Shown here: positions 1 to 52,807 of the stretch, one piece after another | Numbering within the stretch: position 1 is the stretch's first letter | Layout: every line of letters starts with the position of its first letter | Assembly (NCBI GenBank): GCA_017557185.1 | Contig: JAFZAP010000099.1 | Span: 1-52,807 of the forward strand | Source: Prevotella sp. | GTDB lineage: Bacteria > Bacteroidota > Bacteroidia > Bacteroidales > Bacteroidaceae | Length of the DNA stretch: 52,807 nt | Direction of reading: 5' to 3' | Program-made: the position numbers and the translations under genes | Notes under the pieces: generated by a model | Database searches by the model: none | What the model was told of the DNA's origin: nothing | What the model saw: the letters and a program-made list of their open reading frames with translations, nothing else

Positions 1-4
1 CACG

Positions 5-1846
5 ATGAAGGAATTTTTGCAAGTACTGAGGCGATTCATCCCGCCTTATCGGAAATATCTGGTGTTGTCGATAGTGTTCAATATCCTATCGGCCATCCTG
101 AACATATTCTCGTTTATGACGCTCATCCCGATGTTGAACATCCTGTTCAAGACGGGCGATGCCGAGAATGCCACGCAACTCATGGCGTGGGACTGGGATC
201 ATCTGGCGACGGTGGCGATGAACAATATGAACTACTACGTCAACCAGTTGATAGACCAGGTGGGCGTGACGACGACACTGCTCATCATCGGCATTGTGTT
301 GGCAGTGATGACGGCGCTGAAGACAGGTGCCTACTTCCTTTCGTCGGCCACGATTGTTCCGATTCGCACGGGTGTGGTTCGCGACATCCGCAACCAGCTC
401 TATCAGAAAATCACATCGCTCTCGCTGGGCTTCTTCAGCGAAGAGCGCAAGGGCGATATCATTGCACGCATGAGTGGTGATGTGCAGGAAATCGAAAATT
501 CCATCATGTCATCGCTCGACATGCTGTTCAAGAACCCCATCCTCATCATCGTCTATTTCGTCACGCTGCTCATCGTCTCCTGGCAGCTCACGCTGTTCAC
601 GATTATCTTTGTGCCGGTGTTCGGCTGGTTCATGGGGTTTGTGGGCCGTAAGCTGAAACAGAAGTCCATCAAGGCACAGGCGTTGTGGAGCGACACAATG
701 AGTCAGGTGGAGGAGACGCTCGGCGGACTGCGCATCATCAAGGCGTTTTGTGCTGAAGAGCGGATGAACGAGCGTTTCGATGCCGTGAACTCGGCTTACC
801 GCAACGACATCATGCGTGTGAATATCCGCCAGGCTCTGGCTCATCCGATGTCGGAATTTCTCGGTACGGTGATGATAGTCATCGTCCTTTGGTTCGGCGG
901 CATCCTCGTGTTGCGCAACCAGTCGCTGTCGGGACCGACGTTCATCTATTACATGACGATTCTCTATTCCATCATTGAGCCGCTGAAGCAGTTTTCAAAG
1001 GCGGGCTATAACATCCCGAAGGGACTGGCTTCGATGGAGCGCATCGACAAGATACTGTTGGCCGAGATTGATATCAAGGAGAAGGAGAATCCCATCGACA
1101 TTGCCTCGTTCGAGCATCAGATAGAGTTCCGCCACGTGTCGTTCCGCTATGGTGAGCAGTGGGTGCTGAAGGACATCAATCTTGTCATTCCCAAGGGAAA
1201 GACGGTGGCGTTGGTGGGCCAGAGCGGCAGCGGAAAGTCAACGCTTGTCGATTTGATTCCCCGCTACTACGACGTACAGGAAGGCGAAGTGCTCATCGAC
1301 GGCATCAACGTGAAGGACTTGGGTCTGCACTCGCTGCGCCAGCTCATCGGCAATGTGAATCAGGAGGCGATACTCTTCAACGATTCGTTCAGGAACAACA
1401 TTGCGTTTGGCGAGAACGGAGAGTTGACCGACGAGAGCGACGAGCGAATCGTGGAGGCAGCGAAGATTGCCAATGCCCACGAGTTCATCATGCAAAGCGA
1501 ACACGGTTACGATACGAACATCGGCGACCGCGGTAGCAGACTCTCGGGTGGTCAGCGACAGCGTGTGAGCATCGCGCGTGCCATTCTGAAGAATCCGCCG
1601 ATTCTCATACTCGATGAGGCCACGTCGGCCCTCGACACCGAGAGCGAGCGCCTGGTGCAGGATGCGCTGGAACGCCTGATGAAGACGCGTACGACGGTGG
1701 CTGTGGCCCATCGCCTGTCAACAATCAGGAATGCCGACGAAATCTGTGTGCTCCACGAAGGGCGCATCGTCGAACGGGGCACCCACGACTCTCTGCTCCA
1801 GCAAGACGGCTATTACAAGAAACTGCACGACATGCAAGCCATATAG
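5..1846 (+). CDS. MsbA-type ABC exporter, fused permease-ATPase
   Basis: This 613-residue half-transporter joins an N-terminal six-helix ABC membrane domain (about residues 15-335) to a C-terminal ATPase domain (about 365-610). Walker A GQSGSGKST lies near residue 404, the signature LSGGQRQR near 513, Walker B ILILDEA near 534, and the H-loop as VAHRLST after that. The family homodimerises in the inner membrane and flips lipids, lipid A precursors or drugs. The next genes, an LtaS-like phosphotransferase and a lipid A-type acyltransferase, make an envelope-lipid substrate plausible, but this is inferred. Length is normal. The start at 5 lies four bases from the window edge, so an upstream promoter or a slightly earlier start cannot be judged. 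A repeat array begins right after the stop codon. Confidence 0.9.
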   Translation: MKEFLQVLRRFIPPYRKYLVLSIVFNILSAILNIFSFMTLIPMLNILFKTGDAENATQLMAWDWDHLATVAMNNMNYYVNQLIDQVGVTTTLLIIGIVLAVMTALKTGAYFLSSATIVPIRTGVVRDIRNQLYQKITSLSLGFFSEERKGDIIARMSGDVQEIENSIMSSLDMLFKNPILIIVYFVTLLIVSWQLTLFTIIFVPVFGWFMGFVGRKLKQKSIKAQALWSDTMSQVEETLGGLRIIKAFCAEERMNERFDAVNSAYRNDIMRVNIRQALAHPMSEFLGTVMIVIVLWFGGILVLRNQSLSGPTFIYYMTILYSIIEPLKQFSKAGYNIPKGLASMERIDKILLAEIDIKEKENPIDIASFEHQIEFRHVSFRYGEQWVLKDINLVIPKGKTVALVGQSGSGKSTLVDLIPRYYDVQEGEVLIDGINVKDLGLHSLRQLIGNVNQEAILFNDSFRNNIAFGENGELTDESDERIVEAAKIANAHEFIMQSEHGYDTNIGDRGSRLSGGQRQRVSIARAILKNPPILILDEATSALDTESERLVQDALERLMKTRTTVAVAHRLSTIRNADEICVLHEGRIVERGTHDSLLQQDGYYKKLHDMQAI

Positions 1847-2008
1847 GCGCTTCGCGCGTTCAATGCGGCTGCGCCGCGGTTCAATGCGCTTCGCGCAGTT
1901 CAAGAGGTTCAAATGGTTCAATGCGCTTCGCGCAGTTCAAGAGGTTCAAATGGTTCAATGCGCTTCGCGCGGTCAAGAGTATAATGCGACTTCGTCGCGT
2001 TCAAAAGC
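1847..2008. repeat. GTTCAA-linked GC-hairpin repeat array, copy 1
   Basis: Starting at the base after the ABC exporter stop codon, the hexamer GTTCAA recurs about ten times. It alternates with short GC palindromes such as GCGCTTCGCGC and GCGGCTGCGCCGC and with 9-nt units GTTCAAGAG and GTTCAAATG. A block of about 37 nt is tandemly repeated. The array stops only a few bases before the start codon at 2013, so it makes up the whole intergenic leader. A related array lies at 15191-15395. The function is unknown. It could form a string of RNA hairpins in the transcript or be a mobile or slippage-amplified repeat. Confidence 0.85.
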
Positions 2009-2012
2009 AAAA

Positions 2013-4049
2013 ATGATGAGAAGAAATCAGCATCGCCCGGTACGCTTCGGCATTTTCGACACGGTGTTTGCACCCGTGGCGGCACTGTTGTGGAACCTGC
2101 TGTTGGCCTATGTGGTTTACTTCATCGCTCGCGTGGCTTATCTGCTGGTGAACATCGGGCTTTTTCAGGACAGTCTGCAGCCGGCTCATCTGCTTCGCCT
2201 CTTCCACGGAGGACTGGTGTTCGACACGCCCGCCATCATCTACACGAACGCCCTCTACATCGTGCTGATGCTGTTCCCGCTCCACCTGAAGGAAACCTAC
2301 GCCTATCATCGCTTCTGCAAATGGCTCTTCGTGGTGGTGAACAGTCTGGCACTGATGATCAACCTGGGCGACTCCGCCTACTTCCCCTATACGCTTCGCC
2401 GCACCACCACCAGCGTGTTTCGCGAGTTCAGCAACGAGAGCAACCTCGGTGGAATCTTCCTCACCGAGACCCTCCGCCACTGGTATCTCGTGGTTCTCTT
2501 TGTGGTCGTCGTCTGGGCATTGTGGAAACTCTATGCCACACCGCGCATCCTGAAACGCTATTTCAAGCAGCGGGAGCAGCAGTGGGTCTATACCGGAGTG
2601 ATGCTGGTGGCGCTGCTCATCTCCGTTCCGCTGTGCATAGGCGGCTGTCGCGGCGGACTCGGACACGGCATTCGGCCGATCACCATCAACAACGCCAATC
2701 AGTATGTCGACCGCCCCACGGAGTGTGCGGTGGTGCTCAACACGCCGTTCGCCCTGATTCGCACCATCGGCAAGAGCGTGTTCGCGGTGCCGTCGTGGTA
2801 TGCCGACCTCGACGAAGCTGCGAAGGTTTATTCGCCCGTTCATCAGCCGAAGGCAACCATCATGCCTGCCGACAGCATCGGGAAGCGCAATGTGGTGATT
2901 CTCATCGTCGAGAGCTTCGGGCGCGAGTATATCGGAGCGTTGAACAAAGACTTGGACGGCGGGCGCTATCAAGGCTACACGCCGAACATCGACACGATTG
3001 TTTCCCGAAGTCTGGTCTTCGAGCACTCGTTCTGCAACGGACGCAAGAGCATCGACGGAATGCCTTCCGTGCTCTGTGGCATTCCGATGTTCGTAGAGCC
3101 GTTTGTGCTCACGCCGGCATCGATGAACACCTATACCAGCATCGCAGGACTGCTGGCCGGCGAAGGCTATCAGACGGCCTTCTTCCACGGTGCCAACCGC
3201 GGGTCGATGGGCTTCATGGCGTTTGCCAACAAAACAGGCTTCCAGCAGTACTACGGCCGCGAGGACTATGCTGCCGACAGCCGCTTTGGCGGCGATGCCG
3301 ACTTCGACGGCCACTGGGGCATCTGGGACGAGCCGTTCCTGCAATACTACTGCGCGAAGATGTCGTCCCTGCGGCAGCCGTTCATGACGGCCGTCTTCAC
3401 AGCGTCGTCGCATCATCCGTTCCAGATTCCTGAGCAATACCGCGATGTCTATAAGGAGGAGCAGCTGCCCATCCACAAGTGCATCCGCTACACCGATATG
3501 GCGCTGGGTCGCTTCTTCCGCGAGGCCAGCCGCCAGCCTTGGTATCACAACACGCTCTTCGTGCTTACCAGCGACCACACCAACCAGAGCAACCACGCGG
3601 AATACATGTCCGACATCGGCCTGTTCAGTTCACCCATCGTCATCTTCGACCCCAGCGGCGAACTGGTGCAGCCGGGTGTGAGTCCGTCGGTGGCTCAGCA
3701 GACCGACATCCTGCCCACCGTTCTCGGCTTGCTCGGCTATCCGAAACCCTACCTCTCGTTTGGCATCGACCTCCTCCATACGCCCGCCGAGCAGACGTTT
3801 GCCGTGAACTATCTCAACGGCGTCTATCAGTATGTGAAGTATGGCTATGTGCTGCAGTTCGACGGACAGCAGACGAAGGCCGTCTATAGCCTCGCCGACC
3901 GACAGATGAAGCGGAACCTCGTCGGCCGCGTGAAGGAGCAGCCGCTGATGGAGCGCGAGCTGAAGGCCATCATCTGGCAGTATATGTATCGTATGGAAAA
4001 GGACAAGTTATACCCACCCCCAGCCCCTCCCAAGGGGAGTGGAGCCTAA
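2013..4049 (+). CDS. LtaS-like membrane phosphotransferase (alkaline phosphatase superfamily)
   Basis: The protein has 678 residues. Four or five N-terminal membrane segments (to about residue 200) precede a periplasmic sulfatase-fold domain. Seen motifs are VILIVESFGREYIG (metal-binding Glu), a candidate nucleophile region NGRKSIDGMPS (Ser where LtaS has Thr), and VLTSDHTNQSNH (metal-binding Asp-His). The family transfers phosphoglycerol or phosphoethanolamine headgroups to envelope glycans or lipids; the substrate here is unknown. The reading frame is open back to 1731, but that extension would translate the hairpin array and overlap the exporter, so ATG 2013 (or 2016) is chosen. The last dozen residues (PPPAPPKGSGA) are encoded by a palindromic repeat that supplies the C-terminus. 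Confidence 0.85.
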   Translation: MMRRNQHRPVRFGIFDTVFAPVAALLWNLLLAYVVYFIARVAYLLVNIGLFQDSLQPAHLLRLFHGGLVFDTPAIIYTNALYIVLMLFPLHLKETYAYHRFCKWLFVVVNSLALMINLGDSAYFPYTLRRTTTSVFREFSNESNLGGIFLTETLRHWYLVVLFVVVVWALWKLYATPRILKRYFKQREQQWVYTGVMLVALLISVPLCIGGCRGGLGHGIRPITINNANQYVDRPTECAVVLNTPFALIRTIGKSVFAVPSWYADLDEAAKVYSPVHQPKATIMPADSIGKRNVVILIVESFGREYIGALNKDLDGGRYQGYTPNIDTIVSRSLVFEHSFCNGRKSIDGMPSVLCGIPMFVEPFVLTPASMNTYTSIAGLLAGEGYQTAFFHGANRGSMGFMAFANKTGFQQYYGREDYAADSRFGGDADFDGHWGIWDEPFLQYYCAKMSSLRQPFMTAVFTASSHHPFQIPEQYRDVYKEEQLPIHKCIRYTDMALGRFFREASRQPWYHNTLFVLTSDHTNQSNHAEYMSDIGLFSSPIVIFDPSGELVQPGVSPSVAQQTDILPTVLGLLGYPKPYLSFGIDLLHTPAEQTFAVNYLNGVYQYVKYGYVLQFDGQQTKAVYSLADRQMKRNLVGRVKEQPLMERELKAIIWQYMYRMEKDKLYPPPAPPKGSGA

Positions 4050-4147
4050 ATAGCTTTAGATAATGAGTAATCAAAATAAGAAAAGCAAAAACACCCTTAA
4101 GAGTAATCAAACTCCACTCCCCTCGGGAGGGGTTGGGGGTGGGTTTT
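4012..4147. repeat. Pair of inverted REP-like palindromes across a gene junction
   Basis: Two copies of a palindromic repeat face each other. The first (4012-4046, core CAGCCCCTCCCAAGGGG) ends the LtaS-like frame. The second (4110-4147, core CTCCCCTCGGGAGGGG) lies in the first codons of the next gene. They flank a linker with TAGATAATGAGTAATCA, which carries the start codon of the downstream gene. The same layout, linker included, recurs at 6191-6321. This resembles a BIME (paired REP) arrangement, but it reaches into both reading frames. Confidence 0.85.
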
Positions 4148-6216
4148 TATGGCTTCTCTCGCTGCTTCCGCTGCGCGTGTTATACCTCCTCAGCGACCTC
4201 CTCTGCCTACTCATCAGCCGTGTGGTGAAGTATCGCCATCGGGTCATCTGGAACAACCTGAAGGTGTCGTTCCCCGAGAAGAGCGATGAGGAGCTGCGCC
4301 GCATCGAGCGCGGATTCTACCACTACTTCTGCGACTATCTGGTGGAGACCATCAAACTGCTCACCATCAGCCGCGAGGAGTTGCGCAAGCGCATGACGTT
4401 CACAGGTGTCGAGGAGCTGAACCGCGTGTTTGCCAACGGCCAGTCGTGTGCCGTCTATCTCGGGCATCTGGGCTGTTGGGAGTGGATTACCTCCCTGCCC
4501 CTATGGGTACCCGACGATGTGCAGTGTGCCCAGATCTATCATCCGCTGGAGAATGCCGCCTTCGACAGGCTCTTCCTTCGTCTGAGGGAGAGGGTAGGGG
4601 CGAAGAGCATTGCGATGAACGACACGCTGCGCGAGGTGGTGCGCATGCGGCGCGAAGGCCAGAAGGCGTGCATCGGCTTCATCTCCGACCAGAAACCCCA
4701 TTGGGTGAACATCCACCACTGGGTGGACTTCCTGAATCACGACACACCCGTTCTCACAGGCACCGAGCGCATCGTCCGCTCGTCGGGCTTCGCCGCTTTC
4801 TATGGTGCGATGACGCGTCCGCGCCGCGGCTACTACAACTGTGAGTTCCGCCTGCTCACCGAGAATCCGAAATCTACCGACGAATGGCAGATCACCGACC
4901 TCTACTTCCAGCAGCTTGAAGAGAACATCCGCCAGAATCCTACCATCTGGCTGTGGAGCCACGACCGCTGGAAGCGCACCCGCGAGGAGTTCAACCGCCG
5001 CTTCGAGGTGAAGGACGGCAAGGTGATCGCACGCCCCGACACGTTCACCATCGGTTTCGATGCCAAGCGCGTGGTGCGCAACGCCACGGGACTGGGCAGC
5101 TATTCGCGCACGCTCATCAACTCGCTGACGGCCGTCAACGATTCCGCCCGCTTCATCCTCTATGCCCCCGATGCCGGCAGCGACCAGCTGCGCCAGCAGG
5201 TGGCATCGTGCTACAACGTGCAATTCGCCTATATGCGGCCCTCCGCCCTCTCCTCTCTCCTCTCTCCCCTCTCAACTCTCTTAAAGGCCCGCTGGCGCTC
5301 GCGTGGCATCGTCAAGGACCTGAAGCGCGACGGCGTACAGCTCTTCCACGGCCTTTCAGGCGAACTGCCCAAGGGTCTGCGGCGTGCCGGCATCCGCTCC
5401 ATCGTCACCATCCACGACCTGATTTTCCTGCGTCATCCCGAATACTACAAGCGCGTCGATGCGCGGCTCTACGAGCGGAAGTTCCGGCGCACCCTTCGCG
5501 AAGCGGATCATATCATCGCCATCAGCGAGTGCACGAAGCGCGACATCATGGAGTTCGGACACGTGCCCGAGGAGCAGATTAGCGTCATCTATCAGTCGTG
5601 CAGCACCTTCTTCAAGTCGCGCGAGGGCGAGGGCCGTCTGCAGGACGTCAATGCCCGCTATGAGCTGCCGCCGCGCTACATCGTCAGTGTGGGCACCATC
5701 GAGGAGCGCAAGAACATTCTGCTTGCGGTGAAAGCCCTGCCGCTGCTGCCCGACGACCTGAGTCTGGTCGTGGTGGGTCGCAGCACACCCTATTGCGAAC
5801 AGGTGAAGCGCTACGTCGCCGAAAACGGCCTTACCAAGCGCGTGCTGTTCCTGCACCAGGTGCCCAACGACGACCTGCCCTCTATCTATCAGATGGCTGA
5901 GGCTTGCGTCTATCCGTCGCGCTACGAGGGATTTGGCATTCCCATCATCGAGGCCATCCAGAGCGGACTGCCCGTGGTGGCTGCCACCGGTTCGTGTCTC
6001 GAGGAGGCCGGCGGTCCCGACAGCCTCTATGTCGACCCCGACGACCACGAGGCGATGGCCCGCGCCATCAGCCGCTGTCTGCTCGGCGCCGAAGGTCGCG
6101 ACGACCGCATCCGTCGCAGCATGGAGTATGTGAAGCGGTTCGAAAATCAGGACGTCGCCCAGCAGATTATAGAAGAATATAGGAAATTAACAGCCTCACC
6201 CCAACCCTCTCCTTAA
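4063..6216 (+). CDS. Fused LpxL-type acyltransferase and GT4 glycosyltransferase
   Basis: This 717-residue protein joins two enzymes normally made separately. Residues about 30-315 are a lauroyl/myristoyl acyltransferase of the LpxL/HtrB family (HX4E motif in GHLGCWEW) that would acylate lipid A or a related lipid at the inner membrane. From about residue 326 (TFTIGFDAKRVVRNATGLG) to 710 is a GT-B, family 4 glycosyltransferase with the E-X7-E region PSRYEGFGIPIIEA. No stop or frame break is visible between them. The first 30 residues include PLPSGGVGGG, translated from a palindromic repeat, and the C-terminus ASPQPSP also comes from a repeat. The natural acyltransferase start is probably near residue 30, but no other ATG is evident there. 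A C/T-rich insertion (SSLLSPLSTLL, about 5240-5285) sits in the GT4 domain. Confidence 0.85.
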   Translation: MSNQNKKSKNTLKSNQTPLPSGGVGGGFLWLLSLLPLRVLYLLSDLLCLLISRVVKYRHRVIWNNLKVSFPEKSDEELRRIERGFYHYFCDYLVETIKLLTISREELRKRMTFTGVEELNRVFANGQSCAVYLGHLGCWEWITSLPLWVPDDVQCAQIYHPLENAAFDRLFLRLRERVGAKSIAMNDTLREVVRMRREGQKACIGFISDQKPHWVNIHHWVDFLNHDTPVLTGTERIVRSSGFAAFYGAMTRPRRGYYNCEFRLLTENPKSTDEWQITDLYFQQLEENIRQNPTIWLWSHDRWKRTREEFNRRFEVKDGKVIARPDTFTIGFDAKRVVRNATGLGSYSRTLINSLTAVNDSARFILYAPDAGSDQLRQQVASCYNVQFAYMRPSALSSLLSPLSTLLKARWRSRGIVKDLKRDGVQLFHGLSGELPKGLRRAGIRSIVTIHDLIFLRHPEYYKRVDARLYERKFRRTLREADHIIAISECTKRDIMEFGHVPEEQISVIYQSCSTFFKSREGEGRLQDVNARYELPPRYIVSVGTIEERKNILLAVKALPLLPDDLSLVVVGRSTPYCEQVKRYVAENGLTKRVLFLHQVPNDDLPSIYQMAEACVYPSRYEGFGIPIIEAIQSGLPVVAATGSCLEEAGGPDSLYVDPDDHEAMARAISRCLLGAEGRDDRIRRSMEYVKRFENQDVAQQIIEEYRKLTASPQPSP

Positions 6217-6321
6217 GGAGAGGGAGCCCCACTCGCTTAGATAATGAGTAATCAGGAGAAAAATATTAGCAATAATAGTAATCAAGCCCCCCTCCCCTCG
6301 GGAGGGGCTGGGGGTGGGTTT
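6191..6321. repeat. Second pair of inverted REP-like palindromes
   Basis: Copy one (6191-6231, CCCTCTCCTTAAGGAGAGGG) encodes the last residues and stop of the acyltransferase-GT4 fusion. Copy two (6285-6321, CTCCCCTCGGGAGGGG) encodes PLPSGGAGGG near the start of the next gene. The linker again holds TAGATAATGAGTAATCA, nearly identical to that at 4055. Duplication of repeat, linker, start codon and first codons at two neighbouring gene junctions suggests the whole unit moved or was copied as one element. Confidence 0.85.
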
Positions 6322-7038
6322 ATTTCCATCATCACCGTCTGCTACCAGGCGGCAGAGATGTTGCAGAAGACCATCGACAGCGTCCGCCAACAGGACTACG
6401 AGCCGCTGGAATACATCGTTGTCGACGGTGGGTCCACCGATGCAACACTCGACATCATCGCCCGCCACCAGGACATCATCACGCGGTGGGTATCAGAGCC
6501 CGACCGCGGCATCTACGATGCGATGAACAAAGGCGTCACGATGGCAACGGGCGAGTGGGTCATCTTCATGAATGCCGGCGACACCTTCGCCGCCAACGAT
6601 GTGTTGAGAAACAGCCTCACCCCCGACCCCTCTCCAAAGGGAGAGGGGAGTAATTACTCGGTAATTTACGGCTCCGTCATAAAGAATGGGCGCATCGTCT
6701 CCCCTCACCGTTTCACGAATCCTCACCGCATGCCGTTTTGTCATCAGAGCTCGCTCACGCGCACCAGTTGTCTGCGCCAGCAGCCCTTTGACATCAGCCA
6801 TCGCATGTCGGCCGACCTGAAGTTCTTCAAGCAGCTCCTGCTTGCAGGTCATCAGTTCCGGCAGGTACCGTTCCCCATTGCCGTCTTCGACACCACCGGA
6901 GTCTCCAATGCACGCCGCTCGGCAGGCCTCGCCGACAACATCCGCGTCGTTCGTGAAGTCGACAACTGGCGCGACCGCCTCCGCCTGCAGCCCCGCCTCT
7001 ACTTCGTCTATTTCCTCTGCCGCCTCAAGGGGAAATAG
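6244..7038 (+). CDS. Family 2 glycosyltransferase
   Basis: This 264-residue GT-A enzyme has ISIITVCYQAAEMLQ at the nucleotide-binding strand, VVDGGSTD, and the acidic motif FMNAGDTF. Such enzymes add a sugar from a nucleotide donor to an envelope or capsule acceptor on the cytoplasmic face. The conserved domain begins only at about residue 27. The preceding residues are repeat-encoded (PLPSGGAGGG). A second repeat copy is translated inside the catalytic domain as SLTPDPSPKGEG (6611-6651), between FAANDVLRN and SNYSVIYG, probably in a surface loop. It is the last gene of the forward envelope cluster, 27 bp after the fusion gene. Confidence 0.85.
   Translation: MSNQEKNISNNSNQAPLPSGGAGGGFISIITVCYQAAEMLQKTIDSVRQQDYEPLEYIVVDGGSTDATLDIIARHQDIITRWVSEPDRGIYDAMNKGVTMATGEWVIFMNAGDTFAANDVLRNSLTPDPSPKGEGSNYSVIYGSVIKNGRIVSPHRFTNPHRMPFCHQSSLTRTSCLRQQPFDISHRMSADLKFFKQLLLAGHQFRQVPFPIAVFDTTGVSNARRSAGLADNIRVVREVDNWRDRLRLQPRLYFVYFLCRLKGK
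6611..6651. repeat. REP-like repeat inside the GT2 reading frame
   Basis: The core CCCCTCTCCAAAGGGAGAGG is a palindrome of the same family as those at 6191 and 7596. It is in frame and adds about a dozen residues to a glycosyltransferase without interrupting it. Confidence 0.85.
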
Positions 7039-7076
7039 TAGAACATACGCTCTGCTCTGCCGCTTTCGAAATATAG

Positions 7077-7598
7077 TTTTTTCGCATTTTTAACCTCCCA
7101 TCCTCCCGTTTTCTTCTGAAATGCCTTTGTATAAAGGGGTTGCGGCACGGGAGGTGTTGCAAAAATACCTCCCGTCAACCTCCCGTCAAGCCTCCCCCTG
7201 CCCAGCCTCCGTCGCAAATGGGGGATTTGCTCCCCTTTGTGGGGCCGCAGCCACACCGGTGGCTGCTCTAAAGACCCCAGTCGCCGAAAGGAGGGGAAAA
7301 AGCCTCACCCCAGCCCTACCTCCGTCGCGAATGGGGGATTCGCTCCCCTTTGTGGGGCCGCAGCCACACCAGTGGCTGCTCTGAAGACCCCAGTCGCCAA
7401 AGGGAGAGGGAGTTCAGAGTTGTTGGCTTATCCTTGATAACAATTTTTGTTGTTGCCCCCTCCCCTTTTGGGGAGGGTTGGGGTGGGGCTGACGGGAGGT
7501 TTATGGGAGGTATGACGGGAGGTTGACTATTTTATAAGTGTTTGATAAAGAGATAGTTACGAGTAAAACGGGAGGTTGGGAGGTTAAAATGAAAAAAG
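7077..7598. mobile_element. MITE-like element with about 35-bp inverted ends
   Basis: The left end (7077-7112) reads TTTTAACCTCCCATCCTCCC followed by GTTTT. The right end (7565-7598) is its near-perfect reverse complement, with one clear mismatch in the CCTCCCATCC core and a small indel further out. Extra copies of CCTCCCGTCA lie just inside both ends (7168-7195 and 7491-7533) in opposite orientations. The 450-bp interior has no plausible gene, only palindromic repeats and a tandem duplication. No target-site duplication could be fixed by eye. The structure suggests a non-autonomous mobile element; no transposase is present to confirm it. Confidence 0.55.
7206..7410. repeat. 113-bp tandem duplication
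   Basis: A segment starting CCTCCGTCGCAAATGGGG at 7206 is repeated from 7319 with few substitutions. Both copies hold GTGGGGCCGCAGCCACAC and AGACCCCAGTCGCC. Each copy is itself partly palindromic (GGCCGCAGCCACACCGGTGGCTGC). It lies within the MITE-like element. Short open frames across it are not credible genes. Confidence 0.8.
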
Positions 7599-7740
7599 CC
7601 TCACCCCGACCCTCTCCAAAGGAGAGGGAGCAGGGAAAAAGAACGAGGGGACATTGAGGGAGAAAGAACGAAGGAGCAATGCCAGAAACGTGGTTCCCCT
7701 CAGGCATCACCCCCAGCCCCTCTCCGAAAGGCGAGGGTAG
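7596..7740. repeat. Two further REP-like palindromes
   Basis: Copies at 7596-7632 (CCCTCTCCAAAGGAGAGGG) and 7703-7740 (CCCCTCTCCGAAAGGCGAGG) flank a purine-rich stretch with AGAACGAGG and AGAACGAAGG words. They belong to the same family as the copies found inside genes. Another copy lies at 7455-7490. Confidence 0.8.
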
Positions 7741-7765
7741 CTTAAGGGATCGGGGGAGGCCGCTA

Positions 7766-7919
7766 AATCCTATGCTTTCAGACCTCAGGAGCATTACTTT
7801 GAGACATGTGGAGCATTGCTTACGAACAACTGGAGCATTGCTTTCGGACAACTGGAGCTATGCTCTAGGACCTCAGGAGCAATGCTCTAGGGTTCTGAAA
7901 CCATTGTTCTTCCATGCTG
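7766..7919. repeat. 22-nt-period dyad array A
   Basis: Seven consecutive units of exactly 22 nt run without gaps. Each starts with a 13-nt core such as GGAGC-ATT-GCTTT, GGAGC-TAT-GCTCT or GGAGC-AAT-GCTCT, whose arms can pair, followed by a 9-nt variable linker. The first and last units are degenerate. A T-rich flank beginning CTCGTTGCGG (7939) follows. The region 7740-8100 holds no credible gene. Related arrays lie at 37002-37199 and 49494-49800. The function is unknown. Confidence 0.85.
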
Positions 7920-8125
7920 AAAAGCATGTGATGAAGGTCTCGTTGCGGTGTTTTTCGCACTTTTTGAACTTGAAACTTGGCGCTATAAACTTTTTGCTGT
8001 ATCTTTAACCTTCGGTTTTAGATACTTACGCTCGAGAAAATAATAAAGGGAGCTATATACAATTAGACCCTCCGAACTTTTTAGACAAACGAAACAGACG
8101 GACAGATGTTATTTACCCACAGATT

Positions 8126-8456
8126 CCAAAATAAGACATAGAGACAAAGAGAGATTTCTAAGGAACGTAGGAATGGGGGAAACGCGCTCGGCTGTGCCCG
8201 ATTGCGTAGTAAATCGGAGGAAGAATGATGCGGAAGTAATTTGGATCATGGAGGGAGATTCCGCGCGCGGAATCATAACGTTTGACAGGTTCGGCACCGA
8301 CAAACTCGTTTGTCGTGCAGACCCTATCGAACGTATGACGATGGTGAGAAACACCATCTCCTCCATTATCCAATTACTTCCGTCTCATTCTTTCTCCGAC
8401 TCTATGTCTCTTTGTCTAAATTCCTTGATTCCTTCATTCCTTAGAATCATCTAAGA
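8126..8456. repeat. Long imperfect inverted repeat upstream of the zeta-like gene
   Basis: The inner arm 8216-8263 (core GCGGAAGTAATTTGG) pairs with 8350-8402 (core CCAATTACTTCCGTC) over about 46 bp with few mismatches. Outer segments AGACATAGAGACAAAGAG (8133-8150) and TTCTAAGGAAC (8156) recur inverted near 8402-8453 but in swapped order. The centre holds the perfect palindrome GATTCCGCGCGCGGAATC (about 8259-8276) and the hairpin CGACAAAC-T-CGTTTGTCG (about 8300). It could be a structured RNA or a palindromic mobile remnant. No coding potential is visible. Confidence 0.7.
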
Positions 8457-8516
8457 TCCATGGAGAAACTGAGGGGTCAAAAAGTATATAATTACCAAAA
8501 TAAAAGCAATTTTATT

Positions 8517-8546
8517 TTGTTTTCTCCTCACTTATTCGTATCTTTG
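8517..8546 (+). promoter_or_regulatory. Bacteroidota-type promoter for the zeta-like gene
   Basis: TTG at 8517-8519 and TATCTTTG at 8539-8546 match the -33 and -7 elements used by the Bacteroidota primary sigma factor, 22 bp apart start to start. The coding start is only 16 bp past the -7 box, so the leader would be very short. Confidence 0.75.
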
Positions 8547-8562
8547 CAGCAGATATCACTTG

Positions 8563-9138
8563 ATGGAAAGACGGTTATACATCATTGCTGGTTGTAACGG
8601 AGCAGGGAAGACAACAGCTTCTTACACCATCCTTCCCGAAATCTTTCAGTGTAAAGAGTTCGTGAATGCCGATGAGATTGCCCGTGGCTTGTCGCCTTTT
8701 AATCCAGAAAGTGTAGCAATTGAGGCCGGCAGGCTGATGCTTTCACGCATCGAAGAGCTATTGCGTCGGGGAGAATCTTTTTCCATTGAAACCACCTTGG
8801 CCACGAAGTCATATGTAAACCTTGTGCATCGTGCTCAGAAAGCGGGTTACCGCGTTCATCTCATCTTTTTCTGGTTGGAGTCGCCTGAGCTGGCCATGCA
8901 GCGTGTGGCAGAGCGTGTGAGAAACGGAGGACACGGAATCCCTACGGCAACCATCAAACGCCGATATGTCGCAGGAATCCGCAACTTGTTTCAACTATAT
9001 ATGGGTGAAGTTGATTATTGGTCATGTTTTGATAACAGCAAGAGCCCTCGCCTATTGATTGGATCGGGCGGTAAAGGTTCTAAGGCCATGATAGCTAATG
9101 AATTATTACTTAAAAAAATGAAAGGTTATGTCAAATAG
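8563..9138 (+). CDS. Zeta-toxin-like P-loop kinase
   Basis: This 191-residue protein has Walker A GCNGAGKTT near the N-terminus, the zeta-like motif FVNADEIARGLSPFNPE (an Asp expected to activate the substrate), and a lid-like Arg-rich region RVAERVRNGGHGIP. Family members (COG4185, zeta/PezT) phosphorylate UDP-sugars in the strict toxins, but many chromosomal members are uncharacterised. ATG 8563 is chosen; a TTG at 8560 is in frame. It overlaps the next small gene by 11 bp, implying translational coupling. The canonical epsilon-type antitoxin upstream is missing. Its composition is less GC-rich than the envelope genes, and it sits between two long hairpins, so lateral acquisition is plausible. 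Confidence 0.8.
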   Translation: MERRLYIIAGCNGAGKTTASYTILPEIFQCKEFVNADEIARGLSPFNPESVAIEAGRLMLSRIEELLRRGESFSIETTLATKSYVNLVHRAQKAGYRVHLIFFWLESPELAMQRVAERVRNGGHGIPTATIKRRYVAGIRNLFQLYMGEVDYWSCFDNSKSPRLLIGSGGKGSKAMIANELLLKKMKGYVK

Positions 9139-9310
9139 TGAAATAAAAAAACTGACAATCCAACTTGAGAAAGGTCTGCTGCTAGCAGAGAAGCGGATGT
9201 TGCAAGAGAAGGCACTTCACGACCAGACCATTGTCGTCATGGGAGATGACAATACCATCAAGTATATTCCTGCCAAGGAAGTAATTGCCGAGCATGCTGA
9301 GTTCCAATAG
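9128..9310 (+). CDS. Small partner protein of the zeta-like kinase
   Basis: This 60-residue protein overlaps the kinase gene by 11 bp. It reads as a Lys-rich helix (SEIKKLTIQLEKGLLLAEK), a middle segment, and a C-terminal part with TIVVMGDDNTIKYIPAKEV that resembles a short beta hairpin. No family was recognised with certainty. The overlap suggests co-expression in stoichiometric relation, as for an antitoxin or accessory subunit, though classical zeta antitoxins precede the toxin. The function is inferred from context only. Confidence 0.65.
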   Translation: MSNSEIKKLTIQLEKGLLLAEKRMLQEKALHDQTIVVMGDDNTIKYIPAKEVIAEHAEFQ

Positions 9311-9434
9311 AGATCAACGCCTCTGCATTGAGGCAAAACAAAATACAATTATCAACCTCTTAAACCGATGATTGCCTATGGGCTAAGGTAGTTATAAAAA
9401 GGACATATAGGATGAAGCGTTAGCTTTGATTCTT

Positions 9435-9550
9435 GCTTCAGAAAATCGCCAAATTAGAAGAAGCACCAAGAGTAAAGCCAATGCTCACGCCGAATGGCGT
9501 GGGCTTTTACTCGGATATGGTGCAATGGTGTTTGGCGATACCTCTGAAGC
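9435..9550. ncRNA. Long unbranched imperfect hairpin, possible structured RNA
   Basis: Five helices nest around one tetraloop-like centre: 9435-9442 with 9543-9550 (GCTTCAGA/TCTGAAGC), 9445-9453 with 9531-9539 (ATCGCCAAA/TTTGGCGAT), 9463-9468 with 9518-9523 (GCACCA/TGGTGC), 9470-9479 with 9502-9512, and 9486-9491 with 9496-9501 (CACGCC/GGCGTG, loop GAAT). Nothing indicates coding. It follows the zeta module by 125 bp and precedes the LRR gene by 84 bp. It may be a terminator-linked structure, a small RNA, or the hairpin end of a lost mobile element. The strand is undetermined because the structure is symmetrical. The rest of 9311-9633 shows nothing else. Confidence 0.55.
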
Positions 9551-9633
9551 GTAGACGAAGTAATTAGTCCACGTTTTTTTTGTGCCTTATTTATAGCCAA
9601 ACATCGAGATTATTAACAAAAACCTATATAGAT

Positions 9634-12600
9634 ATGAAACAGAGAATTATTACTACTTTGACAGTTCTCCTGATGACGGTCATAGGAGTTCAGGCCGGTG
9701 TGATTAAAATTGCCGGAACTTCAATCAGCACCACGGGTCAAGTCGATTTGTCCGCTGTCACGAATGGCAGTGTGTACTACGATGCCGAATCGAACACGCT
9801 CACCCTCAACAATGCCACCATCAATGCGGGCAACAGTGAAGCCATCTGGTTTTACACGAATAACGTGAATTTTACGCTGGTAATTATCGGAACGAATTCG
9901 GTGACAGGAAGTGAAGGGTTGAGACTAAACGTAAACAATGTCACTATCCAGCTCAGTAATAACCAAAGCGGTAGTGTGACCTTTGCAGGCTCAAGTGGCG
10001 ACTGCGGCATTTTTGTGCCAAGCAACTCAACGCTCACCATCAATCAGGGGTGCTCAGTAACGGCACAGGGCAAATGGGGCATTGCAGGTAATAATGGCAC
10101 GAGTGGCGAGACCGTCGTCATCAACAGCGCCACCGTCCACGCCACAGGCTCAGGCGGTTCCATCTGCGACCTGCAGTCGTTCACGATGAACGGCTGTGAA
10201 ATCACCTCCCCTGCAGGAGCTGCATTTAATTCATCAGAGCATGCTGTCTGCGTAGGAACAACCAAGGTCACCAGCGAAGTAGTCATCGAGCCTACTCACG
10301 ATGGAATCCCCATCGATGCAGAGCATTTCCCCAACGCCACCTTCCGTAACTATATCAGCTCAACCAGCGCGAACTACGACCGCGACGGCGACGGCTACCT
10401 GAGCGACGATGAGATATCGATGGTGACTTGGATGAATGTCGCAAGCAAGAGCATCAGCGACCTCACGGGCATCGAATACTTCACGTCGATGACGACCCTC
10501 TACTGTCATAACAACCCCCTCGGAACGCTCGACCTGTCGGGCTGCACGGCACTCAGGTCGCTCCAGTGCAACGGCTGTCAGCTCACCTCACTCCTCGTTC
10601 CGCAGAGCATCACCAGCATCCAGTGTTACAACAACCGCATCGGCTTTGCTGCCATGAATGCCCTCATCGAGAGCCTGCCCAACGTGAGCACCGGTGTCTT
10701 CATGGTGATGCTTGCCAGCGGCACAGATCAGAACGTCTGCACACAAGGACATGTGGCGGCAGCACAGGCCAAGGGGTGGAACGTCTACAACAGCAATTCC
10801 CAGGCCTACTCAGGTGTCGACATCGCCATCAACGGCACCAACTTCCCCGATGCCAACTTCCGCAGTTACATCAGTGATAACTTAGACACCGATCACAACG
10901 GAGAACTGAGCCAGGCTGAAATTGCTGCGGTGACAGTCATCGACGTCCCGACAATGGGCATCAACGACCTCAAGGGCATCGAGTTCTTCTCCAATCTGGA
11001 AGAACTGCACTGCTACAATGGAGATACAGCATCCGACAACGACAACCACATCACCTCGCTCGACCTTTCGGACAACCTCAGGCTAAAGCGTTTGGCGTGT
11101 GGACAGAACGGGACGCTCACAAGCCTCAATCTCTCAAAGAACACGTTGCTTGAGAATTTGCATTGCGCCAATAACTCACTCACCACCCTCAATGTGTCGA
11201 ACTGCCCGAACCTGTGGAGATTGGTATGTTATAACAACCAGCTGACGACTATTGACGTGTCGAACAACACGGCACTGAGGTATTTTTACTGCCAAGGCAA
11301 CCAGCTGACCTCGCTAAATGTATCGAACAACATGGCACTGATGGAGCTCTATTGCTACAGCAACCAGCTGACCTCGTTGAATGTCTCGAGCAACACAGCA
11401 CTAAAACTACTCTATTGCTACGAAAACCAGCTGACCTCGTTGAATGTATCGAATTGCACGGAACTGAGGGAACTCAATTGCTACAGCAACCAGCTGACCT
11501 CGCTGGATGTATCGAACAATACTGCACTGAAGTATTTATGGTGCTACAACAACCAACTGACTTCGTTGAATGTGTCGAACAACACGGCACTAACAATTCT
11601 CTATTGCAACAGCAACCAGCTGACCTCACTGGATGTATCGAATTGTACTGCGCTGGTGACTTTCTCATGCCACTACAATCAATTGACCTCGCTGGATGTA
11701 TCGGATTGCACGGCACTAAAGACTTTCTATTGCTACGGCAACCTGTTGACTACTCTAAATGTATCGGGCTGTACGGCAATGACGACGCTCTCCTGCTTTA
11801 GCAACCAGTTGACTACTCTAAATGTGTCGGGTTGTACGGCAATGACAGTACTCGGTTGCTCCAACAATCAACTGACCTCTCTGGATGTTAGTGGCTGTAC
11901 GGCACTGACAGAGCTCTATTGCTACTTTAACCAGCTAACCTCTCTGAATGTTTGTGGCTGTACGGCACTGACAGCACTCGATTGCTCCCACAATCAACTG
12001 ACCTCGCTGAATGTATCGGGCTGCATGGAATTGACGGAACTCTATTGCTCCGACAATCAGCTGACTTCGCTCGATGTATCGGACTGTTCGGCACTGACAA
12101 CTCTAAAGTGTTATAACAATCAGATATATGGCGACGCAATGACCAATCTGGTGGTAAGCCTCCCGACGGTGAGCAGCGGACGTTTCATTGTTGTTTCCCC
12201 CACTGACGCTAACGAAAAGAGCGTCATCACCAAAGCCGATGCCTATATCGCCACCAGTAAGGGCTGGACAGTAATGACTCCCTATGGCGGCGACCCGTTT
12301 GCAGAGGGCATCGCCATCAACGAGACCAACTTCCCTGATGCCACCTTCCGCAGTTTCGTGCAGTCGAACTACGACAAGGATCGAAATGCCATCCTGTCAG
12401 AGACTGAGATAGCTGCCGTAGAGGAAATGGTTGTGGAGGGAAAAGGTATCGCCGACCTGACAGGCATCAAGTACTTCACGGCTTTGAAAGGCCTTTATTG
12501 CTCCTACAACCAGCTGACCTCGCTGGATGTATCGAACAACATGGCACTGACAATTCTCTATTGCAGCTACAATCAGCTGACCTCGCTGAATGTATCGAAC

Positions 12601-13221
12601 AACACGGCACTGACATATCTCTATTGCTACAGCAACCAGATCAAGCGTGAGGCAATGGAAGCAATCGTCAGAAGTCTGCCCACGATAAATGATGGTAAAG
12701 GATATTTCTATGTCTACTGGGAAGGTGTAAATGACGGCAACGAGTGTACTGAGAAACATGTATTCGGACTAGAGATGAAGAACTGGCAAGCCCGTTACTA
12801 CGACGAGACCGAACAGGATTGGCTTCCCTATGCCGGCATCAGCGAATCCTCGGGCGGTGCTAATGGCGACATCAACGGCGACAACAAAGTAGACATCGCC
12901 GACGTCACAGCACTTGTCGATATCGTTCTCACAAACGGCAATGGGTCATCAGCAAAAGCGCTCACACCACAAAAGAGTGAGCAGCAAGGGCTGAAGGCAC
13001 CAGCTCCTGATATGCCGCAAACGAAGAAGAACACCGCAAAGGCTCAGCGGGACACGGATGCCCTCCCGTCATTAAAGAATGTGGCGAGGGAGAGGAATGT
13101 GACGTCCGACAGGAAGTCGGCACCCGCAATGGACGGAAAGCTGACGAAACAGCCCATGATGCCCGACATGAAGTTGAAGCCACAAACCCCGAAACATCCT
13201 GAAACCTACGAAGTGATGTAA
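9634..13221 (+). CDS. Secreted leucine-rich-repeat protein with EF-hand-like and dockerin-like segments
   Basis: The 1195-residue protein starts with signal peptide MKQRIITTLTVLLMTVIGVQA, so ATG 9634 is preferred over 9580. About residues 22-220 form an Asn/Thr-rich beta region. Then come EF-hand-like loops (DRDGDGYLSDDE, DTDHNGELSQAE, DKDRNAILSETE) that each open an LRR block. The main block (about 11100-12125) has some sixteen 21-residue LRRs of the form LTSLDVSNCTALTxLYCYxNQ, each with a Cys on the inner strand; a short second block follows near 12480-12640. GDINGDNKVDIADVTALVDI near residue 1090 is a dockerin-like calcium repeat. The last 90 residues are Lys/Pro-rich and not a T9SS tail. 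The role is probably surface binding or adhesion; the ligand is unknown. Confidence 0.85.
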   Translation: MKQRIITTLTVLLMTVIGVQAGVIKIAGTSISTTGQVDLSAVTNGSVYYDAESNTLTLNNATINAGNSEAIWFYTNNVNFTLVIIGTNSVTGSEGLRLNVNNVTIQLSNNQSGSVTFAGSSGDCGIFVPSNSTLTINQGCSVTAQGKWGIAGNNGTSGETVVINSATVHATGSGGSICDLQSFTMNGCEITSPAGAAFNSSEHAVCVGTTKVTSEVVIEPTHDGIPIDAEHFPNATFRNYISSTSANYDRDGDGYLSDDEISMVTWMNVASKSISDLTGIEYFTSMTTLYCHNNPLGTLDLSGCTALRSLQCNGCQLTSLLVPQSITSIQCYNNRIGFAAMNALIESLPNVSTGVFMVMLASGTDQNVCTQGHVAAAQAKGWNVYNSNSQAYSGVDIAINGTNFPDANFRSYISDNLDTDHNGELSQAEIAAVTVIDVPTMGINDLKGIEFFSNLEELHCYNGDTASDNDNHITSLDLSDNLRLKRLACGQNGTLTSLNLSKNTLLENLHCANNSLTTLNVSNCPNLWRLVCYNNQLTTIDVSNNTALRYFYCQGNQLTSLNVSNNMALMELYCYSNQLTSLNVSSNTALKLLYCYENQLTSLNVSNCTELRELNCYSNQLTSLDVSNNTALKYLWCYNNQLTSLNVSNNTALTILYCNSNQLTSLDVSNCTALVTFSCHYNQLTSLDVSDCTALKTFYCYGNLLTTLNVSGCTAMTTLSCFSNQLTTLNVSGCTAMTVLGCSNNQLTSLDVSGCTALTELYCYFNQLTSLNVCGCTALTALDCSHNQLTSLNVSGCMELTELYCSDNQLTSLDVSDCSALTTLKCYNNQIYGDAMTNLVVSLPTVSSGRFIVVSPTDANEKSVITKADAYIATSKGWTVMTPYGGDPFAEGIAINETNFPDATFRSFVQSNYDKDRNAILSETEIAAVEEMVVEGKGIADLTGIKYFTALKGLYCSYNQLTSLDVSNNMALTILYCSYNQLTSLNVSNNTALTYLYCYSNQIKREAMEAIVRSLPTINDGKGYFYVYWEGVNDGNECTEKHVFGLEMKNWQARYYDETEQDWLPYAGISESSGGANGDINGDNKVDIADVTALVDIVLTNGNGSSAKALTPQKSEQQGLKAPAPDMPQTKKNTAKAQRDTDALPSLKNVARERNVTSDRKSAPAMDGKLTKQPMMPDMKLKPQTPKHPETYEVM

Positions 13222-13297
13222 AAACCGATATTATCCTCCAAATATATATAGTGTTTGAATAGTATTCATGAAATGATTTTTAGTTATTATTAGTTTT

Positions 13298-13331
13298 CCA
13301 GCCCCAGTCGTGAGACTCGGGCTGGTTTTTT
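13298..13331 (+). terminator. Rho-independent terminator
   Basis: The stem CCAGCCC/GGGCTGG is extended by AGTC/GACT around a GTGA loop, followed by six T. It ends the LRR gene and lies just before the stop of the convergent reverse gene. Confidence 0.9.
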
Positions 13332-13342
13332 GTATCAACAAA

Positions 13343-15190
13343 TCACTTGTTGGGGTCGATGATGTCGTTGTCTCCGGCGATGTGCTTGCGGCCTTCGTAG
13401 GTGAGGAGCATGTCGCGGGTGAAGCGGTATTGTGACGATGCCAGCGAGGCGGTTTCGTCGAAGTGGGCGGAGCGGATGTCGAACAGGCCGCAGACGAGGT
13501 CGTAGGCGAGGTCGTTGGTGAAATACTTCGCTTGGTTTTGCTGCAGGGCTTCGTAGCGATCGGGGTGGCAGCGGATGTATTCGTCGGAGAGCCAGGCGAA
13601 GAGCGGGATGCGCGTCATCTGGAATCCGTTGAAGTTGGGTTTGCGTCGCCGTCCCGGCTCGGTGGCGTGGTCGCTGAAGTAGAGCATCGCCTGCATGTTG
13701 AGTTTGTCGCGACCGTATTGGTAGAACTGCTCCAATACGTGGTCGGTGTAGGCGATGGAGTTCTTGTAGCAGACGACGTTGTCTTGCACGCCGGGCTGTC
13801 CCCACCGTGTGAAGCTGCGGGGGTAGCGGCTCATGAAGTTGAAGTGGCTGCCCTTGAGATGGAGCACCACGAGGTTGTTTTGTGCGGGATCTACCTCGTC
13901 GAGGAAGGTGAGGAGTTCTTCGTCGTACTGCACGGTGCCTACCTGCTGGTGGGTCCACTTCGCCACATCGCTGGTCTCGGCAACGAGGGTGATGGGTGTG
14001 TCGGCGACGCCCAGATGACCTTGGTTGCTGTACCAGTGGACGCGGTAGCCCAGCTTGTGGGCGACGTCAACGATGGAGCAGGAGTCGTAGAATGCCTTCT
14101 GGTTGTATTGGTTGTACTCGGTGAGCGCTTTCTCAAGCGCGGGCACGGTCTGCATAGCGCAGGAGTAGGCATGCGGGAAGAGCAGCGTGTGGCGCTGGTC
14201 GGCGGCGAGCTGTCGCAGCCAGGGGGTGGTGTCTTCCTGCATGGGTGTGAAGGCGCTCATGAAGTCGCGGCATGCTGATTCGCCGATGACGAGCATGATG
14301 GTTGACGGCTGGCTCCAAGGCTTGCCGAGCCGCTCGGCATGCAGGCTCTCCAGGCGCTTGGCGGTCATGTATGAATAGAGGTGGTTGTTCTCAACGTATT
14401 CCTTCACTTCTGCAAACATCTGTGCTATGCCCGTGCGGACGAAGGCTCCGTGACGTATTTTCCAGGAATACCACATCAGGAAAAGGGTCAGGGCGAGGCA
14501 GAGCAGGTAGAGGGCCAGGGGTGCCTGATAGGTGACGGGCCACATGATGTTCACGCCAATGACAAGGGCGCCGAGCAACAGGACGACGAGTGCCATCGCT
14601 GCCACACGCCACCAGCCGTAGGAGCGCATGAACTCCAGCACTTCGTTGATGTGTGTCTCCTGCAGGATTTTCATGCCGTTGGTATCGATGCACACGCGGT
14701 AGAGACCATAATAGACCCATTGGAACAGCGGAATGAACAGCAGCAGGAACTCTACAATGCCTAGCAACAGGGGCGAGACGCCCAGCAGCTTCATTCCCCA
14801 CAGGTAGCCCAGCGTGTAGAGTCCGAAGGCGGTGTCCATATAGTTCTCGTAGTCGGGCGACGTGCGGCGGTTGGTGAGGTGGTAGAGTAGGGGGTAGGTG
14901 ATCATCCAGCTCAGCGCAACGAAGAAGGAGAGGAGGAGTCCCACCCCGGCCAAAGCCTCACCCCTAACCCCTCTCCAAAGGGCGAGGGGAACAATAAGGG
15001 AGGGGGATTGGGGAGAGGGGAATAGTGTGGCGATGAGTAGCGGAGATACTGCCAGCAGCGTGGCGAAGAGCAGGCGACGGCTCTGCTGCCCTCGTGCATT
15101 ACGGGCCATACCCTGATTGCAGCCTAAGTAGATGCTGAGGCTGATGGCATAGAGGATGGCGGTGATGATAAGGACAGACAAGTATTGCAT
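13343..15190 (-). CDS. EptA-like membrane phosphoethanolamine transferase
   Basis: The 615-residue protein has five or six N-terminal membrane segments and a C-terminal alkaline-phosphatase-fold domain. Motifs seen are TIMLVIGESACRDFMS (metal Glu and the candidate nucleophile region), YSNQGHLG, and LYFSDHATEPG (metal Asp-His). EptA-type enzymes transfer phosphoethanolamine from phosphatidylethanolamine to lipid A or related glycans in the periplasm, often altering resistance to cationic peptides. A REP-like repeat is translated in frame between the first membrane segments (LALWRGVRGEALAGVG, about 14941-15010). The start codon abuts a GTTCAA repeat array, so the normal leader is replaced by repeat. 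Confidence 0.85.
   Translation of the reverse strand: MQYLSVLIITAILYAISLSIYLGCNQGMARNARGQQSRRLLFATLLAVSPLLIATLFPSPQSPSLIVPLALWRGVRGEALAGVGLLLSFFVALSWMITYPLLYHLTNRRTSPDYENYMDTAFGLYTLGYLWGMKLLGVSPLLLGIVEFLLLFIPLFQWVYYGLYRVCIDTNGMKILQETHINEVLEFMRSYGWWRVAAMALVVLLLGALVIGVNIMWPVTYQAPLALYLLCLALTLFLMWYSWKIRHGAFVRTGIAQMFAEVKEYVENNHLYSYMTAKRLESLHAERLGKPWSQPSTIMLVIGESACRDFMSAFTPMQEDTTPWLRQLAADQRHTLLFPHAYSCAMQTVPALEKALTEYNQYNQKAFYDSCSIVDVAHKLGYRVHWYSNQGHLGVADTPITLVAETSDVAKWTHQQVGTVQYDEELLTFLDEVDPAQNNLVVLHLKGSHFNFMSRYPRSFTRWGQPGVQDNVVCYKNSIAYTDHVLEQFYQYGRDKLNMQAMLYFSDHATEPGRRRKPNFNGFQMTRIPLFAWLSDEYIRCHPDRYEALQQNQAKYFTNDLAYDLVCGLFDIRSAHFDETASLASSQYRFTRDMLLTYEGRKHIAGDNDIIDPNK
14941..15015. repeat. REP-like repeat inside the EptA-like reading frame
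   Basis: The core CCCCTCTCCAAAGGGCGAGG (about 14968-14989) with flanking GCCTCACCCCTAA belongs to the same family as 6611-6651. It is read in frame on the reverse strand as part of an inter-helix segment. Confidence 0.8.
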
Positions 15191-15395
15191 GGTTCAAGGC
15201 GACGTTGTCGCGGTTCAATGCGCCTGCGGCGCGGTTCAAAAGTTCTTTCTCCGTTCCGCTACGAAAGCGGCAAAGCCGAGCGCAATGCGCTACGCGCGGT
15301 TCAAATAGTTCAATGCCCTTCGGGCGGTTCAATGCGGCTGCGCCGCGGTTCAAGAGGTCGATGACCTTCGGTTCAAGGCGCTGCGCGCAGTTCAA
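15191..15395. repeat. GTTCAA-linked GC-hairpin repeat array, copy 2
   Basis: Related to 1847-2008. GTTCAA words separate palindromes such as GCGCCTGCGGCGC, GCCCTTCGGGC, GCGGCTGCGCCGC and GCGCTGCGCGC. It fills the whole gap between the DUF3108 gene stop and the EptA-like gene start. The forward-strand GTTCAA orientation is antisense to both flanking genes, opposite to copy 1, where it is sense. Confidence 0.85.
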
Positions 15396-15401
15396 GAAAT
15401 A

Positions 15402-16211
15402 CTATTTCTCTATCGAGGTGATGGGGCTCTTGTTGCCCTTGATGCCTATGACGAAGGCTTTGGCGGAGCCGAAGCGCAGGAACATGTCGAGGCGAACGGG
15501 AATATGGTTGTCGTCGTCGGTGACATAGAAGTCGACCACGCGCTTCCACTTGCCGTCGTCCTTCTCCATGTAGGAGAGCTGCAGACAGCGATAGCGCACG
15601 CCGTTGTCGCCCTTGATGACCGACTTGCCGCGATAGACGATGCGTGCGGGGTCGCAGCTGTTGCCGTCGACCATTGGGAAGTCGATGACGTGTCCTTTCT
15701 TCCAACCCTCGGGGTTGAAAGAGCGTGCGCGGATGAACATGTTGAGCATGTCGTAGACGCAGTCGGTGTAGGACTTCTTCAGCCAGGCATGGGTGCCGTC
15801 GTGCTTCTGGCGGTGCTGGCGCAGATTGACCTTGCCGCCGCTGTAGTCGTAGAACACCTCATCGACGTAGTAGCGCTTGCCCTCGCGGGCGCCCTTGCGG
15901 TAGTAGAGCGGTGCCATATCGAGCGAGGAATAGCAGAGCAGGGTGTCGCGCAACACGAACATGTCGTCCACTTTCTGATTGCCTCGTGTGGTGAGCGAGG
16001 CGCGCCAAGCGGGCTTGCCCTGATAGTTGCTCTGCACGGTGGACATGTTGGCGGTGCCTGCTTTCACCCATACGAACTTCCAGTTGTAATAGAGGTTGTA
16101 CGACAGGTATTCGCCCGACTTGAAGGCGGTGTTGCGGAATGTGCACTGTGCCGATGCGGGCAGCGATAGGCAGAGGCAGAAGAATAGAAGGATGCTCGAT
16201 ATCTTTTTCAT
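15402..16211 (-). CDS. DUF3108-type periplasmic protein
   Basis: The predicted protein has 269 residues with signal peptide MKKISSILLFFCLCLSLPASA; an in-frame ATG at 16238 would add nine residues before it. The mature part is beta-rich, with FKSGEYLSYNLYYNWKFVWV and ARIVYRGKSVIKGDNGVRYR, as in the DUF3108 family. The family is common in Bacteroidota and Proteobacteria; its molecular role is not established, and a beta-barrel-like lipid-binding fold is only suspected. It follows the Ig-like lipoprotein gene (gap about 105 bp) and precedes the EptA-like gene on the same strand, so co-transcription is possible. Confidence 0.8.
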   Translation of the reverse strand: MKKISSILLFFCLCLSLPASAQCTFRNTAFKSGEYLSYNLYYNWKFVWVKAGTANMSTVQSNYQGKPAWRASLTTRGNQKVDDMFVLRDTLLCYSSLDMAPLYYRKGAREGKRYYVDEVFYDYSGGKVNLRQHRQKHDGTHAWLKKSYTDCVYDMLNMFIRARSFNPEGWKKGHVIDFPMVDGNSCDPARIVYRGKSVIKGDNGVRYRCLQLSYMEKDDGKWKRVVDFYVTDDDNHIPVRLDMFLRFGSAKAFVIGIKGNKSPITSIEK

Positions 16212-16317
16212 TCTTTGATTCGTTTTACGGGTTGTCATCTAATAGGTGAATACTCTCTTGCTATTTAGACGGAGCATCTCCCAAAAAGATTAAAAAGCGC
16301 TGGGGGACAGGGCTCCC

Positions 16318-18351
16318 TTATTCCTCGGTTGGCAACTTGATGCCCAGCTGCTTGGCGCGTTCGGCGTTCTTGCTGCGAATGGTCTTTTGCTTGTCGGCTT
16401 TCTGCTTCACAAGTTTGCCGGGCTTCTGCTGATAAAGCGGCAGGGAGGTGGGATTCCAAGTCTCGGTGATATCCCACTTGGCCTTGCACTCGATCTCCTC
16501 GGGATAGTAGTAGACTTCCTCGGGCTGCAGATCGGCATCATAGTCGCCCGTGTCCCAGACGCCATTGCCGTTGTGGTCGACGAACATGCGCAAGAAGTAT
16601 TTGCCGGGATTCACGTAGAAGAACTCGGCATTGCCGTTATCGGTGGCGGCCTGTTTCACAACGGCATCGCTGCCGTTGAGCAACTCCGCTACGACATGCT
16701 GTCCCTTCATGCCGGTGAGCGTGACAAAGAGCGTGCCGTAGGCATCGTAGCCCTTCACCTTGAAACCTTGCTTATACACTTTGTTGACGGCGCCATAGAG
16801 GTCGCTGATGGCGGCGCTGTCGACTTCGAGGCTGTACTCCTGATTGGGCCGCCACTCGCCGCGCAGTCGCATCGTCAGGCTGTTGACGGGCGACAGCTCA
16901 TAGCGTGCCTGATACCACGTGGTGTCGACCTTCGTGTATAGATGTATCATCGAGGTATCGACCTTCTGGAAGGGGAAGGTGCTCTTCAGCGTGATGTTCT
17001 TGTCGGGGTCGAGTTGTGCAGGCACCTCGAAGGTGAGCTTCATCGGCTCGATGGGCATGATGCTATCGTAGGGCTCGCCGCGCTTCTTGCGCTTGTCCTG
17101 TTGTTTCTTCCAGTCGTCGTAGGCCTTTTGCTGTTGCTTCTGACGCTTGGCATAGGGCACCTTCGACACCATCGACAGCGTGTCGGTATAGCTCACCAGC
17201 TGGCCGAGGGTGTCGGTGATGTAGTATTGTGCCTCGACGAGCAGCGTGTCTTGGTTGATGAGTGTGGTGTCGCGAAGCCAGTAGGTGATGGTGTCGGCAT
17301 TCAACGCCGTCTGGTCGCCGCTCTTCGACGATGAGGTCTTGCCGGGGGCTGCGTGTTCGTTCCAAGCGCGGTCGATGAGGAAGGCACCGTCGGAGTTGAA
17401 GTTCAAGCCTCGCAGCACGGGCACCTCGTCGTGTCCGTAGGTGAAGTAGAACGCCAGCCGGTCGGGGTCTTTGCGCTCGGTCTTGATGAGCATGCGGTCG
17501 GTCTGCCTCTCGGTGAAGGCGCGCAACACGATGTCGTCGGGCATGTAGTGAATGTAGGGAATGGGCACGATGCGCTCGATGTGGAGGGTATCCTGCCAGA
17601 TGGTGTCGTAGCGGGTGTCGGGTTTCGACGACGGCGTGAAGACATCGCGCGAGAAACCGATCTTCTCACTCTTCTGCGAGAATGTGTAGTCGCCGTCGGC
17701 ATCCTGCAGGGCGAAGGCGCGATAGCTGCCAGGAGCGATGCCCTTGATGACGAAATAACCGCGGCTGTCGGTGCGCGAGATGCGCAGCAATGCCTGTGTG
17801 CGGAAGATGGAGTCGGGGGTGTCGGCAGGGTATAGACCCACCTGTATGCCTTTAATGGGTTCGAGGTTCTCAGCATCGAGCACGTAGCCGCTTACCTCCA
17901 TCGTGTCGATTTCGCTGCCTGTCGAGAAGCTATAGGTGTAGTTGCCCAGCGGATTGCCTTCGTTGTTGTCGGTGATGGCGTCCGAGAAGTCGATGGTGTA
18001 GGTGATGTTGGGCTTCAGCGAGTCCTTCAGCTCCACCTCGATGCGCTTGCCGGCAGCCTTTATCTCAGGCATTTCCAGTTGTGGCGGCGACACGATGACC
18101 TTCTCGGTGGGGTTGTCGATTTTGATGAATTCGTCGAAGAGAATGCGCACCTTCTGCGATGTGACGTTCGTGGCGCGGTCGGCAGGCGTGGCTCCGATGA
18201 CACGAGGCGGTGTCTCGTCGTACCACCCGCCGTCGGGGTTTCCCATGCGGGCACAAGAAGTGAAGAATGAAAAGCAAAAGGCGAAAAGTGACAATGTCGA
18301 CATTGCCACCTTCCACGGTTTCCGGGTTCTATTTGTTGCTTCTGTTTTCAT
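16318..18351 (-). CDS. Ig-like-domain outer-envelope lipoprotein
   Basis: The 677-residue protein has a lipoprotein signal ending FFTSCARMG. An SbsA-type Ig-like domain follows at once (TPPRVIGATPADRATNVTSQ), then ITYTIDFSDAITDNNEGN, a carboxypeptidase-regulatory-like repeat (VSGYVLDAENLEPIKGIQV, GYFVIKGIAPGSYRAFAL), a Lys/Gln-rich charged stretch near residues 400-440, and a C-terminal Lys-rich tail. This architecture is widespread in Bacteroidota as an uncharacterised conserved lipoprotein. A later Met (MSTLSLF, residue 17) would give a more typical signal peptide. The gene lies 54 bp downstream of the GH3-type gene and probably shares its transcript. Confidence 0.8.
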   Translation of the reverse strand: MKTEATNRTRKPWKVAMSTLSLFAFCFSFFTSCARMGNPDGGWYDETPPRVIGATPADRATNVTSQKVRILFDEFIKIDNPTEKVIVSPPQLEMPEIKAAGKRIEVELKDSLKPNITYTIDFSDAITDNNEGNPLGNYTYSFSTGSEIDTMEVSGYVLDAENLEPIKGIQVGLYPADTPDSIFRTQALLRISRTDSRGYFVIKGIAPGSYRAFALQDADGDYTFSQKSEKIGFSRDVFTPSSKPDTRYDTIWQDTLHIERIVPIPYIHYMPDDIVLRAFTERQTDRMLIKTERKDPDRLAFYFTYGHDEVPVLRGLNFNSDGAFLIDRAWNEHAAPGKTSSSKSGDQTALNADTITYWLRDTTLINQDTLLVEAQYYITDTLGQLVSYTDTLSMVSKVPYAKRQKQQQKAYDDWKKQQDKRKKRGEPYDSIMPIEPMKLTFEVPAQLDPDKNITLKSTFPFQKVDTSMIHLYTKVDTTWYQARYELSPVNSLTMRLRGEWRPNQEYSLEVDSAAISDLYGAVNKVYKQGFKVKGYDAYGTLFVTLTGMKGQHVVAELLNGSDAVVKQAATDNGNAEFFYVNPGKYFLRMFVDHNGNGVWDTGDYDADLQPEEVYYYPEEIECKAKWDITETWNPTSLPLYQQKPGKLVKQKADKQKTIRSKNAERAKQLGIKLPTEE

Positions 18352-18405
18352 TCTTCAAAGATGGGGTTGCGAATCGCAACAGACGGGACGGCGTTGATGC
18401 AAGCA

Positions 18406-19923
18406 TCACTCTGCGCTCGGCTGCATAGCGTTCATCTTCAAGAGTTCGTCGATGTGCTTGCGCGAGTTCGAGAGGCGCGGAATCTTGTGCTGGCCACCCA
18501 GCTTGTGGTGGGCTTTCAGCCAGTCGTTGAACAGGTCGGCGCGGGCCTTCACAATCTCCAGCGGCTGCAGCGTCACGCTATGTGAGCGCTTCGCCTCGTA
18601 GTCGCTGTTGAGTTCCTGCAGGTGGTCGTCGAGCAGGCGCGCAAACTCATCCAGATCCTTTGGCTCGCGAGCAAACTCAATGAGCCACTGGTGGCGACAG
18701 TGGGCGTGTTCGTCCATGAACACCGGAGCTGCCGTGTATTCGCGCACTTCCGCCCCCGTCTTCTCGCAGGCATAGGCCAGTCCGCGCTCGGCGTTGTCCA
18801 TGATCAGCTCTTCGCCAAACGCGTTGATAAAGTACTTCGTGCGACCAGTAATGATGAACTTATAGGGATTCTTCTGCGTGAACATCACGGTGTCGCCGAT
18901 CATATAGCGCCACAAGCCGCACGACGTGGTGATCATCATCGCATAGTTCTTGTTCGTCTCTACGCCCCAGAGGGGAACGACTTCGGGGGTGGGGGAGTCG
19001 AGCGGAATAAACTCGTAGAACACATCGTAGTCGAGCATGAGCATCATCGACGTGTCGGCAAAGTCGTTCTGCAGTCCGAAGAAACCCTCGCTGGCGTTGT
19101 AGGTCTCCATATAGCGCATCTGCGGCGAGCGGATGATCTGCTCATACTGGTGGCGATAGGGCGTGAAGGCAATGCCGCCGTGGAAAAACACCTCGAGGTT
19201 TGGCCAAACCTCGTCGAGGGTGTTCGCACCCGACAGCTCCAGCACGCGAACCAGCACACTCATCATCCACGATGGAACGCCACTCAGGTTCGTAACGTTT
19301 TGGTGAATTGTCTCGCGGGCAATCTGCTCACGCTTCGCCTCGAAGTCGCTCATCAGTGCAGTTTTCTTCTTAGGAACGCGCAGCAGACCGGCAACGGGGT
19401 TTATGTTCTCAATCAGAATCGCACTGAGGTCGCCCACCAACGAGTGTGCAACATTGTAGTTCGGCTGATGACTGCCACCCAATATGAGGCTCTTGCCATC
19501 GAACATGCGGCTCTTCGGGTTGTTCTGTAGATAGTACGCCATCGCATCGATGCTGCCACGATAGTGGATGCGCTTCAGGCCCTCGCGGGTTACGGGGATG
19601 AACTTCGACTTGTCGTTGGTGGTGCCACTCGACTTCGCATACCACGTCACCAGCTCCGGCCACAGCACGTTCTTCTCGCCGTGACGCATACGGTCGATCC
19701 ACGGAGCCAACTCCTCGTAGGTGGCCTGCGGAATGAGTTTTGCAAAGTCGTCGTAAGAGTGTACACGCGAGAAGTCGTACTTTCGCCCGTACTCGGTATT
19801 TGCGCCCTGTGCCAACAATCTATCGAGCACCTGCCGTTGCAGTTGCTCACCGTCGGTGAAATGGCGCTCCAGTTCTCTCTGTCGGGACAGCAGAAACCTG
19901 CCCACAATACTTGTCAGATTCAT
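18406..19923 (-). CDS. GH3 auxin-responsive-promoter family adenylating protein
   Basis: The 505-residue protein matches the bacterial branch of the GH3 family (ANL-type adenylate-forming fold). Visible are TWYAKSSGTTNDKSKFIPVT (P-loop-like phosphate-binding motif), YNASEGFFGLQ (acyl/adenylate site) and CGLWRYMIGDTVMF. Plant GH3 enzymes conjugate amino acids to acids through acyl-adenylates. Bacterial substrates are unknown, so no gene symbol is given. Length is normal. The start is well supported, because the promoter -7 box lies 9 bp upstream. Confidence 0.85.
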   Translation of the reverse strand: MNLTSIVGRFLLSRQRELERHFTDGEQLQRQVLDRLLAQGANTEYGRKYDFSRVHSYDDFAKLIPQATYEELAPWIDRMRHGEKNVLWPELVTWYAKSSGTTNDKSKFIPVTREGLKRIHYRGSIDAMAYYLQNNPKSRMFDGKSLILGGSHQPNYNVAHSLVGDLSAILIENINPVAGLLRVPKKKTALMSDFEAKREQIARETIHQNVTNLSGVPSWMMSVLVRVLELSGANTLDEVWPNLEVFFHGGIAFTPYRHQYEQIIRSPQMRYMETYNASEGFFGLQNDFADTSMMLMLDYDVFYEFIPLDSPTPEVVPLWGVETNKNYAMMITTSCGLWRYMIGDTVMFTQKNPYKFIITGRTKYFINAFGEELIMDNAERGLAYACEKTGAEVREYTAAPVFMDEHAHCRHQWLIEFAREPKDLDEFARLLDDHLQELNSDYEAKRSHSVTLQPLEIVKARADLFNDWLKAHHKLGGQHKIPRLSNSRKHIDELLKMNAMQPSAE

Positions 19924-19931
19924 ATTGGGTG

Positions 19932-19961
19932 CAAAGGTACGATTAAGTGAGCGAAAAACAA
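19932..19961 (-). promoter_or_regulatory. Bacteroidota-type promoter, GH3-type gene
   Basis: On the reverse strand TACCTTTG (19939-19932) is preceded by TTG (19961-19959), with 22 bp between element starts. The ATG follows after nine bases, giving a nearly leaderless transcript. Confidence 0.8.
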
Positions 19962-19982
19962 AATAAAAGTCATTTTATTTTT

Positions 19983-20016
19983 ATACTCCCCGCCCACAAA
20001 AGCGGACGGGGAGTAT
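19983..20016 (-). terminator. Strong inverted repeat after metG
   Basis: Perfect 10-bp arms ATACTCCCCG/CGGGGAGTAT enclose a 14-nt loop just past the metG stop. On the reverse strand the stem is followed by an A-rich rather than T-rich tract, so it is not a canonical intrinsic terminator. It may still end or stabilise the metG transcript. Confidence 0.5.
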
Positions 20017-20020
20017 GGAC

Positions 20021-22084
20021 TTATCCTACTTGAGAGCCAGGCTTTACCCCGCGCAGCAGGGAGGTCACCGCCAGCGAACCATCATGGTCGACAGCCGAGA
20101 GAATCATACCCTGACTCTCGATGCCCATGATCTTGCGTGGTGCGAAGTTCGCGATGTAGAGCACGTTCTTGCCAACGAGTTGCTCGGGCTCCCACCATTC
20201 GGCGATACCGGAGAGGATGGTTCGTGGCTGGCCGCTGCCGTCATCAATAGAGAACTGCAGCAGCTTCTTCGACTTCTTCACCTTCTCGCAGGAGAGAACA
20301 TGGCCTACGCGGATATCGAGTTTCTCGAAGTCCTCGAAGGATACTTCGGGCTTCACGGGCTCGGCTTTGTATTGTGCGGCCTCGTTCTCCTTGCGGATAC
20401 GCTCCAGACGGTCGAGCTGTGCCTGGATGGCTTCGTCGTCGATTTTCTCGAACAGTAACGAGGGCTCTGCCAGCTGGTGGCCAGGCTTCAGGATATCGGT
20501 CTGTCCGAGCTGGTTCCAGTCGAACGACTCGATGTTGAGCATCTGGCGGAGCTTCTTCGAAGAGAAGGGCAGGAACGGCTCGAAGGCAATGGCGAGGTTC
20601 GCCGTGAGCTGCAGGGAGACGTAGAGAATGGTCTCGCAGCGCTTGGGATCGGTCTTCCAGACCTTCCAGGGCTCACACTCGGTGATGTAGCGGTTGCCGA
20701 TACGGGCAAGGTTCATGGCCTCGAACTGTGCCTCGCGGAACTTGAACTGGTCGAGCAGCGATTCCACCTTCTGCTTCACGTCCTTGAACTCGTCAATAGC
20801 ACGGAGCTCGATGTCGGTGAGCTCACCACAGGCTGGTACGACTCCGTTCCAGTATTTCTTCGTGAGCTGCAGGGCGCGGTTGACGAAGTTGCCGTAGACG
20901 GCGACAAGCTCGTTGTTGTTGCGATCCTGGAAGTCGCGCCACGTGAAGTTGTTGTCCTTCGTCTCGGGAGCGTTGGCCGTGAGCACATAGCGCAGCACGT
21001 CCTGCTTGCCGGGGAAGTCGACGAGATACTCATGCAGCCAGATGGCCCAGTTGCGTGAAGTTGAGATCTTATCGTTCTCAAGGTTCAGGAACTCATTGGC
21101 GGGCACGTTGTCGGGCATGATGTACTGTCCGTGGGCTCGCATCATCACGGGGAAGATGATACAGTGGAACACGATGTTGTCCTTGCCGATGAAGTGGACG
21201 AGGCGCGTGTCGTTGTCCTGCCACCACTGTTGCCAGGTGCCCCAGCGCTCAGGATTGGCGTCGCAGAGTTCCTTGGTGTTCGAGATGTAACCGATAGGCG
21301 CATCGAACCACACGTAGAGAACCTTTCCTTCGGCACCCTCCACAGGCACGGGGATTCCCCAATCGAGGTCGCGGGTCATCGCACGCGGCTGCAGATCCAT
21401 GTCGAGCCACGACTTGCACTGACCATAGACGTTGGAACGCCACTCCTGGTGTTCGTTCAGAATCCACTGCTTCAGCCACTCCTGATACTCGTTCAGGGGC
21501 AGGTACCAGTTCTTCGTGTCCTTCAGCACGGGTGTAGAACCGCTGATGGTTGACTTCGGGTTGATGAGCTCGGTGGGCGAAAGGTCGCGGCCACACTTCT
21601 CGCATTGGTCGCCGTAGGCACCCTCGGCGTGGCAGTGGGGGCACTCGCCGACGATATAGCGGTCGGCCAGGAACTGGCGGGCTTCTTCATCGTAGAGCTG
21701 CGTGGTGGTCTTCTCGACCAGTTTGCCTTCGTCGTAGAGTTTACGGAAGAAGTCGGCAGCAAATATGTGGTGTATGTCGCTGGTGGTGCGGCTGTAGACG
21801 TCGAAGGAAATTCCGAAGTCCTCGAAGGAGCGCTTGATGAGCTCGTGATAGCGATCGACAACATCTTGCGGTGTGATGCCTTCCTTGCGGGCACGGATGG
21901 TGATGGGCACGCCGTGCTCGTCGCTGCCGCCGATGAAAACCACGTCCTGCTTCTTGAGTCGCAGGTAGCGCACATAGATGTCGGCAGGCACATAGACGCC
22001 AGCCAGGTGTCCGATATGCACACCGCCGTTAGCATAGGGCAATGCGGCGGTGACGGTCGTCCGTTTGTAGTTTTTCTTTTCCAT
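20021..22084 (-). CDS. metG: Methionyl-tRNA synthetase
   Basis: This 687-residue class I synthetase charges tRNA-Met in the cytoplasm. It shows the HIGH-type motif [14 protein letters not shown], a CPHC...CEKC zinc knuckle near residue 145, the KMSKS variant KISTSRNW near 340, and a C-terminal EMAP/tRNA-binding domain ([20 protein letters not shown] to the end) that usually dimerises the enzyme. ATG 22084 is chosen because a TTG 12 bp upstream is unlikely. An inverted repeat lies beyond the stop, so it is probably monocistronic. Confidence 0.95.
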
Positions 22085-22150
22085 TGTATATGTCAATTCA
22101 ATTATATTCTTCTGTTTGAAACACGCTCGGTGTTATTCTGAATGAGGATG

Positions 22151-22180
22151 CAAAAGTAATAAAAAAAAGGGAACTGTCAA
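22151..22180 (-). promoter_or_regulatory. Bacteroidota-type promoter, metG
   Basis: On the reverse strand TACTTTTG (22158-22151) follows TTG (22180-22178) with the same 22-bp spacing as the other promoters here. The leader to ATG 22084 is about 60 nt. Confidence 0.75.
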
Positions 22181-22201
22181 AATATTCTGTTCACTTTGTG
22201 C

Positions 22202-22238
22202 AAAAAAGGCAGAGCGCACATCGCGTTCTGCCTTTCTG
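22202..22238 (-). terminator. Rho-independent terminator of the amylase genes
   Basis: Reverse-strand stem AAGGCAGA/TCTGCCTT with a CG-rich loop, followed by six T. It lies about 25 bp after the stop of the secreted amylase gene and closes the reverse starch transcript. Confidence 0.9.
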
Positions 22239-22262
22239 GTGTATGAAATAAAGGCTCGGCCT

Positions 22263-24350
22263 CTACTTAATAACAAACTTTCTCCCGCCAACGATATAGA
22301 TGCCTTTGGGAAGTCGGGAGGCGGATGTCCCAATGCTGCCAACCTTACGTCCGCTGAGATCGTAGATAGCATCAGAACTATGAACGGTGGACTTTGAACC
22401 AAGAACAGTTTCGATGCCCGTTGTCACTTGCGCCTGCAAACCTTTCTCGTTGTAATAGCCGCCATTGGTGAAGACGAGGTCGGCAGTCTGGGGAGAACCG
22501 TTGTTGCTGAAGATAATCATCGCGGGCTGTTTGGCAGAGGAATTGTATTGCTTCGTGCCGTCCCAGGTCCACTTCCATACTTTCTTGCCATTGTCGGCGG
22601 TGCCGAGGAACGTGCAGTCGACGCCAGGCCAGTTCTTGCGCTGCGAGTAAGTGAAGTTGTCGGAGGGAGAATCGGTCCAAGCCCAGCAGCAGATGGTGCT
22701 GGTCCACGTCTGCGGAGCCTCGAAGAAGGCGCACACCTCATCATCGGTACGTGTACAGAAGTCGGGTACGGTAACCTCTTCGGGCTTGGTCTCGCTAACC
22801 TCGTAGACGCGCGTCTGAATGGCACTGACAGCAGAGCCAATGAGCAAACCGACCTTCAAAGTGGTGGTCTTCTCGGCAGGAATCGTGACCTGTGTGCCTG
22901 AGGCGCAGCGAGTGCCGTTGCTAGCCGATGGTGTAGTGCCGTTGAGGGTGTAAACGAGCTGTGCCGAACTGTTGTCGCAGACAGCGGTGAGCGTGACGGG
23001 GAACGACTTCTCGTAGTGGCCGGAGGCGCGGTCGACCCATGCGATATTCATGGACGGCTGCAGATAGTAGGCATAATGATAACCGTTGATGACACGCACC
23101 CATTGCCCGTTGGGGGTGTATGTGCTGGATTCAGGACCCAGCACACAGAGCAGTTGGCCATCGGTGCCCGTTGTTCGCACGACATAATAGTTCTTGCTCG
23201 TGGCCATATTGGCGGTGGTGCTCTCGTTGTGGATACCCACAAGATTTCGTACATCAATCATCGCCTTGATGTCCTGCTTGCAGTCAAGCCAATGGGTGAG
23301 GAACACGCATGGTGTGCCGGGCATAGCGAGCATGTAGGCATTGGCAGCGAGGGTGTCCTTCGTGAGTGGATCCTGTGAAGCATTGGAGCGACGTTCGGTG
23401 TCGTGGTTCTCGACGAAAGTAACTGCATAACGACGATAGGCACCACTTTGGGTGTTGTTGCTGATGAGTGGCCAGCTGCCATCGTTCTGCTTGCCAAGGT
23501 TCGACCAGTCACCACGATTGGCGGCATTACGCACCGTGTAGCGGAACTGGAAGTCGAAAGCCGCCGAGGTCTTGCCTGTAGCATCAATCCAGTTGCGAAT
23601 GGTGTTGGTGCCATCCCAGCACTCTCCGACGCTGTAGGTGGGGTTGGCCGACTCGTTGTAGAGCTTGGTGTAGGAGCCGGCATAGCCCTTCACCATGTCG
23701 TAGCGAAAACCGGCATAGCCGAGGTCGTTAAGCAACAGGTCGAGATAGGCTTTCACACAGTTCTGCACGTTATTGCTCTTATGATCGAGGTCGCGCATGC
23801 CGTCCCAGCCTTCGCCGGTGTCGGCATTGCCAAGTTGAACACCGAGGCGGTTGGCCTCGGTCTTTGCCCTTCCGTTGTCATCGTCGGAACAGACATCGGT
23901 GGATGACATTGAATAGGTCACCCCCTTATATGTCTCGCTGGGGAACCCGAACCAGCCGTTGTTGCTCTTGCGGTGGTTGATGACGACGTCGGCAATGGTT
24001 CCGATGCCGTTTGCCTTGAAGGCCTTGATCAGCGACCGCAACTCCTGCTCTGTGCCGAATGATGAACTGTAGTTGGTGAACCAGTAGAGGTCGTCATAAC
24101 CCATGCTAGTGCCGCCACAGTTAGCACTCTGGGGCAGCCAGACGAGTGAGAAATACTCGCCAAGCTCCTTAGCTTGTTTTTCAAGAACAGTCCAGTTCGT
24201 GGCATCAAAGGAGTCCCAGTAGAACGCCTGAAGCATCACGCCCTTATACTGCGAAGGCCAGCCGTCGGCTGCATATGAATTGGAAACGGAAAGCTGAAAA
24301 GTGAAAACAAAAATCAGCGTGAGCAGTTTTCCAAAATATCTTTTTTCCAT
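22263..24350 (-). CDS. Secreted GH13 alpha-amylase with starch-binding module and T9SS-like tail
   Basis: The 695-residue protein has a cleavable signal (SVSNSYAADG), a GH13 barrel to about residue 430, then a chitobiase-like beta domain (VYTLNGTTPSASNGT), and a CBM26-like starch-binding module (AFFEAPQTWTSTICCWAW). The tail IYDLSGRKVGS to PKGIYIVGGRKFVIK resembles a type A T9SS sorting signal. The catalytic triad is seen as GFRYDMVKG (Asp nucleophile), SVGECWDG (Glu acid/base) and FVENHDTER (Asp). It should cut alpha-1,4 bonds of starch outside the cell. It is 7 bp downstream of the lipoprotein amylase and co-transcribed with it. Unlike SusG it is not a lipoprotein. Confidence 0.88.
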   Translation of the reverse strand: MEKRYFGKLLTLIFVFTFQLSVSNSYAADGWPSQYKGVMLQAFYWDSFDATNWTVLEKQAKELGEYFSLVWLPQSANCGGTSMGYDDLYWFTNYSSSFGTEQELRSLIKAFKANGIGTIADVVINHRKSNNGWFGFPSETYKGVTYSMSSTDVCSDDDNGRAKTEANRLGVQLGNADTGEGWDGMRDLDHKSNNVQNCVKAYLDLLLNDLGYAGFRYDMVKGYAGSYTKLYNESANPTYSVGECWDGTNTIRNWIDATGKTSAAFDFQFRYTVRNAANRGDWSNLGKQNDGSWPLISNNTQSGAYRRYAVTFVENHDTERRSNASQDPLTKDTLAANAYMLAMPGTPCVFLTHWLDCKQDIKAMIDVRNLVGIHNESTTANMATSKNYYVVRTTGTDGQLLCVLGPESSTYTPNGQWVRVINGYHYAYYLQPSMNIAWVDRASGHYEKSFPVTLTAVCDNSSAQLVYTLNGTTPSASNGTRCASGTQVTIPAEKTTTLKVGLLIGSAVSAIQTRVYEVSETKPEEVTVPDFCTRTDDEVCAFFEAPQTWTSTICCWAWTDSPSDNFTYSQRKNWPGVDCTFLGTADNGKKVWKWTWDGTKQYNSSAKQPAMIIFSNNGSPQTADLVFTNGGYYNEKGLQAQVTTGIETVLGSKSTVHSSDAIYDLSGRKVGSIGTSASRLPKGIYIVGGRKFVIK

Positions 24351-24357
24351 AATCTTA

Positions 24358-25698
24358 TTATTTCAGGATGAAATAGCCGAAAGGTGGCATAGGCACGGAG
24401 TCGCGCAGTGCAGCGATGAAATTCGTGCGCTGGTCGACAGCCTCCTTGTTGAGCCACGGCTGTGGGGTTGGAATGGTGATAGCCGAATCGCGCAGGTTGA
24501 CTAGCACGAGCATATGATCAGCATCTTTGACACGTTCGAAAGCCAGCACGTCTTTGTTCGGATAAGGCAAAATGGCTCCCTCACGGACAACGGGGTTTTG
24601 GTTGTAGATACGGATGAGCTGCTTGTATTCGTTGTAGGTCTGCGGATTGGCAGTCCAGTCAACAGGCACATAATGGAAGAAGTTGATGGGTTCAGGATAA
24701 CCCACTTCCTGTGAACCATAGATGAGGGCTCCGCCATGCAGGAACACCGAGGCCACATAGGCAGCCATAGAACCGCGCAGGGACGTGAATTCCACGGGAG
24801 GCGTCTTCTCGGTAGAATGATCGTGGTTGGTGGTGAAGCGCAGCTTAACCTTGCCTTCCGGGAGACTATCGTATTCGGCTTTGTCGGCATCGAAGAGCGA
24901 TGAGGCGGGATCTCCCTCGGTGAAGACTTTTACAAGTTGATCCTTGAAGTCCCAGCCGTAGTTCATATCGAAGCCAGCGGTGAAGTTGTCGGGGCGCTTT
25001 CCCTCGGCAAGCATTAGGATCTGGCGGTTGCCGGCGGCAGCACGGAGGGTGTCGATGGCCTCTTTCCAGAAGTCGGCAGGCACACCATCGGCTACGTCGC
25101 AGCGGAAGCCGTCGATGCCCACGTCAACTATCCAATACTTCATGGCATCGATCATGGCGGCACGCATGTCCTTGTTGTCGTAGTTCAAATCGGCTACATC
25201 GTACCAATCCCAAGGCCGCGGATGGATGATGGTGTCGGCCTTCTCGTCGTGGGTGTACCAATCTGGATGTTCCTTCACCCAAGGATGGTCCCAAGCCGTA
25301 TGGTTGGCAACCCAGTCGAGGATGATGGCCATGCCGTGCTCGTGGCAGACGCGGGCGAGATGCTTGAAGTCATCCAGAGTTCCGAACTCGGGGGCGATAG
25401 CCTTGTAGTCTTGGATGCAATAAGGAGAATTCTTTCCCTTCTCGATGCCAATAGGATAGATAGGCATCACCCACATCACGTTGACACCCAAAGCAGCAAT
25501 GCTGTCGATACGGTCGGCAACGGCAAGCAGCGATTTCTCGGGTGCGAACACACGGGGATTCACCTGATACATGGCAACATCCTTGACAGCAGGCATCTGC
25601 TTCAAAGGCGCCACGGGACCTTCTGGCTCATGGGGTTTCGGCTGACATGCGGCAAAGAGGACAGTGATTGCGAATAAGAGGTAGATAGCTTTTTTCAT
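24358..25698 (-). CDS. GH13 alpha-amylase lipoprotein
   Basis: The 446-residue protein has lipoprotein signal LFAITVLFAACQPKPHEPEG. The GH13 barrel contains VNVMWVMPIYPIG, ILDWVANHTAWDHPW, GFRCDVADGVPADFW (Asp nucleophile), ILMLAEGKRPD (Glu) and FTTNHDHST (Asp). It lacks the acidic run after the lipid Cys seen in the SusE/F-like proteins, so a periplasm-facing position is suspected (inference). It probably cuts maltodextrins. The gene is downstream of susF beyond a hairpin terminator, with no obvious promoter of its own; read-through from the sus genes is likely. Confidence 0.85.
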   Translation of the reverse strand: MKKAIYLLFAITVLFAACQPKPHEPEGPVAPLKQMPAVKDVAMYQVNPRVFAPEKSLLAVADRIDSIAALGVNVMWVMPIYPIGIEKGKNSPYCIQDYKAIAPEFGTLDDFKHLARVCHEHGMAIILDWVANHTAWDHPWVKEHPDWYTHDEKADTIIHPRPWDWYDVADLNYDNKDMRAAMIDAMKYWIVDVGIDGFRCDVADGVPADFWKEAIDTLRAAAGNRQILMLAEGKRPDNFTAGFDMNYGWDFKDQLVKVFTEGDPASSLFDADKAEYDSLPEGKVKLRFTTNHDHSTEKTPPVEFTSLRGSMAAYVASVFLHGGALIYGSQEVGYPEPINFFHYVPVDWTANPQTYNEYKQLIRIYNQNPVVREGAILPYPNKDVLAFERVKDADHMLVLVNLRDSAITIPTPQPWLNKEAVDQRTNFIAALRDSVPMPPFGYFILK

Positions 25699-25768
25699 TT
25701 TCTTGATGCGATACGTTTTTTCTAGATTCTCTAGCTGGTCTAGGTATCTAGACAGTCTAATCGTTCAA

Positions 25769-25833
25769 ATAAAAAGGCGGAGGGAACATGTGTGTCCTCT
25801 CCGCCCGATTTCATTTATAGGCTCGCGCGAGCC
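25769..25833 (-). terminator. Two hairpins between susF-like gene and amylases
   Basis: Reading the reverse strand after the susF-like stop: first the perfect palindrome GGCTCGCGCGAGCC (25833-25820), then the stem GGCGGAGAGGA / TCCCTCCGCC (25805-25776) followed by TTTTTATTT. This is a credible intrinsic terminator inside the sus transcript. A CTAG-rich stretch (25727-25760) follows it; no promoter for the downstream amylases is seen. Confidence 0.8.
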
Positions 25834-25840
25834 CGGATCA

Positions 25841-27568
25841 TTATTCTACCGTGCAATAGATGTTGTCCGAAGTCTTGCGGGTAGGATAGAGCTTGATGTT
25901 GTTACCAACGGCACTGAGGTTGGCACCATTTGCAACAAGGTTGTCAAGGGTGTCACCACCGAGGTTGATGCCCCAGTCGCTGTTGACGCGGAACTTCCAA
26001 CCATTTGCGTTCACACCTGGATTCGTTGCCTCGAAGCAATAGTCAGCAGCGTTCCATGTCATTTCAACATCACCGCCCCAACCATTGAAGTCGCCGATGA
26101 TACCCATCTTGTTAACCTTGACGGCGTTCAGGGTATTATTGGCAAGGTCAAGAGTCACATAGTAAACACCCTCGCCTGCAGCAGCCTTGATGTTGTCGCC
26201 GCCATCGGCAAAGTCGCCGGTGATACCTCCGGTGAAGGTTCCGCTATTAAGCTGGGAATCCCAGTTTCCGGGAATCTTCTGGAACTTGAACTCATTGCCC
26301 CAACCATTCGGATCGGCACAATAGAGGTAACCTGTGTAGATTCCGCTTTCATCAGCAAGAGCGAGCTTCTGCTCAGCCTTTGACCATCCGTCGGTAGCTC
26401 CGATGAAATAGACAAACTGCTCGAAAGCAACAGCCTTATACGACCAGGTGAGTTCCATCATGTTGAAGGTGAGGTCGTAATACTTAGCACCGGGAACAGC
26501 CTCAATGACGAGATTGCCGCCACCATTATTGTAAACGAATGTTCCAGCGGCAGTACCTGCGGCGAGACACTTCGACCAGTCGCCACCCAGACCAGACTCA
26601 GGAGTCATTTTGAACTCAACGTTCGAGCCATCCTCAGGAGCGGGGATGCGGCAGGTGAATGTCGGGTTCTCATAAGGATCACGTCCGTCGTTGGTGAGCT
26701 TGTAGCTGGTATCGTTGTTGTTCCAACCATTGATGCTTCCTGTGAAGTAGTAAGCAGCCTCGATGTCAACGAACAGAGCCGTAGCAGTCCAGGTCTGATC
26801 GAGCATGTTGAATACCAGGTCGTAGAACTTGGCACCGGCAACGCCCTCGACGACGAGGTTGCCACCAGCATTGTCATAGACGAACTTGCCTGCATCGCTG
26901 CCTGCGGCCAGACACTTCGACCAGTCACCACCCAGACCCGACTCAGGAGTCATCTTGAACTCAACGTTCGAGCCGTCCTCTGGTGCGGGGATACGGCAGG
27001 TGAATGTCGGGTTCTCGTAAGGATCGCGACCGTCGTTCGTCAACTTATAGCTAGTATTGGTGTTGTCCCAACCATTGATGGAACCTGTAACATAGTAGGC
27101 TTGTTCAACCTCAGGAGCCTGAGGAATGACACGCAGTTTGAAAGGAGCAGACGTTGCAGTTTTCACCGCTGTCGTACCATTGCTGAGCCACATGCTTACA
27201 GTTGCCTCTACTTCGCGCTGTACAGGACGGCGACCGAAGTTGTCGGCAATGATGGCCTGCAGTTCGGCTGCGGACATGATTCCATTGGCATCGATGTCGT
27301 AAGTTTCATCACCGATGGTAATGGTGTAGGAAGGAGTATAGGCAGCATCAGAAGCCGTTGGGGCCTTGATGGAGCAAACCTGAACGTTTTCGTCGGTTAC
27401 TGCATTGAGGTCGATGACACCCATCTCGGTAACACTTCCGTCGCCAAAGGCAACCGTCTCAGGTTGGGGCGTTGTAGGAATCTGCGCCCAGTCCTTGTAG
27501 TCGTCTGTACAAGCAGTCAGTGCGGCTACGAAAGTTAGTCCGAAAAATATTTTCTTAATCATAGTCAT
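25841..27568 (-). CDS. SusF/SusE-like starch-binding outer-membrane lipoprotein with duplicated CBM
   Basis: The 575-residue protein starts MTMIKKIFFGLTFVAA with lipid Cys in LTACTDDYKDW; the upstream-extended frame to 27613 is not needed. An N-terminal SusE-like Ig domain (to about residue 155) is followed by two starch-binding modules starting YYVTGSINGWDNT and YYFTGSINGWNNN, spaced 115 residues apart and sharing an identical run of about 50 residues. A third (YFIGATDGWSKAE) and a fourth (MGIIGDFNGWGGDVEMTW) are diverged. Acidic residues after the Cys suggest surface export. It binds starch and supports SusCD uptake. It is last of the core sus genes, and its start region resembles those of susD and susE. 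Confidence 0.88.
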   Translation of the reverse strand: MTMIKKIFFGLTFVAALTACTDDYKDWAQIPTTPQPETVAFGDGSVTEMGVIDLNAVTDENVQVCSIKAPTASDAAYTPSYTITIGDETYDIDANGIMSAAELQAIIADNFGRRPVQREVEATVSMWLSNGTTAVKTATSAPFKLRVIPQAPEVEQAYYVTGSINGWDNTNTSYKLTNDGRDPYENPTFTCRIPAPEDGSNVEFKMTPESGLGGDWSKCLAAGSDAGKFVYDNAGGNLVVEGVAGAKFYDLVFNMLDQTWTATALFVDIEAAYYFTGSINGWNNNDTSYKLTNDGRDPYENPTFTCRIPAPEDGSNVEFKMTPESGLGGDWSKCLAAGTAAGTFVYNNGGGNLVIEAVPGAKYYDLTFNMMELTWSYKAVAFEQFVYFIGATDGWSKAEQKLALADESGIYTGYLYCADPNGWGNEFKFQKIPGNWDSQLNSGTFTGGITGDFADGGDNIKAAAGEGVYYVTLDLANNTLNAVKVNKMGIIGDFNGWGGDVEMTWNAADYCFEATNPGVNANGWKFRVNSDWGINLGGDTLDNLVANGANLSAVGNNIKLYPTRKTSDNIYCTVE

Positions 27569-27625
27569 TGTCTTTTTATAGGTTTGTGGAGGGGCACGGA
27601 GCTCGTGCCCCATCCAAACATATTA

Positions 27626-28837
27626 TTACTGCTTGATAAAACGAATGTAACCAGTGATGTCGTTGAAGAGGATCATGTAGGTTGCGCTCTCTGGGATGAC
27701 GAGGTTGTCGCCGTTAGCCACGCCATAGACATACATGCCGCCGCCATATTGTACGAACGAACCGCCACGGTTGTAATCCCAGGACCCAGCCTGCTTGATC
27801 TTAATCTCAGCACCAGCATCAAGAGAGGTGGTGATGTACCAGTCGTGGTTCTCCCAACCAGTAGAACACGGTGTCATAGGCGTATCGCCCCAATCGTTGA
27901 ACGAACCAGCGATGGCCATGCCGTCAAAGACAGGTGCGCTTCCGTCGTAAGCCTCAATGGCGAGCTTGTCGGAAGCAGTGTTCAGCTTCACGGTGTAGAG
28001 ACCTGCAGCAGGAACAGTGATGTTGCCCGAACCGCCGTCGTTTTTCACGAAGGTGCCGAAGCTGTCGCCCTGACCCCACTGTGCAGCCCAACCGTCGTCG
28101 AGTGCGCCACGGAGTTTGAAGCCGCTGCCACCGAGATAGCCAATCCACTGGATGTCACCCTGACCGGTCTTGCTATCGTACTCGAAGCCGTCGATGGTCT
28201 GCATCGGGATAACACACTTACCGATGTCGCTTCCCCAAGAGCCGTCAGCAATATCAGCACCGATAAGCCACCAGATCTCTGGATCAGCAGCAGTGAGCGT
28301 TGCCCAATAGGGGATGGTGTTCAGGTCGATGACATTTGAATAGATGGGGAAATACTCCGTGAAAGAAGCATCCTGAACAGCAGCCTTCACGCGAATCTTC
28401 ATCGTCTGCTTGGCGGGGAAGTTGGCTTCCTCGCCCGTGTAGAGCAGCATCAGTGCACGATTGATCTCGTCGGTGGGAATATCGGCACTAGTACCATTAT
28501 AAGTCTGTGCGAGAGCAACGTAATCAGCACCCGTGTTGTCTTCCTTGTTCTCATCGTAAGCCTGGTTGAAGGTACCCGAAAGCGGAGAAACTTCGATGGT
28601 GTAGGTAGGTACGACGGGAGCAGCAAAGTCGGTGAACGTGGGTTGCGACCAAGTGAAGTTCACGGTGGTCGACTTCTTCAGGTCGACAGCACCAGAACCA
28701 ATGCTGGGTGTATTGACGTTGAACACCGTAGGCTGAACGAGCGTTGGATTCGACTCGTTGTCGTCTTCGCACGATGTGAGTGCAAATGCGCCGGCAAGCA
28801 GCAGCATTGCAAATGAATATATCTTTTTCATCGTCAT
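27626..28837 (-). CDS. SusE-like starch-binding outer-membrane lipoprotein
   Basis: The 403-residue protein starts MTMKKIYSFAMLLL with lipid Cys in ALTSCEDDNES, acidic residues that suggest surface display. The N-terminal SusE domain includes TTVNFTWSQPTF. Two CBM-like modules follow: IWWLIGADIADGSWGSD and MAIAGSFNDWGDTPM. The Trp-rich strands are typical of Sus starch-binding modules. The 29-bp gap to susD and 57-bp gap to the susF-like gene fit one operon. Confidence 0.88.
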   Translation of the reverse strand: MTMKKIYSFAMLLLAGAFALTSCEDDNESNPTLVQPTVFNVNTPSIGSGAVDLKKSTTVNFTWSQPTFTDFAAPVVPTYTIEVSPLSGTFNQAYDENKEDNTGADYVALAQTYNGTSADIPTDEINRALMLLYTGEEANFPAKQTMKIRVKAAVQDASFTEYFPIYSNVIDLNTIPYWATLTAADPEIWWLIGADIADGSWGSDIGKCVIPMQTIDGFEYDSKTGQGDIQWIGYLGGSGFKLRGALDDGWAAQWGQGDSFGTFVKNDGGSGNITVPAAGLYTVKLNTASDKLAIEAYDGSAPVFDGMAIAGSFNDWGDTPMTPCSTGWENHDWYITTSLDAGAEIKIKQAGSWDYNRGGSFVQYGGGMYVYGVANGDNLVIPESATYMILFNDITGYIRFIKQ

Positions 28838-28865
28838 TATCTATTTTCAGTTAGTCAAACTTAAA

Positions 28866-30476
28866 TCAATAACCTGGGTTCTGAACGAGGTTAGGATTAG
28901 CATTCACGTCCTCTGCAGGAAGTGCATAGAGGTTACGGAACTCGGGCAGACCGGCACCATTCTGGGCACCACCTTTCCACTCCCACAGATAGTCGTTGCT
29001 GTTGGCACCTCCGAAGTAGCCAAAGCGCACGAGGTCGGTGCGGCGGAATCCTTCAAAATAGAGTTCGCGAGAACGCTCGTCGAGAATCTGTCCGAGAGTG
29101 TACTGCGACAGAGTCTGTGCATGAGCGCGGGTACGCAAAGCATTGATATAGCCGGCACCGGCAGAAGTGGTCGTGCCGCCATTCATGCGAGCATCAGCCT
29201 CTGCGGCGATGAGGTAAGCCTCAGCAGAGCGCATCAGGAAGTAATCGGTGTCGATGAATTGCGAGTTGTGCGGTGTGGCACCCGTAGAATAGGTGTTGCG
29301 GTATTTTGCCACAGCATAACCAGATGAATATTCGTTGGGGTTGGTCACAACGAGTTCGCGGTCGATACCGAAGAGCAGTGCGCGGTCGTCGCCAGCAGCA
29401 GCCACCATGTCGGCGACATTGGCCTGCGGTGCATCGTTGCGCGGGAAGAACTTGGCAACAAACTGCGAACGAGCGCGGTTACCTGCCCAGAACTCACTGC
29501 TACCATAATTGCTGTCGATATCCATGTCAGACTTCCAAGTAGAAGCCATCAGGAAAAGAGTTGTACCCCAAGAGGTTGTGGTAACACCATCTTGCAGCAG
29601 AGGCAGGACAGCCTCCACAGAAGCACCGCTTTCGCCATTGTCGCCCATGAAGAGCATCTGATAGGCGCTCCAGTTGCCGTTGCCCTTTGTCCAAAGTTTG
29701 TGAGGACCGTTGATGACCTTCTCTGCATAGGTCTTGGCATCCTGCCAACGGGCGGTGCCAGTGTAGACCTCAGCATTCAGATACATACGAGCCAGCAACA
29801 GGTTGGCGGCATCCTGGTCGGCGCGGCCATAGCCCGTGTCTTTGCTTGTGCGTGCCACGGGGCTTTGCATGCTGGTGATACAGTACTTCAGTTCGCCTTC
29901 AATCCAGTTGAAGAGGTCGGCGCGCTTGATCTGCTCAGGAGCAGTGGCCGAAATCTCCATCGTGAAGGGTACGTTTCCATAGAGATCCATCAGATGATAG
30001 TAGTACAGAGCACGCAGGAAGCGTACTTCTGCCTCACGTGTTGCATCCATGCCGGCGCAAACATCGAGGTAGTGGTTGCAATAGTCGATACCGGCATACA
30101 GACGGTAGTAGAAACCTTGCAGCATCGGGTGGGAAGCATCCCACTGGTTGTAGTTGAACTGGGGAATACCCGGGTCACCCCAAGCGCAGATAGCCTCATC
30201 GGTAACGAGTTCGTTGGCATTCCAGAGCTGACGTACGAAACCAGTCGTACCGCCATCCAGACCATCGATATCGCAGTCGCCATTGGCACCGCCCTGACCA
30301 GCCACAGCCATATTGGCATAGCACTTTGTGTAGAGTGCGGGCTCATCGGGAACCATCACGGTGCTAGGATCGATGGGTGTTACATCCAGGTCGCCAGTGC
30401 AAGAACTCAACCCTGCTGTCAGCAGGAGTGCTGCTGCAGGAACCATATTTTTGAAATATCTTAAGTTCATAGTCAT
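28866..30476 (-). CDS. susD: SusD-type starch-binding lipoprotein
   Basis: This 536-residue RagB/SusD family protein has lipid Cys in LLTAGLSSCTGDLD. N-terminal TPR-like helices (YTKCYANMAVAGQG, FYYRLYAGIDYCNHYLD) are followed by the loop-rich ligand domain and the conserved C-terminal part INALRTRAHAQTLSQYTLGQILDERSRELYFEGFRRTDLVRFG. It caps the SusC barrel at the cell surface and captures maltooligosaccharides. The start region AGACAATGACTATGAA is shared with the susF-like gene. The 43-bp gap to susC indicates tight coupling. Confidence 0.92.
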   Translation of the reverse strand: MTMNLRYFKNMVPAAALLLTAGLSSCTGDLDVTPIDPSTVMVPDEPALYTKCYANMAVAGQGGANGDCDIDGLDGGTTGFVRQLWNANELVTDEAICAWGDPGIPQFNYNQWDASHPMLQGFYYRLYAGIDYCNHYLDVCAGMDATREAEVRFLRALYYYHLMDLYGNVPFTMEISATAPEQIKRADLFNWIEGELKYCITSMQSPVARTSKDTGYGRADQDAANLLLARMYLNAEVYTGTARWQDAKTYAEKVINGPHKLWTKGNGNWSAYQMLFMGDNGESGASVEAVLPLLQDGVTTTSWGTTLFLMASTWKSDMDIDSNYGSSEFWAGNRARSQFVAKFFPRNDAPQANVADMVAAAGDDRALLFGIDRELVVTNPNEYSSGYAVAKYRNTYSTGATPHNSQFIDTDYFLMRSAEAYLIAAEADARMNGGTTTSAGAGYINALRTRAHAQTLSQYTLGQILDERSRELYFEGFRRTDLVRFGYFGGANSNDYLWEWKGGAQNGAGLPEFRNLYALPAEDVNANPNLVQNPGY

Positions 30477-30519
30477 TGTCTATTTACGAAGTTCTAAATT
30501 ACAAATTACGATTTCTCTA

Positions 30520-33500
30520 TTAGAAGTTGAGATTCACACCAAGCTGGAGCGTGAAGGGGCGCGGATAAATACCGTTGTCGATGCCACCTTGCACCTCAGG
30601 ATCGATACCTTCGTACTTCGTGATGGTGAAGACGTTGGTAGCACTCACGTAAACGCGGCCATTCAGATAGTTGTCGAACGTATTGAACGAATAGCCAAGC
30701 GTAATGTTGTCGCACTTCAGGAACGAAGCATTGTGAACGAAGTAGTCGCTGACCACCTTGTCATAGGTCTTCCAACCACGGCTCACAGCCTCAGGCATCA
30801 CGTTCTGCAGATAGAAGAACGAGTTGTCGTAGCGCTTCTCCAAGTTCGAGTAGCCAGCCTGCTTGTCCCAATAGACATAGTTGTCGAAGTTGGCACGAAG
30901 ACCGAAGCCGAAGTCCCAGTTCTTATACTGCAGACGTGAGCTCAGACCAGCGATGTAGGGAGCAGCGGGGCTCTTGTAGAAGTAGAGGTCGGCGTCAGAA
31001 ATCTGGCCGTCGCCGTTGCGATCGACGAATACACCTTCCAGAGGCTTGCCATCCTGACCGTATACCTGCTGGTATACATAGAATGAATTGGCGGGATGAC
31101 CTACGGCGTGAGCCTGCACGGTGTTACCTGTACCAGCCGAGATGCCACCCGTCTTGATGATGGCCGACTCACCGGTGAGTTCGGTAATCTTATTTTTATT
31201 ATAGGTGAAGTTACCCGTGATCTCCCACTGCCAGTTCTCTGCGCGGATGGGACGTACGGTCAGCGAAGCCTCAATACCGCGATTCTCCAGCGAACCGATA
31301 TTTGACGTTACAAAGTTGCGGAAGTTAGCACCAGCAGGCACCGAAGCTGTGTTGATCAGGTCGGTGGTCTTACGATAATAGTAGTCCACACTACCGCTCA
31401 ATCGGTTGTTGAAGAATGTGAAGTCCAGACCGGCATTGGTCGTTGTCGTGGTCTCCCACTTCAGGTTGCGGTTATAAGCATCCGGACGATAGAGAAGACC
31501 GGAATCGTTGACACCGGTGATAGGATAACGGCCGTTGGTGTTGTTGATGTTTGCGTTGTAGGAAGCAAAGTAGGTGTAGTTTCCGATACCGTCCTGCTGA
31601 CCAGTCTTACCCCAGCCGAGGCGCAGCTTCAGTTCGTCCATCCACTTTATGTTCTTGAAGATAGGCTCCTCATTGATCTTCCAACCGAAGGCAAGTGAGG
31701 GAAATGTTGCCCAATGCTCGCGGAAGCGGCTCGAACCGTCGCGACGTACTGTTGCAGTAAGCATGTAGCGATCGAAGGCAATGTAGTTGGCACGTCCGTA
31801 GAACGATACCAGATAGCTCTCCTGCTTCCACTCACCGACTGAGGGCTGATAGGGCTGGCCGGCTGCTGGCACCACACTTCCGTCGTCGAGAGTGACGGTA
31901 CCCGTGTTTGTCTCGGGATAGAGTCCTGCATAGTAGCTGTTGCCCCAGTACTTGTTGTGCGACCACTCATAACCACCCATGATATCGAAGTGTTGGGTCT
32001 TCAGGAAATCCTTGTAGTACTGTGCATAGGCTGAGTAAGTCAAGTTGTACTTGTTCTCCTTCGTAAAGCCATCGTTGCCATAATAGAAGTTAGCACCCTG
32101 GCTCCAAGGCTCGTAGGTTGTCTTCTGCTTGCCGTTTGCCCAGTCGCCAGAGAAGTTCATGTGAAGACGCAGGTCTTCGAAACCATGTACCTGGTAGTCT
32201 ACCTCAACATTACCCATGTAGTCGAACGAGTTGGCACGGTCGTTCTTCTCGCGAATCAGTGCCAAGGGGTTCGAGGCTGCATTACGCTCGGTCATGATAG
32301 GATAGTTGGGGTCGTTGAGCGATGTACCCACCTTGGTCCATGTGAAATAGTGGTTGAAGAGTTCATAGCCTGAAGCGTAGACAGGCTGTGTGGGATCAAA
32401 ACGCACAGCCTCACCAATGGCAGACGTGTTAGCATAGCGGTTGTGAGCATGCATGAACTTACCATTGATGTTGAACTTCAGGTGGTCGTTCAACAGCGAG
32501 GGGTTAAGCGTTGCGCTGACAGTGGTACGCTGGAAGTTAGATGTCTTCAGGATACCATTCTGGTCTGTGAAGCCTGCACTGAAGCGGTAGGGCATGTTCT
32601 TGATGCCGCCGGAAACAGTAACGTTGTGATCAACGCCAAAAGCCTGCGTGTAGATCTGATCCTGCCAGTCAGTATTGGCGTTGCCCATGAGTGCGGCAGC
32701 GTCAGAGTCGGCTCCATAGTAGGAATTGATAAACTGGCGGTAGGCATTGGCATCCAGAACATCAAGCAGCTTCGTCTTTGTTGACCAAGAAACATTGCCG
32801 TTATAAGTCACGGACGGCTTCTGGCCCTTGCGTCCCTTCTTCGTGGTGATGATGATAACACCATTAGAACCGCGGCTACCATAAATGGCGGTTGCCGAAG
32901 CGTCCTTCAGAACGGTGAAACTCTCGATATCAGCGGGGTTCACCATCGATAATGGGTTGGCAACACCCTTGATACCTTGGTTGTCCATTGCAAGACCATC
33001 AATAACAATCAGCGGGTCGTTGCTGGCGTTAAGCGAGGAACCACCACGAATACGGATGGTTGCACCGCCACCAGGCGTACCACCACCGTTGGTGACGTTC
33101 ACACCGGCAATCTTACCCTGAATCATGTCCTGAGCGTTCGTTACCAGACCGTGGTTCTTTTCGTCGGGCTTGATAGCCGTCACTGAACCGGTCAGGTCAT
33201 TTTTCTTGGCGACACCGTAACCGATGACCACCACTTCGTTAAGCGACTTTTCTGCATCATCCTGCAGCGTGATGACCACGTTGGGTGATGCCGACACTTC
33301 CTGCGTAGCATATCCGATGTAGGAAACGGAAATCGTAGCGCCGGAATTCGCTTGAATCTGGAAGTTACCGTCAAGATCGGTAATCACGCCGCCCTGTTGT
33401 CCAGCAACACGGACGGTGGCACCGATAATGGGTTCGCCGGTAGCATCCTTCACGTTGCCATTGACAGTAATCTGCTGTGCAAAGGCACTGACGGAGAGAA

Positions 33501-33558
33501 TGAGCCCACATATCAATGCGAGCATCCTCTGAGGCATAAATTTTACCTGCTTCATCAT
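30520..33558 (-). CDS. susC: SusC-type TonB-dependent maltooligosaccharide transporter
   Basis: The 1012-residue outer-membrane protein has signal LICGLILSVSAFAQ, a carboxypeptidase-regulatory-like domain (VNGNVKDATGEPIIGATVRV), the SusC/RagA linker (SLNEVVVIGYGVAKKNDLTGSV), a plug (DMIQGKIAGVNV, IRIRGGSSLNASNDPLIVIDG) and a 22-strand barrel ending in LQLGVNLNF with terminal Phe. With SusD it imports oligosaccharides using TonB energy. It heads the reverse sus transcript. A promoter at 33664-33671 with an upstream LacI-family box gives a leader of about 100 nt. Confidence 0.93.
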   Translation of the reverse strand: MMKQVKFMPQRMLALICGLILSVSAFAQQITVNGNVKDATGEPIIGATVRVAGQQGGVITDLDGNFQIQANSGATISVSYIGYATQEVSASPNVVITLQDDAEKSLNEVVVIGYGVAKKNDLTGSVTAIKPDEKNHGLVTNAQDMIQGKIAGVNVTNGGGTPGGGATIRIRGGSSLNASNDPLIVIDGLAMDNQGIKGVANPLSMVNPADIESFTVLKDASATAIYGSRGSNGVIIITTKKGRKGQKPSVTYNGNVSWSTKTKLLDVLDANAYRQFINSYYGADSDAAALMGNANTDWQDQIYTQAFGVDHNVTVSGGIKNMPYRFSAGFTDQNGILKTSNFQRTTVSATLNPSLLNDHLKFNINGKFMHAHNRYANTSAIGEAVRFDPTQPVYASGYELFNHYFTWTKVGTSLNDPNYPIMTERNAASNPLALIREKNDRANSFDYMGNVEVDYQVHGFEDLRLHMNFSGDWANGKQKTTYEPWSQGANFYYGNDGFTKENKYNLTYSAYAQYYKDFLKTQHFDIMGGYEWSHNKYWGNSYYAGLYPETNTGTVTLDDGSVVPAAGQPYQPSVGEWKQESYLVSFYGRANYIAFDRYMLTATVRRDGSSRFREHWATFPSLAFGWKINEEPIFKNIKWMDELKLRLGWGKTGQQDGIGNYTYFASYNANINNTNGRYPITGVNDSGLLYRPDAYNRNLKWETTTTTNAGLDFTFFNNRLSGSVDYYYRKTTDLINTASVPAGANFRNFVTSNIGSLENRGIEASLTVRPIRAENWQWEITGNFTYNKNKITELTGESAIIKTGGISAGTGNTVQAHAVGHPANSFYVYQQVYGQDGKPLEGVFVDRNGDGQISDADLYFYKSPAAPYIAGLSSRLQYKNWDFGFGLRANFDNYVYWDKQAGYSNLEKRYDNSFFYLQNVMPEAVSRGWKTYDKVVSDYFVHNASFLKCDNITLGYSFNTFDNYLNGRVYVSATNVFTITKYEGIDPEVQGGIDNGIYPRPFTLQLGVNLNF

Positions 33559-33663
33559 TACTACATTTTTAAGTGTTTAAGTTATTATTTGGTTGTTAGT
33601 ATACCAGGTTGTAAATGCCGCTAACAGCCTTGTTTTCAGGCCCTAATACGACAAAATACACTG

Positions 33664-33739
33664 CAAAGGTAATATTTCCCACTGTTTAATGTACTTTTTT
33701 TATGCAAAAAACGTTGTTAATGTTGTGCAAACGTTTGCA
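33664..33739 (-). promoter_or_regulatory. susC promoter with LacI-family operator
   Basis: Reverse-strand -7 box TACCTTTG (33671-33664). The perfect 14-bp palindrome TGCAAACGTTTGCA lies at 33726-33739, its centre 61.5 bp upstream of the first base of the -7 box. A weaker AACGTT-centred site lies 20 bp closer (about 33710-33715). There is no good TTG at the -33 position, which fits an activator-dependent promoter. The box also lies upstream of the divergent regulator gene. Confidence 0.8.
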
Positions 33740-33794
33740 TTATAAAAACAATAACAAATTGAAAATGAAAGAATAACATATCAACCGATTTTCC

Positions 33795-33802
33795 TAACTT
33801 TG
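33795..33802 (+). promoter_or_regulatory. -7 element of the LacI-family regulator gene
   Basis: TAACTTTG matches the Bacteroidota -7 consensus, 44 bp before the ATG at 33846. A matching -33 TTG was not found at the usual spacing. Confidence 0.55.
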
Positions 33803-33845
33803 CATTCAGGACACCTATGGTCTGACTACTAACAAGCAAAAAGAG

Positions 33846-34871
33846 ATGAATAAAGCAACGCCAATTACGATGAAGGATATTGCACGGGAGCTGGGTGTTT
33901 CCGTTGCTACGGTGTCGCGTGCGCTGAAGGATTCTCCGCGCATCAGCCAAGCTCAGCGCGAACGTATTCAGGCTTTTGCACAGGCACATCGGTTCACGCC
34001 GAACTACGTGGCGGAAACCCTGCGAAACTCACGTGTGCGCCCGCAGAAAATAATCGGTGTCATCATCCCGCAATTTGCCCATTTCTACTTCTCTTCTATC
34101 CTGAGTGGTATTGAGCAGGAAGCGTCGGCCCGTGGCTATTCCATCATGGTGGCACAGAGCGACGAGCAGTACGCTCGCGAAGTACGCATCTGCAAGTCGT
34201 TCTATGAACATAAAGTGTGTGGCATCATCGTCTCGCAGGCCAAGGATACGCTGAAATACGACCATTTCCAACAACTCATCGACCTTGGCGTTCCGCTGGT
34301 GTTCTACGATCGTATCTGCACGGGCGTGAATGCCTCCCGCGTGGTGGTCGACGACTATATGGGGGCCTTCAATGCAGTGACCCACCTTATCAACACGGGC
34401 TGTCGCCGCATAGCCTATTATGGTTCGTCGATGACACTGGAGATTTCGAAGAACCGTTACAACGGTTATCGTGATGCCTTGCTCCGACAGGGGTTGCATC
34501 CGCGCGAAGAGTGGGTACACATCTGCGATAATCGTGCGGATGCTGAGGCCATCACGCCGATGATTCTCTCTGAGGAAGAGATTCCCGATGCGTTCTTCGC
34601 GGTCAACGATGATACCGCTATCGGCATTCTCTACACAGCCAAGCGCATGGGGTATCGCGTGCCTGAGGACATTTCCGTTTGTGGTTTCACGAACGGCCAG
34701 CGTGCCATAGCCTGTGATCCCATGCTGACAACCGTTGAACAACGTGGTGTCACCGTGGGCGAAGAGGCCGCCAACATCCTCATCAGTCAGGTGGAGGGCT
34801 CTCTGCCGCCCAACCACGTAGAGAAGCGTGTGGTCAGAACCCGACTCATCATCCGTGGAACAACAAGGTGA
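33846..34871 (+). CDS. LacI/GalR-family regulator of the starch locus
   Basis: The 341-residue protein has an N-terminal helix-turn-helix (ITMKDIARELGVSVATVSRAL) with hinge sequence RFTPNYVAETLRNSR, then a periplasmic-binding-protein-like effector domain (IIGVIIPQFAHFYFSSILSGIE ... DDYMGAFNAVTHLINTGCRRIAYYG ... DAFFAVNDDTAIGILYTAKRMG). It should bind the AACGTT-centred palindromes next to its own gene, before malQ, and possibly at 36885. The effector is presumably maltose or a maltooligosaccharide (inference). It replaces the unrelated SusR of Bacteroides thetaiotaomicron. Box positions suggest activation of susC and malQ rather than simple repression. Confidence 0.9.
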   Translation: MNKATPITMKDIARELGVSVATVSRALKDSPRISQAQRERIQAFAQAHRFTPNYVAETLRNSRVRPQKIIGVIIPQFAHFYFSSILSGIEQEASARGYSIMVAQSDEQYAREVRICKSFYEHKVCGIIVSQAKDTLKYDHFQQLIDLGVPLVFYDRICTGVNASRVVVDDYMGAFNAVTHLINTGCRRIAYYGSSMTLEISKNRYNGYRDALLRQGLHPREEWVHICDNRADAEAITPMILSEEEIPDAFFAVNDDTAIGILYTAKRMGYRVPEDISVCGFTNGQRAIACDPMLTTVEQRGVTVGEEAANILISQVEGSLPPNHVEKRVVRTRLIIRGTTR

Positions 34872-34922
34872 TTGATTTGAAACAACAAAAGAAACAAGAA
34901 CTAAAACCATAGCAATAAAACA

Positions 34923-36281
34923 ATGAAACAGAAACCGAATTTGAATTTTTGGGCACTCTGGAACCTGTCGTTCGGGTTCTTCGGCGTACAAATCGCCTAT
35001 GCCCTGCAGAGCGGAAACATTTCGCGAATCTTCCGCACCCTCGGTGCCGACCCTCACGATTTGAGCTACTTTTGGATTCTGCCACCGCTGATGGGTATGA
35101 TCGTGCAGCCCATTGTTGGCACATTAAGCGACAAGACCTGGTGCCGTTTCGGCCGCCGCATCCCTTATCTTTTCATCGGTGCTTTCGTGGCTGTTGCTGT
35201 GATGTGTCTGCTGCCCAACGCAGGTTCGCTAGGCTTAGCCGTGTCGCAGGTGATGTTGTTCGGTCTTATTATGCTCATGCTCCTCGACACTTCCATCAAC
35301 ATGGCCATGCAGCCGTTCAAGATGCTTGTGGGCGACATGGTGAACGAGGAGCAGAAAGCCAAGGCCTACTCTATCCAGTCGTTCCTCTGCAATGCCGGTA
35401 GCGTGGTGGGATTCCTGTTCCCTTACATCTTCGCAGCCGTGGGCATCGCCAACGTGGCAGCTCCAGGTGTCGTGCCGCCGTCGGTCGTTTGGTCGTTCTA
35501 CATCGGTGCCGCCATACTCATTCTCTGTGTGCTCTATACCACAGCGAAAGTGCGTGAATGGCCACCGAAGGAGTATGCTGAGTATAACGGTAAGGTTGGT
35601 GAGTCCGAAGAAAACGAAATCGACGCTTCCAAACTATCTGAGAATGCGGAAACAGCCGTGAAGTCTGAGAAGTCCGACTGGATCACTCTTTTGCGTCACG
35701 CTCCCGCAACGTTCTGGAAAGTGGGTCTTGTGCAGTTCTTCTGCTGGGCCGCACTACTCTACATGTGGACCTACGTCGTCGATGCTGTGGCCGAGACCGT
35801 ATGGCAGACCACCGATTCTTCCAGCGAGGAGTATCAGGTTGCCGGTAACTGGACGGGTGTGCTCTATGCTATTCAGGCCATGGGCTCTGTGTTCTGGGCA
35901 ACCATGTTGCCTCGTTTCAAGAACACCAAGATGGCTTATGCCGTGAGTCTTGTGATTGGTGGCATCGGCTTTGCACTCATCCCCTTCGTGCCTAACCAAT
36001 ATGCACAAATCGTTCCGTTCCTGCTCATCGGTTGTGCTTGGGCTGCCATGCTTGCCATGCCGTTCACGTTTGTCACAAACGCCCTGCAGGGTTATGGTCA
36101 CATGGGTACATACCTGGGACTCTTCAACTGCACCATCTGTCTGCCGCAGATCATCGCCGCCATCTGTGGTGGTTTCATCCTGCGCATGGTGGGTGGCCAT
36201 TCTGCCACGATGATGGTTGTTGCTGGCGTGCTGCTCGTGTGCGGTGCAGCCTGTGTGGGCTTCATTCGTGACAAGAAATAA
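34923..36281 (+). CDS. MFS sugar transporter, probable maltose permease
   Basis: The 452-residue protein has about 12 membrane segments and begins LNFWALWNLSFGFFGVQIAYALQSGNISRIF, typical of the GPH/SLC45-like MFS sugar carriers found beside sus and mal genes in Bacteroidota. The loop GTLSDKTWCRFGRRIPYLF is the MFS motif A region. A charged central loop (ENEIDASKLSENAETAVKSEK) separates the halves. It should carry maltose or maltodextrin across the inner membrane. It is 51 bp after the regulator and overlaps the PAP2 gene by one base (TAATG). Confidence 0.85.
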   Translation: MKQKPNLNFWALWNLSFGFFGVQIAYALQSGNISRIFRTLGADPHDLSYFWILPPLMGMIVQPIVGTLSDKTWCRFGRRIPYLFIGAFVAVAVMCLLPNAGSLGLAVSQVMLFGLIMLMLLDTSINMAMQPFKMLVGDMVNEEQKAKAYSIQSFLCNAGSVVGFLFPYIFAAVGIANVAAPGVVPPSVVWSFYIGAAILILCVLYTTAKVREWPPKEYAEYNGKVGESEENEIDASKLSENAETAVKSEKSDWITLLRHAPATFWKVGLVQFFCWAALLYMWTYVVDAVAETVWQTTDSSSEEYQVAGNWTGVLYAIQAMGSVFWATMLPRFKNTKMAYAVSLVIGGIGFALIPFVPNQYAQIVPFLLIGCAWAAMLAMPFTFVTNALQGYGHMGTYLGLFNCTICLPQIIAAICGGFILRMVGGHSATMMVVAGVLLVCGAACVGFIRDKK

Positions 36282-36859
36282 TGCTCATGCGGAAAAACGC
36301 CCTTCTTGCTATCCTCTTTGCGCTGTTACCACTTTTGGCAACAGCGCAAACTGATAAACCCTACCACGGGGACGGAGCCGACGACTATCTTCGTTTCGTC
36401 CCCGTGGCAGGGGTTTTCGCTTTGAAGGCCTGTGGCGTAGAGGGAGCTTCGTCATGGAAAAGGCTGGTGGTGAATACGGCTGCCAGCTATGTGCTTTCAT
36501 CGGGTGTTGCATGGGGAATGAAACATGCTATCCATGAGCGGCGGCCCGACGGCACCGACAGCCGCTCATTTCCTTCGGGACATGCCACAGTAGCATTCGC
36601 GGGTGCACATATACTATATAAGGAGTACGGACATCGCTCCGTGTGGTATGGAGTTGCTGGTTATGGTGTTGCGACCGCGGTTTGTGTAGATCGCGTCTGT
36701 CGCAACCGCCACCACTGGTACGATGTTGCTGCGGGTGCAGCCATCGGCATTCTTGGCACCGAGGCGGGTTATTGGTTGGGTGACAAGATTACAGGCGAGC
36801 GGTCGCGTTATGCGGTTGCTGTTGGACCGCAGTCGGTATCACTCGCCGTCACGTTCTAA
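36281..36859 (+). CDS. PAP2-family phosphatase with signal peptide
   Basis: The 192-residue protein has signal LLAILFALLPLLATAQ and the three PAP2 motifs: KHAIHERRP (KX6RP), SFPSGHATVAF, and VCRNRHHWYDVAAG. The family dephosphorylates lipid phosphates or diphosphates in the envelope. No starch role is obvious, so its place in the starch operon is odd. Coupling is strong because its ATG overlaps the transporter stop; ATG 36287 is an alternative. An AACGTT-type half-operator follows 26 bp after its stop. Confidence 0.85.
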   Translation: MLMRKNALLAILFALLPLLATAQTDKPYHGDGADDYLRFVPVAGVFALKACGVEGASSWKRLVVNTAASYVLSSGVAWGMKHAIHERRPDGTDSRSFPSGHATVAFAGAHILYKEYGHRSVWYGVAGYGVATAVCVDRVCRNRHHWYDVAAGAAIGILGTEAGYWLGDKITGERSRYAVAVGPQSVSLAVTF

Positions 36860-36884
36860 AGGCGGCATGAAGTAAGAGATTTCT

Positions 36885-36898
36885 GCTAAACGTTTGCA
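36885..36898. promoter_or_regulatory. Degenerate LacI-family box
   Basis: GCTAAACGTTTGCA has a perfect right half and central AAACGTTT but a diverged left half compared with the two other boxes. It lies between the PAP2 gene and dyad array B, about 450 bp before the malQ box. Confidence 0.5.
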
Positions 36899-37001
36899 CA
36901 ACGATATTTTTGTCAGAAAACCTTATAGCATGGGTGGTTTGGTTATTATTGTTTCCAAACATTCATGTTGTCCTTAGGAACACCCGTCTTTCCATCAAGG
37001 A

Positions 37002-37199
37002 AAAGCATAGTTTTCGGAGTGTTAGGACAATGCTTTCAGACCGCTGTAGCAATGCTTTCGGACCGCTGTAGCAATGCTTTCGGACTGCCAGAGCAATGCT
37101 TTCGGAGTGCTAGAGCAATGCTTTCGGCGTCTAAGAACAATGCCTTTGGCGTCCAAGAGGAATGTCTTTGAGGTCCAAGTGCAATGTTCTTGTTGAAAC
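37002..37199. repeat. 22-nt-period dyad array B
   Basis: Nine gapless 22-nt units fill the middle of the 578-bp gap between the PAP2 gene and malQ. Cores include AAAGC-ATA-GTTTT, AGAGC-AAT-GCTTT (twice) and GTAGC-AAT-GCTTT (twice), followed by 9-nt linkers. Units 7 and 8 are degenerate. The flank CCCGTTGTTTTTTTGCGG resembles the flank of array A. A short open frame across it is only repeat translation. Confidence 0.85.
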
Positions 37200-37335
37200 C
37201 CCGTTGTTTTTTTGCGGTATTCTGTCAATATCTTTAACTTTTATGACGATTCCCTTTTCGGGTTAGAGGCATGAAAGCTATCAAATAATTCTTTACATTT
37301 TCTCTTTCCTAATTTGTCTTGTTTTGGATATTTTA

Positions 37336-37411
37336 TGCAAACGTTTGCGCATTTAATTTCTTCTTTTGCCCTTTTGATGAGCACACATTCTTTGATTTCT
37401 TCGTAATTTTG
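37336..37411 (+). promoter_or_regulatory. malQ promoter with LacI-family operator
   Basis: TGCAAACGTTTGCG (37336-37349) is a near-perfect copy of the susC operator. Its centre is 61.5 bp upstream of TAATTTTG (37404-37411), the best -7 candidate, which is 26 bp before the ATG. The distance equals that at susC. No -33 TTG lies at the usual spacing, again fitting an activated promoter. Confidence 0.75.
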
Positions 37412-37437
37412 AAGCAGAAATTTAAAAACCACAATCT

Positions 37438-39951
37438 ATGAACATCTATTTTCATGTTGAATACCACACGGTGTTTGGCGAAGAACTTGTGCTGAACATC
37501 GTCCGCAAAAACGAGGACGGCAAGGAAATGACCGCCCAGTATAGAATGGGCACCACTGACGGTCATCAGTGGACTTATGCGCTGAATAACTATCAGGTTC
37601 ATGGTGCAGCAGCAAAGCGTAGCGGTCAGGGAGACCGGCTTGACTATTTCTACAGTGTAGATAATAACGGTAGCGAGGAGCGAACCGAATGGCGCACAGT
37701 GGCTCACAGGCTTGAGTTGCTGCCTGCCAGCGCATTATGCTTCCACGTCTACGACCGCTGGATCGACATGCCAGAGGACAGCTATCTCTACAGTTCGGCA
37801 TTTACGGACTGCCTGAAAGAAGGAAAAGGCGATGCTCCTCTGCTTCAAAAGGAGGGCCAGGGGGGTGGAGCGCCAATGCTCCGTCTTGTCGTCCGCGCTC
37901 CGCAGCTGCGAGCTGGCCAGCAATTGGTCATCAGTGGCGAGAACGACGAACTGGGATTCTGGAATCTTGACAAGGCCCAGCCCATGACGGAGCACAACTA
38001 CAACGAGTGGGTTGTCGACCTCGATGCTACAGCTTTTGCCGGTCGCCGCGTTGAGATGAAGTTCGTTGCCGTCAGTAAGGAGGGGACACCTCTTTGGGAA
38101 ACGGGCCAGAACCGCGTACTCGAGGTGCCTACCGACCTGCGACGCGGTGACGTATTGGTCTATCAGATGGATCAGGCATTCTTTGCTCTCGCGAATCAGC
38201 GCGTGGCCGGAACGCTCGTCCCAGTGTTCTCGTTGCGCTCGAAGGGGTCGTTTGGCGTGGGCGACTTCGGCGATTTGCGGTTGATGGTCGACTGGGTGGC
38301 CCGCACCCGTCAGCGGCTGTTGCAGGTATTGCCCATCAACGACACCACATCCACTCACACCTGGACCGACTCCTATCCCTATTCGTGTATCTCTGTGTTC
38401 GCCCTTCACCCGCAGTATGTCGACTTGCGCCAGCTGCCTGAACTGAAGGATGCGAAGTTGAAGAAACAGTTTGAGGCATTGCGTCAGGAGTTGAACGCCC
38501 TGCCGCAAATCGACTACGAGCGTGTGAACAACGCCAAGCGCGACTACCTGCGCGCCTTGTTCGAGCAGGAGGGACAGCAAGTGTTGAAGTCGGAGACATT
38601 CAAGACGTTCTTCCGCGAAACGGAGCAATGGCTGGTGCCTTATGCCCAATATTGTCTGTTGCGTGACCAGACGGGCACAGTCGATTTCAAGGAATGGAAA
38701 GGCCACGAGACGTGGAACGAGGCTGATCGCAAGGCACTCTGCAATCCGCGCACGAAAGCTTATAAGGAAGTGGCTTTCTACTACTATGTGCAGTTTGTGC
38801 TGAAGACGCAGATGCAGGGCGTTCACGACCACGCACGCCAGCAAGGTGTCATCCTGAAGGGCGATATCCCTATCGGTGTGAGTCGCGAGGGTTGTGATGT
38901 ATGGATGGAACCGAAGTACTTCAACATGAATGGTCAGGCCGGTGCTCCGCCCGACGACTTTGCTGAGGACGGCCAGAATTGGGGCTTCCCCACCTACAAC
39001 TGGGACGAGATGCTGCGCGACAACTGTGCCTGGTGGGTGCGCCGATTCCAGAACATGAGCCATTTCTTCGATGCCTATCGCATCGACCACGTGCTCGGCT
39101 TCTTCCGCATTTGGGAGATTCCCATGCCGCATGCATCAGGTCTGATGGGACAGTTCTCGCCCGCGCTGGGCCTGAGCCTTGAAGAAATTCATTCGTGGGG
39201 CGTTTATAGCGAAATCGACTCGCTGTTCCTCGTCGACCACAAGGATTCAGAACGCTATCATCCGCGTATCAGCGTGCAGAAGACCGAAGCCTTCCAGCGT
39301 CTCTCGGCTTGGGAGAAGGAAGCCTTCCAGCGACTCTACGACGATTACTTCTACCGCCGCAACAACCAGTTCTGGTATCGCGAGGCCATGAAGAAACTGC
39401 CGCGACTTGTGCAGGCCACGCGCATGCTGGTTTGTGCCGAAGACCTGGGCATGGTGCCCGACTGCGTGCAGTGGGTGATGAACGAACTGCGCATCCTCTC
39501 GCTCGAGTTACAGTCGATGCCGAAAGATCCGAGCGTTCGCTTCGGAGTGCTTGAGCGCAATCCCTATCGTTCCGTATGTACCATTTCTTCCCACGACACG
39601 CCCACGTTGCGTATGTGGTGGGACGAGGATTACGAACGTGCGCAGACCTATTACAACCAGGTGCTTTGGAAGGACGGCCCCGCTCCTCATCCCATGCCCG
39701 GCTGGCTCGCACGCGACATCATCGCCAACCATCTGGCATCGCCTTCAATGGTATGTGTCATCGCTCTGCAGGACTGGCTCGCCATCGACGAGCACTTGCG
39801 GTTGGCCGATGCCAATGCCGAGCGTGTGAATATTCCTGCCAACCCAAAACATTACTGGCGCTATCGCATGCATCTGAACGTGGAAGACCTCATCGGTTGC
39901 GAAGGGTTCTCGAATGGCATCGCCCAGATGGTAACGCTTAGTGGGAGATAG
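37438..39951 (+). CDS. malQ: 4-alpha-glucanotransferase (amylomaltase) with N-terminal CBM20-type domains
   Basis: The 837-residue cytoplasmic GH77 enzyme transfers glucan segments between maltooligosaccharides, releasing glucose. The N-terminal 250 residues contain starch-binding domains (FHVEYHTVFGEELVLNIV; LRAGQQLVISGENDELGFWN), as usual for the long Bacteroidota form. Catalytic motifs are FFDAYRIDHVLGFFRIWEIP (Asp nucleophile), CAEDLGMVPDCV (Glu) and ISSHDTPTLRMWWDED (Asp). A REP-like repeat is translated between the two N-terminal domains (APLLQKEGQGGGAPM, 37833-37872). It is preceded by its own operator and promoter. Confidence 0.93.
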   Translation: MNIYFHVEYHTVFGEELVLNIVRKNEDGKEMTAQYRMGTTDGHQWTYALNNYQVHGAAAKRSGQGDRLDYFYSVDNNGSEERTEWRTVAHRLELLPASALCFHVYDRWIDMPEDSYLYSSAFTDCLKEGKGDAPLLQKEGQGGGAPMLRLVVRAPQLRAGQQLVISGENDELGFWNLDKAQPMTEHNYNEWVVDLDATAFAGRRVEMKFVAVSKEGTPLWETGQNRVLEVPTDLRRGDVLVYQMDQAFFALANQRVAGTLVPVFSLRSKGSFGVGDFGDLRLMVDWVARTRQRLLQVLPINDTTSTHTWTDSYPYSCISVFALHPQYVDLRQLPELKDAKLKKQFEALRQELNALPQIDYERVNNAKRDYLRALFEQEGQQVLKSETFKTFFRETEQWLVPYAQYCLLRDQTGTVDFKEWKGHETWNEADRKALCNPRTKAYKEVAFYYYVQFVLKTQMQGVHDHARQQGVILKGDIPIGVSREGCDVWMEPKYFNMNGQAGAPPDDFAEDGQNWGFPTYNWDEMLRDNCAWWVRRFQNMSHFFDAYRIDHVLGFFRIWEIPMPHASGLMGQFSPALGLSLEEIHSWGVYSEIDSLFLVDHKDSERYHPRISVQKTEAFQRLSAWEKEAFQRLYDDYFYRRNNQFWYREAMKKLPRLVQATRMLVCAEDLGMVPDCVQWVMNELRILSLELQSMPKDPSVRFGVLERNPYRSVCTISSHDTPTLRMWWDEDYERAQTYYNQVLWKDGPAPHPMPGWLARDIIANHLASPSMVCVIALQDWLAIDEHLRLADANAERVNIPANPKHYWRYRMHLNVEDLIGCEGFSNGIAQMVTLSGR
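37833..37872. repeat. REP-like repeat inside malQ
   Basis: CTCCTCTGCTTCAAAAGGAG followed by GGCCAGGGGGGTGGAGC is a palindromic copy translated in frame at the linker between two carbohydrate-binding domains. Confidence 0.75.
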
Positions 39952-39952
39952 G

Positions 39953-42265
<2,313 letters not shown>

Positions 42266-42283
42266 CAAAAAACGCTTATAACG

Positions 42284-44224
42284 ATGAAAAAGATATTCAT
42301 GTTTGGAATTGCTGCTTTGATGATGGGTTGCAACCCAAAGCAGGAAGAAGGTTTCTGTTTTGACGAAATGACATACTCTCCTTCGGAGACAGTTTTTAAT
42401 CTCTTTGCACCGACCGATGCAGAATGCTATGTCAAGGTGGGTGGCGACAGCGTCGCGATGACGTTGGTTGACAGCATTTGGACCGCAACCGTGCCTGGCG
42501 ACCAGAAAGGAAAAGAGTATGTCTTTGTGGTAAACGGGCAGGCTTCGCCAGGTGTCTTTGCAAAGGCAGTGGGCATCAATGGCAAGTGTGGTGTCATCAT
42601 TGACATGAAGGAAACCAATCCCGAGGGTTGGGAGAAAGACAAGCGGCCAGAGGTAAAGTCGCCTGCCGACTTGGTCATTTATGAGATGCACCACCGCGAT
42701 TTCTCCATCGATGCTTCGTCGGGACTGAAATATAAAGGAAAGTTCCTTGCGCTATCAGAGCCGAAAGCCATCGACCACCTAAAGGAACTGGGTGTGAACG
42801 CCATCCATATCCTTCCCAGCTACGACTTCGGCTCCGTTGACGAGACACGTCTCGAGGACAATAAGTATAACTGGGGCTACGACCCAGTGAACTACAACGT
42901 GCCTGAAGGCAGCTATTCCACCAATCCCGCCGACCCGCAATGCCGCATTCGTGAGTTCAAGCAGATGGTGCAGGCCCTGCACAAGGCTGGCATCCGTGTC
43001 ATCCTCGATGTGGTTTATAACCACACTTATGATATTGAGCACAGCAATTTCCAGAAGACGTTCCCCGACTATTACTATCGCAAAAACGACCAAGGAGAGT
43101 ATTCCAACGGCTCAGGTTGTGGCAATGAGACGGCCTCGGACCGTCCGATGATGCGCCGCTTCATGCTGGAGAGCGTGAAATACTGGATTGACGAATACCA
43201 CATCGACGGCTTCCGCTTCGACCTCATGGGCATTCACGACATCGAGACGATGAACCTCATCCGCGATGAAGTGAACAAGATAGACCCCACCATATTTATA
43301 TATGGCGAGGGATGGAGCGCTGGGCAGTGCGCCTATCCGCAGGATAAGCTCGCCATGAAGGCCAATGTCAACCAGTTGCACGGCATTGCAGCCTTCAGCG
43401 ACGAGATTCGCGACGCCCTGCGTGGCCCGTTCTCCGACGATACGAAGGGTGCTTTCCTAGCGGGTCTCGCTGGCGAGGAGGAGAGTTTGAAGTTCGGCAT
43501 CGCCGGTGCCATCGCCCACCCACAGGTGGATATGACCAAGGTGAACTACTCGAAGGAGCCTTGGGCGAATGAGCCGACGCAGATGATTTCGTACGTCTCG
43601 TGTCACGACGACATGTGTCTGGTGGACCGACTGAAGGCCAGCGTGGCTCCCCTCCGTTCAGAGGGGTTGGGGGAGGATGAGCTCATCCGCCTCGATCTCT
43701 TGGCACAGACCGCCGTCTTCACTTCGCAGGGCGTTCCGTTCATGCTCAGCGGCGAGGAGATGCTACGCGACAAGAAGGGTGTTCACAACTCTTTCGAATC
43801 GCCCGACAGCATCAACCGTCTTGACTGGAACAACCTCGAGCGCTATCCGCAGGTGTTCAGCTATTACAAGCAGATCATCCAACTGCGCAAGAACCATCCT
43901 GCCTTCCGTCTTGGCAAGGCCGAACTGGTTAGAAAGCACTTGGAGTTCCTGAGTCTAAGGAACCAAGGAGAAATGGAGTCAGGGAGCCAGGAAAACACCC
44001 CGTGTTTGGTTGGCTTCATCTTGAAGAACCATGCCGGTGGTGACCAGTGGAAGGACATCATCGTCATCCTCAATGCCAACCGCGAGCCGCAGACGGTCTC
44101 TATTCCTGAAGGTAAATACACCGTAGTCTGCTGCGACGGTCAGATTGACGAGAACGGTCTCGGCGAAATGCATGGCGACAAAGTTGTCGTTGATCCTCAG
44201 TCGGCCCTGATTATTCATGATTGA
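42284..44224 (+). CDS. pulA: Type I pullulanase lipoprotein
   Basis: This 646-residue GH13 (subfamily 14-like) enzyme has lipid Cys in AALMMGCNPKQEE. An N-terminal CBM48-like domain (NLFAPTDAECYVKVGGD) precedes the type I pullulanase motif YNWGYDPVNYNVPEGSYS. The catalytic residues are in GFRFDLMGIHD, YGEGWSAG and YVSCHDDMC. It debranches alpha-1,6 links of amylopectin or pullulan fragments. It lacks the acidic surface-export run right after Cys, so periplasmic action is inferred. Repeat-derived residues APLRSEGLGED (43645-43678) lie in a loop after the third catalytic motif. A charged stretch (RNQGEMESGSQEN) near 43950 may be another insertion. Confidence 0.9.
   Translation: MKKIFMFGIAALMMGCNPKQEEGFCFDEMTYSPSETVFNLFAPTDAECYVKVGGDSVAMTLVDSIWTATVPGDQKGKEYVFVVNGQASPGVFAKAVGINGKCGVIIDMKETNPEGWEKDKRPEVKSPADLVIYEMHHRDFSIDASSGLKYKGKFLALSEPKAIDHLKELGVNAIHILPSYDFGSVDETRLEDNKYNWGYDPVNYNVPEGSYSTNPADPQCRIREFKQMVQALHKAGIRVILDVVYNHTYDIEHSNFQKTFPDYYYRKNDQGEYSNGSGCGNETASDRPMMRRFMLESVKYWIDEYHIDGFRFDLMGIHDIETMNLIRDEVNKIDPTIFIYGEGWSAGQCAYPQDKLAMKANVNQLHGIAAFSDEIRDALRGPFSDDTKGAFLAGLAGEEESLKFGIAGAIAHPQVDMTKVNYSKEPWANEPTQMISYVSCHDDMCLVDRLKASVAPLRSEGLGEDELIRLDLLAQTAVFTSQGVPFMLSGEEMLRDKKGVHNSFESPDSINRLDWNNLERYPQVFSYYKQIIQLRKNHPAFRLGKAELVRKHLEFLSLRNQGEMESGSQENTPCLVGFILKNHAGGDQWKDIIVILNANREPQTVSIPEGKYTVVCCDGQIDENGLGEMHGDKVVVDPQSALIIHD
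43645..43678. repeat. REP-like repeat inside the pullulanase gene
   Basis: CTCCCCTCCGTTCAGAGGGG followed by TTGGGGGAGG matches the repeat family and is read in frame. Confidence 0.75.
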
Positions 44225-44230
44225 GAAAAT

Positions 44231-44710
44231 ATGAAAAATTGGAAATTTCAGTCTAACCGCCTTGATGAGATTTATTTGCATGATAATGTCATCACAGAAT
44301 TTGTTAAAGACGGAAACGATGTCATTCTTTTATTCAATGACATTGAAGATGGTGTAGCATATGGTTTCGATGTTTGTAAAGAAAATCCTTTGAACAACAC
44401 CGGAAAGCATAAACTTACAGGACGAGCTGCGATAATCTTGAAAGATTTTTCGCTTTTGGAAGGAAAAGAGCATCTTGTAGGGGATGTGACAAACACATTG
44501 GATGAAGATCATTTATTCGATGGTCATCTGCATGACCAAATTGTCTCTAGTTTCGAATGGAATGATCATTCAAAAACATTCACATTGTATTCTTTCCCAG
44601 ATGAAAATCCTTCAAAGTATTATCGTATAGATTTCGTATTCCATTGCTCAGAGGCGTTTGCCTGTTGGAACGAATTTGTACAAGATTCTTGGTTTGAAGA
44701 AACAGAATAA
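44231..44710 (+). CDS. Unrecognised 159-residue protein, foreign composition
   Basis: This is a soluble, acidic protein (no signal or membrane segment) with FQSNRLDEIYLHDNVITEF, DVILLFNDIEDGVAYGFDV, DEDHLFDGHLHDQIVSSFEW and FVFHCSEAFACWNEFVQDSW. I do not recognise a family. The fold looks alpha+beta, like some small immunity-type or DUF proteins. The DNA is clearly AT-richer than the pullulanase and amylase genes on either side, with A/T-ending codons. It starts 6 bp after the pullulanase stop and ends 22 bp before the next amylase, so it is probably transcribed with the starch genes although it looks like an insertion. No role in starch use can be inferred. Confidence 0.7.
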   Translation: MKNWKFQSNRLDEIYLHDNVITEFVKDGNDVILLFNDIEDGVAYGFDVCKENPLNNTGKHKLTGRAAIILKDFSLLEGKEHLVGDVTNTLDEDHLFDGHLHDQIVSSFEWNDHSKTFTLYSFPDENPSKYYRIDFVFHCSEAFACWNEFVQDSWFEETE

Positions 44711-44732
44711 TTACAATAATAATTATCAACTT

Positions 44733-46718
44733 ATGAAAAGATCTCATTTATTTACAAATCTCCTTTTCCTCTGCGGCCTGATGACCTCCTGCAACAACGG
44801 AACAAAGGATGCAAAGCTGCTGGCCGAATTGACTGAAAGCGACGTGCAGATTTCGCGCATCGATCCTACCGACTGGTATGTCGGAATGAAAGACCCCACG
44901 CTTCAGCTGATGGTCTATGGTCAGGGCATCCGCGAGGCAGAGGTCAGCGTGAAAGGTGCGAAGATCGATTCGCTCGTGCGGCTTGACTCACCGAACTATC
45001 TGCTCGTTTATTTGAACGTGAAAGACAGCAAGGCAGGCACATTGCCACTGACCTTCAAGCTTGGCAAGAAGAAAACCATCGTCGCCTATCAACTCAAGGA
45101 GCGCGAGAAGGCAGGCGAAGAACGTGAAGGCTTCTCGAATGCCGACGTCCTCTACATGCTTATGCCCGACCGCTTTGCACAAGGCGAGAACCACCCCGCA
45201 CAGGTGGAAGGCATGAACACCTATCGCGAAGACCGCTCGCAGCCGTCTCTGCGTCATGGCGGCGACCTTGAAGGCATCCGCCAGCATCTCGACTACTTCA
45301 ATGAGCTCGGTGTCACCGCCCTGTGGTTCACACCCGTGCTGGAGAACAACTCGCCCGACACCGACAACGGCTACAGCACCTATCACGGCTACGCCACCAC
45401 CGACTACTATCGCGTCGATCCTCGCTTCGGTACCAATGAGCAGTATCGCACGCTGGTCAGCGATGCACATAAGCATGGACTGAAGGTCGTGATGGATATG
45501 ATTTTCAACCACTGCGGCTTCGAGCACCCATGGGTGAAGGACCTGCCCTCGAAGGACTGGCTGAACACGCCCGAATGGCTCTCGGAGAAGCAGAGCGGCC
45601 GCGACCCGATGACGGGCTTCACCGCCAATGCCGATGGCTCGGCACCTGCCAAGAGCCAGTATCTGCAGACCAGTTACAAGCTCACACCGGTGATGGATCC
45701 CTATGCTTCGGAAGTTGACCTGCGCGAGACCGTCGATGGTTGGTTTGTGCCCTCCATGCCCGACCTCAACCAACGTAATCAGCACGTCATCAAGTATCTC
45801 ATCCAGAACTCCATCTGGTGGATAGAGACCGTAGGCATCGATGGCATTCGCATGGATACCTACCCCTATGCCGACCGCACGGCGATGGCCGAGTGGATGC
45901 GTGTGCTCGACGAGGAATACCCCAACTTCAACACCGTTGGCGAAACCTGGGTCACCGAGCCTGCCTATACCGCTGCCTGGCAGAAGGATTCAAAGCTCTC
46001 CGAGCAGAATTCCTATCTGAAGACCGTAATGGATTTCTCGTTCTTCGACAGGCTCAATCAGGCACGTCATGAAGAGACCGATGGCTGGTGGAACGGCTTC
46101 AACCGCATCTACAACTCACTCGTCTACGACTATCTCTACGAGAATCCGTCGAACGTCATGGCGTTCATTGAGAACCACGACACCGACCGCTTCCTCGGCG
46201 ACGGACAGGACACGCTCATGTTGAAGCAGGCTTTGGCGCTGTTGCTCACCATGCGCCGCACACCGCAACTCTATTACGGTACGGAAGTCTTGATGAACGG
46301 AACGAAGGAAGTCACCGACGGCAATGTACGCAAGGACTTCCCGGGCGGATTCCCTGGTGATACACACAATGCCTTCACCGCCGAAGGTCGCACGCCGGCC
46401 GAGCAGGCGATGTTCACATGGCTCTCGAACCTGCTGCATTGGCGCAACGGCAACGAAACCATCATTCGCGGCTACCAGACTCAGTTCTGTCCGTGGAAGG
46501 GTGTCTATGTGCTCGCACGCCGTTGGCATCGCAACACCGTGATGACTATTCTCAACGGCACGTCGCAGCCTGCCGTGCTCGAGGTGGAGCGCTACAAGGA
46601 GCTCTTCGACGTAGACCAGTTGCAACGCGAGGCCACAGATGTCATCAGCGGACAGAAGTACGACCTCACAAAGGATTTGCCGCTCCGTCCGCGCCAAACG
46701 CTGGTGTTGGAATTTTAG
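44733..46718 (+). CDS. GH13 neopullulanase/cyclomaltodextrinase-like lipoprotein (SusA type)
   Basis: The 661-residue protein starts MKRSHLFTNLLFLCGLMTSCNNGTK with a lipid Cys; the frame back to 44658 overlaps the previous gene and is rejected. An N-terminal Ig-like domain (LQLMVYGQGIREAEVSVKG) is typical of SusA/neopullulanases. The barrel shows FTPVLENNSPDTDNGYSTYHGY, MDMIFNHCGFEHPW, GIRMDTYPYAD (Asp), TVGETWVTEP (Glu) and FIENHDTDR (Asp). It would cut maltooligosaccharides and pullulan, probably in the periplasm. Its stop overlaps that of the convergent ABC ATPase gene. Confidence 0.9.
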   Translation: MKRSHLFTNLLFLCGLMTSCNNGTKDAKLLAELTESDVQISRIDPTDWYVGMKDPTLQLMVYGQGIREAEVSVKGAKIDSLVRLDSPNYLLVYLNVKDSKAGTLPLTFKLGKKKTIVAYQLKEREKAGEEREGFSNADVLYMLMPDRFAQGENHPAQVEGMNTYREDRSQPSLRHGGDLEGIRQHLDYFNELGVTALWFTPVLENNSPDTDNGYSTYHGYATTDYYRVDPRFGTNEQYRTLVSDAHKHGLKVVMDMIFNHCGFEHPWVKDLPSKDWLNTPEWLSEKQSGRDPMTGFTANADGSAPAKSQYLQTSYKLTPVMDPYASEVDLRETVDGWFVPSMPDLNQRNQHVIKYLIQNSIWWIETVGIDGIRMDTYPYADRTAMAEWMRVLDEEYPNFNTVGETWVTEPAYTAAWQKDSKLSEQNSYLKTVMDFSFFDRLNQARHEETDGWWNGFNRIYNSLVYDYLYENPSNVMAFIENHDTDRFLGDGQDTLMLKQALALLLTMRRTPQLYYGTEVLMNGTKEVTDGNVRKDFPGGFPGDTHNAFTAEGRTPAEQAMFTWLSNLLHWRNGNETIIRGYQTQFCPWKGVYVLARRWHRNTVMTILNGTSQPAVLEVERYKELFDVDQLQREATDVISGQKYDLTKDLPLRPRQTLVLEF

Positions 46719-47380
46719 AACAAATCTCTGATATTCACTGCATGTGCGGCACCTGTCATGAGGCGGGTGCCGTTTTCGTTGCCATCACAACGGAAGAACC
46801 ATATTTGGTCGGCATATTGTTCTGCCAGCTCTACGTCGTGCGTAGAGAGTAGGATGGCCTTGCCCTGCTCGTGGGCGAGCATATGCAATAGTTTCATCAC
46901 CTCTTGTTTGCTGGGATAGTCGAGGAAGGCGGTTGGCTCATCTAAAAGAATAATAGGTGTTTGTTGTGCCAACGCCTTTGCTATCATCACCTTTTGTCGT
47001 TCACCATCGCTCAGCGTGCCGATGTCTGTTTGCGCCAGCGGCGTGATGCCCACTAGCTTCATCGCCTCTGACACCACAGCCTTGTCTTCCTGCCGTAGTG
47101 TTCCCCAGAAGTTCGTATAGGGTGTGCGACCCAGGGCCACCACCTCCTCAACGGTGAGATTGCGCACATCGAGCGGATCGGTCAGCACAACAGCAACATC
47201 ACCCAGCCACAGCTCTGCCAGCGTGCGGAGCAACGTTGATTTTCCTGTGCCGTTGCGGCCGAGCAGACACGTCAGCTGTCCGCTCTCGAGCGTTGCCGAG
47301 AGTCCGCGGGCCACCACCTTCTCGTTCTTGCTTCCTAGTTGGTAGCCGATGGTGAGGTTTTCGAATGTCAATGCCTTCAT
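46715..47380 (-). CDS. ABC transporter ATPase, iron/B12-uptake (FecE/BtuD) type
   Basis: The 221-residue ATPase has Walker A GRNGTGKST, signature LSDGERQKVMIAKAL, Walker B IILLDEPTAFLD and H-loop LLSTHDVE. The sequence is closest in style to the FecCD-family partners that import siderophores, haem or cobalamin. No permease or binding protein is nearby on this side, so it is an orphan here. ATG 47380 is chosen because the -7 box lies six bases upstream; an upstream ATG (47428) would lie before the promoter. The last four bases overlap the convergent amylase gene. Confidence 0.85.
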   Translation of the reverse strand: MKALTFENLTIGYQLGSKNEKVVARGLSATLESGQLTCLLGRNGTGKSTLLRTLAELWLGDVAVVLTDPLDVRNLTVEEVVALGRTPYTNFWGTLRQEDKAVVSEAMKLVGITPLAQTDIGTLSDGERQKVMIAKALAQQTPIILLDEPTAFLDYPSKQEVMKLLHMLAHEQGKAILLSTHDVELAEQYADQIWFFRCDGNENGTRLMTGAAHAVNIRDLF

Positions 47381-47386
47381 CGTTTG

Positions 47387-47416
47387 CAAAGTTACATATA
47401 AGTGAGCGAAATGCAA
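47387..47416 (-). promoter_or_regulatory. Bacteroidota-type promoter, ABC ATPase gene
   Basis: On the reverse strand TAACTTTG (47394-47387) and TTG (47416-47414) show the standard 22-bp spacing. The ATG is six bases past the -7 box, so the transcript is probably leaderless or nearly so. Confidence 0.8.
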
Positions 47417-47483
47417 AAAGAAAATCATTTTTTCTTTTTCATTTCCGAACGAAAGAAACTTCGACCGCAGGTCAAAGTTACAA

Positions 47484-47521
47484 AAAACTTTTCACTTTTC
47501 ACTTTTCACTTTACACTTTTT
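47484..47521. repeat. TTTTCAC microsatellite
   Basis: About four to five copies of the 8-mer CTTTTCAC lie in the divergent region between the ABC ATPase and helicase genes, about 55-90 bp upstream of the helicase -33 box. Confidence 0.8.
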
Positions 47522-47574
47522 TCGTACTCTGACATACGTCGAAGGTACTCTCGTTCGGAAAAGCCCCAATAAAT

Positions 47575-47605
47575 TTGGCTTTTCGCTCTCTTATTCGTAC
47601 CTTTG
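47575..47605 (+). promoter_or_regulatory. Bacteroidota-type promoter, helicase gene
   Basis: TTG (47575-47577) and TACCTTTG (47598-47605), followed by the ATG after only eight bases. Confidence 0.8.
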
Positions 47606-47613
47606 CACACGTT

Positions 47614-49509
47614 ATGCCACAGACAACGCCCATATTGGAGTTGCAGCGGCAGCGCATGCTGCTCGAAATAGAGTACTTCACCGAAAAAGAAGCCTATCGC
47701 AAGTTCACCGAGAACCGCGGTCTGGCACGCTCGGTGAAGCGGGGCGACACGTGGTTTCCGCTGCGTGTGGGCAAGAGCTACTACAACTCGCTGAACCAGC
47801 TGTGCATCGAAGTTTTCCGCACCACCGATCAGGATATCGAGCACAACTTCGAGTTCGGAAGGCCGGTGCAGTTCTTTAAACAACCCACCCCTAACCCCTC
47901 CTACTACAATTTCACCGCCACCGTTTCCTATGTCGATGGCGACAGAATGGTTGTTGCCGTGCCTGACACCGCACCCATCATCGAGTTGCAGAACACTGAC
48001 CAACAGCTAGGCGTGCAGCTCTCCTTCGACGAGACCAGCTATCGCACCATGTTCGATGCCCTCGACCGTGTGATGCGAGCGAAGAACAACCGACTAGCCG
48101 AGTTGCGTGATTTGTTTTATAAGCCCACCCCCAGTCAATTTTATACCTTTTCCCCACTCTCCTTCCCTTGGCTCAACCCAACCCAGGAAAATGCTGTGAA
48201 TATGGTGTTGCGGGCGAAGGATGTAGCCATCGTGCACGGCCCTCCCGGTACAGGCAAGACCACCACACTCGTCGAGGCCATCTTCGAAACGCTACACCGC
48301 GAGCCGCAGGTGCTCGTGTGTGCACAAAGCAACATGGCTGTCGACTGGATCAGCGAACGTCTTGTCGATCGCGGCGTGAACGTGCTGCGCATCGGCAATC
48401 CCACACGCGTCAACGACAAGATGTTGTCGTTCACTTACGAGCGGCGCTTCGAGGCCCATCCCGATTACGAACTGTTGTGGTCCATCCGCAAGGCCATCCG
48501 CGAACTGCGCCAGCATCGCAAGCGCGGTTCCGAGAACTGGCACCAGAAGATGGACCGCCTGAAGAGCCGTGCGGCAGAACTGGAGATACGCATCAACGCC
48601 GAGCTCTTCGGAGAAGCGCGCGTCATCGCCTGCACCCTTGTGGGCTCAGCCAATCGTCTGCTAGAAGGACAGAAGTACAACACGCTGTTCATCGATGAGG
48701 CTGCACAGGCGCTTGAGGCAGCCAGCTGGATTCCCATCCGCCGTGTTCGCCGCGTGATTTTGGCTGGCGACCACTGTCAGCTGCCGCCTACGGTGAAGAG
48801 CCTTGCAGCCCTGAAGGCGGGGTTGGGGAAAACACTCATGGAGCGCCTCGTCGAGAACCACCCCGAGGCAGTCACCCTGCTCGGCGTGCAGTATCGCATG
48901 AACGAGGAGATCATGCGCTTCTCCTCCGACTGGTTCTACGGAGGTAAGGTGCAGAGTGCTCCGCAAATCAAGCATCGCAGCATTCTCGACTACGACATCC
49001 CGATGGAATGGATAGAAACGGATGTCGACGGCGAAGAGTTTGTCGGCGAGTCTTTCGGACGCATCAACAAAAAGGAAGCCGAGCAGACACTCGACATACT
49101 GAAAAAGTATTTCACGAAGATTGGTAAGGCCCGCATCCTCGAGGAGCGCATCGACGTCGGCGTCATCTCGCCCTACCGCGCACAAGTGCAATACTTGCGG
49201 CACCTCGTCAGGCGCGACGGGTTCTTCAAACCCTACCGCAGCCTTATCTCCATCAACACCGTCGACGGCTTCCAAGGACAGGAGCGCGACGTCATCCTCA
49301 TCTCCCTTGTGCGCTCCAACGACGACGGCCAGATAGGCTTCCTGCGCGACCTGCGCCGCATGAATGTCGCCATCACCCGTGCCCGCATGAAGCTCATCAT
49401 TCTTGGCAATCCCGACACAATGACTCGCCACCCCTTCTATCGCAAGCTCTACGAATACGTCGAGGCGCTGCGCGAAGCCTCTGCTGACACCGAAGAGCAA
49501 CGCTCTTAA
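47614..49509 (+). CDS. UPF1/IGHMBP2-like superfamily 1 helicase
   Basis: The 631-residue helicase has an N-terminal SMBP2-like beta-barrel region (FRTTDQDIEHNFEFGRPVQFF), Walker A GPPGTGKTT, motif II FIDEAAQALEA (DEAA), motif III AGDHCQLPPTV, motif V SINTVDGFQGQERDV and motif VI VAITRARMKLI. SF1B helicases of this type unwind nucleic acid 5'-3'; bacterial members may act in RNA metabolism or DNA repair. The 13-codon upstream extension (47575) is rejected because the promoter overlaps it. PTPNPSYYNF (near 47882) looks like a half-copy of the REP-like repeat. The last five codons and the stop lie inside unit 1 of dyad array C. Confidence 0.9.
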   Translation: MPQTTPILELQRQRMLLEIEYFTEKEAYRKFTENRGLARSVKRGDTWFPLRVGKSYYNSLNQLCIEVFRTTDQDIEHNFEFGRPVQFFKQPTPNPSYYNFTATVSYVDGDRMVVAVPDTAPIIELQNTDQQLGVQLSFDETSYRTMFDALDRVMRAKNNRLAELRDLFYKPTPSQFYTFSPLSFPWLNPTQENAVNMVLRAKDVAIVHGPPGTGKTTTLVEAIFETLHREPQVLVCAQSNMAVDWISERLVDRGVNVLRIGNPTRVNDKMLSFTYERRFEAHPDYELLWSIRKAIRELRQHRKRGSENWHQKMDRLKSRAAELEIRINAELFGEARVIACTLVGSANRLLEGQKYNTLFIDEAAQALEAASWIPIRRVRRVILAGDHCQLPPTVKSLAALKAGLGKTLMERLVENHPEAVTLLGVQYRMNEEIMRFSSDWFYGGKVQSAPQIKHRSILDYDIPMEWIETDVDGEEFVGESFGRINKKEAEQTLDILKKYFTKIGKARILEERIDVGVISPYRAQVQYLRHLVRRDGFFKPYRSLISINTVDGFQGQERDVILISLVRSNDDGQIGFLRDLRRMNVAITRARMKLIILGNPDTMTRHPFYRKLYEYVEALREASADTEEQRS

Positions 49510-49800
49510 CTTTCTAGAGCATCGTTCTTGTGTAGAAAGAACATCGTTCTAAAGATCGCGGAGTATTGCCCTAATATTGTAAATCAACTTATTTTAATCA
49601 GTAAATTAACTTATTTTAATCAGTAAATTAACTTAATTTGATGAGTAAAATAACTTAATTTACTGAATAAATTAACTTAATTTACCGCACAAATTAACTT
49701 AATTTACTTTACTACCTCGTTGCTCTTGTCGCACTAGGTCATTGAGACAGGCAAACGAGATGATTGCTTTTGACAAACGAAAAGATTGCTAACTTAATGC
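49494..49800. repeat. 22-nt-period dyad array C between convergent genes
   Basis: Fourteen units (one of 21 nt, the rest 22) run from inside the helicase end to just past the SDR stop codon. Units 1-4 carry AGAGC-AAC-GCTCT, AGAGC-ATC-GTTCT, AGAAC-ATC-GTTCT and GGAGT-ATT-GCCCT. Units 5-10 switch, in the same phase, to AATTA-ACT-TAATT-type cores. Units 11-14 are looser ATTGCT-bearing units. Several cores are perfect dyads despite different sequence. It occupies the whole 284-bp intergenic space; there is no gene and no ordinary terminator. Confidence 0.88.
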
Positions 49801-50630
49801 GTAGCCTTTAGATATTGTAAGTCACCGTACCAATAGCTGGCAGTGCAGCCGCCATCGATGAGCAGGTCGGCACCGCTGATGAAACGGCCACGGGACGACA
49901 TCAGGAACTCTGCCAGATCTCCCACTTCGTCAGGAGTCCCTGCACGACGGGCGGGCATGCCCCCAATCATCTTCAGATAGCCGTCCTTGCGAGGGCCATG
50001 CAACTCGTCGTTGGCTAGCGGGGTGATGATGATGCCAGGACTGATGCTGTTGATGGTAGCACCGCGACGTCCCCAACGGGTAGCCTCGTACATCACTCTC
50101 AAAACATTGCAGCGCTTCGAATACTGATAGGCCTTCAGCGTATCATCGATGGCCTTAAGAAACGGAAGTTCCAACAGTTCTTCTACTGGTGTCATCGCCA
50201 GTGCATCATTCTGCTCCTGCGGTAAGGCAGGCAGACGATGCCCGCTCTGCGACGAGATAATCACACCTGAGCCTCCCTCGGCAATCACCTTGCCGAACTC
50301 CTCCAACAGCACACTCGTGCCATAGAGATCCACACGCAGAATCTCCTCAACGGGAGCCTGCGAGGGTGACACGCCAGCGGCATTCACCACATTCGTCACC
50401 TCGCCCTTGCTGGTGGCAAACTCCACCAACTTCAGGATGTCCTCCTTCGAGCCAAGGTCGCATTTGATGGTTGAGCATTCAAAACCTGCATCCTCCAGTG
50501 TCTTCGCTGCCCGCTCTGCGTTTTCTACACTATAGTCAGCCAACACCACATGCTTGCCTGCCGACACTCGGCGGATGATAGCCTGGCCAATACTGCCAGC
50601 ACCTACCAATACTGATACCTGTTTAGCCAT
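49794..50630 (-). CDS. Short-chain dehydrogenase/reductase
   Basis: This 278-residue NAD(P)-dependent oxidoreductase has Rossmann motif VLVGAGSIGQAI, NAAGVSPSQAP (NAG-like motif), catalytic Ser in VIISSQSGHRLP and YQYSKRC (Tyr-X3-Lys), and a PG motif in SISPGIIITPLAN. The substrate is unknown. It overlaps the aldo/keto reductase gene by 8 bp and is the last gene of a reverse redox operon. Its stop codon lies in the last unit of dyad array C. Confidence 0.88.
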   Translation of the reverse strand: MAKQVSVLVGAGSIGQAIIRRVSAGKHVVLADYSVENAERAAKTLEDAGFECSTIKCDLGSKEDILKLVEFATSKGEVTNVVNAAGVSPSQAPVEEILRVDLYGTSVLLEEFGKVIAEGGSGVIISSQSGHRLPALPQEQNDALAMTPVEELLELPFLKAIDDTLKAYQYSKRCNVLRVMYEATRWGRRGATINSISPGIIITPLANDELHGPRKDGYLKMIGGMPARRAGTPDEVGDLAEFLMSSRGRFISGADLLIDGGCTASYWYGDLQYLKATH

Positions 50631-51471
50631 ATGTCTCTATGAGATATTTTACAAACTGAGGGTCGCTGAAGTTGATGGTACCCGTATCGTGCTGGTTCAT
50701 GATGGCAATCTGCGCCATCTCGTCAGCTGTCAATGAGAAGTCGAAGATGTCGAAGTTTTGCTGCATACGCTCCTTGTGTGTACTCTTGGGGATGGCCACG
50801 ATGCCACGCTGGGTGAGCCAACGGAGGGCTACTTGTGCTGCACTCTTACCATACTTCGCTCCGATATTAGCCAGCAGTTCACTCTTCACGATGCCTTCGA
50901 CACCCTGTCCGCCAAGTGGGCCCCATGCCATCATCTTCGTGCCGAACTCAGCATGTATCGGCTCTATGCCCGTCTGCTGGATGAGCGTGTTGCATTGCAG
51001 TTGGTTCATCATCGGCTTCACCTCCACATAGTGGGCGAAGTCGAAGAAGCGGCCTGCCTGGAAGTTGCTCACACCGATGGCGCGAACCTTACCGGCGCGA
51101 TAGGCCCTCTCCATTGCCCGCCACGTGCCAAAGACGTCGCCGTAGGCCTGATGGATGAGCAGCAGGTCGATATACTCCGTCTGCAACTTGCGCAGGCTCT
51201 CGTCGATGCTCTTGGCAGCCTTTTCCTCGCCCGCATTCGAAATCCACACCTTCGTCACTAGGAATAGATCCTCGCGTTTCAGTCCGCTTTTGCGCCACGC
51301 ATTGCCCACGCCCTCCTCATTCTGGTAGGCCTGTGCCGTGTCTATCAGGCGATAGCCCACGCTCAGCGCATCCGTCACGCATCGTTCACACTCGTTAGGC
51401 GACACCAGAAACACGCCGTAACCCAACAGGGGCATCTCAACGCCATTTGATAATCTGAAAGTTTTCACCAT
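50623..51471 (-). CDS. Aldo/keto reductase
   Basis: The 282-residue NADPH-dependent barrel enzyme has LIDTAQAYQNEEGVG (Asp, Tyr), LVTKVWISN (Lys) and IDLLLIHQAYGD (His) giving the AKR catalytic tetrad, then AIGVSNFQAGRF and the cofactor-binding IPKSTHKERM. It reduces aldehydes or ketones; the substrate is not predictable. It lies 20 bp after the alcohol dehydrogenase gene; the short gap includes TTTACTATTTACAATTTACA. Confidence 0.9.
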   Translation of the reverse strand: MVKTFRLSNGVEMPLLGYGVFLVSPNECERCVTDALSVGYRLIDTAQAYQNEEGVGNAWRKSGLKREDLFLVTKVWISNAGEEKAAKSIDESLRKLQTEYIDLLLIHQAYGDVFGTWRAMERAYRAGKVRAIGVSNFQAGRFFDFAHYVEVKPMMNQLQCNTLIQQTGIEPIHAEFGTKMMAWGPLGGQGVEGIVKSELLANIGAKYGKSAAQVALRWLTQRGIVAIPKSTHKERMQQNFDIFDFSLTADEMAQIAIMNQHDTGTINFSDPQFVKYLIETYG

Positions 51472-51491
51472 GACAATTTACTATTTACAAT

Positions 51492-52655
51492 TTACAGACT
51501 TGCCAAGAGTATCTCCTTGATGTCCTGCTCTGTCAGGGGTGCGTAGGCATTCTCCAGACCTTCGTTGACGGCGATGTGATGAGCCATCTCGTCGATGCGG
51601 CTGTCGTCGATGCCCACCTCACGCAGGTGCATGGGGATGTTGATGCTCTCGAAGAAACGGTAGGTGGCGTCGATGGCACGTTCGGCAATCTCCTGCTGGG
51701 GCAGCGAGGCGTCGATACCGAAGACGTTGATGCCGTACTTCACGAAGCGGGGCAGTGTGCGCTCGTTGAGAATGTGGCGCATCCAGCGAGGGGTGATGAT
51801 TGCAAGACCTTCGCCGTGGGTGATGTCGTAGTAGGCAGAGAGGGCATGCTCGATGCCGTGGCAGGGCCAACCTGACTGGCTGTTGCCAAGAGCGAGGATG
51901 CCGTTGCAACCGTAGGTGCAGGCAAGCATCATCTCGGCACGGGCGGTATAGTCCTCGGGATTCTCCAGGCACTTGCGCCCGTTCTCCATCAGGCTGCGCA
52001 GCATCGACTCGCAGAAGCCGTCGTTGAGCAGCGTGGCGTCGGCCACGAAGTATTGTTCCATCGTGTGGTTCATCGCGTCGGCAATGCCTGCAGCGGTCTG
52101 CTTCTTCGACACGGTGAAGGTATAGACGGGGTCGAGAATCGATACTGCAGGGAACAGATGGGGGTCAAGATAACCGATCTTGTCGTTGGTCTCTGTGCGC
52201 GAGATAACACCTCCGCAGTCGTATTCTGAGCCTGTAGCGGCAAGGGTCATGATATCGACGATGGGCAGGGCAGCCTGCGCTTTTACCTTATAGGAAATCA
52301 AGTCCCAGGGGTCGCCGTCGTAACAAGCTCCGGCAGCAATGGCCTTCGAGCAGTCGAGCACGCTGCCGCCACCCACAGCCAGGATGACATCGATGTGGTG
52401 TTCCTTGCAGAGGCGCACGCCATCGAGCACCGAGGGGTCGTACTTGGGATTAGGCTGGATGCCAGAGAGTTCCACGATATCGTAGCCCTTTAGCAGTTCC
52501 TTCACGCGGTCGTAGAGACCTATTTTTTTGATACTGCCACCACCATAGGTGAGGAGGATTCTCTTTCCAAACTGCGCCATGACGCTGGGCAGCTTCACAA
52601 TCGACTCCTTGCCAAAAATGAGGCGAGTCGGGGTCATGTAATCAAAGTTCTGCAT
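51492..52655 (-). CDS. Iron-containing alcohol dehydrogenase (BDH/YqhD type)
   Basis: The 387-residue group III dehydrogenase begins MQNFDYMTPTRLIFGKES. It has nucleotide-binding LAVGGGSVLDCSKAIA and metal ligands in ADAMNHTMEQYF, CHGIEHALSAYYDITHGEGLAI and a preceding Asp. Members reduce aldehydes such as butanal or methylglyoxal-type compounds with NAD(P)H. With the adjacent flavodoxin end, AKR and SDR genes it forms a reductive, possibly aldehyde-detoxifying, operon (inference). Confidence 0.9.
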   Translation of the reverse strand: MQNFDYMTPTRLIFGKESIVKLPSVMAQFGKRILLTYGGGSIKKIGLYDRVKELLKGYDIVELSGIQPNPKYDPSVLDGVRLCKEHHIDVILAVGGGSVLDCSKAIAAGACYDGDPWDLISYKVKAQAALPIVDIMTLAATGSEYDCGGVISRTETNDKIGYLDPHLFPAVSILDPVYTFTVSKKQTAAGIADAMNHTMEQYFVADATLLNDGFCESMLRSLMENGRKCLENPEDYTARAEMMLACTYGCNGILALGNSQSGWPCHGIEHALSAYYDITHGEGLAIITPRWMRHILNERTLPRFVKYGINVFGIDASLPQQEIAERAIDATYRFFESINIPMHLREVGIDDSRIDEMAHHIAVNEGLENAYAPLTEQDIKEILLASL

Positions 52656-52678
52656 AATCTTATTAATTTAGATGTTTG

Positions 52679-52807
52679 TTATTTTGCTAAAGACGCGATT
52701 TTTCTTGCCTCGCTGTCGGCATTCGCTGCCTCAGCCCCGTGGATTGGAGTCCCATCCAAGACATTAGCCGTAGGACAGAGCTTCTTGATGAAGCGGACAC
52801 TGGACCC
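52679..52807 (-). CDS. C-terminal end of a probable flavodoxin (partial)
   Basis: An open frame enters from the window edge and ends at the TAA complement at 52679-52681, 42 codons in the window. The residues VRFIKKLCPTANVLDGTPI, then an Ala/Glu-rich helix ending ASLAK, look like the C-terminal strand and helix of a secreted-type flavodoxin. The call rests on a short tail and on the usual neighbourhood of such genes with aldehyde reductases. It would be the first gene seen of the reverse redox operon, 23 bp before the alcohol dehydrogenase. Confidence 0.5.
   Translation of the reverse strand, partial: GSSVRFIKKLCPTANVLDGTPIHGAEAANADSEARKIASLAK

Follow-up and report, generated by a model that had tools for sequence, protein, structure and literature searches.

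A 22-nt dyad array between two convergent Prevotella genes belongs to a family of about a hundred intergenic arrays and may be a protein-binding platform

Introduction

Why should the gap between two convergent genes be filled with tandem palindromes that change their sequence class without losing their register? Such an array separates a helicase gene from an SDR gene in the window, by which we mean the whole stretch of 52,807 nt of Prevotella sp. DNA that was analysed here. A preliminary description had counted 14 units of 22 nt and had proposed that selection acts on a spaced dyad, not on sequence, with the array serving as a DNA-binding platform, a bidirectional terminator or a processed RNA.

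Results

Structure of the array and its surroundings

Each unit of the composite array consists of a 13-nt core and a 9-nt linker (Table 1). Units 1-4 have the cores AGAGCAACGCTCT, AGAGCATCGTTCT, AGAACATCGTTCT and GGAGTATTGCCCT, units 5-10 carry the AT-type core AATTAACTTAATT and variants of it, and in units 11-14 the cores are again GC-type or hybrid and weaken outwards, a point absent from the preliminary description. The identity at lag 22 over 49494-49801 was 0.633, compared to at most 0.381 at the other lags between 5 and 43. In 500 dinucleotide shuffles, the best identity over lags 10-44 reached 0.396. The autocorrelation check that had been suggested thus confirmed the 14 units and the in-phase switch of class, the register being unbroken throughout.

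The stop codon of the helicase gene lies at 49507-49509, so that unit 1 covers its last codons, and unit 14 overlaps the SDR stop at 49794. These positions bear out that the array fills the convergent gap and overlaps both gene ends. As had also been noted, no normal terminator was seen: a simple pattern scan of 49400-49900 for a GC-rich stem followed by a T run found 0 sites (shuffles gave 0.4). The transcript of the array is predicted to fold well (z −4.83), and no Rfam family matched in the window at the gathering score.

The preliminary description does not mention that the window contains two further lag-22 arrays, near 7712-7964 and 36940-37261. The window also has short arrays of 7-nt units at 47487-47520 and 51473-51496, as have loci L228 and L225, and long 63-nt tandem repeats at 11260-12627, which probably, as a guess, belong to a leucine-rich-type repeat protein.

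Table 1. Positions of the arrays and flanking genes in the window
Feature	Positions	Strand	Description
Second window array	7712..7964	.	GC-type only; lag 22
Third window array	36940..37261	.	GC-type only; codirectional gap; lag 22
IGHMBP2-family helicase gene (TIGR00376)	47575..49509	+	3' end enters unit 1
Composite array	49494..49801	.	14 units of 22 nt in a single register; lag-22 identity 0.633
Units 1-4	49494..49581	.	GC-type dyads; family consensus RRAGCAWTGCTYY
Units 5-10	49582..49713	.	Six AT-type dyads; consensus GTAAATTAACTTAATTTAC
Units 11-14	49714..49801	.	Hybrid/degenerate GC-type units; unit 14 overlaps SDR stop
SDR-family oxidoreductase gene (NF005395)	49794..50630	-	3' end within unit 14

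A family of arrays in the same genome

The window's own genome comprises 3.35 Mb in 116 contigs. Here, a pattern for GC-type dimers gave 279 matches and a pattern for AT-type dimers 313, compared to 0 for the reversed control of the former and 0 for the control of the latter. In addition, sequence-only models were built from both classes; with 150 of 913 GC and 150 of 533 AT candidates scored, they gave at least 211 GC and at least 121 AT matches. After merging the model matches with those of the GC pattern, we obtained at least 107 array places on at least 56 contigs, at least 39 of them with an AT block; weak arrays are absent from this count. The window array is therefore one among about a hundred such intergenic arrays and is not unique.

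Four of the AT places (L134, L138, L139 and L141) are contig ends with one common sequence, probably two loci that were each cut in two. Contigs C16, C18, C33, C38, C51 and C69 start or end in or near AT blocks. Since contig ends of this genome fall at AT blocks, the assembly breaks at these repeats.

Composite arrays and the six-unit AT block

Of the 36 composites that we examined, 29, among them that of the window, have an AT block of exactly six units; of the other seven, two are truncated at a contig end. GC-type units adjoin the block in phase in most of the composites that were seen. With this recurring number of units and in-phase flanks, the switch of class in the window is a stereotyped, recurrent design and not a local oddity. 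The unit beside an AT block (e.g. 49714-49726) is often a hybrid, with a GC-type outer arm and GACCT, GAGGT or GAGAT as the inner one, and such junction units look as if 11-bp half-sites were exchangeable.

As judged by eye, composites at separate loci have their unit order and linkers in common, which indicates descent by copying, and part of the family therefore spread as a block. By the same inspection, subfamilies are visible, the likeness declines outwards, the linkers on the left resemble those on the right in inverted form, and composites appear inverted overall. No common ends were seen in the stacked composite copies. We also considered that the AT block was inserted into a GC dyad with a 3-bp duplication. 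The lengths would fit this, but the centre triplets at the AT/GC junctions were equal in 13 of 32 cases compared to 13.8 expected, that is, at chance level, and this idea was rejected.

The core is kept while the linker varies

For the GC class, consensus and information content come from 58 arrays of the own genome with 320 units in total. Positions of the 13-nt core carried 0.48-1.35 bits, and those of the linker mostly 0.02-0.08 bits, the exceptions being C at −8 and G at +8, placed symmetrically about the centre. In the AT class, and in the relative with a complete genome (G016), the conserved dyad extends over about 21 bp of the 22-bp unit.

The arms of the GC class do not covary (z from 0.5 to −2.7). 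Mispairs of the G.T type are about as frequent as those of the A.C type, e.g. 85 versus 68. In G016, two arm pairs were weakly positive (z 2.4 and 2.9) and the remaining pairs null or negative; in the AT class, where the set may hold both strands of some arrays, one pair was weakly positive (2.5) and the rest null or negative. As the units had been selected for resembling the core, covariation was less likely to be seen, and the test is weakened. Given arms that do not covary and similar counts of both mispairs, a double-stranded protein site fits better than an RNA hairpin. RNA hairpins were rejected on the missing arm covariation, although the whole transcript folds well.

In 38 GC arrays, linker identity was 0.58 between adjacent units of one array and 0.32 between arrays. 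Fifteen pairs of GC arrays had a linker identity of at least 0.7 compared to 4.8 expected, and three reached at least 0.8 compared to 0.2 expected; all three are flanks of AT composites. The linker sequences thus suggest that arrays mostly grow by local duplication, while something acting in trans would hold the common core across loci. The AT composites are in part an exception to local growth, as their copies have linkers and unit order in common.

For the preliminary description, this means that selection on a spaced dyad is supported, as the dyad is kept within a class while the linker varies. Its view that this selection is not on sequence does not agree with a core sequence that is kept over dozens of loci of the own genome with arms that do not covary. 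Slippage, which had been named as a possible full explanation of the likeness between units, accounts for part of the likeness within arrays, as seen in the linkers, but leaves the common core unexplained.

Gene context of the arrays

Both neighbouring genes were called for 45 arrays, of which 21 are in codirectional gaps, 15 in convergent and 9 in divergent ones; five more arrays are at contig edges. Convergent gaps were mildly over-represented (15/45 arrays versus 12/74 gaps, P 0.042). With 30 of the 45 arrays outside convergent gaps and all orientations found, a bidirectional terminator as the general role was rejected. By crude ORF calling, no called ORF runs across the middle of 41 of 43 arrays, and the other two lie within ORF calls of 70 and 81 aa; array edges are overlapped by some neighbouring ORF calls, as with the helicase and SDR genes. 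Among 26 small neighbouring ORFs, no particular gene that accompanies the arrays was evident.

Spacing along the chromosome

The 51 within-contig gaps between listed arrays had a mean of 22.4 kb and a coefficient of variation (CV) of 0.39, with none below 5 kb and two below 10 kb. For the 35 gaps on 32 contigs of known length, the CV was 0.37 compared to 0.88 ± 0.12 for random placements, none of which (0/5000) was as low. When all lag-22 arrays on C42, C7 and the window, which were read contiguously, were taken together, the 15 gaps had a CV of 0.36 and a minimum of 11.4 kb; 0 of 10000 random placements into intergenic gaps reached so low a CV. The listed arrays of the own genome are thus spaced far more evenly than by chance, at about one per 22 kb.

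In G016, we counted 80 loci in the first 1.86 Mb, with two clusters 0.7 kb apart taken as one locus. None of the 79 gaps was below 4 kb, compared to 11.4 expected. This genome has short-range exclusion only and no overall regularity, with a CV of 1.24 for the 79 gaps and of 0.85 without a gap of 222 kb. That stretch (G016:C1, about 1281-1503 kb) has no listed match, compared to one per about 23 kb elsewhere; the terminus or a large insertion are candidate readings. A strand polarity of the arrays along G016 was considered and rejected, as places on the reverse strand are also present and skew samples and the position of dnaA give no clear picture of the replichores.

Arrays in relatives

Around the same helicase gene, 80 Prevotellaceae loci were taken. 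Lag 22 was the most frequent period (12/80); lag 21, of the 7-nt series, occurred in 8 of the 80, and lags 20 and 23 were absent. Samples of other stretches of at most 20 kb from Prevotella-type genomes, in total 1.28 Mb, gave 32 arrays at lag 22, again the commonest period; lags 14, 21 and 23 had 14, 12 and 3 arrays, respectively. Some of these genomes had been chosen for an array at the helicase locus, while the stretches sampled lay elsewhere; L223, L237 and L240, from genomes already sampled, and L218-L222, of ~1.3 kb, were omitted. Twenty other families of the order, sampled over 273 kb, yielded no lag-22 array, and neither did 100 kb of S. buccae or 84 kb of G062.

Of the Prevotella-type genomes sampled in depth, most have 22-nt arrays that are built on other dyads: ATCTGACGCAGAT in G016, YTGTACGTTACAA and AAATATACTATTT in G060, and TTTTTGGTAAAAC in P. 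veroralis. A lack of 22-nt phasing in relatives would have spoken against the preliminary description; instead, the pitch is kept with other sequences. Among 46 lag-22 arrays in relatives, an odd-centred dyad was found at p<0.05 in 15 and an even-centred one in 9. The Fisher value for odd-centred enrichment over the 46 arrays (1.7e-11) is overstated, as arrays of the same genome are related (seven are from G016). Of 19 arrays each at lags 21 and 14, none and three, respectively, had an odd-centred dyad. Arrays of 9-nt multiples often show dyads too (lag 18: 6/8), and dyads are therefore not confined to the 22-nt class.

At L066, L071, L038 and L085, arrays with lags 9, 18, 27 and 36 have odd-centred dyads about as strong as those of 22-nt arrays. 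The 7-nt series (lags 14, 21, 28, 35 and 42) is the next commonest tandem class in relatives. In G053, from another family of the order, 23-nt-period arrays at 8236-8321 and 9607-9782 of L256 have a common sequence, and a sister geometry of 23 nt may exist in that family.

The relative with the most similar helicase (80% identical) is RUG12665 (G070), in which a 22-nt array of AATTGACTTGATT-type units directly follows this gene, while the next gene differs. It has a composite of its own at L347. The AT pattern had 27 matches in G070 and 0 for the control, and none in six other relatives. Of the three G070 array loci L347, L350 and L351, one, L350, has within about 1.1 kb a counterpart of a gene that flanks an array of the own genome (96.8% over 125 aa), and another gene at L350 gives a 44% match to a gene near a different own-genome array. 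The array behind the helicase gene and these gene matches are only suggestive of orthologous array sites in the two genomes. The GC-type dimer pattern matched in 9 of 60 genomes of relatives, more than once only in G014 (17) and G012 (6); its reversed control gave a single match in 4 of the 60.

Discussion

Comparison with known systems

To our knowledge, no chromosome-marking or nucleoid-occlusion site system has been described in these bacteria, and our literature search on such systems found none for Bacteroidetes. Noc, SlmA and MatP are dimeric proteins with palindromic sites dispersed along the chromosome; in matS (13 bp), the arms likewise follow a 5-3-5 layout. Those sites are single and their sequence is kept in related species. 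The dyads described here are likewise dispersed palindromes, but they form tandem arrays, their core changes from species to species and their protein is putative. In plasmid centromere iterons (ParR and TubR type), tandem sites at helical pitch let dimers line up at one locus beside their own par genes; the arrays resemble these in pitch and differ in occupying about a hundred chromosomal places. The repeats do not fit a CRISPR array: its near-identical repeats and unrelated spacers are not seen here, where cores vary from unit to unit and adjacent linkers are alike.

No paper on such 22-nt arrays in Prevotella was found, and the accessible parts of PMC5771137 and PMC4060949 hold nothing on point. 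The nearest published element that we found is the BrickBuilt MITE of Porphyromonas gingivalis. According to the accessible text of Klein et al. 2015 (PMC4596501), it has a 23-nt unit without spacer, 19 copies in ATCC 33277, a leader and tail whose terminal inverted repeats resemble those of IS5-family elements, predicted long stem-loops and some locations that are kept in P. gulae; the same text describes 22-, 23- and 41-nt tandem repeats in P. gingivalis W83. As far as that text goes, the arrays share with BrickBuilt the occurrence in Bacteroidales, the intergenic and dispersed position, a tandem unit of about two helical turns and the prediction of long stem-loops. On the same basis, they differ in the 22-nt unit, the variable linker, about a hundred places, the lack of any defined ends seen in the stacked copies, dyads that change between species and a regular spacing.

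REP, BIME and REPIN elements are intergenic, high-copy palindromes that are sometimes found in arrays, and in these respects the Prevotella arrays are alike. REP palindromes occur with RAYT transposases. According to PMC3733652 they are 20-40 bp long; PMC3116915 is another source on these elements. Instead of 20-40-nt palindromes with a GTAG-type tag, we found dyads of 13-21 bp that are tiled at a 22-bp pitch, and Y1 transposase matches are missing in 8 of 13 array-bearing relatives. The own genome has three Y1 matches, two of them above the cut-off. One 176-aa Y1-family transposase gene (G000:C7 68692-69222; L131 193-723) lies about 1.1 kb from a composite array. The two are separated by another gene, which we take to be tRNA methyltransferase-like, and with the Y1 family missing in those 8 of 13 relatives, a RAYT/REP system was set aside as improbable.

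Which explanation fits the arrays?

Our preferred reading, to which we give a probability of roughly 0.55, is that the array belongs to a set of about a hundred intergenic platforms to which a putative sequence-specific dimeric DNA-binding protein would bind. Its strongest competitor is a mobile element that has target immunity: the arrays, or at least the GC-AT6-GC composites, would be MITE-like and copied between genes, and the immunity would explain the spacing. The shared unit order and linkers of composites at unlinked loci, their subfamilies and outward decay, and the inverted look of left and right linkers, all judged by eye, are what such copying would leave behind, and the exclusion at short distance in the own genome and in G016 would follow as well; BrickBuilt, described in the accessible text as a MITE with a 23-nt tandem repeat (PMC4596501), is a precedent. 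However, neither common ends nor junction duplications were seen, linkers are not in common for most GC arrays, and Y1 transposases, the only class considered, are present in 4 of 7 genomes without a helicase-side array and missing in 8 of 13 with one. We regard this origin as unlikely.

That the arrays are functionless minisatellites, made by replication slippage that favours 22-nt steps in this lineage, appears improbable to us. Adjacent linkers are indeed alike within an array, many unrelated sequences adopt the same period, and the dyads in arrays of 9-nt multiples suggest that a dyad may simply accompany tandem growth. Slippage does not, though, produce the same core at dozens of loci whose linkers are mostly unrelated, and it leaves the six AT units of most composites and the regular spacing unexplained, as well as the odd-centred dyads in 15 of 46 arrays at lag 22 compared to 0 of 19 at lag 21. 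An element acting at the RNA level, either a hairpin array or a bidirectional terminator of two convergent genes, would suit the window locus, with its convergent gap, its lack of an ordinary terminator in a simple scan and its well-folding transcript, as well as the mild enrichment of convergent gaps. This is, in our opinion, very improbable: two thirds of the arrays (30/45) are in non-convergent gaps, the arms do not covary, and tandem palindromes that are folded together give good folding as a by-product.

A platform for dimeric proteins, the option of the preliminary description that fits best, is what the two-turn pitch, the symmetric site, the freer linkers, the core held in trans, the indifference to gene orientation and the even spacing together point to. 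The pitch, the dyad, the contrast between core and freer linker, the lack of covariation, the occurrence in all orientations, the spacing and the change of core between species are observations, from which we infer the putative binding protein, its filament and a chromosomal function. Several results speak against this reading: AT composites, and a few pairs of GC arrays, have linkers in common, G016 lacks an overall regularity, a significant dyad is present in only a minority of the lag-22 arrays of relatives and also in arrays of 9-nt multiples, and the samples of S. buccae and G062 gave no lag-22 array. Each dimer would occupy one 22-bp unit, about two helical turns, and adjacent dimers would line up along one DNA face, probably touching. 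Touching dimers at one per unit would hold the pitch to 22 bp and leave the bases between sites free to drift. The six AT-type sites in the centre would be bound either by a second protein, possibly a paralogue, or by the same protein in a different mode. The role of the platforms would be in chromosome organisation (nucleoid domain anchoring, or marking for segregation or division) and not in gene-by-gene regulation.

More tentatively, and at less than even odds, the arrays may belong to a lineage-wide organising system of Prevotella-type bacteria. Such a system would have about one platform per 22 kb, a strict two-turn pitch and a side-by-side filament; its recognition sequence would turn over between species while the geometry stays fixed, and in about one platform of three, a second class of six AT dyads would sit in phase within the array. 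With a fixed pitch and a site that can be read, the hundred or so evenly spread platforms provide a direct bait for the putative protein. If true, this would be one of the rare instances in which a whole-chromosome protein-DNA code is rewritten between species, with a fast-changing site and a fixed geometry.
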